Source: a virus. Taken from it: a stretch of 64,000 nt of DNA. Below, piece after piece: positions 1-64,000 of the stretch. Position 1 is the first letter of the stretch. Every line of letters starts with the position of its first letter. The DNA lies in IMG/VR virus record IMGVR_UViG_3300047548_000777, positions 1-64,000 of that record. One strand, 5' to 3'. Position numbers and translations under genes: made by a program. The notes under the pieces are model-generated. The model searched no databases. It was not told the DNA's origin and was given only the letters and a program-made list of their open reading frames with translations.

Positions 1-320
1 CCGCTACGAATCACCCAATCAATATAGTGATCAGGATACAACGGATTAACATTGCTAACATAACTTCCGAATTTAACAAATGCGTTATAATACGGACTTT
101 TTGCAAACTCGTCATATGTTTTATCGCCTTTGGCGTTTTGACTTAGTTTAAAGAACCGGTTGAAGGCATCGTAACCAATACGTACTGCCTTCTCGTCTTT
201 TTGCAAGTGCCTACGCTTTTGTTCGCAGACATGTGTCACTAGCGTGCTTTCTTTGGTATATCCATGTCTGCAGTATTGACAAATATAAGGTTTTTTCGTA
301 TTCACTTTTAAGTTCAACAT
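1..320 (-). CDS. Conserved phage protein with N-terminal zinc-finger-like motif (partial)
   Basis: The frame is open from an ATG at 318-320 to the window edge, giving 106 residues with the C-terminus missing. Residues 14-17 (CQYC) and a downstream H30/C32 pair form a C2H2/C2HC-like zinc knuckle, followed by a basic segment (EQKRRHLQKDEK) and an aromatic-rich region. I recall similar short zinc-finger-like proteins in marine T4-like phages, but no function is known to me. The start overlaps the stop of the next gene upstream (TAATG), so it is probably translationally coupled within the small-gene operon. A DNA- or RNA-binding role is only an inference from the zinc knuckle. Confidence 0.6.
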   Translation of the reverse strand, partial: MLNLKVNTKKPYICQYCRHGYTKESTLVTHVCEQKRRHLQKDEKAVRIGYDAFNRFFKLSQNAKGDKTYDEFAKSPYYNAFVKFGSYVSNVNPLYPDHYIDWVIRS

Positions 321-796
321 TAAAATAGGTCTTTAATTTCTTTGTCACTATACCCTAAATCTTTTGCTAGTTCTTTGAACTCTTTGAGCGTCATCAGTTC
401 CGCCAACAGTTCAAGTTCGTCTTGTTTACGATTAGGGTATACCTGCAATAAGAAGTTTAAACCTTTTTTGTTACTAGAATTCTTTTTCTTTAATCCAATC
501 CACTCATGAAAGAATATTTTTTGATTATTGTAGCTACACATGCATAGCAGTTGCCAAAGTAGCTTAGGATGCTTTTGTAACGTATTCCAGTGTTTATTAA
601 AATACTCGTTTACAGTTAAAACAAAATGTTCTTGTATATCACGTGGCTGTCCCTTTACGTTACTAATATAACGGTTAAGGATGAACAGTTCGCTTTTAAG
701 CGCCTTTTGATTTGTTTCATCAAGCTCATCCCATAGCGATCTTGCGCCAAGGTCAACTGCTACTAGTTTTTCTTTTAGTTCTACTTTAAATGTCAT
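320..796 (-). CDS. Hypothetical T4-like phage protein, 158 aa
   Basis: This is a soluble, probably all-helical protein with no signal peptide or membrane segment. The middle (KHPKLLWQLLCMC) is hydrophobic and the C-terminus (DELELLAELMTLKEFKEL) is a regular helix-turn-helix-like pattern. It overlaps both neighbours by about 4 nt (ATGA and TAATG junctions), so it belongs to the same operon as the small genes around it. It looks like a conserved protein of marine T4-like phages, but I cannot assign a function. I considered the small clamp-loader subunit gp62 and found no convincing match. Confidence 0.6.
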   Translation of the reverse strand: MTFKVELKEKLVAVDLGARSLWDELDETNQKALKSELFILNRYISNVKGQPRDIQEHFVLTVNEYFNKHWNTLQKHPKLLWQLLCMCSYNNQKIFFHEWIGLKKKNSSNKKGLNFLLQVYPNRKQDELELLAELMTLKEFKELAKDLGYSDKEIKDLF

Positions 797-1098
797 TGAT
801 CTTCCATTGGCAAAGTACCGTTACTGCATTTGCATTCGGCATTGGTAATTTCTTGAAGCATACGTTTTTCTTGTACCGTTAGTTTATCTTTATCAGTTCT
901 ACGTGGATTTCCACAAAGCATGCACCCTGGACGACCGCAATCCATTGCATGACGTTTTGCCAGTCGATGCGGTTGTTGAATAACTCGGTCATAACTGGTG
1001 TAACTACGTGATTTAGCAATTTTAACTTGCCGACACACTGCAGATTCCGATTTCAAAATACGTTTACTATGATTAAATTTATCAATGTCGTTGCTCAT
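793..1098 (-). CDS. Hypothetical Cys-rich small protein, 101 aa
   Basis: The protein is small and basic. Residues about 52-63 hold a cysteine-rich segment (MDCGRPGCMLCGNPRR), and two more cysteines (CKC) lie near the C-terminus, suggesting metal binding. The phrase KRHAMDCGRPGCMLCGNPR resembles a short motif I associate with small conserved proteins of marine myophages of unknown role. The start overlaps the stop of the upstream gene, and the 3' end overlaps the next start by 4 nt, as expected in a tightly coupled operon. Function unknown. Confidence 0.6.
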   Translation of the reverse strand: MSNDIDKFNHSKRILKSESAVCRQVKIAKSRSYTSYDRVIQQPHRLAKRHAMDCGRPGCMLCGNPRRTDKDKLTVQEKRMLQEITNAECKCSNGTLPMEDQ

Positions 1099-1343
1099 TT
1101 TGGATCATCCTTACTTAATCTATATATCATTATAGCACGGTTTAACGCATTCTGTAAAGTTACATTTTGTTCGGATTCTATCAGAACATCATTCCAGAGA
1201 TTAAAATATCGATCAGTTAATGTTTTAAATGCGTCAGTATCGAAGCCTATCATTTTACGATCCGGTTTTCCAAACTCTCTGGCATACACTCTACCGTTAG
1301 CCCGTTCATAAACATAAACTTTGGGTTTATTTGGTGTAGTCAT
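1095..1343 (-). CDS. Hypothetical protein, 82 aa
   Basis: This short soluble ORF starts with an ATG that overlaps the previous gene's stop and ends overlapping the next ATG. The N-terminal half is rich in Tyr, Arg and Lys (KVYVYERANGRVYAREFG); the C-terminal half is a predicted helix. No recognised domain. It is supported mainly by its perfect fit in a chain of overlapping genes on the same strand. Confidence 0.5.
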   Translation of the reverse strand: MTTPNKPKVYVYERANGRVYAREFGKPDRKMIGFDTDAFKTLTDRYFNLWNDVLIESEQNVTLQNALNRAIMIYRLSKDDPK

Positions 1344-1531
1344 TCTAAAGTTCCCTTTATTTTTTCAATTAGAAAATACTTTTTTTCCAACCAGGTGTAC
1401 TCGTATACAGGAGTCCCTGGACCGGTGTACATTTTAATTCCCAGATACGCTCTTTTAAACCATATTAACTTTCCAGAAGTACTACACCGATGTGGTAGCC
1501 ACGCAAATGTATAACTCCAGGATGCAGGCAT
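1340..1531 (-). CDS. Hypothetical protein, 63 aa
   Basis: This very short ORF is rich in Trp and Tyr (WSYTFAWLPHRC, GKLIWFKRAYLG, YEYTWLEKKYFL). The pattern looks like a compact beta-rich phage accessory protein. It overlaps the genes on both sides, which supports real translation. I recognise the general look from other T4-like phages, but no function is known. No signal peptide and no catalytic motif. Confidence 0.5.
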   Translation of the reverse strand: MPASWSYTFAWLPHRCSTSGKLIWFKRAYLGIKMYTGPGTPVYEYTWLEKKYFLIEKIKGTLE

Positions 1532-2037
1532 TATAGTAACTTGTCTAATTGAATGATTTCGTGCTGTCTGCTAATGTCTTTAACAAAATAGCAGCAGTTT
1601 GGTTTGGCCCCAATTTGTGTAGGAACAGCTAATAGATGGCCCGCTTTCATTTTAGGGAAATACCATTTTACATCGTTGTAGAAATTAATAATTTCAATCG
1701 GTCGAAAATCTAATTTAAAGCTGCTCATTGGGTTAAAGCATAATGCATTGAATCCCCTATCGTTTAGACTAGTTAATGGAAGAATTTCGATGTCGCAATT
1801 GCTTTGATTATCGCCAACTGCAATGGACCAATCCAGTGGCATTGTAACTTCATCATTGCCTATTTTAAGTACCATTGCTGGTGCATTAAAACTTTCTAAG
1901 AAAATCAGAGGCATGTAAAAGAAGTCAGGTTCTGCAGGATTACTATTGTCTAGTACTGCGAATCTCATATTATCGTCTACTTCTTCGGGTAAATTGTTTA
2001 AATCAAAGGAGAAATTGTCAATGTTTAATATTTGCAT
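1531..2037 (-). CDS. Conserved hypothetical protein, 168 aa
   Basis: The protein is acidic and beta-rich. The C-terminal half (SLNDRGFNALCFNPMSSF, then VKWYFPKMKAGHLLAVP and CCYFVKDIS) contains the most distinctive segments and resembles uncharacterised marine T4-like proteins. It is the first gene behind the host-type promoter at 2060-2088 and overlaps the next gene by 1 nt. It is therefore probably an early gene leading the small-gene operon to its left. No enzyme motif is visible and the function is unknown. Confidence 0.65.
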   Translation of the reverse strand: MQILNIDNFSFDLNNLPEEVDDNMRFAVLDNSNPAEPDFFYMPLIFLESFNAPAMVLKIGNDEVTMPLDWSIAVGDNQSNCDIEILPLTSLNDRGFNALCFNPMSSFKLDFRPIEIINFYNDVKWYFPKMKAGHLLAVPTQIGAKPNCCYFVKDISRQHEIIQLDKLL

Positions 2038-2059
2038 AATTGTTATTAAAGATGCCGTA

Positions 2060-2088
2060 ATAATACAACATCTTTAAGAGATTGTCAA
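2060..2088 (-). promoter_or_regulatory. Host-type (sigma70) early promoter
   Basis: Read on the minus strand, TTGACA (2083-2088), a 17-bp spacer and TATTAT (2060-2065) form a near-consensus sigma70 promoter in the gap between uvsW and the 168-aa gene. It should drive the small-gene operon at 1-2037. A short AAAGATG/CATCTTT inverted repeat overlaps the spacer and may be a weak hairpin. Confidence 0.7.
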
Positions 2089-2093
2089 TCAAG

Positions 2094-3551
2094 TTACCAT
2101 TTTATCTTTTCTAGGGTGTAGTCGTATTTTGCATCTTTGTAGAACTTCTTACGTTCGGTTAAATGCTTTTTAGCATACTTGCAGGTCGATGTAATATCCC
2201 AAATGTCTACTTTGTCTTTGTCCTCTGCTTTTCGTATTCCTCGACCAATTGATTGTATGACTCTAACAAATGATTTACCTGGTTCCAGTAGCACCAGATT
2301 AAAAATGCGGGGTATGTTGATACCCACAGCGGCAACGCCATATGTGGCAATGATGATTTTGTTGTTTGCTGTTTTGATTTCATCGTATTCCTCTTTTCTG
2401 TCTTTAGTTTTAACTTCTCCTGATATAAAGACACTATCAGGTAATTCATTTACAAAGAACTTGCCCGTATCAATACGATTAACCAATACCAAGGTATTTC
2501 CTGTCTGGCTAATACTTTTTACTAAATCACTGATATATCTCATTCGATTTTCGTCAGTCACAAGATACTTACTTTCATCAGCATACGATTTAAATTCGGG
2601 TAAGTCAACCAGCTGCAAGATATTAACATGGCAGCTTGCTAGGACTCCTTTTTCCTGCAATTCATGTGCAGCCACTTTACCTACTACTGGGCCAATACTT
2701 GCAAAAATAGCCTCGTACTCAGCAGGGTCCTTGGGAACAGTCCCAGTTAACCCCCAGCGTATACATGAGTTATTCAAGTTTTGAGTCAATAGATTTCGTA
2801 GCACATCAGCCTTTGCCATATGTACTTCATCTACCATAACGCATGCAACACCATCTAGAAATTCTGCAAGTGTGAGAATGTCCTGTTCTTGATTTTTAGA
2901 TTTTTTATCAAGGATATTCAAACTTTGCCAGGTAGCAATAGTATGAGTTTTATTTAAATCCTTACGGTCACCATAATAAACACCTACATCAAGCCCGCAA
3001 TTAATAAAGTCTTCTTCAGTTTGTTCAACCAGACTTTTGTTAGGAACAATGGTGATGGTGCGTCCATAAGGTTCGCACAGTTTTGCTAACGTAGCCGTAG
3101 TAATGGTTTTACCAAAGCCCGTGGCAATCTCTTGTAAACACTGTGGATTTTCTAAGAACCGATTTACGACTTCAACCTGGTCGTCTCGCAAACGTATTGG
3201 TTGTCCGGCAAATCGATGCCCAGCTGGCCAGCAACTATCGCCCCAGAAGTCTTCAGTAATTTTTGGAAAGTTAATACTCACAGGATTTCGAAGATCCTCG
3301 ATCTCTGCAACATCAATTCCGTTATTTTCAAGTATTTCAAGAATTCGAGGAAGCTGACTAAGATAGCCGTTACCTCCAAGACCAAAGAGGCTTACTGTGC
3401 CATCCCATCTGCCCAATCGGTAGGCGGGATGGTATTTTGCGTAGCCAACCTCATACTTAAACTCGTTGGCCAATTTTCGACGGATTTCTACTGGGAGACC
3501 ATCAATCTTAATATTTACTTCGTCTCGAATAATAAGTTTACAGGAGTGCAT
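2094..3551 (-). CDS. uvsW: UvsW-type DNA/RNA helicase
   Basis: This superfamily-2 helicase has 485 aa; T4 UvsW is about 500. Visible motifs are Walker A ATGFGKT (143-149), DEVH (241-244), motif III-like GLTGT (267-271) and motif VI QSIGRGIRK (433-441). The N-terminal ~100 residues match the place of the UvsW substrate-binding domain. In T4, UvsW unwinds branched DNA and R-loops, processes stalled forks and drives the switch to recombination-dependent replication. The start codon lies inside the 3' end of the upstream 390-aa gene (14-nt overlap), indicating co-transcription with the uvsY/uvsX cluster. Confidence 0.93.
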   Translation of the reverse strand: MHSCKLIIRDEVNIKIDGLPVEIRRKLANEFKYEVGYAKYHPAYRLGRWDGTVSLFGLGGNGYLSQLPRILEILENNGIDVAEIEDLRNPVSINFPKITEDFWGDSCWPAGHRFAGQPIRLRDDQVEVVNRFLENPQCLQEIATGFGKTITTATLAKLCEPYGRTITIVPNKSLVEQTEEDFINCGLDVGVYYGDRKDLNKTHTIATWQSLNILDKKSKNQEQDILTLAEFLDGVACVMVDEVHMAKADVLRNLLTQNLNNSCIRWGLTGTVPKDPAEYEAIFASIGPVVGKVAAHELQEKGVLASCHVNILQLVDLPEFKSYADESKYLVTDENRMRYISDLVKSISQTGNTLVLVNRIDTGKFFVNELPDSVFISGEVKTKDRKEEYDEIKTANNKIIIATYGVAAVGINIPRIFNLVLLEPGKSFVRVIQSIGRGIRKAEDKDKVDIWDITSTCKYAKKHLTERKKFYKDAKYDYTLEKIKW

Positions 3552-4710
3552 GAACTTCTTTGTCTAAAGGTTGTGTGTTTGTGTGATATACTACAAGATC
3601 AACATCGCTGCAATATACCGATGATTTATTGGATCGAAAACTATTGGTAAAGCTAATTACAGTTTTCGGTTTCCAATGATTCTTTATCATAAATTTTGGT
3701 AATTTATTATTGGATATGCCGGCAATAATAGTGCTGTCTCCTAAGTTTTTGTTATACCCACGTTCAGCAATTGCATGGTTAAAATTTTGAATATCCGACG
3801 ATTTATCATGCCTAAAGTATATCCCAACATCACCGGTTAATCCGCATGTTTTTATAGCGGCTTCTATCATCAACAGGACATTGGTATCTTTTTCAGGGCT
3901 GTGTCCTTCAAAAATTATTAGAGCCGGGAACCTATTAAGTTGGTGTAATGATTTGGCCAGGTCTTCAAATGAGACATGCTGTGGATTCACGTACACTTTT
4001 CTACTAGTTCGATATGCCAACTTTGAAGTCAAGGAATCATCGACAGATGACTTAGAAACGTCGTACTGATACCGAATTTTTCGATCATGTAGCAGTAATA
4101 GATTATTGTCATCAATCTCGCCCACGTCTTCCATAACTACAGTTTTTAGTTTTTGAGAACTAGTGGTAAAAATTTCAAAAGGTGTGGTTACCGTCTTTCT
4201 AATCTCTTCAATCTCTTGATAAAGAGTTAGAATTTTTTCGTCTATTTCAAAATCATCTTTCAAAAACGTACTAACAATTACCCTAACGTTATTTTCGTTA
4301 AGATAAATCACATACTTTGATCCTTTAGTTGTAAGCACACCCTCCAGGTTTGGAGAAACCTTTCCGAGTTTCTCCCTGAGCCGAGTATTAAAATTAAATT
4401 CTAATACAAAATGATTCAAAATATCCGGATCGATAGTAATTTTTCTCACTTTTTGAATCTCTCTAAAGTTTTTAGACCACATACTTGTGGCTAATGTATC
4501 GTCAATGTCCTGAAATAAACTACGGACCGCACTTAGGTTCTCTTTTAGAATTTTCACTAAAAGATTTGCCTGGTTCTCCGTCAGGAATACTCCGGATGAT
4601 ACCTGCTTTGCCAAACTTAACAGAATTCGTTTGTCTTTTTTTGGAATAAGACTTTGAATTACTGCAATATGCTGGCTAAGGTGCGGTAATATACTGTCAA
4701 TTGTGTGCAT
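3538..4710 (-). CDS. Unknown 390-aa protein in the recombination cluster
   Basis: The N-terminal ~60 residues are helical (SLIPKKDKRILLSLAKQVSSG...) and the C-terminal ~150 residues alternate strands and helices, with a hydrophobic strand FPALIIFEGHSP and later STIIAGIS and TVISFTNS. I see no Walker A or nuclease signature. Its 3' end overlaps uvsW by 14 nt and its start lies 9 nt from the stop of the nucleotidyltransferase gene. Operon position suggests a DNA-metabolism accessory role, possibly as a partner of UvsW, but this is inference. I do not recognise the family. Confidence 0.7.
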   Translation of the reverse strand: MHTIDSILPHLSQHIAVIQSLIPKKDKRILLSLAKQVSSGVFLTENQANLLVKILKENLSAVRSLFQDIDDTLATSMWSKNFREIQKVRKITIDPDILNHFVLEFNFNTRLREKLGKVSPNLEGVLTTKGSKYVIYLNENNVRVIVSTFLKDDFEIDEKILTLYQEIEEIRKTVTTPFEIFTTSSQKLKTVVMEDVGEIDDNNLLLLHDRKIRYQYDVSKSSVDDSLTSKLAYRTSRKVYVNPQHVSFEDLAKSLHQLNRFPALIIFEGHSPEKDTNVLLMIEAAIKTCGLTGDVGIYFRHDKSSDIQNFNHAIAERGYNKNLGDSTIIAGISNNKLPKFMIKNHWKPKTVISFTNSFRSNKSSVYCSDVDLVVYHTNTQPLDKEVHALL

Positions 4711-4719
4711 ACTAATATT

Positions 4720-5460
4720 TTACAGTCTTTCAATGTCTTCTTCAATACATATTTCACCATATTGCACTTCAAGTATATGGCAGGGTTCGGTAGTTTCATT
4801 TATTGCTTGATGCCAAACATTTTTTTCTATGATGTAGCTATGATTTGGCAATGCAACATAGTCTTTAGTTCCTGTAATTAGTTTACAGCTACCTTTTAAT
4901 ACATACCAATGCTCGTTACGTTTTGAATGTCGTTGCATACTCAATGCGCATCCGGGCATTATGATAAGTTCTTTAATTTTATAAGTTATCTTATCTTCTA
5001 AAACTCTATACCAACCCCAAGGACGTAGAGTCTTTGGAGACTTCCATTCCTCCAGTAACCAGCTGCTAGAATTCTTTTTATCTTCCCCGCCGACACCGAA
5101 AACAAACTCAACGTTAGGATCGTCAATATTCATTTCTGGAATGTTATCTTCTGTTCTATCGCCACCATTTGCAAAAATAATATGAGCATTAGGATAGCGC
5201 ATGCGGGTTAGTCTAATAGCATCACAGCTTGAGTTGTCATCATCATTATAGATAATGACTTCATCAACCACCCCCAGTGCACTTACTACAGAAAACCTCT
5301 CTCCTAATGGCATAAAAGGTCGACCTTTTTTCCTAGTCAGCCATTCGTCACTGTTTATTCCTACTACTAATGCATCGCCTAATTTTTTTGCAGCATTTAA
5401 GTAAGCGATATGCCCACTGTGCAAGGGGTCAAACCCCCCGGTGCATAAAACTATTTTCAT
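4720..5460 (-). CDS. Nucleotidyltransferase-cupin fusion (sugar-nucleotide enzyme)
   Basis: Two domains are visible. Residues 1-130 are a cytidylyltransferase-like (RfaE/TagD-type) Rossmann domain with GGFDPLHSGH (8-17, HxGH 14-17) and a downstream NGGDRTEDN segment that fits nucleotide binding. Residues about 145-240 are a cupin resembling the C-terminal domain of mannose-1-phosphate guanylyltransferase / type II phosphomannose isomerase, with RPWGWYRVL (146-154) and the metal-site pattern QRHSKRNEHW (176-185). The expected activity is transfer of a nucleotide to a sugar or polyol phosphate, with a cupin that binds or isomerises the sugar. It overlaps the uvsY-like gene by 4 nt, an odd place for a carbohydrate gene. 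Confidence 0.8.
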   Translation of the reverse strand: MKIVLCTGGFDPLHSGHIAYLNAAKKLGDALVVGINSDEWLTRKKGRPFMPLGERFSVVSALGVVDEVIIYNDDDNSSCDAIRLTRMRYPNAHIIFANGGDRTEDNIPEMNIDDPNVEFVFGVGGEDKKNSSSWLLEEWKSPKTLRPWGWYRVLEDKITYKIKELIIMPGCALSMQRHSKRNEHWYVLKGSCKLITGTKDYVALPNHSYIIEKNVWHQAINETTEPCHILEVQYGEICIEEDIERL

Positions 5461-5912
5461 AGTGATGCATCTTCCATACCAGATACACGAAGCTTGATTA
5501 TGTTAGATAGCTGCCATTGTTTAATATCAAGTGCTTTAGTAATACCAAGCCATTTGTTACGCAGTAGGGCGAATTCATTGATGATTTTTTCCATATCAAT
5601 TACATCCGATTCGCCATCAACGTATTTTTCAACGTCCCTGGATGTTAACGCTCTCTGATATGTTTCTAAGTATTTTCGAAATAATGAACTACGAAGACGG
5701 CGCAGTTCAATATTTAAATATTCTAGTATTGCTTCAATTTCTTGAAGTTGTGCAAACCTAGTCTCTACGATACCAGGCATACTTGCTGACGCTTTTTCGA
5801 TATTTCCTGCAATACGACTGTCTTTGCGAGCTTCTACAAGCTCGCTTTCAAAGTACGCAATTGCATCTGGAATATAAGAAATATCCTTAGATACCTTTGT
5901 GTACCAACTCAT
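5457..5912 (-). CDS. uvsY: UvsY-like recombination mediator
   Basis: The protein has 151 aa and is mostly helical. T4 UvsY is 137 aa and loads UvsX onto gp32-coated single-stranded DNA. The conserved-looking C-terminal stretch (RNKWLGITKALDIKQWQL then SNIIKLRVSGMEDASL) parallels the T4 UvsY C-terminus (a long amphipathic helix ending in IKHIQDMR-type sequence). The gene sits in the same operon as uvsX and uvsW with overlapping junctions on both sides. The assignment rests on size, helix pattern and context, because overall similarity to T4 UvsY is low. Confidence 0.6.
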   Translation of the reverse strand: MSWYTKVSKDISYIPDAIAYFESELVEARKDSRIAGNIEKASASMPGIVETRFAQLQEIEAILEYLNIELRRLRSSLFRKYLETYQRALTSRDVEKYVDGESDVIDMEKIINEFALLRNKWLGITKALDIKQWQLSNIIKLRVSGMEDASL

Positions 5913-6166
5913 TATTCTTCCTCGTCGTAATCCCAGTTGGATTCGTCTTCGTCGATGTCAAGCTCGTCGTCAGCATCTTGACCGAGGTAATACTCAATAG
6001 CCTCATCTAATGCATCATCGTGCCCAATTGCATCCTTAAGTGTTCTATCACTAACACCGTGATCAGCTAGTAGATCAACATAACGCTCTGCCAGACCTTC
6101 GATAGCCTTTTTGTCCGTGTACTCTTTTATAAGAAGCCAAATATCGGCGATTTGATTTTCATTCAT
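5912..6166 (-). CDS. Small acidic protein next to uvsX, 84 aa
   Basis: This is a helical N-terminal domain (about 60 residues) followed by an Asp/Glu-rich tail (DADDELDIDEDESNWDYDEEE). Similar short acidic proteins sit beside uvsX in marine T4-like phages; their role is unknown to me. The start overlaps the uvsX stop by 4 nt and the stop overlaps the uvsY-like start by 1 nt, so the three are very likely co-translated. An acidic tail could mimic DNA or bind the recombination proteins, but that is speculation. Confidence 0.65.
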   Translation of the reverse strand: MNENQIADIWLLIKEYTDKKAIEGLAERYVDLLADHGVSDRTLKDAIGHDDALDEAIEYYLGQDADDELDIDEDESNWDYDEEE

Positions 6167-7221
6167 TCTACAATTTCTCCAGTTTCAGGGTCAATGCTAG
6201 ATTGTACTACAACTGAGTCATCAAACTCAAGCATAATTTTATCCAACCCACCTTCTTCGTTACGTTCCCATTCTTTCCTGTACATTTTCAATTCCACACC
6301 ATCTTTTGAAACATATTTGAGACGGTTGCCATCTTTGGCTAGCAATCCCTTAGCTTCAAACAAATCAACCAAACCACTATAAGGGCTCATGCCTGTAGCA
6401 TATGGGATTTCTACCTGGACACTTTCAAAAGGTTTTGCATAACGTGTTTTCATGATCTTACAAGCAGCACGAATACCGTTAACAGTTGAAGTTTTGTTTC
6501 CATCTGCATCGGTCTTAAGTTTAAGCTTGCGCATAGCAATAACAATAGAGCTTGCGTAAATAAAACCCTGACCACCACTAATCTTATCGTCTGGATCAAA
6601 CATGTCTTGGCTTGCATAGGTATGGTTAGTACAAACTAGTCCAACGTTATAGCTACCAAACATGTTGACACAGTTTCGAACAAGTGCTGTTAGTGCCTTA
6701 GGTTTACGACCCATGTCACCTTTAAGGTCACCTGCTTCAAACTGATTCAGGTCCGTAGGAGTCAACAACATGCCCAGACTGTCAACAACAAACAGAACTT
6801 TAGGGCGTTCTTCCATGGCCTTATATTCTTTCATGAATTCAGAAATAGTCTTTGCTACATCATCGATCATGGCCATATTCAGTTTTAGAAGTTTGTCTGC
6901 GCCGGTATCAACACCTAGTGCATGCAGCCAACTTTCGTCAAGTGCGTTCTCGCTGTCAATTAGGATAACATAAATCCCTTGCTGTTGTGCATGACGTACA
7001 ATATTGCCGGAACAAATGTATGATTTGCCAGCACCTGACTCTCCTGCAAGGACGGTGACTTTACCTAGTGGAACACCTTTATTAAAGTCAGAGCTAATCA
7101 AATAATTTAGAGCATAATTGCCAGTAGAAATCCAATCAGTAGGATCATTAAAGCCGACACCAAGTCCGTCGATGCTTTTAGTTAGAGTTTTACGAAATTT
7201 TGTTAAATCAAAAGCCTTCAT
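6163..7221 (-). CDS. uvsX: UvsX RecA-like recombinase
   Basis: This RecA-family strand-exchange ATPase has 352 aa from the chosen start. Walker A GESGAGKS lies at 60-67, a Walker B-like VLFVVDSLG follows in the middle, and the NHTY and GGQGF segments fit RecA L1/L2 regions. The start at 7219-7221 is preferred over an in-frame start 18 nt upstream, because AAAGGA lies about 9 nt before it and it avoids overlapping the upstream gene. UvsX forms filaments on single-stranded DNA with UvsY and gp32 and drives recombination-dependent replication. It shares an operon with uvsY-like and uvsW. Confidence 0.95.
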   Translation of the reverse strand: MKAFDLTKFRKTLTKSIDGLGVGFNDPTDWISTGNYALNYLISSDFNKGVPLGKVTVLAGESGAGKSYICSGNIVRHAQQQGIYVILIDSENALDESWLHALGVDTGADKLLKLNMAMIDDVAKTISEFMKEYKAMEERPKVLFVVDSLGMLLTPTDLNQFEAGDLKGDMGRKPKALTALVRNCVNMFGSYNVGLVCTNHTYASQDMFDPDDKISGGQGFIYASSIVIAMRKLKLKTDADGNKTSTVNGIRAACKIMKTRYAKPFESVQVEIPYATGMSPYSGLVDLFEAKGLLAKDGNRLKYVSKDGVELKMYRKEWERNEEGGLDKIMLEFDDSVVVQSSIDPETGEIVE

Positions 7222-7222
7222 A

Positions 7223-7426
7223 TTATTCGTCCTTTTCAATCATAGTTGCTTCTTGAACTAAGGCAAGCAGCTGCTCAATAGTATTGCACAAGATCTTTGT
7301 GGTTTTATATTCTCCATCGGAATCTCGACCGGAAATTTCAAACATAAATCCATTGTCGTACATATAAACTGAGAAGCTCTCGTTTACCTTAGATAGCTTA
7401 TTAGAAATAGTTACAGTATTATTCAT
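7223..7426 (-). CDS. Conserved small protein between gp32 and uvsX, 67 aa
   Basis: The ORF is short and acidic, with a predicted beta-alpha fold (FSVYMYDNGFMFEISGRD, then KTTKILCNTIEQLLALVQ). Proteins of this look occur next to uvsX in marine T4-like phages and have no known function. AAGG lies 8 nt before the ATG, and the stop is 1 nt before the uvsX start, so coupling is likely. A strong hairpin precedes it (7444-7472). Confidence 0.65.
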   Translation of the reverse strand: MNNTVTISNKLSKVNESFSVYMYDNGFMFEISGRDSDGEYKTTKILCNTIEQLLALVQEATMIEKDE

Positions 7427-7443
7427 ATATCATGCCTTAAGAT

Positions 7444-7472
7444 GCCAATGAGAGTGGCATGCTCTCATTGGC
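7444..7472 (-). terminator. Perfect 11-bp hairpin between gp32 and downstream genes
   Basis: GCCAATGAGAG (7444-7454) pairs with CTCTCATTGGC (7462-7472) around a 7-nt loop. It lies between the gp32 stop and the next start codon. On the minus strand no U-run follows, so it is not a classical intrinsic terminator. It may be an mRNA-end stabiliser, an attenuator, or a processing site separating gp32 mRNA from uvsX mRNA. Confidence 0.6.
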
Positions 7473-7482
7473 TTGACGTAGA

Positions 7483-8511
7483 TTACTGTTGCTTGCGACT
7501 ACGAATCATTGCAAGAATGTCTTCGGCACGCCCGCCAGTAGTAGCAGGCTTAGGTTCTGCAGCCGGAGCCGGACGAGTAACAGCCACCGGGGCGGAAGTA
7601 CGTTCGCTATCATCTTCCCACGGAGGGGTATCTTCTACAACTGGTGCAGCACGCGGTGCCGGAGCACTAACCGGAACAGAAGCAGGCTTATTAGCAACTG
7701 GATCACCAGTTGCGCTACCCATTCCTGCGGGTTTAAAATATTGACCCCAGCGTTCCATATCGTAAGGTTCACCGTCGACACTGGCTTCAAACATCTCTTT
7801 CATTACACGAAGTTCAACTTCAGTGGGCTTCTTGGGAAGGAAGTCTTTAAGGTTAAACAGTCCGTGTGATTTTAGAGCTTCTTGTTCTTGCTCGCTCAGA
7901 GGACGCTCTCGGCGTGCCCAAGAGCTAGTAGAATAATCAGCGTAACCGCCTTTAGTTCCTTTCTTCATACGGAAATCAACCCCATGAAGGATGTCGGTAG
8001 GCAGGTTGTCCATGTCAGGATCCAACAATGCGCCACGAATCAGTTGAAAGATTTGCGGGCCAATAATGAATCGACGAACGGGATTTTCAGGACGCTGTTC
8101 TTCCTTAAGGCCGTCTTCAACAACAAAGCCTTGGAAAATGTAGCTACGCTTCTTCCAGTACTTACGACCCATTTCTTCAAGACTCTTGTCCTTGAACCAG
8201 CCACGTACTTCGCTAAGGATAGGACAGACAGAACCGTCGTTGTACATCTCAACGCAAGGAACTTGTACTTGCACTTGCTTGTTGTCAGTTTCGCCTTTGA
8301 TGCCTGCAAAAGGCAGTTTAATCATTGCGCGTTCGACCCAGAAAAAAGTGTTATCAGGATCAGCATCTGGAAGGAATCGAAGAACGCTCTCGCTACCTTC
8401 TTTGAGGTTCCAGAATGCATAAATTGAATTGTCTCCAACTCGATTGCCTTCACCGGAAGACCGGGCCTCTTGTTCTTTGAGTTTTGCGCGAATTTCTTGT
8501 AGTGTTGCCAT
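7483..8511 (-). CDS. 32: gp32 single-stranded DNA-binding protein
   Basis: The protein has 342 aa; T4 gp32 is 301. The N-terminal basic segment (RAKLKEQEARSSG) fits the cooperativity domain. The core carries C86 and C96 in VPCVEMYNDGSVCPIL, the position of the T4 zinc subdomain. The C-terminus is a Pro/Ala-rich, partly acidic linker (VVEDTPPWEDDSERTS) ending in a short helix, equivalent to the protein-interaction tail. It coats single-stranded DNA in replication, repair and recombination and works with UvsX/UvsY encoded just downstream. AAAGGAG precedes the ATG, and overlapping early and late promoters lie about 100 bp upstream. Confidence 0.92.
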   Translation of the reverse strand: MATLQEIRAKLKEQEARSSGEGNRVGDNSIYAFWNLKEGSESVLRFLPDADPDNTFFWVERAMIKLPFAGIKGETDNKQVQVQVPCVEMYNDGSVCPILSEVRGWFKDKSLEEMGRKYWKKRSYIFQGFVVEDGLKEEQRPENPVRRFIIGPQIFQLIRGALLDPDMDNLPTDILHGVDFRMKKGTKGGYADYSTSSWARRERPLSEQEQEALKSHGLFNLKDFLPKKPTEVELRVMKEMFEASVDGEPYDMERWGQYFKPAGMGSATGDPVANKPASVPVSAPAPRAAPVVEDTPPWEDDSERTSAPVAVTRPAPAAEPKPATTGGRAEDILAMIRSRKQQ

Positions 8512-8592
8512 AGTTTTTCTCCTTTAAATTGCCTATGTTCAGTTTATGTTGTTTGCCTTATATGCTTTATATTACACGTATAAAGCAAAACA

Positions 8593-8632
8593 GCATACGT
8601 GTTATTGTATGCTGTCTTATTTATAATTGCAA
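8593..8632 (-). promoter_or_regulatory. Overlapping early and late promoters of gp32, with +1 hairpin
   Basis: Late promoter TATAAATA is at 8618-8625 (minus). A host-type promoter overlaps it: TTGCAA (8627-8632), 17-bp spacer, TACAAT (8604-8609). By T4 rules the late start falls at 8612, exactly the first base of a 6-bp hairpin (GCATAC/GTATGC, 8607-8612 with 8593-8598). The remaining leader of about 100 nt is otherwise featureless. Confidence 0.7.
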
Positions 8633-8669
8633 CCCCCAAGGCTGCTTAAAATAATGTTTTTTTACCAAA

Positions 8670-10820
8670 TTACTTTAGTCCTGCTATACGCAAAATAGCA
8701 GACAGTTCACTAGATTCTGAAGTCTTTTCAGTTGACTTGTTTTTAAGATCCTGTAACTGTTGTTTTAGTTTGGCTAGCTCTCCTGCTTTACTGTCTGTAC
8801 CTGATAATTTGCGATCATATTGAATCTGACGAATACGGGTTTTTATTAGCTTTTCGTTAGGCACTGATTTTTCGGATTCTTCTTTCACTCCGGATAATTT
8901 TTTCATACGATGCATCTCACCAATACTTGTCATTCTTTCAACAATTTTAGCGGCCATTGGTCCTACTCTATCACCAAACTTCTTTTCGCATGCAATCTTA
9001 ACGCCTTCGATTCCTTTAGGGAAATTACCGGCATCTTCGTTATACATTGAGTGTATAAATTCTCTTAACTCGTCGAATAACCTACTTCGACTTTCTTTTG
9101 CTATTGCCTCTGCTACAGGACCTGGTGCTGTAACTTTCGGCGTTTCGCCAGTTTCTTCCCCTGGTTCTTCACCTGTTGGCATTTCACTTGGCTCTTCACC
9201 TGGCATGCCTCCCATACCACCTGGTTCTTCACCTGTTGGCATTTCACTTGGTTCTTCTCCTGGAATTTCGCCCATGCCGCCTGGTTCTTCACCTGGCATG
9301 CCTCCCATACCACCCGGCATACCTCCCATACCACCTGGAATTTCGCCCATGCCGCCTGGTTCTTCAACCGGTGGTATTTCTGGCATTTCACCTGCTGGGG
9401 TTTCACTTGGTTCTTCACCTGCTGGGGTTTCACTTGGTACTTCTGTTTCGCCTTCTTCGTATTTTAATTGACTCAAAACATCGGTGCCTAATAATGAATC
9501 TTTTTGTTCGATGTATTCTTTGATGAACGGACGGGCATCCATACCTTCCCCGGCTTTTTCTTTGGCGATTTTCTTTAATCCGTCAACAAACCCTTTATCA
9601 AATCCAAGTCCTTCTAAACTTTGTGTTATGTTGGTTCCATCAACCCCCAACAATAATGGAGTCGCCATTAATTGATTTAGTTCTTCTATTGCAGCTGCAT
9701 TATCTTCGGAAAATATACCAGTATCTGAGGATTCTACTATGCTATGCAAATAACTTTCATACTCTGCAAACTCCGGAATAACAGTAGAAAACGAATCAGT
9801 CCCTGTATCTTCTTCAGGGTCTCCTTCACTAAGGAGATCGTCAGCGTCCAATTCTTTGACTGGAATATCATCTTCACTCACTAGTCTAAAGATATAAGGA
9901 AATACACCTTTAAGGTCTTCATTAAATGTCCGAACAGTTAACCTATCAATCCAGTCGTTCATTATTTCTTCCGGAATATCTACTGCGTGTTGCTCTGTAA
10001 ATCCTTCGGCAAACTCTTTATACGCTGCGGGACGCTGTAGATGCTGTATGTCTTTTTTAACTTTAGCAATACGCTCTAATACTTTAGCATGCACCCCACC
10101 CATTGCTTCACTTATGGCATCGTTACGCTCAACATAATTTTTAAACATACGCAATTGGCTTAGCTCCTCGCTTAGACCAACCATGTATTGTCCAATGCTG
10201 TCGTAAAGGTTACCACCATGAGAAACGTGCTGCGCTAGTGCTCTAGCACCATTTAAATGGCGATGTGGATATTTAAATCTTTCACCGTCAGCATTTTCTA
10301 CATAGATACTTTCAATACGCTGTGCTCGTCCTGCAGGATTTTGTTGATTAACTACGTCTCTATGTTTAATGATAAGTGTAGCTTCGCCGATTCTTTGGTA
10401 ACTAGTTTTTGCTGTCCCAAATAGTTTGCTTTCGCTCATAATAGACTCTCCAATGTCTCTTTCTTTGTTTGATCTTGTAATAACATGCACGTCGAACGTT
10501 AATATATGCTGTTTAGCAAATTCTCGCATTTCTTTTACAAATGCCAGAAAAAGTTTTTTTACATGTTCAACCTTGCCTTCAGTAGGATCGTTAGATATTA
10601 GGACTTCAAAACTGTCCTGATCCTCATCATTATCGTTTAAATGTATTGTAATTGTGGCAAGATTGTGACCACCAACTTCATAGTCAAAACTAAACGCCCT
10701 GGCACCTTCTACTTCATCTTCTTCAACGTCGTTGTTTTCAGCATCTTTCATTAGAAGATTCGGATAGCTAGATATTTTTGCATAGAGCTCTTTAGCTATT
10801 AGATCAAGATTTTTATTCAT
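8670..10820 (-). CDS. Large unknown protein with Pro/Gly/Met/Glu repeat region
   Basis: The protein has 716 aa from ATG 10818-10820; an in-frame GTG at 10835 that overlaps the terminase stop is the alternative. Residues 1-460 are a mixed, mostly helical region of unknown fold. About 460-580 is a low-complexity linker of EEPSETPAG- and GGMGGMPG-type units. The C-terminal ~130 residues are charged and helical (RMKKLSGVKEESEKS...). A late promoter (GATAAATA) ends exactly 5 nt before the ATG. Late expression and position beside terminase suggest a virion or assembly protein. I do not recognise a family. Confidence 0.75.
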   Translation of the reverse strand: MNKNLDLIAKELYAKISSYPNLLMKDAENNDVEEDEVEGARAFSFDYEVGGHNLATITIHLNDNDEDQDSFEVLISNDPTEGKVEHVKKLFLAFVKEMREFAKQHILTFDVHVITRSNKERDIGESIMSESKLFGTAKTSYQRIGEATLIIKHRDVVNQQNPAGRAQRIESIYVENADGERFKYPHRHLNGARALAQHVSHGGNLYDSIGQYMVGLSEELSQLRMFKNYVERNDAISEAMGGVHAKVLERIAKVKKDIQHLQRPAAYKEFAEGFTEQHAVDIPEEIMNDWIDRLTVRTFNEDLKGVFPYIFRLVSEDDIPVKELDADDLLSEGDPEEDTGTDSFSTVIPEFAEYESYLHSIVESSDTGIFSEDNAAAIEELNQLMATPLLLGVDGTNITQSLEGLGFDKGFVDGLKKIAKEKAGEGMDARPFIKEYIEQKDSLLGTDVLSQLKYEEGETEVPSETPAGEEPSETPAGEMPEIPPVEEPGGMGEIPGGMGGMPGGMGGMPGEEPGGMGEIPGEEPSEMPTGEEPGGMGGMPGEEPSEMPTGEEPGEETGETPKVTAPGPVAEAIAKESRSRLFDELREFIHSMYNEDAGNFPKGIEGVKIACEKKFGDRVGPMAAKIVERMTSIGEMHRMKKLSGVKEESEKSVPNEKLIKTRIRQIQYDRKLSGTDSKAGELAKLKQQLQDLKNKSTEKTSESSELSAILRIAGLK
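9130..9450 (-). repeat. Degenerate tandem repeat encoding Pro/Gly/Met/Glu-rich linker
   Basis: Near-identical short blocks such as ggttcttcacctgttggcat and catgcctcccataccacc recur many times. They encode EEPSEMPTG and GGMGGMPG units in the 716-aa protein. The in-frame repeat looks prone to slippage, so length should vary between strains. Confidence 0.8.
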
Positions 10821-10825
10821 AACAA

Positions 10826-10833
10826 TATTTATC
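10826..10833 (-). promoter_or_regulatory. T4-type late promoter (leaderless)
   Basis: GATAAATA on the minus strand overlaps the gp17 stop codon and ends 5 nt before ATG 10820 (spacer TTGTT). No Shine-Dalgarno sequence lies between them. T4 late promoters occupy about -13 to -6, so +1 is predicted at the A of ATG. Confidence 0.6.
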
Positions 10834-12436
10834 ACATACTTGTTGAAATAAAGATAGGCATGGGCATATCAAACTCCTCGTCCCCATTCATAGTTGCCCC
10901 ATCGTGTGTACTTATACTTTCGAAAACTCGCGGATCCCAGTCCGCCAATACCTGTCCCATTCTTACTGCAAGCAACATGGCCGAAACTAGGTCATCTTGC
11001 TCTTCTCCTTTGGCTTTAAATGTTACACCACTAGCAATAAATGTCTTTAATTCGCTAATTAACGCTTTACTATTGACTTTCATTTTATTAGATTCTATCA
11101 GATATTTTAATCTAGCAGCAGCTGATATTTTTGCACCGTGAGTTGTGTTAAATCCTTTACGAAACTTTCTTACATGCCCTTTACGAACCGGTTCGCTTAA
11201 GAATAACCCTGGGAAATTTTCTTCTCCAATATCCCTAATGCATATTAATCCTGCTTCTCCTACAGTATTATTTTCTATACTCCAATAGATATTGCTAACA
11301 TTTTCCTCTCCAATTTGTTCTGCGAGATATTGCAACATTTCTCTTAAAATACGTATTTGACCCTGTATAGGTGTCAAATTGTGTTGCCATTCCGCAACTT
11401 GAATAAACGATGGAAGTTCTACGATTTGTATCGCAGCGTTATTGCCACCGGTACCAAGACTTGGGTCTAATGCAACGGCATACATAGAACCACCGTCCGG
11501 TTTTTTATACCATCTGGCCTGACCAACATTCATTAATGGTTTGGCCCCTTCGAGTTCTGCCAACTTCATACTACTGACTAAAGTCTCATCATAAACTAAG
11601 AATTCGCAGTTGTATTCTCGTCGGAATCGTTCTTCTCCAATACGTCCCCTTTCTAATGACGCCCATTTTTCGTCTCTATCAGGGTGGTCGCTCCAGTGGC
11701 ATGTGTACGGGAAGAATCCATTGGTACCTATATCTTGTTCATTTCCATACTCGTCAAACTTTTTATTAGCTTCTTTCCAAATAGTAGCAAATGTATCCTC
11801 GTCACTGTTTGGTGTACTAGTAATAATAGCTCGACCGCCAGTTGCTAGTGTTGGTGATATACTAGTCCAGAATTCATCGGCGATATTAGGTGGAACAAAC
11901 GCGAACTCGTCACAATATAGCAGTGAGATAGACATACCACGTCCCGTATTACCGGTAGTAGTTGTACTAACGATTCGACTACCGTTTTCAAACTCAATAC
12001 TTCCTTTGTTGTAATTGATTACACCTGCACGTATATAATCAGGACATAGCTCATATGCATACCTAATTCTTTGCATAATTTCTTGAGAACCGGTAAACTT
12101 GTGAGCGGATATTAAAATTGTCTGGTCTTGGTGGAACATTGCATACCACAATAGATATCCAGCAGCACACGTAGTTTTACCCATCTGTCTTGGAAGCATG
12201 TTAATATTAAATCGATGTCCGTGATATGCATCTAACAGCCGCTTTTGATATTCAAAGGGAGAAAACAGCATTTTTCCTTTAACTGGATGCTGTATATAAA
12301 AATAGTTCTCGCAAAAATAGTGATATCCGTTATCTGGGTTAGAACAAGCAGCCAACGCTATTAGCTGCTGTTCTGTAAATGTCTCTTTAGTGTGGGCTTT
12401 TTTAACAAGTACACCCTCAAGGCTTTTCGCTGCCAT
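10832..12436 (-). CDS. 17: Terminase large subunit gp17
   Basis: The ATPase-nuclease packaging motor has 534 aa; T4 gp17 is 610. Walker A PRQMGKTT is at 82-89, Walker B LLYCDE at 172-177, and a coupling-motif-like TSTPN follows at 207-211. The RNase H-like nuclease domain begins near ALDPSLG (D324) and ends with a QDDLVSAM-type acidic motif. It cuts concatemeric DNA and pumps it into the prohead through the portal. AAAGGA precedes the ATG. A terminator followed directly by a late-promoter-like AGTAAATA lies just upstream, so gp17 probably starts a late unit. Confidence 0.95.
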   Translation of the reverse strand: MAAKSLEGVLVKKAHTKETFTEQQLIALAACSNPDNGYHYFCENYFYIQHPVKGKMLFSPFEYQKRLLDAYHGHRFNINMLPRQMGKTTCAAGYLLWYAMFHQDQTILISAHKFTGSQEIMQRIRYAYELCPDYIRAGVINYNKGSIEFENGSRIVSTTTTGNTGRGMSISLLYCDEFAFVPPNIADEFWTSISPTLATGGRAIITSTPNSDEDTFATIWKEANKKFDEYGNEQDIGTNGFFPYTCHWSDHPDRDEKWASLERGRIGEERFRREYNCEFLVYDETLVSSMKLAELEGAKPLMNVGQARWYKKPDGGSMYAVALDPSLGTGGNNAAIQIVELPSFIQVAEWQHNLTPIQGQIRILREMLQYLAEQIGEENVSNIYWSIENNTVGEAGLICIRDIGEENFPGLFLSEPVRKGHVRKFRKGFNTTHGAKISAAARLKYLIESNKMKVNSKALISELKTFIASGVTFKAKGEEQDDLVSAMLLAVRMGQVLADWDPRVFESISTHDGATMNGDEEFDMPMPIFISTSM

Positions 12437-12462
12437 GTTTATCCTTTTAAATACTAGTGCTT

Positions 12463-12470
12463 TATTTACT
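12463..12470 (-). promoter_or_regulatory. Probable late promoter upstream of gp17
   Basis: AGTAAATA on the minus strand keeps the TAAATA core and sits immediately after a terminator, 26 nt upstream of the gp17 ATG. It is a weaker match than TATAAATA. Confidence 0.5.
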
Positions 12471-12474
12471 CAAA

Positions 12475-12506
12475 AAAAAGCCCCAGCTAACTTGCAAGGG
12501 CTTTTT
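12475..12506 (-). terminator. Intrinsic terminator (bidirectional) before gp17
   Basis: AAAAAGCCC (12475-12483) pairs with GGGCTTTTT (12498-12506) around a 14-nt loop. On the minus strand the stem is followed by a run of eight T. It ends the upstream 12543-16154 transcript. Confidence 0.8.
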
Positions 12507-12542
12507 CGGGTCTTAATCACCCAGACTGCACTGGTGTTTTAT

Positions 12543-13127
12543 TTACCTTCTTTTTATTTCGTTATATAAATTTTCTAATTTAATCTTTAACGGACCTTCA
12601 GGAAGTTTAAAAGTTTGTTCGCCTTTTAATTTCATTGCATTATCGCCACCTGATGCTTTAGGATATGAACCTTTTTCTCTATGCAAATCATTTCCATCAG
12701 GTATACTGGCATCAATACCATGTATTTCTGGACCTGTATCACCGGACATGCTGTTAGCAAAATCGTCATCGATCATGTCAGCCATACTGTCTATATTTTT
12801 CTTCATTAATAAATCCGGGCCATCGCTATCGGTGTCTATATCCATATCTATTTCGTGATCTTGACTAGACTGATCAGGACCGTCCTGTATGTCTTTTAAA
12901 ACATTTAATAAATCACGAATTCCACCAGCTCCAGATCCATTCATAGTAACGTTCATAGTTACACTATCGCCCTGTTTAGGAGCAGGCTGGCTGTCTCCCA
13001 TCATGCCGCCGCACTCATCAACTAAATCATCTTCTGTAGCCTGCGAACAACTACATTCATCTTGAATGTTTTCATTGACCGGACGGTCTAATTCAGCCAT
13101 GCGTTTCATTAAATCTTGGAAATTCAT
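12543..13127 (-). CDS. Probable virion-associated protein, 194 aa
   Basis: The protein is acidic and low in complexity. Features are an N-terminal helix (MNFQDLMKRMAELDRPV), a Cys-rich patch (DECSCSQ...DECGGMM), a Ser/Thr/Asn strand (SVTMNVTMNGSGAGG), a long Asp-rich stretch and a C-terminal helix (KIKLENLYNEIKRR). Proteins with this organisation occur in the terminase/tail cluster of marine T4-like phages and are usually listed as structural, but I know no defined role. AAGGA lies before the ATG and the stop is followed by the pre-gp17 terminator, so it is the last gene of its unit. Confidence 0.6.
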   Translation of the reverse strand: MNFQDLMKRMAELDRPVNENIQDECSCSQATEDDLVDECGGMMGDSQPAPKQGDSVTMNVTMNGSGAGGIRDLLNVLKDIQDGPDQSSQDHEIDMDIDTDSDGPDLLMKKNIDSMADMIDDDFANSMSGDTGPEIHGIDASIPDGNDLHREKGSYPKASGGDNAMKLKGEQTFKLPEGPLKIKLENLYNEIKRR

Positions 13128-13129
13128 AA

Positions 13130-13744
13130 TTAGTCCTTCTTAGTTCCACCGAATAGGCTTCTAGCAGGACCTGCTGCTGGCATTGTTTCGGCTTTTTCTT
13201 TGTGTAATTTTTTTGCTAACAACGAATCGTTAGTTCCCTTGTACTGTTCAGATTCTTTACGAGCTTTTGCCAAATCTTTTAAAAAGTTTGAAACATACTT
13301 GTCTCCAGCTAACACGGGGCTTTTTGTTTTTTCATAATCTTGATGCAGTAAAGGTTTAGCATCTTTAGTGGTCTCGTCTTTTTGCAAATCGTGTTCGTGT
13401 TCAATTTCCCAATTGCTTTCTTCTTGAGGAGTTCGAACTCGTATGCAATCTTTACTAATTCCAGTTGCATTAGATATTAATTCCGCAATAACTGCACTGG
13501 TTGCCGGATAGTCAACCTCAGCTTCAAACACAGTCATTTGACTATTTTTTATAGTAGGGAAATCTAATAAATTTTCCTGAATAGGTGTACTTTTACCTTT
13601 GGTAAATCTACTCACTTGGTATTTTTGCAGTGCCGCTTCCATGCAATCTTCACAGTTTTCCGGAAGGTCTCCTGCGATTTTAATTTTGAATGCGTACTTT
13701 TTTTCTTCTGCATTTTCTTTTAGGTATTCAATAAATCTTTTCAT
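13130..13744 (-). CDS. Probable virion structural protein, 204 aa
   Basis: The N-terminus MKRFIEYLKEN is followed by a ferredoxin-like alternating pattern (YAFKIKIAGDLPENCEDC... then MTVFEAEVDYP), and by a charged C-terminal tail ending RSLFGGTKKD. The same general architecture is found in conserved structural proteins of marine T4-like phages. It is 2 nt upstream of the 194-aa gene and downstream of gp16, so it is co-transcribed with packaging and neck genes. Precise function unknown. An AATAAATA late-promoter-like motif at the end of gp16 may add expression here. Confidence 0.6.
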   Translation of the reverse strand: MKRFIEYLKENAEEKKYAFKIKIAGDLPENCEDCMEAALQKYQVSRFTKGKSTPIQENLLDFPTIKNSQMTVFEAEVDYPATSAVIAELISNATGISKDCIRVRTPQEESNWEIEHEHDLQKDETTKDAKPLLHQDYEKTKSPVLAGDKYVSNFLKDLAKARKESEQYKGTNDSLLAKKLHKEKAETMPAAGPARSLFGGTKKD

Positions 13745-13761
13745 AATTTTATCCCGATACC

Positions 13762-14262
13762 TTATTTATTCATATTTTTAAGTTTTTCAAGTAGGCTATT
13801 ACGGTCTGTGACAATGACACCTTCTCCTTGAACAACTTCCCCTTCGGAGCTGCCTGATTTTTGATCTATTGCTTGCTTTTTAATTTGCAACTCTATCATT
13901 TTGAGTTTTTTATCTATCTTGGCGCTTTTTGCATCTATCGCATTTTTAAGCATACCTGCGGCAACTTCGAAAACACGCCCGCTATATCTTGCTTCAACAT
14001 TCATTCCAAGATCCATGAGATCATCAAATGCATCTGTAGCACGTTGCGCTAAAGAATCTAGTTCACTATCGCTAACTTCGCCAAGTCCTTTTACCTGAGG
14101 TAGCGCAGCACTAATTTTATCTAAATCACCAATATCTCTAAACATAGGAGCAGAAGCTTTTTCAGCTTCTTTTTTCTCATAATAGTCTGTCATACGGTTA
14201 GTATTAGTTACTATTTTTTTAGATTCTGGTAGATTCAAGACTTCTTCTAATCGTTTTGTCAT
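13762..14262 (-). CDS. 16: Terminase small subunit gp16-like
   Basis: The protein has 166 aa; T4 gp16 is 164. The central helical hairpin (DSLAQRATDAFDDLMDLG then YSGRVFEVAAGMLKNAID) followed by a Lys-rich helix (KSAKIDKKLKMIELQIKKQ) matches the oligomerisation core of T4-type small terminase. The extended N- and C-terminal arms also fit. It recognises or stimulates packaging of DNA with gp17. It lies between gp4 and structural genes in the packaging cluster. Assignment is by helix pattern, length and position. Confidence 0.7.
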   Translation of the reverse strand: MTKRLEEVLNLPESKKIVTNTNRMTDYYEKKEAEKASAPMFRDIGDLDKISAALPQVKGLGEVSDSELDSLAQRATDAFDDLMDLGMNVEARYSGRVFEVAAGMLKNAIDAKSAKIDKKLKMIELQIKKQAIDQKSGSSEGEVVQGEGVIVTDRNSLLEKLKNMNK

Positions 14263-14270
14263 ATGTTTAC

Positions 14271-14711
14271 TTATCTTTTTCTAGGAGTAAGAGAAAACAG
14301 ATCTTGTTCATTTAATACACGAAACTTGACACCTTGTTTTCGACACCAAGCGGTAGCTGCTTGCCATTTAGCCATGTTACGTGCATACTCTATTTGATTA
14401 TGCTTACTACGCCCCACATGCTCTTTCATTGTTTGATTACGAGGCTTGACCTCTATCAGTTCAACATGCATTTTTCCTTCTCTATCTACATATTGGATAA
14501 AGAAGTCAGGTACGTATACTGTTTGTTTTCCGGTCATTGGACAACGATAAGGTATTGCAATTGCCTCACTTGCCCACTTAACAATAGCTGGGTGTGTATC
14601 GCAAGTTTTGCAAAAGGTGTATTCCCAACTACTACGATATGTCGGTTGACGATTACCTATATATTTTTCTGGATTTTGTACCTGATATTTTCCACTAGCG
14701 AATCGTTTCAT
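14271..14711 (-). CDS. 4: Head completion protein gp4 (nuclease-like)
   Basis: The protein has 146 aa; T4 gp4 is about 150. The order of motifs matches: YRSSWEYTFCK with E30, VKWASEAIAIPY, then the PD-(D/E)xK nuclease core PDFF (D69) and IEVKP (E87, K89), and the C-terminal KWQAATAWCRKQGVKF helix. In T4, gp4 acts late in head completion before tail joining. The 3' end is 8 nt from gp16 and the start overlaps the 122-aa gene by 4 nt. Confidence 0.85.
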   Translation of the reverse strand: MKRFASGKYQVQNPEKYIGNRQPTYRSSWEYTFCKTCDTHPAIVKWASEAIAIPYRCPMTGKQTVYVPDFFIQYVDREGKMHVELIEVKPRNQTMKEHVGRSKHNQIEYARNMAKWQAATAWCRKQGVKFRVLNEQDLFSLTPRKR

Positions 14712-15076
14712 GGTCTAATATTACGGCTTTCTGTTGTTTCTTCAGCAGTTAATACCCTGTAACCTAGTAAACTTATTTTTTCTCTGCTAGAGTTCATGAC
14801 CTGTGTAACCACATTACTAAGTTGTACATCTTGCAATCCTTTTAAAGTATCAAGCAGCTGAAACACGTTGACGTTATCAATTCTAGCCTGATTTAATAAA
14901 ACGATTGCAGTACTTTTGGCACCCAACTCGTTGAAACCTCGTTTTAGAAAAAACCCAACCACTGCATCAATTTGTGCTGCAGGGAAAGATACTGGTTCTG
15001 TAAAGTACCGATTAAAGAATAATTTAATTTCATCACTGCTATCAGTAGAAGTATCTTGTTGTGGTAAATTTGTCAT
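14708..15076 (-). CDS. Conserved phage protein in neck/packaging cluster, 122 aa
   Basis: The protein is helical with a clear conserved-looking core (FFLKRGFNELGAKSTAIVLL then ARIDNVNVFQLLDTLKGLQD). Such proteins occur in marine T4-like phages next to gp4 and are described as virion-associated. I know no precise role. The stop overlaps the gp4 start by 4 nt and the start is 1 nt after the tube-like gene. Confidence 0.6.
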   Translation of the reverse strand: MTNLPQQDTSTDSSDEIKLFFNRYFTEPVSFPAAQIDAVVGFFLKRGFNELGAKSTAIVLLNQARIDNVNVFQLLDTLKGLQDVQLSNVVTQVMNSSREKISLLGYRVLTAEETTESRNIRP

Positions 15077-15077
15077 A

Positions 15078-16154
15078 TTAGAATAAATTTCTTAAATTTT
15101 GAGTAGCTGTGGTTATACTTCTTGCAGTAGCTTGTACTGTCCTTACTGCACTCGCTACAGGAAAGGCTACGTTCTGAACACCGCTAACTGCTCTATTCGA
15201 GATTGCTGTGGCTGCAGCCAATACGCCAGATACTGTGTCTAAAGTACTTAGTTTTTGGTTACCTAGCGATTTTAAATTTTGATATGTATTTACAGCAGTT
15301 ACGGCAGTTGATAATACCCCTAGAGGACTTCCTGTTGCAGTACCGTCTGCAATAGCACCGAAAACACTAGTTGCACCATCTATTGCACCGGCAACTCTGC
15401 GCACATTTCCTCCGAGTCCATACGGACTTGGTCTTGTATCATAATGTTCGATGCCAAACCCTGGAGGATTACCTTGATACACCACTCCATTATTATACGA
15501 AACTGCTTCGTAAATTAAAGTCATGCTCTGTTCTGCAGGTTGGCTGGTACTGTAATCTAAACTAGCGTGATTCCAGGTTTGTATTATGGGGTTAACTAAT
15601 GTATAGCTATTCCAGTAACCTCTAGCCATTTGATATATCGTTATATCATTAAAAAACATAGGATAGCTATTATTGTCTAACCCGTAAAGAGTACCAATAT
15701 ATGCACCAGATTTAGTTGCGTTACGGCTATATGCCCCTAATCTAGTTGCGCTAGTTGGATCTGCATAATAGTATTTGTAGTAACTTTCCCAGAGCTGTCT
15801 AGTTACACCTGCGTTATCATCATGAAATGTTATCGTAACCGGTTGATAATCTATCTTAACCTGTGTGTTCTTTTTTCTATTATACTGATTCAATGTATCT
15901 GTTTGAACAACGAATTTAGGAAGCTCGGCATCCTTAACTAACATGTTGATCTCGTTCTGATGACGAACTTTAAACCCCATGTTAGACATAACTATTGCGT
16001 TGTCATTTATGTTAAATCTAACATAATATAAGAATTTAGCCTTGGGGGCTAGTCTATGATCGTTATCAACGAAAAGTTTAGAGGCGTGATCAAAATCCCG
16101 AAGGTTAATATCACCATAAGAATTACCGAAATATTTGTTAGATTTGCTTGCCAT
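15078..16154 (-). CDS. Tail-tube-fold protein (possible gp54/gp48-like tube initiator)
   Basis: The protein has 358 aa from ATG 16152-16154. Residues about 40-230 have the tail-tube pattern (KFLYYVRFNIN, DAELPKFVVQTDTLNQYNRK, VKIDYQPVTITFHDDNAG). The C-terminal ~100 residues are Ala/Thr/Val-rich and low complexity. It could be the baseplate-side tube initiator or a tube-cap protein adjoining gp19. The chosen start is preferred because a late promoter (ACTAAATA) ends exactly 5 nt upstream; the longer ORF would begin upstream of the promoter. Confidence 0.65.
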   Translation of the reverse strand: MASKSNKYFGNSYGDINLRDFDHASKLFVDNDHRLAPKAKFLYYVRFNINDNAIVMSNMGFKVRHQNEINMLVKDAELPKFVVQTDTLNQYNRKKNTQVKIDYQPVTITFHDDNAGVTRQLWESYYKYYYADPTSATRLGAYSRNATKSGAYIGTLYGLDNNSYPMFFNDITIYQMARGYWNSYTLVNPIIQTWNHASLDYSTSQPAEQSMTLIYEAVSYNNGVVYQGNPPGFGIEHYDTRPSPYGLGGNVRRVAGAIDGATSVFGAIADGTATGSPLGVLSTAVTAVNTYQNLKSLGNQKLSTLDTVSGVLAAATAISNRAVSGVQNVAFPVASAVRTVQATARSITTATQNLRNLF

Positions 16155-16159
16155 ACTAA

Positions 16160-16167
16160 TATTTAGT
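16160..16167 (-). promoter_or_regulatory. T4-type late promoter (leaderless)
   Basis: ACTAAATA on the minus strand, spacer TTAGT, then ATG at 16154. No Shine-Dalgarno sequence is present, so the late transcript is predicted to begin at the start codon. CTAAATA-type late promoters are known from T4-like cyanophages. Confidence 0.65.
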
Positions 16168-16204
16168 AATCGAAGTAATATACGTATATAACGATTACCC
16201 AAAG

Positions 16205-16228
16205 AAAAAGGCCCCTAGGGGCCTTTTT
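16205..16228. terminator. Bidirectional intrinsic terminator after gp19
   Basis: A perfect 24-bp palindrome has an A5GGCCCC arm, a TA centre and a GGGGCCT5 arm. It sits 8 nt past the gp19 stop and separates the sheath/tube unit from the tube-like gene. Confidence 0.88.
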
Positions 16229-16236
16229 ATTAAGTA

Positions 16237-16860
16237 TTAACCTCCACCGGTGGTCATACTTCCTTGTGTACGTCCTACGTTTACGCCAACTCCAGAACCA
16301 TCTGCCTTCTGGATAGCGTTATCGTACTTGATACTGGCTGTAATTAGAACCGGTTCATTAGCGTTATATGCTAGATTGTTATAGTTAACGTTTTCTAAAT
16401 AGCAACCGTATAGTTCCCAAGTTTCTAATACAGCAGGAGTGAACTGACCGTTACCGCCATCTAGTATTTCGATACGAGTTACGAACTTGTAGTCAATACC
16501 AGATGCAGCACTAGCTTGCTCATAGAAGTCAAACTGCTTCTGTAACTGCTCACCAAATAGCTTGCTTACAACACCAGTTACTTCGTCTCTTACGTTTAGA
16601 GTAATTGGACTCCAGGTGTGTTTACCTGCTAGATAAACACGACTGTTGTAAACATCGACTGTAATTGGATCGAACGCAACTGTTGGGCGTGTGACGTCCT
16701 GCACCTGCTTAGAGATTTCAGTAACAGGTGTGTTAAAACCGAAGTTTTCTAAAGTAACGCGAAAGCGATACTTTAGCTTCGGCATTAACAAACCTTGTGT
16801 GCTAGCACTTTGATCACTTGCTAACGGGACCGTTAGTTTTGTTAATGTAGAAATTGACAT
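16237..16860 (-). CDS. 19: Tail tube protein gp19
   Basis: The protein has 207 aa; T4 gp19 is 163. It has the tube signature KLKYRFRVTLENFGFN, then ISKQVQDVTRPTVAFDP, YLAGKHTWSPITLNVRD and the C-terminal LETWELYGCYLENVNYNNLAY. It polymerises into the inner tube under the sheath and is present in many copies per virion. AAAGGA lies before the ATG. It follows gp18 by 19 nt and ends at a strong palindromic terminator, so gp18-gp19 form one late unit. Confidence 0.9.
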   Translation of the reverse strand: MSISTLTKLTVPLASDQSASTQGLLMPKLKYRFRVTLENFGFNTPVTEISKQVQDVTRPTVAFDPITVDVYNSRVYLAGKHTWSPITLNVRDEVTGVVSKLFGEQLQKQFDFYEQASAASGIDYKFVTRIEILDGGNGQFTPAVLETWELYGCYLENVNYNNLAYNANEPVLITASIKYDNAIQKADGSGVGVNVGRTQGSMTTGGG

Positions 16861-16879
16861 TTTATTATTCCTTTAATAA

Positions 16880-19800
16880 TTATAGTCCAGAAATCTCGCC
16901 AGTATTCTTTAAGCGTAGAGGAATGTAAATAAATTCCACTGCTTTTACTGGTTCAATTGCGATATCGATCCAGAGCTCGTTACGATCAATTCTGTTTGGG
17001 GTGTTGTTACTTTCGTCACAAACAACCAAGAAGTCGTATAAAGCACGCTGACCTACTAATTCAACTAGTAAACTTTCGCAAGCGCCTTTGATCTCATCAC
17101 GGGTAACTTTATCGTTTGGTTCAAAGATGTAAGGTTTAACTAACTGGCTTAGTTGTCTACGTAAGTAGATTACTAAACGAGCTACGTTAATGCGATCTAG
17201 CGCACTAGCAGTCTTTGCACGAGTCTTCTGTCCATAGTTAACTAATCCAGTTCCAGTGAAGAAAGTAATTGGATTAATCTTAGCTTCGTATAGAGTATCA
17301 CGCTGTCCATTGTTTAGTGCAACGGTCTTGAATTCGCCTTCTTGACCATCAACATATCCCACGCTAGTAGCATTGGTGATTCCGCCACGACGTAATCCTG
17401 CCGGAGCAAACCAAGGATAAGCAACTTGATCGTTTAATGCAATGGTTCTTAGTATCATGTGGCTTGGTGGTACAACTACGTTATTACCGAAGTTGTCACT
17501 AGTAAAGCCCCAAGGATAGAACATAGCCATGTATTCGTCATAGCTTGCTGCTCCAATATCATTGTCCTCTACTGCACCATTCAAGTTCATACCCCATGCA
17601 TTTAAACTTGTTGCATCACTCGTTAGACGAGCAGGTGTATCACCAACTACGAACGCCGTTAGGCCTCGATCAAAGTTTAAGCTAACCAGTTCGCCGATTA
17701 GTTCAGGATATCCTGGACAAGCCATTAGGTTAAACACTCTGGATTCTTCGTCACGAATCTGTTGATTTTGTCCAACTAAACTTTGTAGAGCTTTTACAAC
17801 TACCACACGCTGAGCCTTACGTCCAAAGCTTCCGCTTCCGTCAGCCTGGTTTGCACTGACCGTTACCCAACGATGTGGATAATAATCAGTCATTAGTTCG
17901 TCAGCTACTCGAGCATTTCTAGATAATGTATCAATGTGATTTAATCGGAATTCCTTGACATTAAATCCGCTACGACGTAAATTCCATAGTAGCATGCCAC
18001 GTGGATACAATGCTGGATCTGGTGCATCTGGGTCTACGTAATCTTCTGTTAACAGAGATTCAATAGATCCAGCAACATCGCTGTTTTGTCCAGTTGTGTT
18101 ATAGCGAGCATCTGCAAACAATACGCCGTTGTCGGTGCTTTGATCGGCCTTGTCAACTAACAGCCACTTGGATAGGTCTGCGTCGTACTTGTAGATCATT
18201 GGGAAATTTTCAAGATCATCTGTACTGATCCAGATATCTCCGGTTACTAGCGGAGTAGTATCACGTTGAGTTTCAGGTGCCGTTGCTTGTACGAACGGTC
18301 CTTGGGCATCTGCATCAGGGAATTCATTCCTGTATCCAACCCAATTCGATCCATCATGTACCATTAGATCAACCTCGTCGATGATACTGCTGTACCATAG
18401 GCGACCATTTTCAGTTAAACTAGTTGGAGCATCTGCAGATGCAACGTACACCAAAGGCTCCCATAAGCTTGCTACAAAATCATGCGAGTCGGTATCAGCA
18501 TATAAGTTAATTGTACCAGTCCCTGTAGTAGGATTGAATGGGGATAACCCTAGGTCTGATAATGGACTTCCTACACCGTCACTTAGGTGGATATCACCGC
18601 CTGTATCGTGACTAATAACTACTCGATTCTGACTGTCAATTTCTGCAGTAACATGAGTTAACCCTGCTTGATTAATTGCACCTGCTAATGCTTCTGCATT
18701 AAGAATTGCGCTAGTAGGTGCAGGAATACTAACAGAAACTACTTCGGTGTTTAACGCATCAGAGCCCGCTACAGTTTCAGCGATAACAAATTGATATGCG
18801 CCAGTTGTAGAACTCTGGATGTTTGTCACTGTTACTGTGAAGTTATCAGTCGGAGAGGTACCGCCTATTGCGGTACCTGGGACTGTGATTGTGTCACCAA
18901 TGCTAAACCCAGTTCCTCTATTGTTAATAGATACGGAGACTTCTAATGTAGAAGGTGCAACAACAAATGTTAGTGTTAGCCCTGTTCCGCTGGTATCAGT
19001 GGCGGAAAGTGCACCGGTAGTATAGGTTCCCTCAGTTACGCCGACGACAGAGCCTAACGATAGTGCGCTAACTTGTCCAGTTATCTGTTGATTTCCCGGA
19101 GTGAATGTAGTTTGCGTAATTTTCTCGGTTCTAATTTGGGTAGGACCGACTGCTTTTCTACGGAACACTTTGAAATTTGCTAGAGGAGCCGTGTCTTCAT
19201 TATAATTAAACTTGACATACACGCTTCCTGCTGCTAGGTTGTTGCCACCGCCTGCTTTATCTAAGCTGTATAATGCAGTTTGTGCATTTTGGAACATTGG
19301 TGCATTGACTGCACTGAATGCCTTTGTCGCACTATTGTATCTGCTCAATCTCCAACGGGCACCTAGGTTTGGTTCAGTTGTCTTAATCCATACGCTACCA
19401 GTGACTGCTGGCGTATTTCCGCTGGACTTCCATTGCGGAACTTGTGTGTGCGGTGCAATAGATATCTTTGGTTGATTTGCTGTAATGTTGCTGTAGCTAG
19501 TTTTCCAATCTTCGCTACCGACTTCTACCCAAGACCCGGCGCCATTTCTATACCAAATAGTCATAGGATGACTATCAGTTAAAGCAGGGGTAGCTGGATT
19601 TGTGTCAACTGTGACAATTGCGTAGCTACCAACTTTTCCTACAGATGCTGTTGGACCAGAAGTTGCTGGATCAACCTTGGTTGGATCAGTGATAACTAAA
19701 GGAACTTTATTGACAAACTTTTGTCCTCCCTGTGTCACTGGGCGACCATCCCACTCGAAGATGCCCCACTGAGTGGTTTGTGTGTCTAACCAATATGTTC

Positions 19801-20197
19801 CGTTTCTAGGTTCTGCAGTTGGTTCGTTCGCACTAGCATCTAATTGATTTAAATCTAGATCAGCTCTAACAACAAATGCACGGTTACTTACACCTAAAAA
19901 GCTATAAGCAGCATGTAGTCCATATTCATTTTGTTCACCTGCGTGAATAGGATTTCCATTTACATCAGTTTTGAACACCGGATCACCGAATGTATCAACT
20001 AAGTCTTTCTGGCTGGTAATTAAATATACTTGGCCGGCGTTAGCCTTTAATGTACCTGGAGCAATGCCATCTCCTGCTCCATTTGTTTTGTTTTCAGCAG
20101 AAGCAACAACCAATAAAGGTGTTGTTCCAGGTTCTGCTGGTGTGTAAAACGATTCGTCAATTACTTTGACTTCCACGCCTGGTGAAGTTAATGCCAT
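16880..20197 (-). CDS. 18: Contractile tail sheath protein gp18
   Basis: The protein has 1105 aa, much longer than T4 gp18 (659). The N-terminus (MALTSPGVEVKVIDESFY) and the C-terminal ~370 residues (NFDRGLTAFVVGDTPARL, ARLVIYLRRQLSQLVKPYIF, NELWIDIAIEPVKAVEFIYI) are the conserved sheath domains. The middle (about 130-700) is a large insertion with Thr/Gly-rich beta repeats and short WYRNGAGSWVEVG-like modules, which should protrude on the sheath surface. TTTAGGAG precedes the ATG and a GCTAAATA late promoter lies 37 nt upstream. Confidence 0.93.
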   Translation of the reverse strand: MALTSPGVEVKVIDESFYTPAEPGTTPLLVVASAENKTNGAGDGIAPGTLKANAGQVYLITSQKDLVDTFGDPVFKTDVNGNPIHAGEQNEYGLHAAYSFLGVSNRAFVVRADLDLNQLDASANEPTAEPRNGTYWLDTQTTQWGIFEWDGRPVTQGGQKFVNKVPLVITDPTKVDPATSGPTASVGKVGSYAIVTVDTNPATPALTDSHPMTIWYRNGAGSWVEVGSEDWKTSYSNITANQPKISIAPHTQVPQWKSSGNTPAVTGSVWIKTTEPNLGARWRLSRYNSATKAFSAVNAPMFQNAQTALYSLDKAGGGNNLAAGSVYVKFNYNEDTAPLANFKVFRRKAVGPTQIRTEKITQTTFTPGNQQITGQVSALSLGSVVGVTEGTYTTGALSATDTSGTGLTLTFVVAPSTLEVSVSINNRGTGFSIGDTITVPGTAIGGTSPTDNFTVTVTNIQSSTTGAYQFVIAETVAGSDALNTEVVSVSIPAPTSAILNAEALAGAINQAGLTHVTAEIDSQNRVVISHDTGGDIHLSDGVGSPLSDLGLSPFNPTTGTGTINLYADTDSHDFVASLWEPLVYVASADAPTSLTENGRLWYSSIIDEVDLMVHDGSNWVGYRNEFPDADAQGPFVQATAPETQRDTTPLVTGDIWISTDDLENFPMIYKYDADLSKWLLVDKADQSTDNGVLFADARYNTTGQNSDVAGSIESLLTEDYVDPDAPDPALYPRGMLLWNLRRSGFNVKEFRLNHIDTLSRNARVADELMTDYYPHRWVTVSANQADGSGSFGRKAQRVVVVKALQSLVGQNQQIRDEESRVFNLMACPGYPELIGELVSLNFDRGLTAFVVGDTPARLTSDATSLNAWGMNLNGAVEDNDIGAASYDEYMAMFYPWGFTSDNFGNNVVVPPSHMILRTIALNDQVAYPWFAPAGLRRGGITNATSVGYVDGQEGEFKTVALNNGQRDTLYEAKINPITFFTGTGLVNYGQKTRAKTASALDRINVARLVIYLRRQLSQLVKPYIFEPNDKVTRDEIKGACESLLVELVGQRALYDFLVVCDESNNTPNRIDRNELWIDIAIEPVKAVEFIYIPLRLKNTGEISGL

Positions 20198-20233
20198 ATT
20201 AGTTTACTCCTAAAGGTTCTATGTCTTCACTTA

Positions 20234-20241
20234 TATTTAGC
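20234..20241 (-). promoter_or_regulatory. T4-type late promoter of gp18
   Basis: GCTAAATA on the minus strand. Predicted +1 near 20228 gives a 31-nt leader containing TTTAGGAG. Confidence 0.65.
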
Positions 20242-20297
20242 CCGTTTTGTAAAAAAAGTCCTTTTATAACTACAAAAAAGGGGAACAAAAGGGATAA

Positions 20298-20305
20298 TAT
20301 AAATA
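20298..20305 (+). promoter_or_regulatory. T4-type late promoter (leaderless) of HNH gene
   Basis: TATAAATA on the plus strand, spacer GCTAT, then ATG at 20311. No Shine-Dalgarno sequence is present. Confidence 0.7.
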
Positions 20306-20310
20306 GCTAT

Positions 20311-20649
20311 ATGTCCAGACCTTTGTGTATTTGTGGTTTTAGACCAGCTGCAATTAACTATATTAAAGAAGGAAAAACACACTATCGACGAAAATGCGAA
20401 GTGTGTCTTTCTGGTGGTATCGCAAAGGGAATACCTAAGTGGTATCAAGACGGTTATCGAATAAAATCCAAATGTGACAAATGCGGATTTTCATCTAAAC
20501 ATATCGAACAATTTAATGTATTTCATGTGGATGGTGATATGAATAACACCAGAATTGTAAATCTAAAAACAGTATGTGCTAACTGTCAAAGAGTTCTTGC
20601 TAAAGAAGGCATTACCTGGCGGGCTGGTGGGATTCAACCAGACCTTTAA
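20311..20649 (+). CDS. HNH-type endonuclease, 112 aa
   Basis: Two zinc knuckles are visible: C6/C8 with C29/C32, and C55/C58 with C89/C92. The HNH-like core is FHVDGDMNN (H72, N79) followed by NLKTVCANCQR. This short HNH type is common in tailed phages, where it may be a free-standing homing endonuclease. The start at 20311 is chosen because the late promoter ends 5 nt upstream; the longer ORF would start before the promoter. It is a plus-strand insertion between gp18 and gp1, and its 3' end overlaps the gp1 kinase gene tail-to-tail by 38 bp. Confidence 0.78.
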   Translation: MSRPLCICGFRPAAINYIKEGKTHYRRKCEVCLSGGIAKGIPKWYQDGYRIKSKCDKCGFSSKHIEQFNVFHVDGDMNNTRIVNLKTVCANCQRVLAKEGITWRAGGIQPDL

Positions 20650-21262
20650 CGCTATCAAACAGATCTAGCATGGATCCATTGTTTAAAATCACACAATCTA
20701 TACTGGCGCCAACCCAGCTACTTTCGCTCGTATGTACACCGGTCGCATCTAAATAAATTTTTGATTCATTCCACTGTGGATTACCAGTTGGGCCTTTGTT
20801 TACTACTTCAGCATGCTGGACCCAATAAGGATCTTCTCCGCGTTTAATGCGTACCACTAGACCTCCTGCATTTTTAATGGCGGCAATTTCGTTAGGAAAC
20901 CTAACATCGCTGATAACAATATTAGTATCAGTATTTCTGACCCTATTTTCTAGACTAGCGATCCAGATATCATCATGAAATCCGATTCTACAAACCTCTG
21001 TGCCCCATTGCTGTAAAACCCAACGTGGGGTTAGATTAGGTATATTCAATCGGTTAGACCACCAGGTGTCTACTTGTTCTCGCCATTCTCGAGCTTCTTT
21101 AGTTCGGCCTTCTATCATTTCTCTATCCCATCCAAACACTGCAGCCACAGCATCTTTAAGTGTATTAGCGAAACTATCTCTCTTAAATCCGCAATGCTGC
21201 ACTAAGTAATCTGCAGCAGTATCTTTCCCACTACCTATTAATCCCACTAGACCTATTAGCAT
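20612..21262 (-). CDS. 1: Deoxynucleoside monophosphate kinase gp1
   Basis: The kinase has 216 aa; T4 gp1 is 241. The N-terminus MLIGLVGLIGSGKDTAAD holds the P-loop. RWVLQQWGTEVCR and IVISDVRFPNEIAAIKNAGG match the substrate and lid segments of phage dNMP kinases. It phosphorylates dNMPs to dNDPs for phage DNA synthesis. The start at ATG 21262 is chosen over an in-frame TTG because GGAG lies 7 nt before it. A near-consensus host-type promoter is immediately upstream, consistent with early expression. Confidence 0.9.
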   Translation of the reverse strand: MLIGLVGLIGSGKDTAADYLVQHCGFKRDSFANTLKDAVAAVFGWDREMIEGRTKEAREWREQVDTWWSNRLNIPNLTPRWVLQQWGTEVCRIGFHDDIWIASLENRVRNTDTNIVISDVRFPNEIAAIKNAGGLVVRIKRGEDPYWVQHAEVVNKGPTGNPQWNESKIYLDATGVHTSESSWVGASIDCVILNNGSMLDLFDSVKGLVESHQPAR

Positions 21263-21282
21263 AATAATCTCCAAACTATTAT

Positions 21283-21311
21283 AGTATAATAGATTTTTAG
21301 AGAGTTGTCAA
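21283..21311 (-). promoter_or_regulatory. Host-type (sigma70) early promoter of gp1
   Basis: TTGACA (21306-21311), 17-bp spacer, TATACT (21283-21288), read on the minus strand, just upstream of GGAG-ATG of the kinase gene. Confidence 0.75.
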
Positions 21312-21315
21312 AGAA

Positions 21316-21696
21316 TTATACACCGTATTTGTTCTTTTTCTTTTTAGGCGTTGGACTAGATTTGTTAACAGAATCAAGTTCTAGACTACGCATGTCACCT
21401 TTATTTAAATCAGTGTAACTTGCACCTGCCGCTTTATATGCCAATTTAAGCATATCCTGTTCTTCTTTAGTATAAGGATGTGCAGACTTTTCCTTGCCAA
21501 TCCAAGATTCTTTATCTATATTTGGTGGGGTTTTTCCATCTGTGCCGGCCACGGCCATGCCCATACGGTAAGCAACATAATCACTGTTTGCACGAACCGC
21601 ATCATGATAGGTGTTTGCGCCTGGCATGGATTGCTGCTGCCGTTTTGTTAATTTTGCTCGGTTTTTACCCTCAGAAATTATTTCATTTATTTTCAT
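21316..21696 (-). CDS. Hypothetical protein, 126 aa
   Basis: The start at ATG 21694-21696 (MKINEIISEG) is chosen because the MKxxEII opening is typical of proteins in these clusters. The longer ORF would overlap the upstream gene by more than 50 nt. The middle (MPGANTYHDAVRANSDYVAY then RMGMAVAGTDG) resembles uncharacterised marine phage proteins. The C-terminus is Lys-rich (SPTPKKKKNKYGV). It follows the amidoligase-like gene directly and may work with it, but there is no functional evidence. Confidence 0.6.
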   Translation of the reverse strand: MKINEIISEGKNRAKLTKRQQQSMPGANTYHDAVRANSDYVAYRMGMAVAGTDGKTPPNIDKESWIGKEKSAHPYTKEEQDMLKLAYKAAGASYTDLNKGDMRSLELDSVNKSSPTPKKKKNKYGV

Positions 21697-21697
21697 A

Positions 21698-23851
21698 TTA
21701 TGTGTTTTGAATAGTTCTAACACCGTATAAGTGTGCGCTGTTTCCATCATGGAGTGTCATAAGATGTCCTAGTGCATTAAGTTTCGCAATTCCAGGACTT
21801 GTTGCAGATAAGCGGTGTACCGAACTTCCGTCTGATCGTCTATAGAGTTCCCACGGTCCCGGACCTTCTGGAGCTAATGGGTCCGATAAGTTTTGAGATC
21901 CGGTTGGCTGCGCTAATTGTTGTTCGATATCTGATAAGTCGTCGCTTTCAATAGTTCTGACACCGTAATGTGCTAAGAGTTGGCCCCTGATCCCTAATTC
22001 TGCCATATGGCGAATTGCCTCTTGGTGCGCCAACGTCCGAGTTCTACCTCTTAGGTCTTCGATGCTTCTTCCGTTGTTCCTTCTATAAATTTCCCACGGA
22101 CCAGGCCCGTGTGGCATTAAAACTAGTACCGGATCTACGGTGTTGTCTTTAGGCACCGCGGTAGCGTCTTTAAGTAATACAATTTTCCATTTTTTAATTA
22201 TTGGGTCGTCGGGTGAGACTCCCCATTCTTCTGCAGCAGCCAGTAACGCATGGCGTTCATCGGGCGCGGCGACTTGAATCTGATCAGTTGAACTTCTACC
22301 AACCATCCAGGTAAACATTCCACCTTGTCTCGATGCTTTTCTCAATTTTAACCGCTGCTTAAGCTCTTGTTGTGCATTCCTTGGTTGTGGTAGAACGCTG
22401 TGTTTAGCAAATAACTTAACAACATCTTCACCTAGCTTAGGACTTAGTAGGGCATATAGCTTTTTAAGGTATTCAGCTTTATTTTTTTCTGGATCCATGG
22501 CAGCATCAAATGCAACTATGAATTTCATTAGTGTAGGTTTAAGTAAATCAAATTTTTCATTTAGCCAGTCATTACCGGGACTTCGAAACTCTATCCACTC
22601 TTTTCCAGAAGTTTCACTTTTCTTAGTATTGATACTTGTATATTTCTCCGTTTTTCCAGAATGTATAGAGTGGCTAGCCAGTAAATTTAGTCCCTTGTGT
22701 AAATATTCAAATGCATATGATGCGGACCTAGGTTCGTCCTTTATTGCTGTTCGAATTCGTCTCATAGCTGGGACCGTATAAATATTTAGAAGTCGTTCGA
22801 AATCTGTTAATATTTTCTCGTCACCAAGTAATAACGCTATTTTTACATAATCTAAATTATCAACACTATACCCTGGAATACTAATATTCATGTGTAACCC
22901 GGTAGAGTCGTTAGTATAGATTCCCTTTTTATCGGCCCATTTTTTAATTGTATCAAGATCTTTTAATATTTCATCTAAGGGCATTGCGGGACTAACAAAT
23001 TCTAATCCCATGGCATCACGTCTGCGTGGCTCTAAACTGCCATCTGGTTCTATGCAATAGTGGTTACCACGCGGGCATGACTTGTATCGAGGCCCCCAGT
23101 TCACTGTTCTTCCGATAACTTTCTGAAAGTCTGCAGCAGTAGCTTTGATAAAAGCGTTAGGATCCTTTGATACATCATCGGCAAGTGGCCAGGCCAGGTC
23201 ATAATCATTAGTGATGTTTCTTAAAAAGCGTTCAAGATTTTGATTCCGATAAATCCATTCATATTCAGTCAGTTCTTCGAACTCGTCTGATCGATCTTCT
23301 AGGAATTGTTCTCTTGCTTGCCGATATGCTGTACTGTTTTTGTCATGCCAAAGATCGAATACCTCTTCGTCTAACAACTCTTCGACTAATATGGAAATTA
23401 AATCATAGTACTCGGGATCATCAGTCGGAACATCTCTTAAATAGGCTTCTTCTCTGGCTTTTTCCATAGCATCTTCTTCGTCGAACCACTCTGATCTGTA
23501 GAAATTTTTGAAGTATTGACGTCCACCTTCTCGACGCCAGATGCGTTCGGTCTGTTCTTCACGCCATTTTTCAAAATCAGTCTCTAGACCGCGACCAAGC
23601 CACTCCAATTCGTTTAGACCGTTTGATTGCCCAATGGAGAAAAACTCCACCACATCAGCAATCGTAGTAATGTTATCTGGGATTTCTGTAGGCCTATCAT
23701 CAACCTCCTCAGCCGTTCCTGTTGGAACCAACATTTCAAACTCCATGCCCACTAGTACTCCTGGCAACGATTCTGCCATTTTATAAAGTTTCCTAGTCAT
23801 GTTAATTTCATTTAACACGGATTCTATAATTTTAAAATCTTTAAATCTCAT
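21698..23851 (-). CDS. Putative amidoligase (glutamine synthetase/GCS superfamily) with C-terminal repeats
   Basis: The protein has 717 aa. Amidoligase signatures appear in order: GMEFE (35-39), EPDGSLEP with D270/S272, GLEFVSP (282-288), LHMNIS (H320, N322) and EWIEFRSPG (E421, R423). Between the first two lies a Glu/Asp-rich helical insertion. Residues about 585-717 contain two copies of a ~55-aa module, GPGPWEIYRR...HYGVRTI and GPGPWELYRR...LYGVRTI. Family members are ATP-grasp-like enzymes predicted to ligate amino groups to carboxylates of peptides or cell-wall components. The gene lies between gp13 and gp1. The substrate is unknown; it could modify a phage or host protein. Confidence 0.72.
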   Translation of the reverse strand: MRFKDFKIIESVLNEINMTRKLYKMAESLPGVLVGMEFEMLVPTGTAEEVDDRPTEIPDNITTIADVVEFFSIGQSNGLNELEWLGRGLETDFEKWREEQTERIWRREGGRQYFKNFYRSEWFDEEDAMEKAREEAYLRDVPTDDPEYYDLISILVEELLDEEVFDLWHDKNSTAYRQAREQFLEDRSDEFEELTEYEWIYRNQNLERFLRNITNDYDLAWPLADDVSKDPNAFIKATAADFQKVIGRTVNWGPRYKSCPRGNHYCIEPDGSLEPRRRDAMGLEFVSPAMPLDEILKDLDTIKKWADKKGIYTNDSTGLHMNISIPGYSVDNLDYVKIALLLGDEKILTDFERLLNIYTVPAMRRIRTAIKDEPRSASYAFEYLHKGLNLLASHSIHSGKTEKYTSINTKKSETSGKEWIEFRSPGNDWLNEKFDLLKPTLMKFIVAFDAAMDPEKNKAEYLKKLYALLSPKLGEDVVKLFAKHSVLPQPRNAQQELKQRLKLRKASRQGGMFTWMVGRSSTDQIQVAAPDERHALLAAAEEWGVSPDDPIIKKWKIVLLKDATAVPKDNTVDPVLVLMPHGPGPWEIYRRNNGRSIEDLRGRTRTLAHQEAIRHMAELGIRGQLLAHYGVRTIESDDLSDIEQQLAQPTGSQNLSDPLAPEGPGPWELYRRSDGSSVHRLSATSPGIAKLNALGHLMTLHDGNSAHLYGVRTIQNT

Positions 23852-23856
23852 TCAAA

Positions 23857-24621
23857 TTATCCGATAATGAAGGTATACCCAGTTCCGCCGGCTACTAATG
23901 TTTCTAACTCTTTTTCTAGTTTTTCTATTTCTGCTGTGGCTTCCGATTTTAATGCCGCCCCATTTAAAGAGGTACCGCCTTGCGGACCTGCAATTTGAGC
24001 AAACTTTTCACGAGCCTGAGCTAGTATTAGCTTGCAGTTCGATAAGGTGTAATCATATAACCACTGCTGTGCGTATATGTCACTAAGTAATACATAGTCT
24101 GGTTTATAGTTATAACAGCGAAGCATTATATTTTCGCCTTCTACAAACGGTCGTTGTAAAATTCTTAAGGTATGACTATGAGGGATCCATTGAAACTCAA
24201 TATAACTACCAAAAAATCTACCCACCATTTCTTGATATTGAGCAAATAGTTCATAAGTAGCTAGTCCACCTAACATTGTACTGTTAAGTAAGTACGTGTT
24301 TGTATATGCAAGGTTAAATGGTTCAAAATTTGTACCAGTTCCGCCACCAGTTCTGGATCCAAGTGTACGTCTAAACACACTTCTAACTTCAATTATCTCG
24401 TCAGGTAATCTATAGTCGTTGGTGTCTTTGCCCAATTCTAAAAACATATAACTTTCTTCTACCGAGTTTGGGCTTCTCTGGCGGAATTTAGTTAATGCCT
24501 TTCTTAGAGCAACTTCGTAATGAGCAGGATCTAGCTCAACGTCTATCATACCGTCACCTAGCATTAGGCGAACGTAATCGAATACTTTTTGTCTTTCGGC
24601 TTGCGGATTTATATCTGGCAT
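23857..24621 (-). CDS. 13: Neck protein gp13
   Basis: The protein has 254 aa; T4 gp13 is about 309. The N-terminal pattern VFDYVRLMLGDGMIDVELDP then LRKALTKFRQRS, followed by EESYMFLELGKDTNDYRLP and IIEVRSVFRRTLG, is the conserved neck-protein region of T4-like phages. It sits at the head-tail interface and works with gp14 after DNA packaging. CAGGAG lies before the ATG, and a GATAAATA late promoter a few bases upstream is paired back-to-back with the promoter of the divergent gp14-gp15 unit. Confidence 0.8.
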   Translation of the reverse strand: MPDINPQAERQKVFDYVRLMLGDGMIDVELDPAHYEVALRKALTKFRQRSPNSVEESYMFLELGKDTNDYRLPDEIIEVRSVFRRTLGSRTGGGTGTNFEPFNLAYTNTYLLNSTMLGGLATYELFAQYQEMVGRFFGSYIEFQWIPHSHTLRILQRPFVEGENIMLRCYNYKPDYVLLSDIYAQQWLYDYTLSNCKLILAQAREKFAQIAGPQGGTSLNGAALKSEATAEIEKLEKELETLVAGGTGYTFIIG

Positions 24622-24636
24622 TTGAATCTCCTGATG

Positions 24637-24654
24637 TATTTATCCTGATAAATA
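24637..24654. promoter_or_regulatory. Back-to-back divergent late promoters
   Basis: Minus-strand GATAAATA (24637-24644) and plus-strand GATAAATA (24647-24654) form an 18-bp inverted repeat with a 2-bp centre. The left one drives gp13 with a leader of about 11 nt; the right one drives gp14-gp15-Nudix. Confidence 0.8.
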
Positions 24655-24692
24655 TTGTATCGTGTTCAATAGTACCGCAAGGGAGAATTAAA

Positions 24693-26066
24693 ATTCCAAG
24701 ATTAAGCCTTTACAGACCCGAAAAGGGTAATGACTACAAGTTTATAGATCGAACCATATCGGAAATGTTTGGTGTCGGGGGTACAGAATTGTACATCCAT
24801 AAATACCTAGGACCTAAAAATCCTGAAGAAGGCACTGCGGCTCAACCTATATACGACACAATTAAAGAAACTAATATTCAAGATTTGCTATTTTTAGAAA
24901 ATAGAGATCGAGTATACGATAGTAGCATTTATAAAATTCGAGGTGTCTACAACGTACAAGATATCGATTTTAACCTAAGCCAATTTGGTCTATTTGTTGA
25001 CAACGATACTGTTTATATGACAGTGCATATAAATGACTACATTAGAACTATTGGCAGAAAACCATTAAGTGGTGACGTTGTTGAGGTACCACATTTAAAA
25101 GATGAGTTTGCACTCAATGATTTTGATGTGAGCCTGCCAAGGTATTTTGTTATTAGTGATATCGGTAGAGCAGCTGAAGGATTTAGTCCTACTTGGTATC
25201 CGCATTTATATAGATTAAAATTGACTAAAATAATGAATAGTCAACAGTACAAAGATATTTTTAATCAGCCAATAGTTGATCCTGTAACGGGAGAAGAAAC
25301 TGATCGAACACTTGCAGATATATTAAGTACACAAAATAAATCATTAGAAATTAATGATATCATGCTTGCACAAGCAGAAGCAGATGCCCCATACAGCGGA
25401 TATGAAACTCGGCATTTCTATACATTATCTCTGGATGATCAGGGTAATGCATCATTAGAAACTGCGGACACCATTGATGTGGATGCCAGTAGCGATTATG
25501 GAAGTCCATCTACCTACTCTAACCCTAAAAGACCTGGGTACACCGGATATTTATTGGGAGATGGTCTTCCAGAAAACGGAGCAGCATTTGGTCACGGACT
25601 CACTTTCCCTAACGGCCCAATTGAAGGGGACTACTTCTTACGAACTGACTTTTTACCAAACCGGTTATTTCGTTATGATGGATTCAGATGGATTAGACGA
25701 GAAGATGCCGTAAGAACCACTATGACGCCTAGTGCTGGTAGGAATAATCAAAAGGGCACGTTTATTAATAATACTAATAGGGTAGGTATTGATTTATTAG
25801 AATCGAATATTGTAAAATTAACCGGACTTACTATAGAGACGAATGTTAATTATACTTCAGACATATATGCCACTGTTGCGTTAGAGGATAGTGAAATCAT
25901 AGTTCCACTAGCGGTAACAAATAATAATGGAAAAGTAGCAATTCAGTTGCCAGCTAATTTCCAATCTGGGCTAGTAGTTGACTACAAAGTTTACAGGTCA
26001 AGCACAGAAGAAAAACAATCATTAAGTAAGGCACTGCGTCCTAGAAAACCTTTAGCGGATTTATAA
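24693..26066 (+). CDS. 14: Neck/virion structural protein, gp14-like, ATT start
   Basis: The protein has 457 aa if translation starts at ATT 24693-24695, giving (M)PRLSLYRPEKGNDYKFIDR. GGAG lies 7 nt upstream and there is no in-frame ATG/GTG/TTG between the late promoter and residue 25. Conserved-looking segments are ELYIHKYLGPK, IQDLLFLENRDR, YNVQDIDFNLSQFGLFV and EGFSPTWYPHLYRLK, typical of the marine T4-like protein placed beside gp13 and gp15. Position argues for gp14, but T4 gp14 is only 256 aa. The C-terminal ~200 residues (with a RLFRYDGFRWIRR module) look like an added domain. It ends TAATG into gp15. Confidence 0.65.
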   Translation: MPRLSLYRPEKGNDYKFIDRTISEMFGVGGTELYIHKYLGPKNPEEGTAAQPIYDTIKETNIQDLLFLENRDRVYDSSIYKIRGVYNVQDIDFNLSQFGLFVDNDTVYMTVHINDYIRTIGRKPLSGDVVEVPHLKDEFALNDFDVSLPRYFVISDIGRAAEGFSPTWYPHLYRLKLTKIMNSQQYKDIFNQPIVDPVTGEETDRTLADILSTQNKSLEINDIMLAQAEADAPYSGYETRHFYTLSLDDQGNASLETADTIDVDASSDYGSPSTYSNPKRPGYTGYLLGDGLPENGAAFGHGLTFPNGPIEGDYFLRTDFLPNRLFRYDGFRWIRREDAVRTTMTPSAGRNNQKGTFINNTNRVGIDLLESNIVKLTGLTIETNVNYTSDIYATVALEDSEIIVPLAVTNNNGKVAIQLPANFQSGLVVDYKVYRSSTEEKQSLSKALRPRKPLADL

Positions 26067-27679
26067 TGTCAACAACAACATTTTTTTATGATGGTCAAAT
26101 TAGAAGATACCTTTTGCAAATAGTTAGACTACTAAGCAACTTTGCAGTAAAATATACTGATGGGACCTTGGTTCGAATTCCTGTAATATATGGAGATGCT
26201 GACAGGCAAGTAGCGCATATTATAAATCAAAACAGTGAAAATACCGTACAAAGTGCACCAAAGATCGCAATTTATATGGCAGATCTAGAGCTAGATACTA
26301 GCAGGCTTGCTGATAGTAGCCATGTAGGTAAAGTGCATGTTAGAGAACGGGCATACAATGAGCAGACACAAAGCTACGAAAATTATCAAGGAAACAGTTA
26401 TACAGTCGAACGGTTAATGCCGACACCATATAAGCTCACAGTCAAAGTAGATATTTGGTCTACCAGTATAGATCAAAAATTACAAATACTAGAGCAAATA
26501 CTAATGTTGTTTAATCCTAGTTTAGAAATTCAAACTAGCGATAACTATATTGATTGGACTAGTCTAAGTGTAGTGGATTTGACCTCTGTTGTGTTAAGTT
26601 CAAGAAGTGTACCCGTCGGTACTGCCGCAGAGATTGATATTGCTACGTTAACCTTGGCAACTCCCATATGGATTAGTCCTCCTGCCAAAGTAAAACGGCT
26701 AGGTGTTATTACTAATATTATATCGAATATCTTTACCGATAAAACTGATCAATATGGTGATTATATTGAAGGGTTAGGTGTAGACTCTTCGGCAACATAT
26801 GCCTCTCCAGCAGGATCACCTGTGGCATCGTTCAGTTCTGCAACAGCAAACTATGACATCGAAGTCACTGGAAATTCAGCAAAATTATTAGGATTTGAGA
26901 ATCAATATCCTAGATGGAATAATATCGTTAATAAATTCTCTGGAGTTTATACAGCAGGTTTAAGCAGAATTTATTTAAAAATACCTAGCGGAAACAATGT
27001 AGTTGGCACGTTTAGCTTAAATCCGCTAGACGATTCATTGCTAACTATTAACTGGGACGTTGATACTTACCCCACCAATACCTCAGTATATAGTATAAAC
27101 AGATCATCTACCACAACATTTGATGCCATCATTGATCCTACACGAACTGGTCCGAGGGATTCTAATCTACCTAAATTAAAACAAGGATCTAGGTACTTAA
27201 TTGTTGATAAAATAGGAAATAGCATTAAGGAAACGTTTGTATCCGAAACAAAGATACAGAGAATTAATACCAACACCCTGTATAAAGATGTAGTTGATCA
27301 TAAAATTTTAGTCAACGGAATTGAGGTAGGCTCCGGAAATGCACGAATACCAGATGATCTTAATACGGGGAATTACTATATTTTATTGGATGAATTTGCA
27401 CCTGCTGGCGCAGAAATTACGTATGAACTTTATACCAATGTTGACGGGCCAGAATCTTGGAAGAATAATGACGGTAGCGATTTTACAGCCAACGAAAATG
27501 ATATAATAGAGTGGGATGGTGATAAATGGAATATTGTTTTCAACTCTTTAAAGGCACAGGATCAAATAGTTTATCTATCAAACATTTTTACCAATACACA
27601 GTATATGTGGAATGGGGTACATTGGAGTAAGAGTTTTGAAGGTATTTATAGAGCCGGAGAATGGCGCCTTGAACTTTAA
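26066..27679 (+). CDS. 15: Tail completion/sheath stabiliser gp15-like
   Basis: The protein has 537 aa against 272 in T4. The N-terminal ~230 residues match gp15: FFYDGQIRRYLLQIVRLL, a central IPVIYGD and the helix VDIWSTSIDQKLQILEQI, then FNPSLEIQ and TLATPIWISPPAKV. It caps the tail tube and sheath so the tail can join the head. The C-terminal ~300 residues are an extension of beta-rich modules ending in two short Trp/Gly motifs (IIEWDGDKWNIVFN, YMWNGVHWSKSF). The ATG overlaps the gp14-like stop, so translation is coupled. Confidence 0.75.
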   Translation: MSTTTFFYDGQIRRYLLQIVRLLSNFAVKYTDGTLVRIPVIYGDADRQVAHIINQNSENTVQSAPKIAIYMADLELDTSRLADSSHVGKVHVRERAYNEQTQSYENYQGNSYTVERLMPTPYKLTVKVDIWSTSIDQKLQILEQILMLFNPSLEIQTSDNYIDWTSLSVVDLTSVVLSSRSVPVGTAAEIDIATLTLATPIWISPPAKVKRLGVITNIISNIFTDKTDQYGDYIEGLGVDSSATYASPAGSPVASFSSATANYDIEVTGNSAKLLGFENQYPRWNNIVNKFSGVYTAGLSRIYLKIPSGNNVVGTFSLNPLDDSLLTINWDVDTYPTNTSVYSINRSSTTTFDAIIDPTRTGPRDSNLPKLKQGSRYLIVDKIGNSIKETFVSETKIQRINTNTLYKDVVDHKILVNGIEVGSGNARIPDDLNTGNYYILLDEFAPAGAEITYELYTNVDGPESWKNNDGSDFTANENDIIEWDGDKWNIVFNSLKAQDQIVYLSNIFTNTQYMWNGVHWSKSFEGIYRAGEWRLEL

Positions 27680-28118
27680 AAATAAAATTGTCTGCAGTGG
27701 GGCATTATTTTATGCTAAGTCTACTAAACGAATCTTGCTGCTACAAAAGGCAAGGGGAAAGCACACTGGTACCTGGGGGTTAGTAGGTGGAACAACTGAA
27801 ACACAAGAAACTCCTTGGCAAGGACTAACCAGAGAAATCAATGAAGAAATTGGATTGTTTCCAAAGATAATAAAAACAATTCCACTAGAAACATTTGTTA
27901 GCAACGATTCTATTTTTAACTATCACACTTACTTGTGCGTAGTAGAAGAAGAATTTATTCCTAAATTAAGTTCAGAACATTCAGGCTATGCCTGGTGTGT
28001 TATAGATTACTCTCCTAAACCTTTACATCAAGGATTAAAAAACAGCTTTGGGAATAAAATTATTCGCACAAAGCTGCAGACTATATTTGAGATAATTAAT
28101 CTTATTGAAATAAAATAA
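27669..28118 (+). CDS. Nudix hydrolase
   Basis: A perfect Nudix box GX5EX7REUXEEXGU is present (GTTETQETPWQGLTREINEE then IGL). Flanking residues fit a 149-aa MutT-like pyrophosphohydrolase with substrate strand KRILLLQKARGKHTGTWGLV. It should hydrolyse a nucleoside diphosphate linked to another group (oxidised dNTP, dinucleotide polyphosphate, NDP-sugar, or a 5' mRNA cap); the substrate cannot be read from sequence. A TTG start at 27669, overlapping the gp15 end and 9 nt after GGAG, is preferred because no suitable ATG exists. It is the last gene of the plus-strand unit. Confidence 0.85.
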   Translation: MNFKNKIVCSGALFYAKSTKRILLLQKARGKHTGTWGLVGGTTETQETPWQGLTREINEEIGLFPKIIKTIPLETFVSNDSIFNYHTYLCVVEEEFIPKLSSEHSGYAWCVIDYSPKPLHQGLKNSFGNKIIRTKLQTIFEIINLIEIK

Positions 28119-28138
28119 CGGGGCAATGCCCCGTTATT
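28114..28138. terminator. Bidirectional terminator between convergent units
   Basis: AATAACGGGGC/GCCCCGTTATT is an 11-bp perfect stem with a 3-nt loop. It overlaps the Nudix stop codon and lies 5 nt past the stop of the large adhesin gene on the other strand. Confidence 0.88.
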
Positions 28139-28142
28139 CTTA

Positions 28143-31100
28143 TTAACCTGATGTTTCGTTAGTTGCCGTGTTAACATTAGTTGATGGGAAGCTTCTACCA
28201 ACACCCCATACAATTCTCACTGCGCCGTTTGCACCGTCACCGCCTTGGGCGGTCGCGATTCGGGTGCTTCCGCCGGCGCCGTAAGCACCCCCATCGGGTT
28301 CAATATAATACACTTGAGCGTTACCCGTTGTAGTACGGCTGCCTGGGCCGCTGCCAGCTACCGTAGAACCATACAGAGAGGATCCAGTTCCTGTTGTGCC
28401 AGCAGCTGCACCAGTGTAGCTTCCGGCATTGCCACCACTTCCGAATGTAGTGCCGGTACTTATACGTACTCCATTAGCACCATTTCCGCCGCCGTCTCCT
28501 ACGTAACCACCGCCAGTGCCGGCACTCCCTGAAGGTTGACTAACAGAGCCGACTGTGTTGTATGGAGGGGGGTTGTTCGAATTTGGAGGCGTGTAGCTAG
28601 CAATAGTACCCGAGGTTGCGCCGCCAGCACCTTTACCTGCTACGGTGGTTAGGCTACCGAAATAACTATCTCCGGCTTTTGCACTCGAAAAACTTCCGGC
28701 GGTAAGTGGGTACGGCGCAGCACTTCCTGCCCCTACTACAACAGTATAGTTAGTTCCGTATGTTGGTACAATCTTCTTGTACCCAGTTCCTCCTCCGCCA
28801 CCTGAGTATGCCGCGTCGGCGATGCCGTTTGCTCCAATGGCTCCGGATCCTCCGCCGATGCATACGACGTGTATATTTGGAATGTACGGGTCCGGTAGAG
28901 TCCAGGTACGTGTTCCGGGAGTAGTAAATACAATACTTCCCCAGGTAGTAACAGACACAGTTCTGGATGCAGTTCCTATGTTTCCGGCTTGGTCTGCAGA
29001 GGTAGTGGCTGTTATAGTTCGTGATGCACCTTCCCCTATTGCGATCAACACTGCCTCTGTAACGAGACAACTCCAATTAGTGCCGATGATGCTAATCGGT
29101 ATTGCGCCATTAGGCCCTGATAGCGATACGGTGTATCCGCTTTCTATAGTTCCTGATATATATGTAGGTGTCGCAAGACTTGCGTAAGTTAATGCAGGAA
29201 CTGCATTTATAGTTACAATAGGTGCTGTCTTATCTACGGTGATCGCTGGAGCGAATGTTATATCTGATGAATACCCCTGTGCATTGGTTTGCCTAACTTG
29301 TACAACATTCACTGCATAGGATCCTTCTCCGAGAGTAAAGCTGGTTACGTTATATGCCATAGTTGTCCAACTACCACCGCCGTTGATACTATACTGCCAA
29401 GATCCAGTTGAACCCACAGTTATACCGGAAACATTTATTGTTCCATTGCTTGTATAGTAATCAGATGCTGAACTACCGGTATCGGATGCGAGTGCCAATG
29501 TTAACTTAGGTGGGACCGTAGTTACAGTTATAGTTCTAGAAGTACTTGAAGCATTTCCTGCGGTATCTGTTGCTGTAGCAGTAATAATTCTACCAGTTCC
29601 AGCACCCATTGCGGTGAAGTCAGCAGATGTAATTAGATAACTCCAAGTTGTTCCGCTGACTGTGGCAGTTCTTACTGTTCCGTTGAGAGATACAGATACT
29701 GTACTGCCGCTTGTTACCGTTCCGGTAATTGAAGTAACTCCTGCGTCTTGAGAACTTATGATAATATCATCTCCAGAAATGATATTCATAGTTATTGTAG
29801 GAGCAGTGGTATCTACAGTAATGGTCGAAGGATATGTGGTTACAGCAGATGGATAATTTTGTGCGTTAAATTGTCTAACGTTTACGCTGTCATAGGTTCC
29901 CTCGGAGAGGACGAAACTAGTTGTAGTAGGGGCCTGATTTGCACTCCAGCTGGAACCCCCGTTGGTACTGTATTGCCAATACCCGCCAGTAACTTGTCCA
30001 GAAACTGTCATAGTTCCATTACTCGTAATTCGATCCGATGCCGAACTACCTGTATCAGATGCTAAAGTTAAAGTTAACGCAGCCGGGACTGAAGTATACG
30101 TTACTGTCTGAGTTGCAGTTGCAGTGTTTCCTGCCTTGTCTGTAGCCGTGGCAGTTATAACTTTACTAGTCCCAATACCAAGCGCTGTTAAATCAGCTGA
30201 TACAATAGTGTAAGACCAAGAAGTGCCTGTTATTGAAGCTGTTTTTGTTGTAGTACCAAATGTCAACTTAACAGTATCAATGTAATCGTCATTCACTGTT
30301 CCGGTAATTGAAGTTACCCCTGCATCCTCAGAGCTTATTAGTATGTTATCACCGGAAACTATATTCATAGTTACAGTGGGTGATGTCTTATCTACTACAA
30401 CTGCTGATGCGTATGTAGTTATAGCAGACGGATAGTTTTGTGCGTTAAACTGTTGAACTTTTATGTTATTGGCTGAATAACTTCCTTCGTCGAGAGTAAA
30501 AAATGTTGTAGTAGACGCTTGATCAGCGCTCCAATTAGCTCCTGCATCAATGCTATATCTCCAAATTCCACCAGTAACCACACCAGATACGTTCATTCTT
30601 CCATTATTTGTAATTCTATCACTTGTAGAAATACCGGTATCGGATGCCAATGCAAGCGTTAATGTAGCCGGGACGGTAGTATTAGTCACATACCTAGTCA
30701 CAGTTCCTATGTTTCCTGCAGTATCTGCAGATGTAGTAGCAGTTATAGGTATGTTTACCCCGGTTCCTAAAACTGTACTACCTATATCAGTTGAAGTAAG
30801 AGCATAGCTCCACGTTGTTCCACTGACTGTAGCAGTTCTTGTTGTTGTTTTGAGGGTCAACGTTACAGTCCTTCCGCTTTCCACAGTTCCAGTTATTGTT
30901 GTTGTGCCGGTTATAATATCGTCTCCACTTATAACATCCATGGTCACGCTCGGTGCAGTGGTATCTACAGTAACTGCTGATGCATATTTTATCGGAGTTG
31001 ATGGGTAGTTTCCATCTGCACTAAACTGCCTTGCTTGAATTTGATTGGCTGCATATGTTCCTTCTCCAAGTACAAAACTACTTGTACCCGCCGTCGGGGT

Positions 31101-32633
31101 ACTTCCGTCAGTCCAGCTAGCCCCAGAGTCGGTACTATACTGCCATTTAGCAGCACTAGCAGATATACCTGTAACCGTCATAGTTCCATTACTTGTAATT
31201 TTATCAGTTGCAGAACTACCTGTATCTTGTGCAAGTGCAATCGAAGTTAACTGGCTAGGAGCTTGGACAACTGTTACAGTCCTAGTTGCAGTTCCGTCAG
31301 TATTTCCTGCTAAATCTGTTGCAGTAGCAATTATAGTTTTATTTGTTCCATATCCAAGGCTAGTTAAATCAGCTGCTACGACAGTGTAAGTCCATGTAGA
31401 TCCGGATATTGAAGCAGTTTTTATTGTAGCTCCAAATGTTAACTTAACAGTATTGACATTTGCATCTGTTACTGTTCCGGTAATTTGAGTAATTCCTGGG
31501 TCAACGTTATCTACTAAAATGTTATCGCTAGAAATTGTATTGATGGTTATTGTCGGAGAAGTTGTATCTATCTTGATTGTCGAAGTGTTTCCTACCGGAA
31601 TTGATGAATACCCAGATGAGTTTGTTTGCCTGACTTGAATTTTATTAGCTGTGTAAGTGCCTTCTGCCAGTTCAAACGTATTTGTGCTTAGGTCTTTACT
31701 TGTCCAGCTATTTCCGCCATCGATGCTGTACTGCCAAGATCCGCCGGCACCAACATTTATATCAAGAACAAGCACTGTTCCGTTCTTTGTAATTTTATCA
31801 GTAGTTGATGTTCCGGTGTCTTCTGCAAGAGCAAAGGATACGTTGCTTGGTGCAATGCCAACAGTTACTGTTTTAGAAGTAGTTGCGGTATTTCCTGCTC
31901 GATCCGTTCCTGTAGCAGTTATAACCTTATTAGAACCAGCGCCTAATGCTAATAGATCGTCTAATACAACAGTATATGTCCATGAGGTTCCATTAACTAT
32001 TGCATTTCTGGTTACCGTATTAAATTTTAGAGTGACTGCGCTGTCACTTGTTACTACACCAGTAATAGCTGTAACGCCAGGGTCTTCGTTGCTTATTAGA
32101 ACATTATCTACAGAAATAGTATTAATTGTTATCAGAGGCGCTGTACCGTCTACTATAATTTGTGTGGGATTAGTTGCCGGGATTGAAGTAAATCCTACCG
32201 CGTTAGTTTGTCTAACTTGAACTTGTCCAACTGCGTATGTCCCGTTATTTAAAATAAAACTATTCACGTTAGTTGGTAATGGTGTCCATGATGCACCCGA
32301 GTTCGTACTGTACTCCCAATATCCGTTAGTGACATTTATGCCGGATACCACTGTTGCACCATTGCTTGTGATATTATCAGTTGATGACAGTCCTGTATCT
32401 TGTTGCAATGTAAATGATAATTTATCTGGTATTGGGTTGAAAAACGGCAGTTGCTTCCACAAAATCACATCTGTATTAATTTCACTAAACGATGCAAGTT
32501 CTACTTTTTCATTGGTAGTGTTAAATCTTAACATTCCTTCGATTGCAGTAACAGGTCGTTCGTCAGTGATTCCTACCGCAACTTTTAAGTAATCGGTATC
32601 GACTATGGATATTCCGTTAATTTGAAGGGCCAT
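28143..32633 (-). CDS. Giant tail fibre/adhesin with six Ig-like repeat blocks and glycine-rich tip
   Basis: The protein has 1496 aa. The N-terminal ~90 residues (GISIVDTDYLKVAVG, IEGMLRFNTTNEKVE) are a probable virion-anchoring module. Then come six ~190-aa blocks, each opening with a SxxLxxDTGxSxxDxIT(S/N)NG motif, continuing through WxYSxxxGxxW and VDxTxPxxTxN, and closing in ITATxTDxAGNxxTxxxxVTV. These look like paired bacterial Ig-like domains. The last ~200 residues are Gly/Ser-rich loops ending VRIVWGVGRSFP, similar to the glycine-rich receptor-binding tips of T4-like adhesins. It presumably binds the host surface. TAGGAAAT precedes the ATG. Confidence 0.8.
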   Translation of the reverse strand: MALQINGISIVDTDYLKVAVGITDERPVTAIEGMLRFNTTNEKVELASFSEINTDVILWKQLPFFNPIPDKLSFTLQQDTGLSSTDNITSNGATVVSGINVTNGYWEYSTNSGASWTPLPTNVNSFILNNGTYAVGQVQVRQTNAVGFTSIPATNPTQIIVDGTAPLITINTISVDNVLISNEDPGVTAITGVVTSDSAVTLKFNTVTRNAIVNGTSWTYTVVLDDLLALGAGSNKVITATGTDRAGNTATTSKTVTVGIAPSNVSFALAEDTGTSTTDKITKNGTVLVLDINVGAGGSWQYSIDGGNSWTSKDLSTNTFELAEGTYTANKIQVRQTNSSGYSSIPVGNTSTIKIDTTSPTITINTISSDNILVDNVDPGITQITGTVTDANVNTVKLTFGATIKTASISGSTWTYTVVAADLTSLGYGTNKTIIATATDLAGNTDGTATRTVTVVQAPSQLTSIALAQDTGSSATDKITSNGTMTVTGISASAAKWQYSTDSGASWTDGSTPTAGTSSFVLGEGTYAANQIQARQFSADGNYPSTPIKYASAVTVDTTAPSVTMDVISGDDIITGTTTITGTVESGRTVTLTLKTTTRTATVSGTTWSYALTSTDIGSTVLGTGVNIPITATTSADTAGNIGTVTRYVTNTTVPATLTLALASDTGISTSDRITNNGRMNVSGVVTGGIWRYSIDAGANWSADQASTTTFFTLDEGSYSANNIKVQQFNAQNYPSAITTYASAVVVDKTSPTVTMNIVSGDNILISSEDAGVTSITGTVNDDYIDTVKLTFGTTTKTASITGTSWSYTIVSADLTALGIGTSKVITATATDKAGNTATATQTVTYTSVPAALTLTLASDTGSSASDRITSNGTMTVSGQVTGGYWQYSTNGGSSWSANQAPTTTSFVLSEGTYDSVNVRQFNAQNYPSAVTTYPSTITVDTTAPTITMNIISGDDIIISSQDAGVTSITGTVTSGSTVSVSLNGTVRTATVSGTTWSYLITSADFTAMGAGTGRIITATATDTAGNASSTSRTITVTTVPPKLTLALASDTGSSASDYYTSNGTINVSGITVGSTGSWQYSINGGGSWTTMAYNVTSFTLGEGSYAVNVVQVRQTNAQGYSSDITFAPAITVDKTAPIVTINAVPALTYASLATPTYISGTIESGYTVSLSGPNGAIPISIIGTNWSCLVTEAVLIAIGEGASRTITATTSADQAGNIGTASRTVSVTTWGSIVFTTPGTRTWTLPDPYIPNIHVVCIGGGSGAIGANGIADAAYSGGGGGTGYKKIVPTYGTNYTVVVGAGSAAPYPLTAGSFSSAKAGDSYFGSLTTVAGKGAGGATSGTIASYTPPNSNNPPPYNTVGSVSQPSGSAGTGGGYVGDGGGNGANGVRISTGTTFGSGGNAGSYTGAAAGTTGTGSSLYGSTVAGSGPGSRTTTGNAQVYYIEPDGGAYGAGGSTRIATAQGGDGANGAVRIVWGVGRSFPSTNVNTATNETSG

Positions 32634-32654
32634 ATAATTATTTCCTAACTCACA

Positions 32655-33623
32655 TTAAACAGCAGCAGCATTATTAGGGAAACTCCTGCCTGTTCCCCAT
32701 ATTATGCGCACCACTCCATTTGCACCCGTTCCGGCAGATCCGCCGCCGCCACCGTAAGAACCACCGTTAGAAGTTTGATTAAGCCCGGTTCCGCCGCTGC
32801 CGCCGCCGCCTCGGCGCGATTGACCGTTTAGAACCGGAGATCCGGCTGTTCCGTTTGCACCAACTCCATATATACCTACGCCGCCCCCACCGCCACCGGC
32901 AGTACCACCGGAGCCACCACCACCTCCGCCACCTCCTTGTCCTGCATTACCGGAGAATTGACTAGTACTACCATTAAATCCGGAACCGCCGTCTCCGCCG
33001 GCACCGCCGTATCCTCCGGCACCACCACCCCCTCCTATCAAGGAGCCTCCGGTGCCGCCGTTGCCACCACTACCGTACAAAGATTGGTATGTGCCGCCTA
33101 GTCCGGCGGCACCATTCGTTCCACCTATTCCTCGTTTGCCGCCACCGGCTCGACAAACTTCGGCTCCATCAGGTAATTTAAAATAGCTATCTCCACCGTC
33201 AGTAGCAAACACTGAACCCCCCACTGAGTACTTACAAATTGTTCCCGGAGTTACTGGTATGTCGTTAGCATATGCTAGTGCTCCTCCCCCTCCGCCGGCG
33301 CCGTAACTACCTGCACTAGCACTTCCGCTTCCTCCGGCTCCAATGCATAATATCGAAATTTTAGTGACACCGTCCGGCACCAACCACTCTGTTTCAGAAG
33401 TGGTAGTTGCAGTGAATGTTGCATCTCCGTAGCTTGATACCCCATACCCTATATATTGCCACCCACTGCTGGTATATACTTCTAGATAGCCAATATCGGT
33501 ATTATATCTTGTCATGCCGATTACTGGAGTAGACGGTCTTTGTGCAGTAGTGCCTGCTGGTAAAGACAAATAACTAGTAGGACTATCAATAATAGTTGTT
33601 GTGCCGTTTATTCTTAATGACAT
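32655..33623 (-). CDS. Glycine-rich adhesin / fibre tip protein
   Basis: The protein has 322 aa. ATG at 33621-33623 (MSLRINGTTTII) is chosen because AGGAG lies about 12 nt before it. A short anchor (AQRPSTPVIGMTRYNTDIG) leads to a trimerising-type strand region. A long poly-glycine domain then runs to the end, which reads VVRIIWGTGRSFPNNAAAV. The last ~10 residues of that tip match the end of the preceding giant adhesin, so the two proteins share a receptor-binding tip type. Such domains form a polyglycine sandwich with variable surface loops in T4-like phage adhesins. Confidence 0.75.
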   Translation of the reverse strand: MSLRINGTTTIIDSPTSYLSLPAGTTAQRPSTPVIGMTRYNTDIGYLEVYTSSGWQYIGYGVSSYGDATFTATTTSETEWLVPDGVTKISILCIGAGGSGSASAGSYGAGGGGGALAYANDIPVTPGTICKYSVGGSVFATDGGDSYFKLPDGAEVCRAGGGKRGIGGTNGAAGLGGTYQSLYGSGGNGGTGGSLIGGGGGAGGYGGAGGDGGSGFNGSTSQFSGNAGQGGGGGGGGSGGTAGGGGGGVGIYGVGANGTAGSPVLNGQSRRGGGGSGGTGLNQTSNGGSYGGGGGSAGTGANGVVRIIWGTGRSFPNNAAAV

Positions 33624-33639
33624 ATCTGTTTTACTCCTG

Positions 33640-35526
33640 TTAAACAACTTTAGTTGTTAAAGTATCGACATCGTTAGATAGTTCTTTAATTGCTTCGATT
33701 AAAAATCCAATCAAGGACACATAGTTAACGCTCTTTGATCCATTTATCTCATGAACCACTTCAGGTAATACCTTTTCAATTTCTTGCGCGATTACTCCGT
33801 AACCTAAGTGCCCGGTATTCCTCCAATTAAAAGAAACTCCTCGTAATCTTGATAATACATTAACAGAATCTTGAATTGTTTTAATATTTTCTTTTAATCG
33901 TTGATCAGATGCAAAGTTAATGTTGGTTGCGTATAGAGTTTGATTTCCAGAAGTATAATACATGTTAGTGGAATCAACTGCACCTTTATCCCAGGTACCA
34001 GTTGAGGCCGACGACATAGGTAAGTAATAGGTTGTATTTGCGCAAGTTCCTGCTAACGAAATTGCTGCAGTATATTTAACTCCGTTAATGCATAATCCAG
34101 TATCATCAACCCGTAGACGTTCGCATGTTCCAGTTCCCATCAGTACAGTATTGCATAAACCAGCAGCACCTGCCATTGGCCCTATAATAATATTATTTGA
34201 ACCAGTAGTTACTGAACAGCCCGAGAAACAACCAAAGAATGTGTTATTTGATCCGGTAGTATTATTATATCCAGAACAGTACCCTGCAAAGAAATTGTGA
34301 GCTCCGGACGTATTTTTATAACCAGCCAGTCTACCGTAAAAAATATTATGTTCACCAGTAGAATTAGAATAACCATTTTCCTGACCAATAAAGATATTAT
34401 TACTGCCTGCGCCGGTTGCATTGCTCCCACTTGATTGGCCAAAGAATATATTATTACTACCTATATTTTTAAGGCCAGCATTGCATCCGATAAAAATATT
34501 ATGTGTTCCAGTTTCGTTACATGCTCCTGCGGAATAGTTAATAAATGTGTTGTAACAGCCGGTATCATTTTTATATCCTGCTTGATAGCCTATAAAAATG
34601 TTACTCATTCCAGTAGAGTTTGTAAATCCAGATAACCCACCAATAAATACGTTGGCCGAACCAGTAACGTTACATATTCCCGCTGAACCACCAATAAAGG
34701 TATTATTATTACCTACAGAATTTCTAAAACCTGCACAGAATCCAAAAAATGTATTACTTGATCCAGCAGTGTTACAGTAGCCTGCACGGTTTCCAAAAAA
34801 GTTATTATTGGACCCAGTGCTGTTTGTTACACCAGCGCAATATCCAGCAAAGAAGTTACTGGTTCCAGTCCCTCCTTGTCCTGCTTGGCTACTGTATATA
34901 GTTCCACAAACTCCTGCAGATTTTGAAATTTCTCCGCTACTGCCGGTATACCCGCATGACCCTTGGCTTCCGGTGTATCCAACAGATCCAGTATACCCAG
35001 TGTCACCTCGACTACCAACATATCCGGTGTCACCTCGACTGCCGGTATAGCCAACAGATCCAGTATACCCAGTGTCACCTCGACTACCGGCGTATCCGGT
35101 AAATACAGACCCGTTGATGAACAAGCCAGTAGCATCAACTTTTAATCTCTCGGTAGCACCTGCTGCCAGAATAACCGTATTACACAACCCAGCAGATCCA
35201 GCAACACTTCCAATGATGACGTTGTTTGATCCAGTAGTTACCGCACATCCTGCATTGCAACCAAAGAATGTATTATTACTACCTGTAGAGTTAGATCGAC
35301 CGGCACAGAATCCAGCAAAGAAATTATGTTTACCGGTGCCACCGGTGCCTGCTTGGCTACTATATATAGTTCCGCAAACACCACTTAGCTTAAATTCCCC
35401 GTAACCTTCTAAACTAATGTCACCGGTACCTAAAATACTACATCCGCCGATAGTCTTTAAGTTTGTTATGTTTTCTAAGCCTCTACTATCATTGATAACA
35501 GTACAGCTATTAATTTTAATTGCCAT
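33640..35526 (-). CDS. Tail fibre with collagen-like segment, GxxNxFxGxxAG repeats and S74 chaperone
   Basis: The protein has 628 aa. About residues 140-205 are a collagen-like Gly-X-Y tract (GDTGYTGSVGYTGS units). On both sides are some fifteen ~18-aa repeats of the GSNNxFxGxxAG type, unusually rich in Cys, which should form a trimeric beta-prism/YadA-like stalk. The C-terminal 89 residues are a peptidase S74 intramolecular chaperone: SDQRLKENI with S540 and K545, then YGVIAQEIEKVLPEVV. By analogy the chaperone cleaves itself off before S540 after trimerisation. Confidence 0.82.
   Translation of the reverse strand: MAIKINSCTVINDSRGLENITNLKTIGGCSILGTGDISLEGYGEFKLSGVCGTIYSSQAGTGGTGKHNFFAGFCAGRSNSTGSNNTFFGCNAGCAVTTGSNNVIIGSVAGSAGLCNTVILAAGATERLKVDATGLFINGSVFTGYAGSRGDTGYTGSVGYTGSRGDTGYVGSRGDTGYTGSVGYTGSQGSCGYTGSSGEISKSAGVCGTIYSSQAGQGGTGTSNFFAGYCAGVTNSTGSNNNFFGNRAGYCNTAGSSNTFFGFCAGFRNSVGNNNTFIGGSAGICNVTGSANVFIGGLSGFTNSTGMSNIFIGYQAGYKNDTGCYNTFINYSAGACNETGTHNIFIGCNAGLKNIGSNNIFFGQSSGSNATGAGSNNIFIGQENGYSNSTGEHNIFYGRLAGYKNTSGAHNFFAGYCSGYNNTTGSNNTFFGCFSGCSVTTGSNNIIIGPMAGAAGLCNTVLMGTGTCERLRVDDTGLCINGVKYTAAISLAGTCANTTYYLPMSSASTGTWDKGAVDSTNMYYTSGNQTLYATNINFASDQRLKENIKTIQDSVNVLSRLRGVSFNWRNTGHLGYGVIAQEIEKVLPEVVHEINGSKSVNYVSLIGFLIEAIKELSNDVDTLTTKVV
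34930..35100 (-). repeat. Collagen-like tandem DNA repeat
   Basis: Repeated units such as ccagtgtcacctcgactacc and ggtatagccaacagatccag encode GDTGYTGS/GSVGYTGS Gly-X-Y triplets in the fibre stalk. Copies are nearly identical at DNA level, so the array is young or recombining. Confidence 0.8.
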
Positions 35527-35564
35527 CTTCGTTCTCTCCTATAACTGTGAACTCGGCACAATAT

Positions 35565-38500
35565 TTATTGGTTACCCAATCGCTTGTTTAACTCTTCTAT
35601 CTGTTCTTGTTGGCGTTTTACAACGGCAATCAGTAATGGAATTAGCTGTGAATAGTTTACACTTTTAATTCCATAGTCATTGGTACTAACTACTTCAGGT
35701 AATACCGTTTCAATATCTTGTGCTATGACACCGTATGCAGTTTTTCCGGTTTCTTTCCATGAAAATTTAACTGGTTGAACTTTCTCTAAAATGCCAAAAG
35801 AATCAGAAATTTCTTCTATATTTTCTTTGAAACGAGCATCAGACAAACTGTTTATTTCAGTAGCGCTTAATGTTCCTGTACTAGGTACAAATGTAAGTTT
35901 AGTGGAACTTACATATCCGGACTGTGCACCAGTGTTCGACGAAAAGAACGCAGGGTAATATGTTCCTGCATCGGCTGTTTCGTCAGTAATTTTTACTAAT
36001 TCATCAGTATTAGTATCAACATAAGTAGAATTAATAGTAATAACATCATCTGTCCTAGCTAACGAAATGTTAGAGCCTGCTTTTAACGTTACACTGTCAG
36101 TTCCACTACCACTTCCAGTAGCAGTTAATATAATAGTCTTTTCACCCGTTACTGCCCCATCTCCTGCACTGATACTATACGTTGTATCGGTGTTAGTTGA
36201 GTTAATTATTAACTTTTGATCCGTTTCACTCCAAGAAACTACTGTAGAACCTGAACCAGTTACTCTAATGGAATCTGTACTACTATCGTTTCCTATTAAC
36301 TGTAAATCAACGATATTAGTTGTATCTGCAGGTGTTGACCCATCTAACGAATATGTAGTATTTGTAAACGAAGAACCAAATGTAATTTGATTTTCGCTAT
36401 CCCTGGTGATAGAAATATTCGAGCCTGCTTTTAGTATTACACTGTCAGCTGATGAATCACTACCAGATAATTTTAAACTTGCGCCTCCTGTTTCTGTTTC
36501 AGCAGAAATTGTGTAAGTTGTATTTACGTAGGTAGAACCAATCGTTATTTTCTGGGTGTCTTCATCCCATGATACTGTAGTAGAGCCGATTCCGGCTATC
36601 CTAATAGAATCTGTGCTACTATCTGTTCCCACCAATTCAAGGTCAACTATATTCTCTGACGGTGATGTGCCATCTAACGAATATGTAGTATTTGTAAACG
36701 AAGAACCAAATGTAATTTGATTTTCATCATCCCTGGTGATAGAAATATTTGATCCTGCGATTAACTTCACGCTATCGGTTGATAAATCGGCTCCGGATAA
36801 TTTTAAACTTGCACCATTAGTCTCTGTTTCAGCAGAAATTGTGTAAGTTGTGTTCGTTGCAGAAATTGTTAACTTCTGATTTGTCTCATCCCAAGAAACA
36901 GTGGCAGCTCCAGAACCGGTTATTCTAATAGAATCTGTGCTACTATCTGTTCCCACCAATTCAAGGTCAACTACATTAGCTGACGGTGATGTGCCATCTA
37001 ATGTGTAAGTTGTATTGACATATGATGAATCAATTGTTAACTGCTGGGTATCCTCATCCCAGGCGACAGTAGTGGATCCTGAACCTGTTACTCTAATATA
37101 ATCTTCAACAGCATCAGAATCAATTAATTGAATATCAACTATATTAGCTGATGGGGTTGTACCATCTAGCCAATAAGTTTTATTCACAACATCCCCTGTA
37201 GTTATTGTCTGTACGTGTCCGAATGTATCAAATGTAATTGCGTTAACAAATTTATTTGTTTGGGCAGTTACGTCTTCTACGCTACTGGTATCTTTATGTT
37301 CTATACGTATAGCATCGTTATTTGCATCAGCAGATACTCTTATTCCGGATCCTGCAACTATTTTTAGCTGATCATTAACACTATCAGTTACAACTTGGGT
37401 TCCATCTGCGGTATTCCAATTATATTCGGTATCAGTGTTGTCTATAGTTATGGTATTAAACGAACTAAGACCCGTAGCAGACATAGTGACCGAATTAGTG
37501 TCGTCATCATATGCTATTAATATGTTTGATCCGGCTACCAGATTTAATCTTTCAGTATTAACATCCAGTGTTAACTTTGAATCCGTGCCATCACCTATGG
37601 TAAGCGTATGGCTGTGCCCTACTAGGGCAAAATCTTCAGCATGATAGCTGTCAAGTAAATCTGCATTTAAATTAGCAACTACAGTTGTGCTAGCTACGCT
37701 CAAAGGAGCGGTTCCTACCTCAACTGTAGATACTAATTGTGTAGCTGTTACAGTTCCTGGGAATATGGTGTTTCCAGAAGCATCCAGTAAAGTAGCAGTT
37801 CTAACATCTTCTGTACCGTATTGCCTGACATAAATTGGTTCATTTTTATTATTGCCCGTTGCAATTTCTAAAAATCCTGCATCAATACCAGTTGCGCCGC
37901 CGCCAATGTACCAGTAATCAGACTCTCCAACTAGTCCTTTAACACCCCTATTCGTATTGCCATCAGCAAAAGTGATATTTCCAGTTCCTGTTACGGTATA
38001 TGACGGGGAAGAAAAGTTTTGATTACTTGTCCAACTATCTGTAGAATCAACCCATAATATAGTTTTATCTGTGGTTCCTTTTAACGTAATGCCGCCACCG
38101 TCTGCAGTTACATCAGTCGGTCCGGTGGTTGTAATATCAGTAACTGTACCTGTAGTTGGTGCTGTACCACCAGTATACGTATACGTAATGCTAGTAGAAC
38201 TATCAACAGAAAATACTACAGCAGTACCCCCAGTTCCTATTGTTCCTGCACCATTAGTTGCTGTGATAGCGGCACCTGGAATTAGTCCAGATGTATTAGT
38301 CATTCCAGTAATTGCAGCAGTCCAGGGCCCGGTGCCAGTAATTGAGCCTACTGTTCCTGTTATACTGACAACCGCAGATACAATAGACCCAAGTTCGATA
38401 TTTTTATCGTCAACAGTTAGTATATTAGTATTAACAGTAGTGGTTGTTCCGTTTACTATTAGATTACCACTTACCACTAGACTAGGACTGTGTATTGTAG

Positions 38501-39296
38501 TCGTGCCGCCCGAAGTACTACCAACAGAAATATTAGTTATACTACCTGCCGAACCGCCAGTACCTAAGTTAACAGTTTTTGTTACACCACTACCATTGAT
38601 ACCTGTTCCAAGGTTAAGTGTATGCGCTACTGTACTACGATCTACTGTAATAGTTCCTGTTTGTAAAGTGCCGCCAATTAACAAGTCTCCGCTAGTTTGT
38701 CCGCTAGCAATTATTATTTCCGTGGTAGTATTTTCACCAAGTAATGTAGTGGCAACATTTCCTGCAGTTATTGTGCCTCCGCTAACTGTTAAATTACCCG
38801 TTACTGATGTGTTTCCGCCAACATATAAGTTTTCTGTTATACCGGCACCACCCGTGACGCGTAATGTTCCAGAAGTTGTGCTTGTCGATGGTTCGTCTTT
38901 TGTTAAAAACAAGTTATTGGTAATTTTAGCCGTTCCGCCGACTGTAAATTTGTAAAGGAACTCGCTGTTTCCTATTCCCAGACTGCCAGTGCTTGGTTGG
39001 TAAAATAAATCGCTATCATCGACTTTTAATACTTCATCTCCAGTACTATTTGAGACAAAGGTTAAAAAATGTGTTGCGGTGTCTGTAGTTTCGTTAAGTA
39101 CCGTTGATTTATTCGAAACAATAGATTCTGCAAATACAGATCCTGTAACATATACATCGCTACCTACATATAGGTCTTCTGCAATGCCTGCGCCACCTTT
39201 TACGACCAGAGATCCGGTTGTTGGGCTTACTGATGGTGTAGTAGCTGCTACTACAAGCCCGTGTTTAACTTCAAATTCTTTATTAGTTGTTGCCAT
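35565..39296 (-). CDS. Long tail fibre with tandem beta repeats and S74 chaperone
   Basis: The protein has 1243 aa. The N-terminus has a virion-protein opening (MATTNKEFEVKHGLVV, then GSLVVKGGAGIAEDLYVG twice). The middle carries about five tandem ~100-aa units with motifs NTTYxLDGTSPSxNVVDLEL, DSIRITGSG, and KLxAGSNISITRDxENQITF. The C-terminal 92 residues are a second S74 chaperone: SDARFKENI (S1152, K1157) and YGVIAQDIETVLPEVV. The gene starts behind a terminator-late promoter-hairpin module (39321-39383). Confidence 0.82.
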   Translation of the reverse strand: MATTNKEFEVKHGLVVAATTPSVSPTTGSLVVKGGAGIAEDLYVGSDVYVTGSVFAESIVSNKSTVLNETTDTATHFLTFVSNSTGDEVLKVDDSDLFYQPSTGSLGIGNSEFLYKFTVGGTAKITNNLFLTKDEPSTSTTSGTLRVTGGAGITENLYVGGNTSVTGNLTVSGGTITAGNVATTLLGENTTTEIIIASGQTSGDLLIGGTLQTGTITVDRSTVAHTLNLGTGINGSGVTKTVNLGTGGSAGSITNISVGSTSGGTTTIHSPSLVVSGNLIVNGTTTTVNTNILTVDDKNIELGSIVSAVVSITGTVGSITGTGPWTAAITGMTNTSGLIPGAAITATNGAGTIGTGGTAVVFSVDSSTSITYTYTGGTAPTTGTVTDITTTGPTDVTADGGGITLKGTTDKTILWVDSTDSWTSNQNFSSPSYTVTGTGNITFADGNTNRGVKGLVGESDYWYIGGGATGIDAGFLEIATGNNKNEPIYVRQYGTEDVRTATLLDASGNTIFPGTVTATQLVSTVEVGTAPLSVASTTVVANLNADLLDSYHAEDFALVGHSHTLTIGDGTDSKLTLDVNTERLNLVAGSNILIAYDDDTNSVTMSATGLSSFNTITIDNTDTEYNWNTADGTQVVTDSVNDQLKIVAGSGIRVSADANNDAIRIEHKDTSSVEDVTAQTNKFVNAITFDTFGHVQTITTGDVVNKTYWLDGTTPSANIVDIQLIDSDAVEDYIRVTGSGSTTVAWDEDTQQLTIDSSYVNTTYTLDGTSPSANVVDLELVGTDSSTDSIRITGSGAATVSWDETNQKLTISATNTTYTISAETETNGASLKLSGADLSTDSVKLIAGSNISITRDDENQITFGSSFTNTTYSLDGTSPSENIVDLELVGTDSSTDSIRIAGIGSTTVSWDEDTQKITIGSTYVNTTYTISAETETGGASLKLSGSDSSADSVILKAGSNISITRDSENQITFGSSFTNTTYSLDGSTPADTTNIVDLQLIGNDSSTDSIRVTGSGSTVVSWSETDQKLIINSTNTDTTYSISAGDGAVTGEKTIILTATGSGSGTDSVTLKAGSNISLARTDDVITINSTYVDTNTDELVKITDETADAGTYYPAFFSSNTGAQSGYVSSTKLTFVPSTGTLSATEINSLSDARFKENIEEISDSFGILEKVQPVKFSWKETGKTAYGVIAQDIETVLPEVVSTNDYGIKSVNYSQLIPLLIAVVKRQQEQIEELNKRLGNQ

Positions 39297-39320
39297 TCGC
39301 TTCCCTATCCACGAAGATTT

Positions 39321-39349
39321 CTAGAAAATGTTCTAGTTTAGTATTTATA
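39321..39349 (-). promoter_or_regulatory. Late promoter with +1-anchored hairpin
   Basis: TATAAATA on the minus strand (39342-39349), spacer CTAAA, predicted +1 at 39336. That base opens a CTAGAA/TTCTAG hairpin (39321-39336, 4-nt loop). The leader then runs 24 nt to ATG 39296. Confidence 0.75.
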
Positions 39350-39383
39350 AAAAAAGCATTGCGGTATTTTGCAATGCTTTTTT
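39350..39383. terminator. Bidirectional intrinsic terminator
   Basis: A 13-bp perfect stem, AAAAAAGCATTGC/GCAATGCTTTTTT, has an 8-nt loop. It ends the 39400-43854 gene immediately before the next late promoter. Confidence 0.88.
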
Positions 39384-39399
39384 AGTGTTACCTAACTTA

Positions 39400-42300
39400 T
39401 TAAGTCAGCTCGATCAATTGTCTTTCAGCTTTGATTACCGTTTTTCTAACTGTACCAATTGGGAGCTTACTATTTGTAATAGTAGTATTACCTTGAGGAG
39501 ATACAATCAATCTCACATTGGTTGCCGTGGTGTCTGCGCTAAATGCCGCTACGGTTCCGTTAGTTTCTAACGTTGCATATTCTGTAATATAGATATTAGG
39601 AGTTCCGGTGATAATTGCACTTGATAACGGAATAGTTGGAACCGAACTAACTCTGAACGAAGTTGAACTAATAATTTCTGTAACAAATGTATTAGATTCA
39701 AATACGCCTGTTGAAGAGTCCGAGGTTACTACTACGCCCATTCCAGGGTATAGGTTTGTTGTGCTGTTTACTGTTATCACATCTGCTGCATTTGATGCTG
39801 ATGCAGTTGAAACGTAATTTCCAACCAGTGTTCCTCTAATAGTTGCAGCGGTTAATGCCGTAGTTGGAGCATTGCTTAGTGTAATTGAAGTATCTGTTAC
39901 AAAACTTTCTACTGTTGTTCCAGCAGGTAGTGCACCAGTACCATCTACTACAACTACTGTCATACCTACATAAACACCTGCTGTACTGGTCACCGGTAAA
40001 GTTGCGGTATTACTAGTTACTCCGGAAATTGTGAATACCGGAGCATCTGTAGTTAATAGAATCTCGGAAGTTTGAGTTCTAGTAGAAGTAGTACCGACTT
40101 GAGTGGCTTGAATTGTATACTTGGCAGACCTATACATACCCCAGTTAAACCCAAGATCAAAAATTTGATTAGTTGCAAGTGTAGTAAACTCTTTCGATAT
40201 GGTGTTAACTTCTTGAATACGATTTAATATCCATTCTGCAGTTACTACTTCAGTTCCAGTTGCATTTATATTTGGGCTTGTACCTAGTTTAACGACTCCG
40301 TTTCCACTAGAAATTGTAGTACCACCGATTACAACTTCGCCAGTTACTGCTGGGAATACTTCTGCTTTTCCTGTAGTTACATCGGTAGTTAACTTAACTG
40401 TGCCTTCTGGCGTGCTTCCAATAGTTAATGTATTTCCTGTTACTGCACCACCAAATTTTAAGGTACTTGCCGCAGCAGTTGCTGCAGTTGCAATATTAAC
40501 TGTTCTTGCAGCAGTGCCAGTATTGGCAATAGTTACGGTTGCCGCATTAGCAGAATAATTAGTTGTTCCTGTTATTGTTGGGAACACATTACCTACAGAT
40601 GCAGCATTAGTTGCATCGAATGTAGCATTACCGGCTGAGCCAGTATTAATAGCAATACGGTTTGTGCCAGTAGTAGTTAATCCACCATAGGTTAATGTAT
40701 TATTATTATTACCAGTTGCGCCTGCAATAGTTAATGTAGTTGCCGAAGTAGTAGTATTTTGTAAAGTAACAGTTGTTGCATTTTCTGCAAGTTTTACTGT
40801 TCCAGAAGTTGTAGTCGGGAACAATGCAGCAGTAACCCCAGAAGTGTTTGTATCAAAGGAAGCTACACCACCAGTTGTGCCGCCTACTTTAATCGAGTTA
40901 GTTCCAGATGTTATTGCTCCACCAAACAGCATTGTGCTAGCAGCCGAAGATCCTGTAGCAATTTGTACTGATTTTGCAGCAGTTCCTGCATTAGTTAGTT
41001 GGAGTGTTGCTGCATTGTTACCGACCGAAACTACTCCAGTAACTGATGGGAATACCGTTGCACTACCTGAAGTTACATTAGTGGTAATTGTTGCAATTCC
41101 ACTGGCATCGTTTCCGCTGACTGATAAAATGGCATTTCCAGTTTCTGCACCTATTTTTACAGTAGTTGCGGCTCCTCCAAGGTTTACTGTGCCAGTTACG
41201 CTAGTGAATACGTTGGCAACGCCTGAAGTTACACCAGTTTCAAGATTGACTGTACCAGTCCCGGTACTTTCGATTTTTAATCTGTTATTCGAAGTTAACC
41301 CACCGAATTTTAGTATACTAGCAGCATCAGTTGCCGAGGTCGCAATGTCGATAGTTCTGCCAGCCGTACCAATATTTGCAATATTTACATCAGTTGCGCC
41401 ATCGAATAAGTTACCAGTTGCAACGCTTGCAAACACGTTTGCAGTTGTGACACCGATAGTAGTTCTTAGTGTAACCGTTCCTGTAGTAGAGTTTCCTACT
41501 AATTCTAGTACGCTGTTTCCAGTATTTTTACCAACACTAATTACTGTGCCTGCTTCCCCGATGTTTATAGAAGTTGCACTTCTAAACGCATTTACTGTAG
41601 TCGGTTGATTTAATAATTCGAAAGTAGTTGCTGTGGAAGTTATGTCTCCCCCGTTTACAGCTAAATCTCCACCTAGTAATGTGTTACCAGCTTCAACCTG
41701 TATTGCGTAAGGATTTGTTATTGTTACGTTACTACCAGCTAACGGAGCATTGCTAATGTACAAACTTGCGGCACTAGAGTATGTTACACCAGTATTCACA
41801 GAACCAATTGTTTGCTGATCTATTCGTGCAATAGCTCCTTGAGTTACAGTTCCACTAGCTACAGTATCTATATCGTAAAAACTATTAGTTGGAATCTTTA
41901 ATGCTACACCAGAGGTTAGGTCCACTGCACTTGCAGTCATCTCTGGACTGGCAATAAATGTTCCGGCTTTTATTGCCCCATAGCTTCCGGAGAATGTACT
42001 TGCAGCACTTTCTTGTCCATCTTTATAGAACTCAAATATACCGTCGTTATTGCTCACACCGCTGAATGCGTAACGCTGGTCAATAATAATCAATCCAGTC
42101 TGAGTGATGTTTGATGCCGGATCGCTAGGTAATGTTATATTAAATGCGCCACTTGCTGCATTGCTGATAACAAAAGTACCATTATAAACTTCAGGCAAGT
42201 TATTTGTTAAGGTAACAACATCACCGTCGGTTAGTGCTGGACCTGTATAGTTAATTGTTGCAACTGCTCCAGCATATGTTCCGCTAGAAACTTCAAGTTG

Positions 42301-43854
42301 TGTAACTCTGGTAACAGTACCTAACGCACCTGTTGTAATTACAGAACTAGATAACGAGCTTGCAAAGCTAACACTGTTAGATGTGCTATTAGTAACTTTA
42401 TACGTTCCGTTAAATCCTACAGGGTCAACACCGCTTACTGTTATTATCTGCCCAATGTTAAATTGATAGTTTGAACCTACTGTTAAGGTAGCAGTTCCAC
42501 CAGAAGCAGTTCCACCTGTTACAACAACAGAATCTCCAGCAGCTTTGTAATAATTGTATTTGACACCGATGTCATATCCATCATCTACTGTTAGATATCC
42601 AGTTAGAGGTTTATGTAAATCTATGACGCTATCTTTAATACTTGTATTTGTGGTATTAACTATAGTTTGGCTACCTTTAACAATTAAATTACCAACAACA
42701 GTTAAGTCATGATTAATTGTAGTAGTTCCGATTGCATCACCGATATTAACTTGTGTTGCATCACCACCAATGTTTAATGTGGTAACACCAGAATTTACTA
42801 AGTTATACGTAGTAATTCCAGTACCTTGTAATAAACTAGTACCGTTAGTTCCAGTTCCGCCGTTTTCTGGAGGTAAAATTCCATTGATATGGCTCACACC
42901 ATAAACCGTACCATCTAATTCAACCTTACCGTAGAAAGGCGCGGTTGTAAGCCCTCCTGAAAGTAAAACACTACCTATTGCAACATCATTGAGCCCTTCT
43001 AGATCCGTAGGAGTAGAGGCATAAATAACATCTCCAGGAGTATATGCTTTACCAGTTATACCATTGTTACTTGCTAATAATGTTGCTGCAGTAGTATACC
43101 ATTTATTATCACTTGCTGCAATAAATTCTACTGCAGTATAATTATTCATAGTATAAGCATTATTTGCCGATAGGCTGTTAATGCTTGTATTTGAATTTCC
43201 TGCTCTAACCGTTGCACCACTCAGTAGTGATTCCGACGGAACTTTATCAACTGCAAATGTAGTTCCGCTTAAAATACTAGTAACTGTCGTATTTGGTTGG
43301 AATAATCCTGTACCGGTTATTACGGTAACTTTCATTCCAGGAAATAACCCATTAGTGGTATTAACAGTAACCGTTGTTCCTGAACTAGATACTACTGTCA
43401 CATCAGAAGGTGACGATAATGGATATACCGCAATAGGATTAAGGCTTGCATTAACTATACGAACCTTTCTTCCGGTAACTGCTGGCGGAAGCCTAATGCC
43501 ATTGTAAGGTTCTACATCGTTAGTGGAATTTATTATTACTGAATTATCTTTTGTTACAACAGTGCTATCTAACTGACTTGTACCGGTTGCTTCAATTCCA
43601 ACTTCGGTTTTTGATAGCATTGTTGAATCTGTATAAGCAACCGTTCTTCGAACCAGAGCTGCTAAGTCTCCGCTGAAAGTTCCATTGGTAGATTTCTCAG
43701 AAACATATAAATTATATCCATCCCATTCAACAGATCCTGAAGCTAGATCAGGTAAATTTGTGCCTTCTTGAAAAGTTAATGGTGCGTGAGTACCATCACT
43801 AGCGGGTAAATTTACACCAGTCCTTACTAGAAATTGCTTATTAATTGTTGACAT
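39400..43854 (-). CDS. Giant tail fibre/virion protein, 1484 aa
   Basis: The N-terminus MSTINKQFLVRTGVNLPASD resembles the opening of the neighbouring 1243-aa fibre. The middle has Ig/beta modules (FNIGQIITVSGVDPVGFNGT). About residues 780-1200 contain roughly ten ~40-aa units of the type VFxxxTGTxNxGxxATTVxIxxxTGxA, a long beta-helical stalk. The C-terminal part (TRTQTSEILLTTDAPVFTIS ...) lacks an S74 domain. It is a late-expressed structural protein, probably part of the fibre or baseplate periphery. A CATAAATA late promoter and GGAG precede the ATG. Confidence 0.75.
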   Translation of the reverse strand: MSTINKQFLVRTGVNLPASDGTHAPLTFQEGTNLPDLASGSVEWDGYNLYVSEKSTNGTFSGDLAALVRRTVAYTDSTMLSKTEVGIEATGTSQLDSTVVTKDNSVIINSTNDVEPYNGIRLPPAVTGRKVRIVNASLNPIAVYPLSSPSDVTVVSSSGTTVTVNTTNGLFPGMKVTVITGTGLFQPNTTVTSILSGTTFAVDKVPSESLLSGATVRAGNSNTSINSLSANNAYTMNNYTAVEFIAASDNKWYTTAATLLASNNGITGKAYTPGDVIYASTPTDLEGLNDVAIGSVLLSGGLTTAPFYGKVELDGTVYGVSHINGILPPENGGTGTNGTSLLQGTGITTYNLVNSGVTTLNIGGDATQVNIGDAIGTTTINHDLTVVGNLIVKGSQTIVNTTNTSIKDSVIDLHKPLTGYLTVDDGYDIGVKYNYYKAAGDSVVVTGGTASGGTATLTVGSNYQFNIGQIITVSGVDPVGFNGTYKVTNSTSNSVSFASSLSSSVITTGALGTVTRVTQLEVSSGTYAGAVATINYTGPALTDGDVVTLTNNLPEVYNGTFVISNAASGAFNITLPSDPASNITQTGLIIIDQRYAFSGVSNNDGIFEFYKDGQESAASTFSGSYGAIKAGTFIASPEMTASAVDLTSGVALKIPTNSFYDIDTVASGTVTQGAIARIDQQTIGSVNTGVTYSSAASLYISNAPLAGSNVTITNPYAIQVEAGNTLLGGDLAVNGGDITSTATTFELLNQPTTVNAFRSATSINIGEAGTVISVGKNTGNSVLELVGNSTTGTVTLRTTIGVTTANVFASVATGNLFDGATDVNIANIGTAGRTIDIATSATDAASILKFGGLTSNNRLKIESTGTGTVNLETGVTSGVANVFTSVTGTVNLGGAATTVKIGAETGNAILSVSGNDASGIATITTNVTSGSATVFPSVTGVVSVGNNAATLQLTNAGTAAKSVQIATGSSAASTMLFGGAITSGTNSIKVGGTTGGVASFDTNTSGVTAALFPTTTSGTVKLAENATTVTLQNTTTSATTLTIAGATGNNNNTLTYGGLTTTGTNRIAINTGSAGNATFDATNAASVGNVFPTITGTTNYSANAATVTIANTGTAARTVNIATAATAAASTLKFGGAVTGNTLTIGSTPEGTVKLTTDVTTGKAEVFPAVTGEVVIGGTTISSGNGVVKLGTSPNINATGTEVVTAEWILNRIQEVNTISKEFTTLATNQIFDLGFNWGMYRSAKYTIQATQVGTTSTRTQTSEILLTTDAPVFTISGVTSNTATLPVTSTAGVYVGMTVVVVDGTGALPAGTTVESFVTDTSITLSNAPTTALTAATIRGTLVGNYVSTASASNAADVITVNSTTNLYPGMGVVVTSDSSTGVFESNTFVTEIISSTSFRVSSVPTIPLSSAIITGTPNIYITEYATLETNGTVAAFSADTTATNVRLIVSPQGNTTITNSKLPIGTVRKTVIKAERQLIELT

Positions 43855-43872
43855 TGTCCACTCCTATATCCT

Positions 43873-43880
43873 TATTTATG
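43873..43880 (-). promoter_or_regulatory. Late promoter inside upstream stop codon
   Basis: CATAAATA on the minus strand contains the TAA stop of the 43876-47769 gene. Predicted +1 at 43867 leaves a 12-13-nt leader that begins at ATAGGAG. Confidence 0.65.
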
Positions 43881-46800
43881 CTCTAAATTTAAATGTACTT
43901 ACTCTAGTTGCGTTGACTGAGAAAGGCGTATATACTAGTTCTACATTTGACCCTGAAATTCTACTAGAAAAAACTCCCAGCAGCTGGCTGGTATGCACGA
44001 TGCCATACTCACTGGTGTTAATATCTACCCCATTGTGTACCAACATAATTTCCTGTCCAGATACCTGGTTTGTTACTGTATCCTTAACTCTCACAATATA
44101 CTTTGCTAGATTATGGTCAGCTAGTGCAAACGAATCAATGACCGTTGCATTAGCATTTAAAATCTCTATTTCTGAAGTTGTCGTATTAAATTGATTTGCA
44201 ACCACTTCACTAAACGATGCCTTTGCGGGGGTTGTCTCTCCTATAACAGTTCCATCAATGTTACCACCGGTAATAGCTACCTTAGGACTTACAAGATTTA
44301 CATTCATGGTCCCGATATTACCAGTTACCACATTATTTGTAATTCCTGAACTAGGTATGTAAGTTAACGCATCCAATGATCTAATGTATCCAAAGAATCC
44401 CTGTCGAACTAATAGGACCACAGTAGCATTTGATGTATAAGTTCCTGGTATCGCCGTCGGTGTTATTGAAATATTAAAACTAGTGCTAGTTGGGTCTGCT
44501 GCAGTGACTTTCCATTTTCCATTAAAGATTGTATTCGTCGATCCTGCGATGATAACCGAATCATTAGTAGTTATTTTAGCATTGCTAACAGTCGTATTTA
44601 AATTAACCGATGTAGTATTAGATATACCGTTTGAAGTTAGGACTATACTGTTGATTAGTGCTGCCAAGTTCGTATGATCGTTGTATTTTATACCGTAATC
44701 TACGGAACTAGGTATGCTAATTTGTTCAGGACCAAATCTAACAATAGAGTTTCCAATAATTAATTCATCTTTAACAGTTAAATCGTGTTCTACAGTAACC
44801 ATTCCCGGTTCAATAGTAAAAGCTAACTGCTCTTTAGGATAGAACTCCAGTTTTCCAGTTGCATCGTTGGTTCCAGTTGTGTAAGTTGTAAACTTAGCGC
44901 TAGAAAAATTAGTTGCTGCAATGCTATTAGTTGTGATTCTTAATGTGTTAGTTTCGTTATATCCAATATCTAACGTAGGATGCAAAGTGTAAGTACTATC
45001 AAAAATATTAACATCTTTGTTTAAATTTTTAATATTGGGTTGGGTTTCTGTAACAATGGTTCCGTCGATACTGGTAAAATAACCAGTTTTCCATTTGCTA
45101 GTAGATTTTCCAAAGTCAATACTGTTAGATAGTTCTGGAATAACTGAGGCATTACCGGTTACACCAAACACCAAATCCTGATTTAAAGATTGATTCTTTA
45201 TAAGATTAAGATCAAGTTTGATGTTGTCGACTGTCAATTCAGTCAATGTGCCCACCCGTGTTATCGTAGTCTGAGTTGGATTGGAAACTGTTGCAGCCGA
45301 TCCTGTGGCATTACCGTTTAATGTTCCATAGAAATTCGGAGACGTTACACTGGTTCCTACATTTAATCGTTTTTCAATGCCAACACCACCCTCAACAATC
45401 AATGCACCTGTATCTTTACTTGTGCTTTCAAGAGTCGATGATATAACAACTGCCCCAGTGCCTGTAGTTTTTAATATAATATTGGCATCAGCATCTACGT
45501 TAGATATAGTGTCTGATGTAATATTAATATCACCGATCGTTGCAGATAATGCCGCACCCCCTCCGCCCGCCACAAAGTCAACATACGCTTTTGTTGCGGC
45601 ATCTTGTGCACTAACAGGGGTTGCTAAATTAGAAATGATGGTGTTGGATAAATCAACTACACCAGTTCCGTTGGGATTAATAACAATATCTTGATCAGTC
45701 CCTATGCTTATTAGACTATTTCCAATTATACGTAAACTATCTATAGTAGTAGGACCAGTTACGATACCACCTGCTAAATTTAAATAGTTATTTTCTAAAT
45801 ATTGTACTATTGCTGTCTGCGTAGGAGCTGTATAATCATCTGTAAACCCAGTTGAAGAAATTAAACTAGAGTTGTTGCTAATTTCTTTTAGCTGAACACC
45901 TACTGGAACCCCATTTCTAATCAAAGGACCCAATGCACTTATATTAGATAAGTTAAAGTTACTAGCATCAATGGTGGAAGTTCCAGTTAATTGATTTATT
46001 TCTAGAACATCCCCAATTTTAAAAATTCCCGAATCAGATAAGGTTGAGAAAAATATCTTACCATAATTTGTTTCAGTAATTTCATTTAATGCATTTGGAG
46101 ATCCGCCGTTTTCTGGAAGTGCATGAAGTGTGACACCAGAGCCAACATACTTAAATCCATGTCCATTTGCTGAAATCTTACTACCAAGGTAGAAGTTAAC
46201 CTGGGTTCCTGTTTCTGCAAACAATGGTCTTGGAACTAGTGATATCAAACTATTTGTAACAACCAACGGAGTTGCTGCCGAAATATAATACTTACTAGAA
46301 TCACCCACCAACTCTAACAGCGTGCCTGTAATCGGACGAGAAAGCATGGTCCCTATGTTTAATTGTCCTACACCACTTAATTCCACACTGGTAGTGGCTT
46401 CTGTTGTTGGAGATCCTCCAGTAAGCGTTACGGACGGGACTGTTTTATATCCATAACCAGGTTCAATAATCGTTATTTGTGTCACTATTCCTGCATCTAT
46501 TACAGATGTAGCAGTAGCTTGTGTTCCAATATATTCTAGTGTGGTTGTACCGTCAACTTCAGAGCCAGATGTATGTGCTGGGGGGACCATTCCAGTGGTA
46601 CCAGCAATTATAACTTTATAAAAGTTTCCATTACTAGTTAATGTTTGCTCTATTGTATATACTGTATCCGGTTCCCAAGAGACACCTCCAGCAATCGGAG
46701 GATCAATGGAAACTGATGGCGCTTCACTGTATCCACTTCCACCACCAGTTACATTTATTAACGCGACAAAACTGTACTCGCTCTGGCTTACTATTGCATT

Positions 46801-47769
46801 AGTTTTATAAGGAACCGAAGAAAATCCATTTGCAATGAGTCCATTAATACCGTATTCAGTAGTACACGCAGATGCTTCTATAAATCCGCCCGATTCTGTC
46901 TTTAAAGATTCATAACAAAATTTGGTGACAACACCATTTGCCAGTATATATGCACCGTTTGATGCTGTTAGTCCATATCCGCCCTGGCTCTCAACAACTA
47001 ATCTATCTACAATTACGGTTTTAATTGTTGAATTGCTAGAGAATCTAGAACCGTCGACGTTAACACCACCGCCTGCACCGGCAACATCAATGCGTTTGCT
47101 GACGTTTGGTACATCTGAATTTTTTATTAAAGGGAGTGCGCCCGGTGTGATTGCTGGATTCTGAACTGTCTTTTTAGGAATAAACAGTGTACCGTCAGCT
47201 AAGAAAGGTCCTGTAATTACCGTACAATTTCTTACTATCGGAGATTCTGTAACTACAGCGCCTACTGCAATTGCAAACGCATATCCAGGAGCTCTATGGT
47301 TTTTTATTTTAACATCTTGTACTAAACAAGCATTATTAAGGTGAAAAATATCTAGAGTAGGATTTGCCGGTATAACGGTACAGTCCTGTCCTATTATTGT
47401 TATTTCGTTATCTAATTTTAAAGGATTTAATTCTTTATAAACCCCACTAGAAACTATGATAGCCGTTCCTGGAATGGCTGCTGATAGCGCTGATCTAATC
47501 GTAAGCTTAGATTCAACTATTGAAGATCCGGTATTTTTATCATCACCGCCCTTGCTAACATAAATGACGTTTTTTACAGGCCTAGAAATTAAGTCATCCT
47601 GGCTAATCCATTTTGTGCTGCCATCGAGTCTAGCAATTAGTACACTGTTATCTACACTAGGTTTCCCTAGTGCAGGTTGTGCTTCAGTTAACGAAATAAA
47701 TTCGTACCTAGAAGATTCTAAATCTTCCAAAGGAGTTACTTTTGTTTTTCCACTTAATAAATTAGGCAT
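43876..47769 (-). CDS. Virion fibre protein with right-handed beta-helix, 1297 aa
   Basis: Residues about 85-320 form a pectate-lyase-like beta-helix (VIYVSKGGDDKNTGSS, AIPGTAIIVSSGVYKE, then stacked short strands such as VQDVKIKNHRAP and NCTVITGP). A similar VTMDGDDTNDGSS module occurs in the 1685-aa neighbour. The rest consists of beta modules and an LNxNTTVSNAKITTNDSV-type stalk. No S74 domain is present. It may be a tailspike with glycan-binding or glycan-degrading activity, but no catalytic residues can be assigned. It overlaps the next gene upstream by 8 nt. Confidence 0.72.
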   Translation of the reverse strand: MPNLLSGKTKVTPLEDLESSRYEFISLTEAQPALGKPSVDNSVLIARLDGSTKWISQDDLISRPVKNVIYVSKGGDDKNTGSSIVESKLTIRSALSAAIPGTAIIVSSGVYKELNPLKLDNEITIIGQDCTVIPANPTLDIFHLNNACLVQDVKIKNHRAPGYAFAIAVGAVVTESPIVRNCTVITGPFLADGTLFIPKKTVQNPAITPGALPLIKNSDVPNVSKRIDVAGAGGGVNVDGSRFSSNSTIKTVIVDRLVVESQGGYGLTASNGAYILANGVVTKFCYESLKTESGGFIEASACTTEYGINGLIANGFSSVPYKTNAIVSQSEYSFVALINVTGGGSGYSEAPSVSIDPPIAGGVSWEPDTVYTIEQTLTSNGNFYKVIIAGTTGMVPPAHTSGSEVDGTTTLEYIGTQATATSVIDAGIVTQITIIEPGYGYKTVPSVTLTGGSPTTEATTSVELSGVGQLNIGTMLSRPITGTLLELVGDSSKYYISAATPLVVTNSLISLVPRPLFAETGTQVNFYLGSKISANGHGFKYVGSGVTLHALPENGGSPNALNEITETNYGKIFFSTLSDSGIFKIGDVLEINQLTGTSTIDASNFNLSNISALGPLIRNGVPVGVQLKEISNNSSLISSTGFTDDYTAPTQTAIVQYLENNYLNLAGGIVTGPTTIDSLRIIGNSLISIGTDQDIVINPNGTGVVDLSNTIISNLATPVSAQDAATKAYVDFVAGGGGAALSATIGDINITSDTISNVDADANIILKTTGTGAVVISSTLESTSKDTGALIVEGGVGIEKRLNVGTSVTSPNFYGTLNGNATGSAATVSNPTQTTITRVGTLTELTVDNIKLDLNLIKNQSLNQDLVFGVTGNASVIPELSNSIDFGKSTSKWKTGYFTSIDGTIVTETQPNIKNLNKDVNIFDSTYTLHPTLDIGYNETNTLRITTNSIAATNFSSAKFTTYTTGTNDATGKLEFYPKEQLAFTIEPGMVTVEHDLTVKDELIIGNSIVRFGPEQISIPSSVDYGIKYNDHTNLAALINSIVLTSNGISNTTSVNLNTTVSNAKITTNDSVIIAGSTNTIFNGKWKVTAADPTSTSFNISITPTAIPGTYTSNATVVLLVRQGFFGYIRSLDALTYIPSSGITNNVVTGNIGTMNVNLVSPKVAITGGNIDGTVIGETTPAKASFSEVVANQFNTTTSEIEILNANATVIDSFALADHNLAKYIVRVKDTVTNQVSGQEIMLVHNGVDINTSEYGIVHTSQLLGVFSSRISGSNVELVYTPFSVNATRVSTFKFRA

Positions 47770-50131
47770 TTGCAGTCTCTAGTATACTTAAGGTAATTTT
47801 TAAAGCGCCTGAACGGCTAGCATATGCTATCACGCTGTCAAAGCTTTCTAAAATCATTTTTCCGTTAATTACGGTTGCTGAATCGTTTGGAGGTACAGTG
47901 AATTCTTTTACCAGTTCTGTTAACGTGTCTCCTGCTTGATATCCATTTTGTGTAGACGGGTCAGCGAATACCGGTAGGCGTCGATAGTGTCCGAACGTAA
48001 CTTTTGCTGCGGTATCTGACACGTTGGCTACCTGTGCCATTAGTATAATTGCAGTAATGCCAGGTGGTGCTGTGTAAATTTTGGTAGTATTAGGGGTATT
48101 CAGCGACTTTAGATATGCAACTGCTTCTGCAACTAAGAAATCTCTATTTGCTAATAGCAGATCAAATGCTTTGTTAATTTTAGGATCTGTTGATAGTCCA
48201 GTTAAATCAATCGGTGCTGCAGCGCCAGGTGCTGCACTTGGGCCAGCGCTTATAATACCGGTAATAATATCTATTTTCTGATTAATCTGCGTAAGAATAT
48301 AGCCGTCTGTTGAGTCTATATATGCCGCAGGTAAGTTAGTAACCTGCAGTACTTCGGTTTGTAACGGTGTTGGGAATTTTGTCAAGGAAACAATGCTTGC
48401 AATAACATCTTTTAAGTAGTTATATGCATTTACTGTATCAACTTTTTCAGTAGGAACAAGGCTAATTGTTGCACTGTGATCATAGTAGTACACCCCTGCT
48501 TGAACAGCCTGCCTGTTTCCTCCCCACAAAATATCAAAACGTATACAATCAACAATATATCCTACATCTCTTGAACATAATGAAACATCATAGCTAAAAG
48601 ATCCACGAGTTTGGCTGTCAACAAATGCAACTACTTCAGCAGCTAAGAAGTCTCGATTAGCTAACAGCATTCTATATGCATTTTCTCTATCTCGATCTGC
48701 GGTATAGTTAACATTGATAGCTTCCCTAACACTGGTGTCAGGGCCGTTTTCAATCATGCCAGTAATAATGTCAATTTTAGTTTTAGCAATTTCAGAGTTA
48801 TTTAATGTACCAGGAGGAAGGTTAGTTCTTTGTTTAACTGCTGTTTGATACTTTCCTGCAACTGGGTTGCCCTCTATTACTTCATCTAATATTGATCGTA
48901 AGTAATTGAATGCGGTGACTGCTACAGATCGCTGTGTAGGGAATACGCTGGTAGTTGTAGAAAATCCATAATAGTAGACCCCGGCTTGTATACTCTGACG
49001 ATTTCCGCCGAATAATAGGTCAAAGCTAACACTATCTATAATATACCCGGCATCTCTGAAACATTTTTCTTGATCGTAGGTAAACCCATCCCAAATGCCT
49101 CCGAGACCAGTGTTATCAGAAATTTGTTTAGTAATCCATGCAATGACTTCTTCTTGTATAAAACGCTTATTATTTTGCAATAAAGTGTAAGCGTTAATAA
49201 TACCTTCAATTTGTGATCTCTCTCCGTTAGGAATTACCTGATCTGTAACTGCACTGGTTCCTGCCGTAATAATACCGGTAATAACATCAAATAATCCACC
49301 TACTAGTGTGACACTGGCTAGGTTACCTTCTGCATTATTTCCGATAAATTGCGATTCATCGTTGCCATCTGTTGGAATTACTTCAATATTTCGTATCACA
49401 TTTTGTGCTACGGTTTTTATCCTAGCAATTGCAGCAAGGGTTTGTGCGCTTTGGTCCGGAACTTGTGTCGAACCTTGGCTCCAATATTGTAATCCTGAAA
49501 AGATACTTTGAGTCGAACCATCAGTTAGCAAGTCGAAGGCAATAGAGTCTACTATTAACCGAGTATCTCTTGCGCAATCTGTTTTATTATAACTAAATGT
49601 GTTAAACTGGCTATTTACGTAAGCAATAATTTCTGATTGTAAAAATCCTCTGTTTGCATACAAAATAGCTGCAGAATTTAATAAATCTGTATCTGTAGTT
49701 TGTTCTTTATTCGGTTCAATAAGGTCTGTAACACCTTTAGTTCCGTTTTCGATAATTCTAGATATAAGATCGAATTCTGCTGCAATTTTTGACTGTCCGT
49801 TAACTCCACCTGATGGTAAATCGACTATTTGCGTTTCACCGTTTCCTGGGGATACTGATACAGTCTGGTTAATCACTAGTTGTTTAGCAACTTCTTTTGC
49901 TCGATCCAATGCCGCTAGTGTTTGCAAAGTTTCACCTGGAATTTTACTTGCACCCTGTGCCCAATATTGCAATCCAGAAAATCTCGACTGGGTTGTTCCA
50001 GAATATAAAATGTCGAATGCTATAGAATCTACAATTAGCCCGGTGTCCCTAGCGCAATTTGCAGCGTTATAAGTCGATGTGGTTAACACCGCAGTTTTTG
50101 TTTTAAATGTATTTAATGGTAGTAATGCCAT
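47762..50131 (-). CDS. Virion protein with four C-R-D repeats, 789 aa
   Basis: Four ~130-aa repeats make up most of the protein. Each has a (F/Y)xYxxxxCxRDxGxIVDSIxFDLLxGGxxQS core, an AGxxYY turn and a closing IIxNGPxA segment. Repeats are preceded by a helix of the LANRDFLxAEVVAFVxSQ type. The C-terminal ~130 residues form a separate beta domain (GITAIILMAQVANVSDTAAK). The same repeat appears five more times in the next gene. Known only from structural proteins of marine T4-like phages, as far as I recall; function unknown. Confidence 0.72.
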   Translation of the reverse strand: MALLPLNTFKTKTAVLTTSTYNAANCARDTGLIVDSIAFDILYSGTTQSRFSGLQYWAQGASKIPGETLQTLAALDRAKEVAKQLVINQTVSVSPGNGETQIVDLPSGGVNGQSKIAAEFDLISRIIENGTKGVTDLIEPNKEQTTDTDLLNSAAILYANRGFLQSEIIAYVNSQFNTFSYNKTDCARDTRLIVDSIAFDLLTDGSTQSIFSGLQYWSQGSTQVPDQSAQTLAAIARIKTVAQNVIRNIEVIPTDGNDESQFIGNNAEGNLASVTLVGGLFDVITGIITAGTSAVTDQVIPNGERSQIEGIINAYTLLQNNKRFIQEEVIAWITKQISDNTGLGGIWDGFTYDQEKCFRDAGYIIDSVSFDLLFGGNRQSIQAGVYYYGFSTTTSVFPTQRSVAVTAFNYLRSILDEVIEGNPVAGKYQTAVKQRTNLPPGTLNNSEIAKTKIDIITGMIENGPDTSVREAINVNYTADRDRENAYRMLLANRDFLAAEVVAFVDSQTRGSFSYDVSLCSRDVGYIVDCIRFDILWGGNRQAVQAGVYYYDHSATISLVPTEKVDTVNAYNYLKDVIASIVSLTKFPTPLQTEVLQVTNLPAAYIDSTDGYILTQINQKIDIITGIISAGPSAAPGAAAPIDLTGLSTDPKINKAFDLLLANRDFLVAEAVAYLKSLNTPNTTKIYTAPPGITAIILMAQVANVSDTAAKVTFGHYRRLPVFADPSTQNGYQAGDTLTELVKEFTVPPNDSATVINGKMILESFDSVIAYASRSGALKITLSILETANA

Positions 50132-50146
50132 GTTGCTAAATCCTCT

Positions 50147-53100
50147 TTATTCAATCGACAGTATAAACGGGGTCATTGTTGCAAACAGACTCTTTTCAAA
50201 GGTTCTTCCAGTTAATGTTCCAGTTGCCTGATTAATAACTAGACCCTCACCGATTCGGAAGTCTCCGTTCTGATCTGTACTTGTGAAGAAAACTTTTCCT
50301 CCGTCTAACATATTTACTTCTCTTTCCTGTTTAGGATCAGCACGGCCTACCATAGGTAATGCCCCGTAGTTAGATCCTGCCCCAACATACTCAAATAAGT
50401 ATCCTGATGCTGTCATGTAACTTCTCTGATAGAAGTTAATAATAGCACCATCCGGGAATAATGAAGTGTTTGTAGTATTATCTTCTAGGTTTATTAAATG
50501 ATAAGTTCCAGATCTAGCATAATAACTTAATCCTGAATAAACTGCGTTGTAGTTTCCACCAAGAGTTAAATCTTCAGCAATTTTACTTGGAATTAATGCA
50601 GAATCTCTTAGGCACTTTTCTTTATTATATGTAAATCCTGGATTTGCAACAACATAATTGTCCATAAACTTACTAATTTCTGCAACAATAAAGTTAATAT
50701 TCAATAATATCAACTCCGATGCGTCAGCATCACTTTGCGTGACGAATCCCTTTTTAACGATGCCTGGAGTCGCACTTTGACCTTGATCAAGTATGTCATA
50801 AACGATTGTTGCCAACAATAATGTCCTAGCTATTGTACCAGTTGTTGGATTGTTTGTTAAATTAAGTGTAACTTGAGGGACCGCAGTCTGTAACGGGGAA
50901 CCATACATTGTATTGGATACAATGGATTGTAGAAGTGTTCTAATGTATTCGATGGTCAATAGTTCTGGAGCTTTCTGATTATTTGGGAACACTAATAACC
51001 CTTCTGCAACCGGATCTGGAGCTTTCTCACTAGATAAAATTGTGTAATACGCTTTTCCTGCTACAAATATTGTGAAATAAGTAGGATTTTCAGGGAAACT
51101 TCCTCCTTTATTTACAGGAGTATTTAAATAGATTGTATCTGGGCCTACATCAGTAATAACTGTATCTTCCAGTAAATATCTTTCTCCGGTAACAGGATCC
51201 GAGTAACTGCCGAATTGATCTCGCACATATACGTGTTGTCCTATATACATGTCATTGACTTCTATCCCTGAAATTGTTAGACTATCTTCTATAATTTCAG
51301 AAGTTGTAATGGTACTGGTGATATATCCTGGTAGGTTTTGCTCGTTGATATAATCATCAGGAGGGATTACTTCCATTACTAATCCAATGTGCGGTCTATT
51401 TGCAGCATCTGGAACAAAAACGCAAACCTGCTGATTTCTCGGGAAATACCCGTCAGGATAGAATTGGTTAAATTCAAATGTTTTTGTTAAACTGTTGTAG
51501 ACTTTATTAGCAGGATTGTAAATTGTGCCGGAGAATTCTTTTGGTCCGTATCCTTTAGAAACCATGCAGTAGTCACCGAAGTTACTGTTCGCGTTAGTAA
51601 TGGACATAATCCCACCGTTATCTACTTGCATAGATATAGAGCAGAACACTGTGAACATCGAAACTAACTGTGTATAACCACGATTAGTTGCTCTAGCTCC
51701 GCGGCCGCCTTGATTTAGCTGTGTAAATGCATCAACAACCATAGACCTTATAGGAGATATATCGCTTACACGATCACCGTCAATAATTAATCCACCCATT
51801 GAGCCATACTTATCGTACTTACGCTGATCCCACTCTGGATAATTATCAAAATCTTTATCTTGCAACGGATAGACCGATGGGTATCCAAAATACAACCTAG
51901 AATTTGTTCCGATACCAACAGTCGGCTTATCTAATCCTATAATGTAAGTATTAGCAACTCCAGCTTTAGGTGTAACTGATGTAACCTTGGTAGATTGTTG
52001 AACGTCATCAGCGCTAACTCCAGTTGCAGCAAATAAAGCAGTTCCTTGATATATTTCTGGAACAGCTGCTTCACCATTTTCGATGATATCAGTTATAATT
52101 TTTGTATTTCTTACTATACTACCAACTGTAATTTCACCTTTTGAATAATACGTGTTTGTTACTTGCTCGCTTGTAAGATCAGGCTTAATATTCTGAACAA
52201 TATTAGTCATTAACCCTTTGGCATAGTTTAATGCATCAATTGTTTGTGTTGCTTCGCCTTCAATTACTAACACATTTGCCGAGTAGTATCCTCTGCCGGC
52301 TTCTGCTGACTTTTTATTTCCACCTAATAATATATCTTGGCTTATCGAGTCTATAATATAACCAAGATCACGTTCACATTTAGCCTTTGTGTCGTACTTT
52401 TCATTTAAAAATCCTAAAGTACTGGTTTGTATACTAGCTAAATTAGTTAAAATTGTAATCTTATCAACATTATTAGCAGTATAGTTAACACCTTTGATGT
52501 AATTAGGCATTGTTATAACTACCGTACCAGACTGTTCGATAATTATGTTAATCTGATCGATAAGAACTTGTAACGTTACTGCCTCATCAAATGTTCCCAC
52601 TGGCAGTTCTAAATATTGTCGTAAATCGTCATTTCCTTGGGTTGGAATAACTGGTATATTTTGTACAACGCTACTAATAACTTGTTTTAAATGCTCGTAG
52701 GCAGCAATTGCTTGTTGTATTTGACCTGGTAAGTAAGTTGTTGTGCCTAAATAGTAAGCATTTGCTACTTCAACAGATTGGCTATTTCCTCCGTATAGTA
52801 AATCATAAACTAACGCATCAATAATATATCCGGTATCTCGCCTACAAAGAGAAATATTATATGTAAATTCTGATGTAAAAGGAGGTGTGTTAGTTGCAAC
52901 TTGTTTATTAATCCATGCTATAACTTCTTCAACTAGGAACGGTTTATTTTTTATAATAATTCTAGATGCATTTATTTTATTTGAAGTACTTATTAACTCT
53001 TCTGATGAGGTACTTAATGGATTTATAAACTCTAAATCAGGTGCTGCAAAATCTGATACTTTATCAATTATGTCAGTTACAGTTTTAAATAACTCATTAA

Positions 53101-55204
53101 TCTTCTTAATTGTATCTGCCTTAGTAACAGGATTAAGCAGTGCAACTGCAGTATCCCTTGCAAAATTTAATCCTGCAATAGTTTTTTGTTTCTGTAAAGT
53201 AGTTACTGTTGAACTGTAGCTTCTTGTATATGCAATTCCTGCATATAAAGATCTATAATTTGTTCCTAAAATTAAATCGTCAAGTACAGAATTTAAAATA
53301 ATTCCTACGTCTCTACTACATTTAGCTTGATCAAATGTTAACAGCCCTGGGTATTTTGTATCTACATAAGAACTAACTTGTTTAATAATAAACTCTCGGT
53401 TATCCTGTATCAGCACTTCCCCGCACACCAATCCGAATTCTGCACCGGTAGAATAATATATCTTTGGTGCGGCACCAGGACCGTTTGTTATTATATTTGT
53501 AATGATGTCAATATTGTTAGATATTGGGATGAGTGCAATCAGCCCATCTGTTAAATTTGGGTTGAATACTTGAGCGTGAACACCTGTTCCAGATAACAAA
53601 TCTGGAGCTGGTAGACTAGGATTATTTTGCAGTATGCTTGTCGCTAAAGTTTTAATGTAATCGAGTGCATCAACAGTAACCGATTCTTCTCCAGGTATTA
53701 AACTAGTAACGCCGTCAAAATATGCAAGTCCAGATTCGACACTTTTACTATTTCCACCAAAGCATGCATCGTATAATACATTTTCAACAATTATACCAAC
53801 ATCCCGACGACATTTTTCTCTAGCATATACAAAGGTAGGATACGTAGTTTCTACATAAGCAAGAACCTGTTCTTGAATAAAAGGCTTATTTGCTAAAAGC
53901 AATGTTCTTGCATCAAAAAATCCAATGTCTTGCGGAGCAGTATTGATGCTCATTCCTGCTAAGGGAACATCACCACGCTTAATTTCAACTTCAATCTCGT
54001 TAAGGCCTTCAGTAAATGTAGTAATTCCAACACTTAATGGTAATTGCACTGTCTGATTTGGAATAAACATGGTGCCATCTTTGAGCCAAGGTCCAGATTG
54101 ATTTGTGCAGTTTTGTATATAGGGAGACTTATAAATCGTTAACTTGCCTGTTTTTAAATTAACATTAGTCTTTGGTACAGTATTCAGAGATTGCTTAGAA
54201 ACAAATATGGTATTACCAACCACCGACCTAACAATCGTATTCTCTGCAAAATCTTCTCCAATAATTTCAATTCCTGGGATAACCTCATCCGAAATACTGA
54301 TAACTTGTATTTCGTTACTCTTTGGCTGAATATTTCCCGTGATTTGAACTGTATTTGTTGGGAACGCTACAGTGTATGCTCCTCGATCAATGTAAGGATC
54401 AATTATACCACTTCGTCCATTTATAAATTGCATCTGTGCAAGGTATGTTGAGCTATCAACATGAAATAAATCTTGAGTTTTGTTAATAGGTTCAACTGTA
54501 GTAGTTCTTAAATCACTACCTATAACACTGGTATATGGTTTTAGTCTAAGTGGATTGTTTTCTAAGTACCTGCCTGGAAATACTTTTATGCTTGTTCCTG
54601 GCCTATACAAAGGACTTCTAATCGCTCCTCCGATAGTTCTACAGGCCCTGGTAGGATCCATACTGCTGCCATCGTTTGTATCATCTCCGTCCATTGTAAC
54701 GTATAACGTATTCGTAACAATAGGAGCAGTTCCGTACGGTATTCCGGTGACAACCAAATCTCCTTCGAAGACTGCCTTTCCTGATACATTTAACTCTTTT
54801 TCGATGTCAACACGACTAAGAATGTCTACTTTCCCAGACCCCCTTGCATCAACGACCACATCTTTGTTGACTGTGTTAGTAATTTTGTTAACAAATAAAT
54901 CATTCCATGCTTGATCCGGAATACCTAAATTGAACGTATCGCTTTGCTTAGGAATTAAATCCGAAGTAAAGTCAGCTGCAACAGAAATAGAATCACCAGG
55001 TGTTGAACCAAAAGTTAACTTTCCATCAATAGTTGTATTACCTGTAACATACAAGTTGTTGTTAACTTTAACTTGTGTTGCTGAATCATCAGAACCTAAG
55101 ACAACGTCTTTAGAATCTAACACAACCTTGCCGTTAGCTTCAACTGCTACACTGTTATCCTTAACATTTTTTTCGTTTATCTGGCTTCTTTTTAAAAACT
55201 TCAT
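50147..55204 (-). CDS. Giant virion protein with beta-helix and five C-R-D repeats, 1685 aa
   Basis: The N-terminal ~150 residues are a virion anchor. About 165-290 is a beta-helix opening (VTMDGDDTNDGSS, RPGTSIKVFPGRYLENNP). Then come five copies of the CxRDxGxIxxxxxxDxxxGGN repeat described for the 789-aa neighbour, separated by beta modules and an LIIDGDRVSDISPIRSMVVD segment. The C-terminus (GGKVFFTSTDQNGDFRIGEG then LVINQATGTLTG) is typical of T4-like structural proteins. It overlaps the 115-aa gene by 1 nt (TAATG). Probably a baseplate or fibre component; exact position unknown. Confidence 0.75.
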   Translation of the reverse strand: MKFLKRSQINEKNVKDNSVAVEANGKVVLDSKDVVLGSDDSATQVKVNNNLYVTGNTTIDGKLTFGSTPGDSISVAADFTSDLIPKQSDTFNLGIPDQAWNDLFVNKITNTVNKDVVVDARGSGKVDILSRVDIEKELNVSGKAVFEGDLVVTGIPYGTAPIVTNTLYVTMDGDDTNDGSSMDPTRACRTIGGAIRSPLYRPGTSIKVFPGRYLENNPLRLKPYTSVIGSDLRTTTVEPINKTQDLFHVDSSTYLAQMQFINGRSGIIDPYIDRGAYTVAFPTNTVQITGNIQPKSNEIQVISISDEVIPGIEIIGEDFAENTIVRSVVGNTIFVSKQSLNTVPKTNVNLKTGKLTIYKSPYIQNCTNQSGPWLKDGTMFIPNQTVQLPLSVGITTFTEGLNEIEVEIKRGDVPLAGMSINTAPQDIGFFDARTLLLANKPFIQEQVLAYVETTYPTFVYAREKCRRDVGIIVENVLYDACFGGNSKSVESGLAYFDGVTSLIPGEESVTVDALDYIKTLATSILQNNPSLPAPDLLSGTGVHAQVFNPNLTDGLIALIPISNNIDIITNIITNGPGAAPKIYYSTGAEFGLVCGEVLIQDNREFIIKQVSSYVDTKYPGLLTFDQAKCSRDVGIILNSVLDDLILGTNYRSLYAGIAYTRSYSSTVTTLQKQKTIAGLNFARDTAVALLNPVTKADTIKKINELFKTVTDIIDKVSDFAAPDLEFINPLSTSSEELISTSNKINASRIIIKNKPFLVEEVIAWINKQVATNTPPFTSEFTYNISLCRRDTGYIIDALVYDLLYGGNSQSVEVANAYYLGTTTYLPGQIQQAIAAYEHLKQVISSVVQNIPVIPTQGNDDLRQYLELPVGTFDEAVTLQVLIDQINIIIEQSGTVVITMPNYIKGVNYTANNVDKITILTNLASIQTSTLGFLNEKYDTKAKCERDLGYIIDSISQDILLGGNKKSAEAGRGYYSANVLVIEGEATQTIDALNYAKGLMTNIVQNIKPDLTSEQVTNTYYSKGEITVGSIVRNTKIITDIIENGEAAVPEIYQGTALFAATGVSADDVQQSTKVTSVTPKAGVANTYIIGLDKPTVGIGTNSRLYFGYPSVYPLQDKDFDNYPEWDQRKYDKYGSMGGLIIDGDRVSDISPIRSMVVDAFTQLNQGGRGARATNRGYTQLVSMFTVFCSISMQVDNGGIMSITNANSNFGDYCMVSKGYGPKEFSGTIYNPANKVYNSLTKTFEFNQFYPDGYFPRNQQVCVFVPDAANRPHIGLVMEVIPPDDYINEQNLPGYITSTITTSEIIEDSLTISGIEVNDMYIGQHVYVRDQFGSYSDPVTGERYLLEDTVITDVGPDTIYLNTPVNKGGSFPENPTYFTIFVAGKAYYTILSSEKAPDPVAEGLLVFPNNQKAPELLTIEYIRTLLQSIVSNTMYGSPLQTAVPQVTLNLTNNPTTGTIARTLLLATIVYDILDQGQSATPGIVKKGFVTQSDADASELILLNINFIVAEISKFMDNYVVANPGFTYNKEKCLRDSALIPSKIAEDLTLGGNYNAVYSGLSYYARSGTYHLINLEDNTTNTSLFPDGAIINFYQRSYMTASGYLFEYVGAGSNYGALPMVGRADPKQEREVNMLDGGKVFFTSTDQNGDFRIGEGLVINQATGTLTGRTFEKSLFATMTPFILSIE

Positions 55205-55551
55205 TATGAAACTCTCAAGGTACTAATAATAGCGTTAACGCCTTTTCCGTTATCATCTGGTCCAATTGATGCAATTGCCTGAACCCTATCACCAGTTGAT
55301 AAAATAATTTTTTCAGTATCAAACGTAAAAGTCTCGCCTGCAGGTATAGTTAAACTGTTAACAACCATATTTCGAAAATCTCTTGCTTCGTTAGCTGGAA
55401 CGTAATGTACCGTTAATGTTATATCAGTGTCTGCACTATTACAAAAAATTATGCAGGTTACAGCATATTCTCGAACATCGGTAGTTGCAAGTCCGGGGCA
55501 AATAAAGATTGTAGTTTCAGCTGTTAAAATTGCTGTGCTCTGAATAGCCAT
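55204..55551 (-). CDS. Small virion-associated beta protein, 115 aa
   Basis: This is a compact all-beta protein (TTIFICPGLATTDVREYAVT, IIFCNSADTDITLTVHYVP, IPAGETFTFDTEKIIL). It resembles small structural accessory proteins found beside giant fibre genes of marine T4-like phages. The stop overlaps the ATG of the 1685-aa protein, so they are probably coupled. No enzyme motif. Function unknown. Confidence 0.6.
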   Translation of the reverse strand: MAIQSTAILTAETTIFICPGLATTDVREYAVTCIIFCNSADTDITLTVHYVPANEARDFRNMVVNSLTIPAGETFTFDTEKIILSTGDRVQAIASIGPDDNGKGVNAIISTLRVS

Positions 55552-55560
55552 TTTTATTCC

Positions 55561-56763
55561 TTAAAATATCAAACTATAGACAATTGCTCTACGTTTGCTT
55601 ATTAATTCGTCGTTTGTTCCTTGAGTGTTTACAAAATACAACCCAGTTCCACCGCCACCAACTTCGTTTTTAGAATAGAATTTAACATACCCTGGATTGG
55701 ATTCTTGCGATGGATTATAACTCACAGGAGCATTTTTTAAATTCAATACACTATCTAATAGTAATACGTTGGTGGAAATATTAGATATACTATTAGATTC
55801 TAATCTAATATTGTCAGCGGTTAATCCAGAATTGTTAACTACGACTCTAGGAAATGCATCTACGTCAAATACGATTTCACCAAGGCCTGTTTGATTTGTA
55901 TCGAATACCTGTACTTTAGTGTCGCCTTCTTGTATTTTATTTGTAGAAAACACTCTACGATTTGTATAATCTACAATGGCTCTTATATTCGGAATCGCAT
56001 CATCATTTTTTACAGGATTCGGACGTACTGTACCTGTCGCAGAGGATGTTGCAAGGTCTGGACCTTCGTTTCTATAAGTCAGTGTTACCGCATTAGAACC
56101 AGCATCAGGAACTGAGACAACAGTAGCAAATAATGTGTCAAAAGTTGAATTATTTAAAACAAATATATCAACTTGTCCACCAGCTATTATAGTATGCGGG
56201 GCACTGGTTGTTATTGTTGCTATATTATTAATTCTAGATATAGTTGATATTTCATAAACTGTATTAAGTTTATCGTAATCAAGAATTTGTCTTTCATAAT
56301 TTAAGGTACCAGTGACATTAATAATGCCGGTACCTTGTGTGATTAAATTTAAATCATTCCCACCAGTGTCTATTCTGTTTGTTGCTATACCTTGTATTGC
56401 AGTAGATAGATCCGAAGCATCTACATAACTACTATCAACAAATACAAACTGATTAGTTCGTTCGTCCCATAATATAGAAACGTCGGGCAATGTGCCTCTT
56501 TCTATAGAGATACCAGCAGTAGATCCTAAAGTTTTAACACCGTCCAACTGTTCATTTTGATTTAGAACAATAATGTTGTCTTTAATAGCTAGATTTTCTG
56601 ACTCTATAATTGTGGTTTTGCCTTGTATATCTAAATCGCCAACAATGACTACCTTACCTTGATTTCCTAAAAAATTAGTATCAAAGGTAATTGTACCAGG
56701 ATTACCCGGAGAACCCACCACAAGTTTGTAATTACTATCTTGTACTCTAACTATTTTTGACAT
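55561..56763 (-). CDS. Virion structural protein, 400 aa
   Basis: The N-terminal half has the GTITFDTNFLGNQGKVVIVG-DLDIQGKTTIIESENLAIKD pattern of stalk-type phage structural proteins. An INVTGTLNYERQILDYD linker leads to a beta domain in the middle. Related opening motifs (DLDIQG, NLAIKDNIIVLNQN) recur in the neighbouring giant proteins, suggesting a shared attachment module. It lies 9 nt upstream of the 115-aa gene in the same unit. Confidence 0.65.
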   Translation of the reverse strand: MSKIVRVQDSNYKLVVGSPGNPGTITFDTNFLGNQGKVVIVGDLDIQGKTTIIESENLAIKDNIIVLNQNEQLDGVKTLGSTAGISIERGTLPDVSILWDERTNQFVFVDSSYVDASDLSTAIQGIATNRIDTGGNDLNLITQGTGIINVTGTLNYERQILDYDKLNTVYEISTISRINNIATITTSAPHTIIAGGQVDIFVLNNSTFDTLFATVVSVPDAGSNAVTLTYRNEGPDLATSSATGTVRPNPVKNDDAIPNIRAIVDYTNRRVFSTNKIQEGDTKVQVFDTNQTGLGEIVFDVDAFPRVVVNNSGLTADNIRLESNSISNISTNVLLLDSVLNLKNAPVSYNPSQESNPGYVKFYSKNEVGGGGTGLYFVNTQGTNDELISKRRAIVYSLIF

Positions 56764-56813
56764 TATACATTCCCTTATACAAGGGGCCGCATAGACCCCT
56801 ATAGTAAATTATA

Positions 56814-57461
56814 TTAAGCAGCAACAGTTAATGTAACCGCATTAGAAGTTACACTAGTAGCACCGGTTGCACTAACAATTACACGATATAGGTTACCGTC
56901 ATCCGATGGTTGTAAACCAAGTAATAGTAAGTTATCGTTAGTAGATGCAGTATTACTCCATGTTGCGCCAGAGTCAGTTGAAACTTGCCATAGATAAGTT
57001 AGTGTAGCACCTTCTGTTACGTTAGCAACGACCGCAAATACAGCTTCTCCATCAGCTGCGGTTTGATCAGTTGGCTGCGATGTAATCGTAATGAACGGGG
57101 AAACACTGGTTTCAACTTCATCCATTTCTGCCTTTCCATCTGTAATACTACCATCGAATGTCCAAGCATAGCTTACACCGCCGGCGACAACTCTATGTGC
57201 AGCAATCTTAGTAACTCTTCGAACAACGCCGTCATCAGTTTGTACACTGATAGACATCTCGTTAGCTGCTAACGAACCATCTGCTTTATCTACTAAGAAA
57301 CAATCACCTGTGTTAGCACCAACTGTTACTTTAAATTTTCTGGTACCTCGTTGACTTACAATTCTGCCGTCGCCTTCTGCATTGGCACCGATTTTTGCAC
57401 GAACTTTGATCTGATTACCTGCGCCAGATCCGAAATATCTCTTGTTTAGTGGACGTCCCAT
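56814..57461 (-). CDS. Virion protein with C-terminal Ig-like domain, 215 aa
   Basis: The N-terminus MGRPLNKRYFG is followed by a ~100-residue beta domain (NQIKVRAKIGANAEGDGRIV ... FKVTVGANTGDCFLVD). Residues about 125-215 are an Ig-like domain (ITITSQPTDQTAADGEAVF, WQVSTDSGATWS, DGNLYRVIVSATGA). Ig domains on phage capsids or tails are thought to bind carbohydrates or mucus. AAGGAATC precedes the ATG. The 5' leader contains the cloverleaf element if transcription starts at the minus-strand late promoter 57561-57568. Confidence 0.7.
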   Translation of the reverse strand: MGRPLNKRYFGSGAGNQIKVRAKIGANAEGDGRIVSQRGTRKFKVTVGANTGDCFLVDKADGSLAANEMSISVQTDDGVVRRVTKIAAHRVVAGGVSYAWTFDGSITDGKAEMDEVETSVSPFITITSQPTDQTAADGEAVFAVVANVTEGATLTYLWQVSTDSGATWSNTASTNDNLLLLGLQPSDDGNLYRVIVSATGATSVTSNAVTLTVAA

Positions 57462-57474
57462 TTGTTTGATTCCT

Positions 57475-57482
57475 TATAAATA
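57475..57482 (+). promoter_or_regulatory. Late promoter, plus strand, reading into cloverleaf
   Basis: TATAAATA, spacer GTATT, predicted +1 at 57488, the first base of the cloverleaf. The first bases also read ATG and open a 19-codon ORF (MDVGSIHYGVGHRKLLSVK). Confidence 0.65.
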
Positions 57483-57487
57483 GTATT

Positions 57488-57554
57488 ATGGATGTGGGTT
57501 CTATCCACTACGGTGTGGGGCACCGTAAGCTATTATCTGTTAAATAGCATCCAT
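57488..57554. promoter_or_regulatory. 67-bp four-way-junction (cloverleaf) element
   Basis: The closing stem ATGGAT/ATCCAT (57488-57493 with 57549-57554) encloses three hairpins. They are GTGG/CCAC (57494-57497 with 57505-57508), TACGGTG/CACCGTA (57509-57515 with 57521-57527) and GCTATT/AATAGC (57529-57534 with 57543-57548). Only one base lies between the four helices. Either strand can fold this way. It lacks a T-loop and other tRNA features. Confidence 0.7.
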
Positions 57555-57560
57555 TACTAT

Positions 57561-57568
57561 TATTTATG
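57561..57568 (-). promoter_or_regulatory. Late promoter, minus strand, reading into cloverleaf
   Basis: CATAAATA on the minus strand, predicted +1 at 57555, one base outside the cloverleaf closing stem. It would transcribe the 215-aa virion gene with a structured leader of about 94 nt. Confidence 0.6.
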
Positions 57569-57577
57569 TATATTAAG

Positions 57578-58240
57578 ATGAATACTCCTTACACTTACCT
57601 AATCGGATGGTCAGATTTAAATCGTTGGTATTACGGCGTTCGATATTCTAAGAATTGCCATCCAACTGACTTGTGGAATCCGTATAAGACATCAAGTAAG
57701 ATAGTATTAAAATTTATTAAAGATCACGGAGAGCCCGATATTCGAATTGTTCGTCGTACATTTAACAGCGTTAACGAAGCAAGAGTATGGGAGCATAGAG
57801 TTCTATTAAAATTAAACGTCATTAATAAAGAGAAATGGTTGAACGGACATAATACTATTGCGTTTGATATTACATTAGTTCCAAAAGGAGATCAACACTG
57901 GACTAGAAAGAATCCCGAAAAGTGGGCTAAAATTCAAAAATTTAGAAAATACCAAAAAGGGGAAATGCATTGGACTAATCAAAAAACTGCATCGGCGCAA
58001 CAGCATCGAACGCGAATGAATAGCGAAATGAATCCTAATAATTTTTTACACAACAAGATTTTAAGAAGTGAAAAGTTAAAAATCGATAATCCTGTTAATT
58101 TACCAGGAGTTAAAAATAAAATTAAAGAAACATTAACAGGATATAAGCATCCTCGTAAAATATGCGAGCACTGCGGTAAAGATGTAGCTGATTCGATTTA
58201 TACAAGATGGCACGGAACTAAATGTAAAAATTTAGGTTGA
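57578..58240 (+). CDS. GIY-YIG-like putative homing endonuclease with C-terminal zinc finger
   Basis: The protein has 220 aa from ATG 57578 (MNTPYTYLIGW); an upstream in-frame ATG at 57566 overlaps the minus-strand promoter. The N-terminal domain matches a degenerate GIY-YIG fold: YLIGW, then YYGVR (18-22), and the catalytic-type Glu in EARVWEHRVL (E72). The middle is a charged DNA-binding linker with NUMOD-like HWTRKNPEKW and HWTNQ segments. The end CEHCGKDVADSIYTRWHGTK then C is a zinc finger. It is the only plus-strand gene in this region and is a likely mobile gene inserted antisense to the virion operon. Confidence 0.75.
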   Translation: MNTPYTYLIGWSDLNRWYYGVRYSKNCHPTDLWNPYKTSSKIVLKFIKDHGEPDIRIVRRTFNSVNEARVWEHRVLLKLNVINKEKWLNGHNTIAFDITLVPKGDQHWTRKNPEKWAKIQKFRKYQKGEMHWTNQKTASAQQHRTRMNSEMNPNNFLHNKILRSEKLKIDNPVNLPGVKNKIKETLTGYKHPRKICEHCGKDVADSIYTRWHGTKCKNLG

Positions 58241-58248
58241 CGTTTTAG

Positions 58249-58306
58249 GTCTACGCTGCGGGGTTACAGCATAAGTCTCGTGTTAAACGAGCACTCAGTT
58301 ATAGAC
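58249..58306 (-). promoter_or_regulatory. Structured leader (three-way junction) after a late promoter
   Basis: The closing stem GTCTA/TAGAC (58249-58253 with 58302-58306) encloses GCTG/CAGC (58255-58258 with 58267-58270) and CTCGT/ACGAG (58277-58281 with 58287-58291). The 5' base of the closing stem on the minus strand, 58306, is the predicted +1 of the late promoter at 58312-58319. Confidence 0.5.
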
Positions 58307-58311
58307 ATATG

Positions 58312-58319
58312 TATTTATC
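58312..58319 (-). promoter_or_regulatory. Late promoter downstream of gp23-tail terminator
   Basis: GATAAATA on the minus strand, spacer CATAT. It would now transcribe antisense through the GIY-YIG gene, which suggests that gene was inserted between this promoter and its original target. Confidence 0.6.
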
Positions 58320-58328
58320 ATATAAAGA

Positions 58329-58352
58329 AAAAGGCTTCCGAAGAAGCCTTTT
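58329..58352 (-). terminator. Terminator B (UUCG loop) after gp23 tail remnant
   Basis: A 10-bp stem, AAAAGGCTTC/GAAGCCTTTT, has a CGAA loop, i.e. C(UUCG)G on the minus-strand RNA, followed by T-rich sequence. It has the same design as the terminator of the intact gp23. Confidence 0.88.
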
Positions 58353-58374
58353 ATTGGGGGTGTTACTCAGTTAA

Positions 58375-58437
58375 TTAACTAAACTTGACTGCGCCAGAAG
58401 CGATAGCAACCTTACCTAAGTAATCTGCGGCATTTCC
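58375..58437 (-). pseudogene. 23: Displaced duplicate of the gp23 3' end (20 codons plus stop)
   Basis: This codes for GNAADYLGKVAIASGAVKFS followed by TAA, identical to the last 20 residues of gp23 at 59757. Nine of the 20 codons differ, all synonymously, with a 26-nt identical core (GCAGATTACTTAGGTAAGGT and the next six bases). Upstream similarity ends within about two codons. It has no start codon of its own and is followed by a terminator, so it is a severed gp23 tail and not a gene. Confidence 0.9.
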
Positions 58438-58447
58438 TACGGAAACT

Positions 58448-58750
58448 TTATAGTGGTAATTGAGAACTAAGTTCTAGTATTCGATCTTTCATTTCAATTA
58501 GTTCGTTGTTTGTTTTTTCAATATCTGGATCATTTTTATCAGGATAATTGATATTTAAAATACTATCGATTACAGAAATAAATTCCTCAACGTTATTTAA
58601 AATCATTGCAGATCTAGAAGGAGATCTTAATCTTATCAAAATATTTAAAGATTTTTCAAGTATATCATATGTATGTTTTACAGAATCAATATCTACTCCG
58701 CGCATGTTAGACCATAATAAATTCTTATCAGTTATTTCAAATATTCTCAC
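58448..58750 (-). CDS. Small helical ORF in the gp23 cassette, 100 aa
   Basis: The start is taken as GTG 58748-58750 (a TTG directly before it is the alternative), with AGGAG about 8 nt upstream. The protein is soluble and helical (DSVKHTYDILEKSLNILIRL, then IEKTNNELIEMKDRILEL). It overlaps the preceding 49-aa ORF by a few bases, and its stop lies 11 nt from the first gp23-tail codon. It is cargo between two gp23 ends. No recognisable family; function unknown. Confidence 0.55.
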   Translation of the reverse strand: MRIFEITDKNLLWSNMRGVDIDSVKHTYDILEKSLNILIRLRSPSRSAMILNNVEEFISVIDSILNINYPDKNDPDIEKTNNELIEMKDRILELSSQLPL

Positions 58751-58886
58751 CAAGAGATCTCCTATGCTCTAATTCTTTGATTAGATCCGTTAAATCAGAT
58801 TCTGCTTGATGACGCAAATCATTAATTTTTTTGTTTATTTCTCTAATTTTGTTAATTGTATCTTCAGATAAATTTTTATTTTCCAT
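58737..58886 (-). CDS. Tiny coiled-coil ORF in the gp23 cassette, 49 aa
   Basis: It runs from ATG 58884-58886 to TGA 58737-58739, translating to MENKNLSEDTINKIREINKK and a further charged helix ending SLGENI. It starts 2 nt after the HNH stop and overlaps the start of the 100-aa ORF, which supports a small operon. Heptad spacing suggests a coiled coil. Function unknown. Confidence 0.45.
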   Translation of the reverse strand: MENKNLSEDTINKIREINKKINDLRHQAESDLTDLIKELEHRRSLGENI

Positions 58887-58888
58887 AA

Positions 58889-59656
58889 TTATTCCGTTTT
58901 AAGTTTACAATTATCCCCGTGCCATCTAGCATATCCATTAACTGCAACTAACTGATTGCAATGAGGGCACTGCTTCTTTTCTCGTTTCATATTTAAAGCC
59001 CGCTGTGTTTCTGCTCGACGCACAACTACTTCCGGATCTTGTTTTCGCCCAGACAATGATTCACTTATCTTTTTCTTTGTATCTTCTGATACATTAATCC
59101 CAAATCTATTATTATTTTCTCCTTGTTTAGAAGCAGATAACTTTCCTCTCCATTCTTTAGAAAAAGGCTTGCGTTTTTTTCCTAATTTACTGGCAGATAT
59201 CTTCGCTCTTGCCTCTAGTTGTTTAGCACCGTTATTTTCACCGGTAACTGCTGCTCGTTGTCTTTCTGTTCCTTCTGCACTACGGTAAAATTTGTCTCCG
59301 TACATAGGATTTTTCTCGCCAGAGTATCGTTCACTTTGTAACATAGAGTATTCTTCTTTCAAATTTTCATATACTCTAGCTGTAACTTTTGTTTTATATC
59401 GTTGTTGGCGGGAATTTTCTGCTTGCATCATTCTAAATGCGTTAATCATTTTCCAGTGTGCTTCACCGGTAGGGTATATTTTTGTTAATAACCAATGGCA
59501 TATAAAATGTTCGCGGGCAGTTAAATCAGTTAAATTTTCAATGGAATCATCGCCGCCTAGACTTTTTGGCAGTATGTGATGTTTTTCTGTATAACCATCT
59601 CTAAGTGCTTTTCCTACAGTTGTAATAGCTACATACCATTTTTTGTATTTGTTCAT
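58889..59656 (-). CDS. HNH homing endonuclease with NUMOD3-like repeats and zinc finger
   Basis: The protein has 255 aa from ATG 59654-59656. The HNH core is EKHHILPKSLGG (H26, H27), NLTDLTAREHFICHWLL (N41, H50, H54). It is followed by NUMOD3-like DNA-binding units (GEKNPMYGDKF, ARAKISASKLGKKRKP, GENNNRFG, KKISESLSGRK). The C-terminus is CPHCNQLVAVNGYARWHGDN then C, the same finger type as the GIY-YIG neighbour. The longer ORF from 59692 is rejected because its ATG lies inside a host-type -10. Late promoter TATAAATA ends 5 nt before the chosen ATG. Confidence 0.85.
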   Translation of the reverse strand: MNKYKKWYVAITTVGKALRDGYTEKHHILPKSLGGDDSIENLTDLTAREHFICHWLLTKIYPTGEAHWKMINAFRMMQAENSRQQRYKTKVTARVYENLKEEYSMLQSERYSGEKNPMYGDKFYRSAEGTERQRAAVTGENNGAKQLEARAKISASKLGKKRKPFSKEWRGKLSASKQGENNNRFGINVSEDTKKKISESLSGRKQDPEVVVRRAETQRALNMKREKKQCPHCNQLVAVNGYARWHGDNCKLKTE

Positions 59657-59661
59657 AACTT

Positions 59662-59669
59662 TATTTATA
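59662..59669 (-). promoter_or_regulatory. T4-type late promoter (leaderless) of the HNH gene
   Basis: TATAAATA on the minus strand, spacer AAGTT, ATG at 59656; no Shine-Dalgarno sequence. Confidence 0.7.
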
Positions 59670-59683
59670 TTCGATAACTCAAC

Positions 59684-59712
59684 ATAATACATTAAAAATA
59701 AAATTAAGTCAA
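59684..59712 (-). promoter_or_regulatory. Host-type promoter of the HNH gene
   Basis: TTGACT (59707-59712), 17-bp spacer, TATTAT (59684-59689) on the minus strand, directly after terminator A. It gives the endonuclease an early promoter independent of gp23. Confidence 0.65.
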
Positions 59713-59714
59713 GA

Positions 59715-59738
59715 AAAAACCCGCCGAAGCGGGTTTTT
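59715..59738 (-). terminator. Terminator A (UUCG loop) after gp23
   Basis: AAAAACCCGC/GCGGGTTTTT has a CGAA loop, i.e. C(UUCG)G on the minus-strand RNA, followed by a T-run, 19 nt past the gp23 stop. Confidence 0.9.
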
Positions 59739-59756
59739 GATATATTAAATGCTCAA

Positions 59757-60932
59757 TTAAGAGAACTTAACAGCACCAGAAGCAATAGCAACCTTACCTA
59801 AGTAATCTGCAGCGTTACCTAGAGAGCTAGCAGTATTACTCAATTCCACGTAGCCATATCTCGTCATAAAGCTTACGACTGGTTCGAATGTAGACGGATC
59901 TAGAACAACACCAGAGCTCATTAGAGGAACATATGGGCAATAGAATGCAGCAGCGTCTGCTTCGCTGGAACCCTTATATCCAACTAGGATATCAGCGTTA
60001 TCAGCAGCATATGTGTTAACATAGATCTTCATTGCGTTGTTTAGTGTACCAACGAACTTGGTGTTTGTTGGAGCTTCAAAAGTACCTTCTGTAGTACGAG
60101 CAAATGCACTAGTAGTAGCAGATTGTAGAATTGTTAAAGCTAGTGGGCTAACAACTGCCCAGTTACCTGCGCCACGACGTGTACGCTGAGCGATTAAGTT
60201 AGCAACACGGTTGATCTGAACAGCTAAAGCAGCGTGCTCGTCACCAACGAAAGTAGCAGTACCGCTAACAGCAGACTGGTCATAAGTCTGTAGAGCAGCA
60301 CCTGCTAGGTTGTTTAAAGAACCTAGAACTTCTTGATCGATTTCAGCAGTAATTTCTTGTGCTAGAGCAGCCATGATTTCTGCTTCGATATCGATACCTT
60401 GTTGAGCTTGTGCATCTTGTGCAGCTTCGAAAGTCCAACGTGCGCTTAGTTTGCGTGTCTTGGCTTCGACGGTCTGCTTTAAGATTTGAATGCTCATTCT
60501 GTTACCAGCAGTACCTTCTAACGCAGCAGTATTAGCAGCCTTAGCAGCATTTGCATTTTGGTTACCAGAATAAGCTTCAGCAATCTTGAATGGGCTGAAT
60601 GCTTCTTCACCAGCTACAACGCCAGCGCCAGTGCTTGTATCACTGTAGCGAACACGTAGAGTATGAATTTGGCCAACTGGACCAGTTAGAGGCTGAACAC
60701 CAACTAGTTCGTTAGCAATAACGGTTGGCATAACGCGACGAATAACCGGTAGAATAACACGGTTTAGTGTTGCAACGTTACCAGCAGAAGTAGCGCCAGC
60801 TGTAGCACTTTCTGCAAGATACTTGCGTGTATTTTCTAATGTTACAGCCATTGTGGATTTACGGGTGCCGCGTAGGCCTTCTAATAGGGCTTCCTTGGTC
60901 TCGTTCCAACGGCCAGTGAGTAGTTCTGACAT
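59757..60932 (-). CDS. 23: Major capsid protein gp23
   Basis: The protein has 391 aa, shorter than T4 (521) as in distant T4-like phages. HK97-fold features: N-terminal arm (TRKYLAESATAG), VILPVIRRVMPTVIANELVG, QPLTGPVGQIHTLRVRY, FSPFKIAEAYSGN, then KTRKLSARWTFEAAQDAQAQ, the domain around VVSPLALTILQ, and C-terminal MTRYGYVEL. It forms the head shell around a gp22 core and is matured by gp21. AAGGAG precedes ATG. Its last 20 codons occur a second time 1.4 kb downstream with synonymous changes. Confidence 0.96.
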   Translation of the reverse strand: MSELLTGRWNETKEALLEGLRGTRKSTMAVTLENTRKYLAESATAGATSAGNVATLNRVILPVIRRVMPTVIANELVGVQPLTGPVGQIHTLRVRYSDTSTGAGVVAGEEAFSPFKIAEAYSGNQNANAAKAANTAALEGTAGNRMSIQILKQTVEAKTRKLSARWTFEAAQDAQAQQGIDIEAEIMAALAQEITAEIDQEVLGSLNNLAGAALQTYDQSAVSGTATFVGDEHAALAVQINRVANLIAQRTRRGAGNWAVVSPLALTILQSATTSAFARTTEGTFEAPTNTKFVGTLNNAMKIYVNTYAADNADILVGYKGSSEADAAAFYCPYVPLMSSGVVLDPSTFEPVVSFMTRYGYVELSNTASSLGNAADYLGKVAIASGAVKFS

Positions 60933-60947
60933 GTATATCTCCTTGAA

Positions 60948-62039
60948 TTATAATCCAGCTAAACGACGAATTGCAATAATGTTTGTGTCGTTTTCGCTAC
61001 TACTTATGCTGTTAGGAATTTTATTTCCTGTTACTTCTTTTGCCTCTACTAGCGCCTTACGTGTGTTAGGAGCAGCTTTACCGGCAACTACCGCTGGCAA
61101 GTATTTTTCAAAACTTGCACGTAGCTTAGTAGTTTGAACGCTTTCTAGTAATTCATTCATAATTACCTTTTGCTCACGAGCCAAAGGTGCTAATAATTCA
61201 TTCATTACTTCTTGACGTTCTTTGCTCTCCATTAGAGCCTTAATTTTTTGTTCTTTGCTTTCTAAGAGTCGTTTCGTTGCATTGGCTTCTTTACGTGCTT
61301 CGGCAACTGCGGATTCTTTCAGGTTTATAACCTTGAGCAATTTACTAATTTCTGATTTTTCGCTTAGATAACTTGTTTGGTACTCGCTTGCAAAAGCTTC
61401 AAACAATTTACGTCCGAAGTCGTTACGACGTGCTGCCTCGATATCTTCACGTAGTTGACTCATCTCTTTAGCTAGAGTTTGTTCAACTGCGCCTTCGACT
61501 ACGACTGCTGCTCTCTTGATAAACTGATCTTTTACTTTAGCAAATGCTTCGCGACCCTCACGAATTAAACGAACCTTTGTTTCTGCAAGTTCTTGTTTAT
61601 CTGTGTGGAACTCTGCAATTTCCTGTGCTAGAGCTTCTACTACAAACTGTTCAAGTTTAAAAAACTTGTCAGTCATTTGCTTTTGATCTTCATGCAATTC
61701 TTTTACTTCGGATGCTAGTTGCTTGACAACAAAATGCTTCATTGTTTCTGCGACGCGCTTGCCTTCCATTACAACCTTAGCTTTTGCTTCGGCTAATTGC
61801 ATACGATCTTCAACAAATTGAGCAATTTCTTCACGTAGTTGGTCACCCAACATACGATCTACAGCCTCGACCATGATACTTTTATCATGTTCGTAGCGCT
61901 GTGCAAATTCCTCACGTAGCTGTTGAGTTACTTGGGTACGATTCTCAGTGATTCGCTTTTCCCAAGCAGACTCAATTTCTGCTTTAACTTGTTCAGAAAT
62001 CACATTGTTTTCAAACAGGCTTTTTAATGCTTCCAACAT
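60948..62039 (-). CDS. 22: Prohead core scaffolding protein gp22
   Basis: The protein has 363 aa and is almost entirely charged helices (ENRTQVTQQLREEFAQRYEH, EEIAQFVEDRMQLAEAKAKV, EHDKSIMVEAVDRML), typical of gp22. The C-terminus (YLPAVVAGKAAPNTRKALV... IIAIRRLAGL) fits the conserved end. It forms the internal core on which gp23 assembles and is then degraded by gp21. GAGGAG lies before ATG. It is in order gp21-gp22-gp23 as in T4. Confidence 0.9.
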   Translation of the reverse strand: MLEALKSLFENNVISEQVKAEIESAWEKRITENRTQVTQQLREEFAQRYEHDKSIMVEAVDRMLGDQLREEIAQFVEDRMQLAEAKAKVVMEGKRVAETMKHFVVKQLASEVKELHEDQKQMTDKFFKLEQFVVEALAQEIAEFHTDKQELAETKVRLIREGREAFAKVKDQFIKRAAVVVEGAVEQTLAKEMSQLREDIEAARRNDFGRKLFEAFASEYQTSYLSEKSEISKLLKVINLKESAVAEARKEANATKRLLESKEQKIKALMESKERQEVMNELLAPLAREQKVIMNELLESVQTTKLRASFEKYLPAVVAGKAAPNTRKALVEAKEVTGNKIPNSISSSENDTNIIAIRRLAGL

Positions 62040-62052
62040 GTGTTTCTCCTCG

Positions 62053-62682
62053 TTATTGGAGTCCGCCTATTATGCGTAATAGGCTTTCTTTAATATATGT
62101 TTGCGCCTTAGGATCGCCCTGCACCTCCTTCGCTATACGAAGGCTACTATATCCCCCACGAGTATTCATGAGGTGTTCGTAAATCGGTGTAGGATACGCT
62201 CCTGGAGCACTTGGTTGAGCTACCACATCAACTGTGATAATTTCAAAATCTGATACTTCACCGGAACCGTCTTCTTTGACGTTCCCGGATCCGCGACTAC
62301 TGACTCCTAACTTAACCCCACTGGTCAACATAGCTTTAACTAGTTCTCCCATTGGGGTAGGTAGGATTTTTAATTTTCCATAACCGTCTGTGCCATCCAT
62401 CCACATTTCTGTAATCATATGACTTACACGGTCAAGGTTAATTCTTAGGTCATCTGGATGATCAACTTCGCCTAAAACTGAATAGCCACCTGCGATTTGA
62501 TCGTTCAGGGTCTTGACAGCCCTAGCAATCTCTCTTGCAGGATAAACACGCTGATTTTGATTCCGCTTGTCACCTTGGATAAAGATACCTTTCATATAAA
62601 GGTTCTTACCACCAGTGCCCTCATCGGATTCAACGACCACTTTCGCCTGGTCGAAACTCAGATTTTCACGAAGATAATTCAT
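62053..62682 (-). CDS. 21: Prohead maturation protease gp21
   Basis: The protein has 209 aa from ATG 62680-62682; an ATG 6 nt upstream is too close to the AAGG. It is a herpesvirus-assemblin-like serine protease: GEVDHPDD carries the catalytic His (H75 in this numbering), and GVSSRGSG the nucleophile Ser (S128/S129). It cleaves core proteins and the gp23 N-terminus during head maturation. Confidence 0.92.
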   Translation of the reverse strand: MNYLRENLSFDQAKVVVESDEGTGGKNLYMKGIFIQGDKRNQNQRVYPAREIARAVKTLNDQIAGGYSVLGEVDHPDDLRINLDRVSHMITEMWMDGTDGYGKLKILPTPMGELVKAMLTSGVKLGVSSRGSGNVKEDGSGEVSDFEIITVDVVAQPSAPGAYPTPIYEHLMNTRGGYSSLRIAKEVQGDPKAQTYIKESLLRIIGGLQ

Positions 62683-62694
62683 CGTCATACCTTC

Positions 62695-63642
62695 TTACTT
62701 TGCTCTTTTCGGAGCACCATTGATAGGGCTACCTGCGCTCTTGTCGCCGTTGTCTCCACTACCTTTTCTTTCAGCACCGTGTCCTGGTTCTTTTTTCTTG
62801 AATGCTGTTTTACCAGCTTTTCCGCCAGGAACATTAATGTTGCCGAAATTTTCTTCTTTAGCAGTTGGCTTTAGTAGACCGCTTTGTACGCCCTTACCGC
62901 CAGCTTCGCCGCCCTTCACGATATTGGCAGTTGTACCGCCCATGTCGTTCTTCATGTTATCAATAACGCTCTTTACATTATCACCGTTGTCGCCAGAAGA
63001 TTTCTTTTCAGCACCGTGGCCGCCGCTGACTTTTTCAATGTACTCACGCATAAATGCTGTGGCATCGAAACTGTCTTTGATTTCTTCTTCCTCTTCCTCT
63101 TCTTCTTCGCCTTCTTCGTCGCCCATGTCCATTTCGTCATCAGCTTCGTCGTCTGCTTCGCCCTCTTCGCCACCGAAGTCCATGCCTTCAGGTTCTTCTT
63201 CGCCTTCTTCGTCGCCCATCATTTGCTCAAATTCGGCACGTAGGTCATCTAATGCGTCTTCTAGATCCATAACACGATCTTCTAGATCGCCTTCTCCTTC
63301 AGCACCATCCATGTCCATATCGGAATCCATGTCAGAATCCATATCGGAATCTGCATCGATGTCGCCCATGAAGTCATCTGTAGCATCTCCGCCGACTTCA
63401 CCGTCGTCTTCGCTACCGAATGGATCGGCGCCCATTTCGTCATCTTCGTCTTCAGTTTCACGGAAGGTAACTTCCATACCCTCGTCAACTTCTTCATCGT
63501 CATCTAGCTCTTCGGCTAAGATGGATTCATATATTTCGCGTGACTTTTCAACTACTAGTTGGTGAAATACTTCACGCGCTTTATCTTGTTCTTCACTAAT
63601 TAAATACTCGAGCATCTGCTCGAACTTGCTTCGGTCAGTCAT
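62695..63642 (-). CDS. Acidic prohead core protein (gp67-like)
   Basis: The protein has 315 aa. The N-terminal helix (SKFEQMLEYLISEEQDKARE) leads into an extremely acidic region (DSDMDSDMDSDMDMD, then a run of 9 Glu) and a Gly/Lys-rich C-terminal tail with repeated GHGAE(R/K)K(G/S)SGDNGD motifs. Position next to gp21 and acidity match T4 gp67 (prohead core, PIP), though T4 gp67 is only 80 aa. It probably fills the core with gp22. AAAGGAG precedes ATG. Confidence 0.7.
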   Translation of the reverse strand: MTDRSKFEQMLEYLISEEQDKAREVFHQLVVEKSREIYESILAEELDDDEEVDEGMEVTFRETEDEDDEMGADPFGSEDDGEVGGDATDDFMGDIDADSDMDSDMDSDMDMDGAEGEGDLEDRVMDLEDALDDLRAEFEQMMGDEEGEEEPEGMDFGGEEGEADDEADDEMDMGDEEGEEEEEEEEEIKDSFDATAFMREYIEKVSGGHGAEKKSSGDNGDNVKSVIDNMKNDMGGTTANIVKGGEAGGKGVQSGLLKPTAKEENFGNINVPGGKAGKTAFKKKEPGHGAERKGSGDNGDKSAGSPINGAPKRAK

Positions 63643-63679
63643 TGTTTATTCTCCTTTAAGGTTGTAAGGCTGTCAAATA

Positions 63680-63687
63680 TATTTACA
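63680..63687 (-). promoter_or_regulatory. Possible late promoter of the acidic core gene
   Basis: TGTAAATA on the minus strand, 38 nt upstream of the ATG; keeps the TAAATA core but departs from the usual first two bases. Confidence 0.4.
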
Positions 63688-63736
63688 TATAATTGTAAAT
63701 TCTATACGGAAATAGTGATTTTTTGAATGTTTTTAT

Positions 63737-63979
63737 TTACATCGCCGGCTGAGCAGGTGGTTTATACATTTGTTCAATGAATTCTAATTCTTTTTCCTGC
63801 TCTAAAATATGTTGTTCAGATGCTTGCCGTAGCTGTTTGATCTGTTCTAATGTTAGGCGAGTTTTGCGTGTATCTTTACGCTTTATCGGCATGAGAGAGT
63901 CTCGGCTACCGTCGTAACGCATGTCGTTAGACACCGAACGGGTGTCTTGATCCATATAAAATAGTTCTCTCAATATCAT
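63737..63979 (-). CDS. Small prohead-associated protein, 80 aa
   Basis: The N-terminus MILRELFYMDQDTRS is followed by a basic region (PIKRKDTRKTRLTLEQIKQL) and a helical C-terminus (EKELEFIEQMYKPPAQPAM). Small proteins of this pattern lie between the portal and gp67/gp21 in marine T4-like phages and may be core components (T4 has gp68 in a similar place). Late promoter TATAAATA ends exactly 5 nt before its ATG with no Shine-Dalgarno sequence. Confidence 0.6.
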   Translation of the reverse strand: MILRELFYMDQDTRSVSNDMRYDGSRDSLMPIKRKDTRKTRLTLEQIKQLRQASEQHILEQEKELEFIEQMYKPPAQPAM

Positions 63980-63984
63980 ATTAT

Positions 63985-63992
63985 TATTTATA
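63985..63992 (-). promoter_or_regulatory. T4-type late promoter (leaderless)
   Basis: TATAAATA on the minus strand, spacer ATAAT, ATG at 63979. Confidence 0.7.
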
Positions 63993-64000
63993 CAATTGGG

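What the first reader, a model, noticed from the sequence alone, without database searches (positions are those of the whole stretch)
58375..59819. Recoded duplicate of the gp23 3' end brackets an HNH-endonuclease cassette
The last 20 residues of gp23 (59760-59819) are encoded again at 58378-58437. The protein is identical, but nine codons differ, all synonymously, around a 26-nt identical core. Each copy is followed by its own C(UUCG)G terminator. Between them lie an HNH homing endonuclease and two small ORFs. This looks like an element that inserts near codon 371 of the major capsid gene and brings a replacement 3' end plus terminator, so gp23 stays functional while the old tail is displaced. 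Synonymous recoding could also protect the restored gene from the endonuclease. The alternative is co-conversion from a divergent phage during homing.
Basis: partly seen in the sequence, partly recalled or inferred. Interest (0 to 1): 0.92.

Follow-up and report, generated by a model that had tools for sequence, protein, structure and literature searches.

The report
Capsid-gene homing cassette with displaced tail
A selfish DNA-cutting gene cassette landed in the end of a phage's major capsid gene, supplied a new copy of that end and left the old one stranded downstream; relatives show that carrier phages also rewrite the capsid-gene target with silent mutations, apparently so that they are not cut themselves.

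Summary
The last 20 gp23 residues are encoded twice (nine synonymous codon differences, 26-nt identical core, each copy with its own TTCG terminator), flanking an HNH gene and two small ORFs.

Relatives explain it. The HNH belongs to a family found next to gp23. Its late promoter overlaps a copy of gp23 codons 361-366 (YVELSN), as I-TevI's operator resembles its homing site. Tail B starts at codon 370, just beyond that target. Across 72 gp23 genes, carriers are synonymously recoded at codon 366 (20/24 AAT; non-carriers 44/48 AAC; p=3e-10; rank 1 of 172 columns in a tree-corrected test). The window's own gp23 is most deviant at codons 357-368.

Tail B, terminator B, late promoter and the freshwater-2 leader keep the order and spacing of cassette-free phages. 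So tail B is the cut recipient's old end and tail A came with the cassette.

Best reading: a gp23-targeting homing cassette plus a scar of one-sided repair. The architecture matches fungal mitochondrial C-terminal hybrids; I found no phage precedent described. No enzyme has been assayed.

The parts
59757..60932 (-). gp23, major capsid protein, 391 codons, full length, ending in tail A
   Evidence: Pfam PF07068 1.4e-99; phrog_138
59823..59864 (-). inferred homing target, gp23 codons 357-370, in synonymously recoded form
   Evidence: top recoding stretch of the whole gene in the window's gp23; codon 366 association
59757..59822 (-). tail A: functional gp23 3' end (codons 371-stop)
59713..59738 (-). 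terminator A, CCCGC-TTCG-GCGGG plus T run
59669..59686 (-). operator-like copy of gp23 codons 361-366 (TATGTTGAGTTATCGAAT, YVELSN)
59662..59669 (-). late promoter TATAAATA of the HNH gene, overlapping the operator-like copy
58889..59692 (-). HNH + NUMOD3 homing endonuclease, phrog_655 (conserved start MNKYKKWY at 59656)
58737..58886 (-). orf49, small cassette ORF, relatives in two other gp23 cassettes
58448..58753 (-). orf101, small cassette ORF; all relatives found sit in gp23 endonuclease cassettes
58375..58443 (-). tail B: displaced recipient gp23 3' end (codons 370-stop); its 5' edge marks the inferred break
58326..58352 (-). terminator B
58312..58319 (-). late promoter GATAAATA, 55 nt after the tail B stop as in cassette-free relatives
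58238..58292 (-). freshwater-2 RNA copy 1, cut off just before the ribosome-binding site
57566..58240 (+). GIY-YIG-type endonuclease gene (YLIGW...YYGVRY), opposite orientation
57561..57570 (-). late-promoter-like TACATAAATA before freshwater-2 copy 2
57459..57547 (-). freshwater-2 RNA copy 2, complete, leads into the next gene
56814..57461 (-). next structural gene (head-protein-like, phrog_613), normal neighbour of gp23

Best explanation
A free-standing homing-endonuclease cassette (HNH-orf49-orf101) that targets the 3' end of gp23. The enzyme recognises gp23 DNA around codons 357-370. Carriers escape cutting because their own gp23 is synonymously recoded there. The enzyme probably represses itself through a copy of the target (YVELSN) that overlaps its late promoter. 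The duplication is the scar of one homing event: a cassette-free relative was cut at about codon 369/370; its left end was repaired by homology from a carrier (tail A, terminator A, HNH, orf49, orf101); its right end (tail B, terminator B, late promoter, freshwater-2 leader) was joined without much homology right after orf101. A second event of the same kind, mirror-imaged, put a GIY-YIG gene into the leader of the next gene and left a truncated leader copy. Shown: anatomy, synteny, operator-like copy, association of recoding with the cassette, recurrent gain/loss. Inferred: cutting position, autorepression, immunity, order of events.
For: (1) All HNH relatives with flanks sit directly after gp23, and presence changes at least 18 times on the gp23 tree. 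(2) Before the HNH start, overlapping ATAAATA, lies a gp23-like [YF][VI]EL[TS]N: most HNH promoters score 5-6 of 6, none of 429 other ATAAATA sites exceeds 3. The HNH copy ends at codon 366, tail B starts at 370. (3) Gene-wide scan of 298 codon columns: third-base association with the HNH peaks at N366 (20/24 AAT v 44/48 AAC, p=2.6e-10), next 379, 364, 360. With 17 independent pairs AAT follows the HNH 12.9:0, p=2.4e-4, rank 1 of 172; codon 360 rank 2. The window's and L085's gp23 have their highest 12-codon synonymous deviance at 357-368 and 358-369. (4) Carriers' gp23 matches their own operator copy worse than non-carriers' gp23 does. (5) Tail B-terminator-late promoter-freshwater-2 has the spacing of empty sites L014, L031, L053, L055; L188 and L189 show the carrier type with one tail, orf101 followed at once by a terminator. 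(6) Citrobacter phage Ursula shows the same kind of scar with a phrog_655 enzyme at nrdA/nrdB: 85.6%-identical nrdA 3' copies, and nrdB copies all broken off at the same nucleotide near codon 72.
Against: No cleavage or binding data. No near-identical empty site was found; the closest cassette-free gp23 is 83% identical in DNA. 4 of 24 carriers keep AAC at codon 366, and recoding also rises at 378-391 in carriers of other endonucleases, so part of the signal may be co-conversion of a shared 3' end. Codon use does not tell which tail is native: tail B has GGA at 372 (0/61 relatives) and tail A has TCT at 391 (1/46). In the HNH class the YVELSN copy is in frame with the enzyme, so it could be translated.
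Confidence: 0.76

Rival explanations
1. The cassette is an evolved module that always carries its own replacement gp23 3' end and always displaces the old tail, like fungal mitochondrial mobile ORFs.
For: Same anatomy in Glomus atp6/atp9/cox2/nad3 and Allomyces atp6 (PMC3630166). L085 and L189 have near-identical terminators on both sides of the cassette.
Against: Other carriers have no second tail within 3.5 kb, so the displaced tail is exceptional or quickly lost.
Confidence: 0.2
2. Tail A is native, and the block tail B-terminator B-promoter-freshwater-2 copy 1-GIY is a foreign fragment brought in by the GIY-YIG element; the HNH had only its normal place after gp23.
For: gp23-terminator-HNH-orf49-orf101 is the normal carrier order (L188, L189). 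One insertion would explain both duplications.
Against: Tail B would then begin by chance four codons from the independently inferred HNH target, and both edges of the block would be non-homologous joins.
Confidence: 0.15
3. The YVELSN copy before the HNH is a translated N-terminal extension or a remnant half-site, not an operator.
For: In the HNH class it is in frame with the enzyme and varies mostly at third codon positions.
Against: GIY-YIG genes at the same place carry other gp23 segments (NAADY; GEIA[VI][ST]N) that end in stop codons before the start codon, so these are not translated, yet show the same overlap with the late promoter.
Confidence: 0.2
4. Assembly chimera of two gp23 variants from one sample.
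For: Metagenome-derived; two other loci (L003, L048) show palindromic artefacts of gp23.
Against: The join is identical in two viral records over 10 kb; the two edges coincide with cassette border and target site.
Confidence: 0.04

Closest known systems
Fungal mitochondrial mobile ORFs with C-terminal duplication (Allomyces atp6; Glomus atp6, atp9, cox2, nad3)
   Same: Endonuclease ORF inserted near a gene's 3' end; hybrid gene uses an incoming C-terminus; the native C-terminus lies about 1 kb downstream; differences between copies largely synonymous (PMC3630166)
   Different: Phage major capsid gene, HNH/NUMOD3 enzyme with its own late promoter and terminators; relatives mostly lack the displaced tail; comparative evidence for target recoding
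Free-standing homing endonucleases of T4-like phages (SegA-G, MobA-E, Hef) and intronless homing
   Same: Enzyme gene beside an essential gene which it is thought to cut; co-conversion of flanks; protection by sequence difference (PMC2988022)
   Different: gp23-dedicated phrog_655 HNH family with conserved small ORFs; duplicated tail left behind. T4 segD sits after gene 23 but is GIY-YIG and antisense
I-TevI operator that mimics its homing site
   Same: Sequence like the homing site overlaps the enzyme's late promoter (15/20 nt; PMC2988022)
   Different: Seen here by sequence only, in free-standing enzymes of at least two families, each with its own gp23 segment
MobE-type phrog_655 enzyme at nrdA/nrdB (e.g. 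Citrobacter phage Ursula)
   Same: Same PHROG; Ursula carries divergent duplicated gene ends around the enzyme
   Different: Other target gene; about 32% identical protein

Membership tests
HNH homing endonuclease (phrog_655) | HNH catalytic motif and DNA-binding repeat | tested here: met
   phrog_655 8.6e-44; NUMOD3 above cut-off, HNH models just below theirs; H38, H39, N53, H62 invariant in 13 relatives
HNH homing endonuclease (phrog_655) | site-specific DNA cleavage | not testable with these tools
   needs purified enzyme
Intronless homing system | patchy presence beside a conserved gene, repeated gain or loss | tested here: met
   at least 18 changes on the gp23 tree
Intronless homing system | carrier's own target differs from the non-carrier target | tested here: met
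Intronless homing system | preferential inheritance in mixed infection | not testable with these tools
   needs culturable phages
Fungal-type mobile ORF with replacement C-terminus | incoming 3' end completes the gene, displaced native 3' end downstream | tested here: met
   for this locus
Fungal-type mobile ORF with replacement C-terminus | the displaced end is a regular companion of the element | tested here: not met
   absent in the other gp23 HNH loci
I-TevI-like autorepression | homing-site-like sequence overlapping the enzyme's late promoter | tested here: met
I-TevI-like autorepression | enzyme binds and represses there | not testable with these tools
   no binding or expression data
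Group I intron or intein | splicing element around the enzyme gene | tested here: not met
   no intron family in the Rfam scan of 55000-62000; gp23 A is an intact ORF

The most novel reading that the evidence does not exclude
The gp23 3' end of freshwater T4-like phages is a battleground of several unrelated homing endonucleases (HNH and GIY-YIG families). Each carries in its late promoter a copy of its own gp23 target segment as an operator (VELTN 362-366; NAADY 373-377; GEIA[VI][ST]N 379-385), and each drives silent recoding of that segment in its carriers. Target sites of uncharacterised phage homing enzymes could then be read off their promoters.
Probability: 0.55. Interest if true: 0.85.

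Novelty: new variant of a known kind. Interest (0 to 1): 0.74.

Why it matters
Homing endonucleases are common in phages, but their targets are known for few and the immunity of carriers is usually assumed. Here the target, the carrier's silent recoding and a self-repression site can be read from sequence alone, at single-codon resolution, in the most conserved structural gene of these phages. The duplicated tail is a rare snapshot of a homing event that was repaired on one side only. It brings an architecture known from fungal mitochondria to phages and shows how such enzymes make gene-end duplications and hybrid genes. gp23 is also widely used as a marker gene for phage diversity, so co-converted 3' ends matter for such trees.

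Tried and rejected
Tandem duplication inside one genome followed by drift: rejected, the copies differ at 10 of 21 codons with only one replacement, and tail B keeps a complete recipient-type downstream context. A second full gp23 in the genome: none (record is a 77.6-kb fragment). Intron or intein: no Rfam intron, gp23 A intact. Second tails in other carriers: none within 3.5 kb; top hits L003 and L048 are reverse-strand palindromes. Judging the native tail by codon use: inconclusive. The 26-nt identical core as a recombination trace: weak (P about 0.02). orf49/orf101 function: no Pfam, NCBIfam or PHROG family beyond weak hits. A conserved GGGATGGGAA motif near several HNH genes: no Rfam match. 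Solved structures: only weak matches to the I-TevI DNA-binding part and to HNH domains. Counting the nrdA-linked cousins' promoters was not pursued further after Ursula.

Full report
OBSERVATION. The duplicated gp23 3' end is real. gp23 (59757-60932, minus strand) ends in tail A; a second copy of codons 370-stop lies at 58375-58443. Over codons 372-391 the two copies encode the same 20 residues with nine synonymous differences, around a 26-nt identical run; at codon 371 A has Leu and B has Val. Each copy has its own TTCG-loop terminator. The C-terminus of gp23 is variable among relatives, and a degenerate DNA search for GKVAIASGAVKF in 2.9 million viral contigs found one contig, carrying both copies and identical to the window over 10 kb. 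In the virus's own 77.6-kb record only these two places match gp23. Tail B is an orphan: no start codon, an in-frame stop upstream.

THE CASSETTE. Between the tails lie an HNH enzyme with a NUMOD3 repeat (phrog_655, 8.6e-44), orf49 and orf101. Relatives of the HNH (37-65% identical) in viral contigs all lie directly after gp23 where the flank is held. Relatives of orf101 (33-39%) were found in six loci, all of them gp23-endonuclease cassettes, two with an orf49 relative. So HNH-orf49-orf101 is a recurrent cassette, and in L188/L189 it reads gp23-terminator-HNH-orf49-orf101-terminator-late promoter-freshwater-2 leader-Ig-like gene, with a single gp23 tail.

EMPTY SITES. In cassette-free relatives L014, L031, L053 and L055 gp23 is followed by a terminator, a late promoter and the freshwater-2 RNA (RF02980) that leads into the next gene, 78-100 nt after the gp23 stop. 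In the window the same series with the same spacing follows tail B: terminator B, GATAAATA 55 nt and freshwater-2 about 83 nt after the stop. Tail A in contrast is followed by a terminator and then by the enzyme's own promoter. Hence tail B plus what follows is the resident right-hand side, and tail A plus cassette is what came in.

TARGET, FROM THE PROMOTER. The HNH gene starts at MNKYKKWY right after a late promoter. The 18 nt overlapping and preceding this promoter encode YVELSN, the gp23 sequence of codons 361-366. This holds across the family: most HNH promoters score 5-6 of 6 for [YF][VI]EL[TS]N, while no other ATAAATA site (429 tested) exceeds 3. I-TevI has the same layout: an operator resembling its homing site overlaps its late promoter and is used for autorepression (PMC2988022). 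The idea generalises at this locus. GIY-YIG genes placed after gp23 carry other gp23 segments at their late promoters: NAADY (373-377) in L155, L160, L184 and GEIA[VI][ST]N (379-385) in L109, L124, L128, L134, L135. After removing identical contigs and one overlap artefact, 20 distinct loci match gp23 with 5 or more residues (V=I, S=T, F=Y), against 1 of 701 control promoter-like sites. In the GIY-YIG cases a stop codon precedes the start codon, so the segment is not translated.

TARGET, FROM THE CARRIERS. If the enzyme cuts gp23 there, carriers must differ there. In the gp23 clade with most carriers (24 carriers, 48 non-carriers, duplicates removed) I tested all 298 conserved codon columns. 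The third base of codon 366 (Asn) stands out: AAT in 20/24 carriers, AAC in 44/48 non-carriers, Fisher p=2.6e-10; next are codons 379, 364 and 360, the rest of the gene is near background. On a tree built from codons 1-340 the cassette changes state at least 18 times. In 17 independent pairs AAT goes with the cassette in 12.9 and never against it (p=2.4e-4), the first of 172 columns, with codon 360 second; the pair test corrected for 172 columns is borderline (0.04), the clade-wide test is not. In the window's own clade, non-carriers read ACA CGT TAT GGT TAT GTT GAG CTA TCA AAC at 357-366; the window reads ACG AGA TAT GGC TAC GTG GAA TTG AGT AAT and the other carrier L085 shares AGA, GGC, TAC, GTG, AGT and AAT. 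Both have their highest synonymous deviance of the whole gene exactly there (357-368, 358-369). The operator-like copy matches the non-carrier form better than the carrier's own gene in nearly all carriers tested. Caveat: carriers of all endonuclease classes are also recoded at 378-391, which may reflect co-converted tails or several enzymes.

THE SCAR. Tail B begins at codon 370, four codons after the promoter-derived target segment ends, and abuts orf101 within 8 nt, the same place where L188/L189 have their terminator. The simplest account is a break at about codon 369/370 in a cassette-free recipient, homologous repair on the gp23 side, and end joining on the other side. A cultured phage shows that phrog_655 enzymes leave such scars: in Citrobacter phage Ursula (PQ589834.1) a hybrid ORF of nrdB codons 1-72 and nrdA codons 529-end (85.6% identical to the resident nrdA) precedes the endonuclease, and all nrdB copies break off at the same position.

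A SECOND SCAR NEXT DOOR. A GIY-YIG-type gene (57566-58240, plus strand; phrog_37840, YLIGW/YYGVRY motif) lies between two freshwater-2 RNAs. Copy 1, in the resident position after tail B, follows the L031 sequence down to ACCTA[GA]AACGTCAA and is cut off just before the ribosome-binding site, abutting the GIY stop codon; copy 2 (45 bits) has its own TACATAAATA and leads into the Ig-like gene. Relatives checked have one copy. This is the mirror image: the incoming side restores promoter and leader of the downstream gene.

KNOWN AND NEW. The architecture is that of fungal mitochondrial mobile ORFs, where an endonuclease enters with a foreign C-terminus and the native C-terminus is displaced about 1 kb (PMC3630166). 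The behaviour is that of intronless homing in T4-like phages (PMC2988022). New here, as far as the searches went, are the phage case, the gp23-dedicated families, operator-like target copies in free-standing enzymes, and column-resolved evidence of silent target recoding. It works like the fungal elements but should not be filed with them, since other carriers lack the displaced tail. Cutting, repression and immunity are inferences awaiting assays.

Noticed in passing
57566-58240, 58223-58292, 57459-57547: GIY-YIG-type gene inserted in the leader of the next gene, with a truncated and a complete freshwater-2 RNA on either side: a second duplication scar.
   Followed up: partly
L109, L124, L128, L134, L135, L155, L160, L184 (about 90-115 nt after gp23 stop): GIY-YIG genes after gp23 whose late promoters carry other gp23 segments (NAADY, GEIA[VI][ST]N) in a non-translated form.
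   Followed up: partly
58448-58753, 58737-58886; L184-L189: orf101 and orf49: small proteins of unknown function; the relatives found for orf101 all sit in gp23 endonuclease cassettes.
   Followed up: partly
L191 2622-5111 (Citrobacter phage Ursula): nrdB 5' end present three times, all broken at the same nucleotide, and a hybrid nrdB-nrdA ORF before a phrog_655 endonuclease.
   Followed up: partly
L085 4967-4994 and 5797-5824; L189 after gp23 and after orf101: Near-identical terminators on both sides of the cassette, a shorter duplication than in the window.
   Followed up: no
L009, L017, L059, L061 after gp23; L061 7427-7631: Glutamine riboswitch (RF01739) directly downstream of gp23 and a manA RNA in phages related to the window.
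   Followed up: no
L084, L087, L088, L112, L118 after the HNH gene; L096 and L185 before it: Recurrent motif close to TCAA-GGGATGGGAAG next to the HNH gene; no Rfam match.
   Followed up: partly
L003, L048: gp23 followed by its own reverse complement, probably amplification or assembly palindromes.
   Followed up: no
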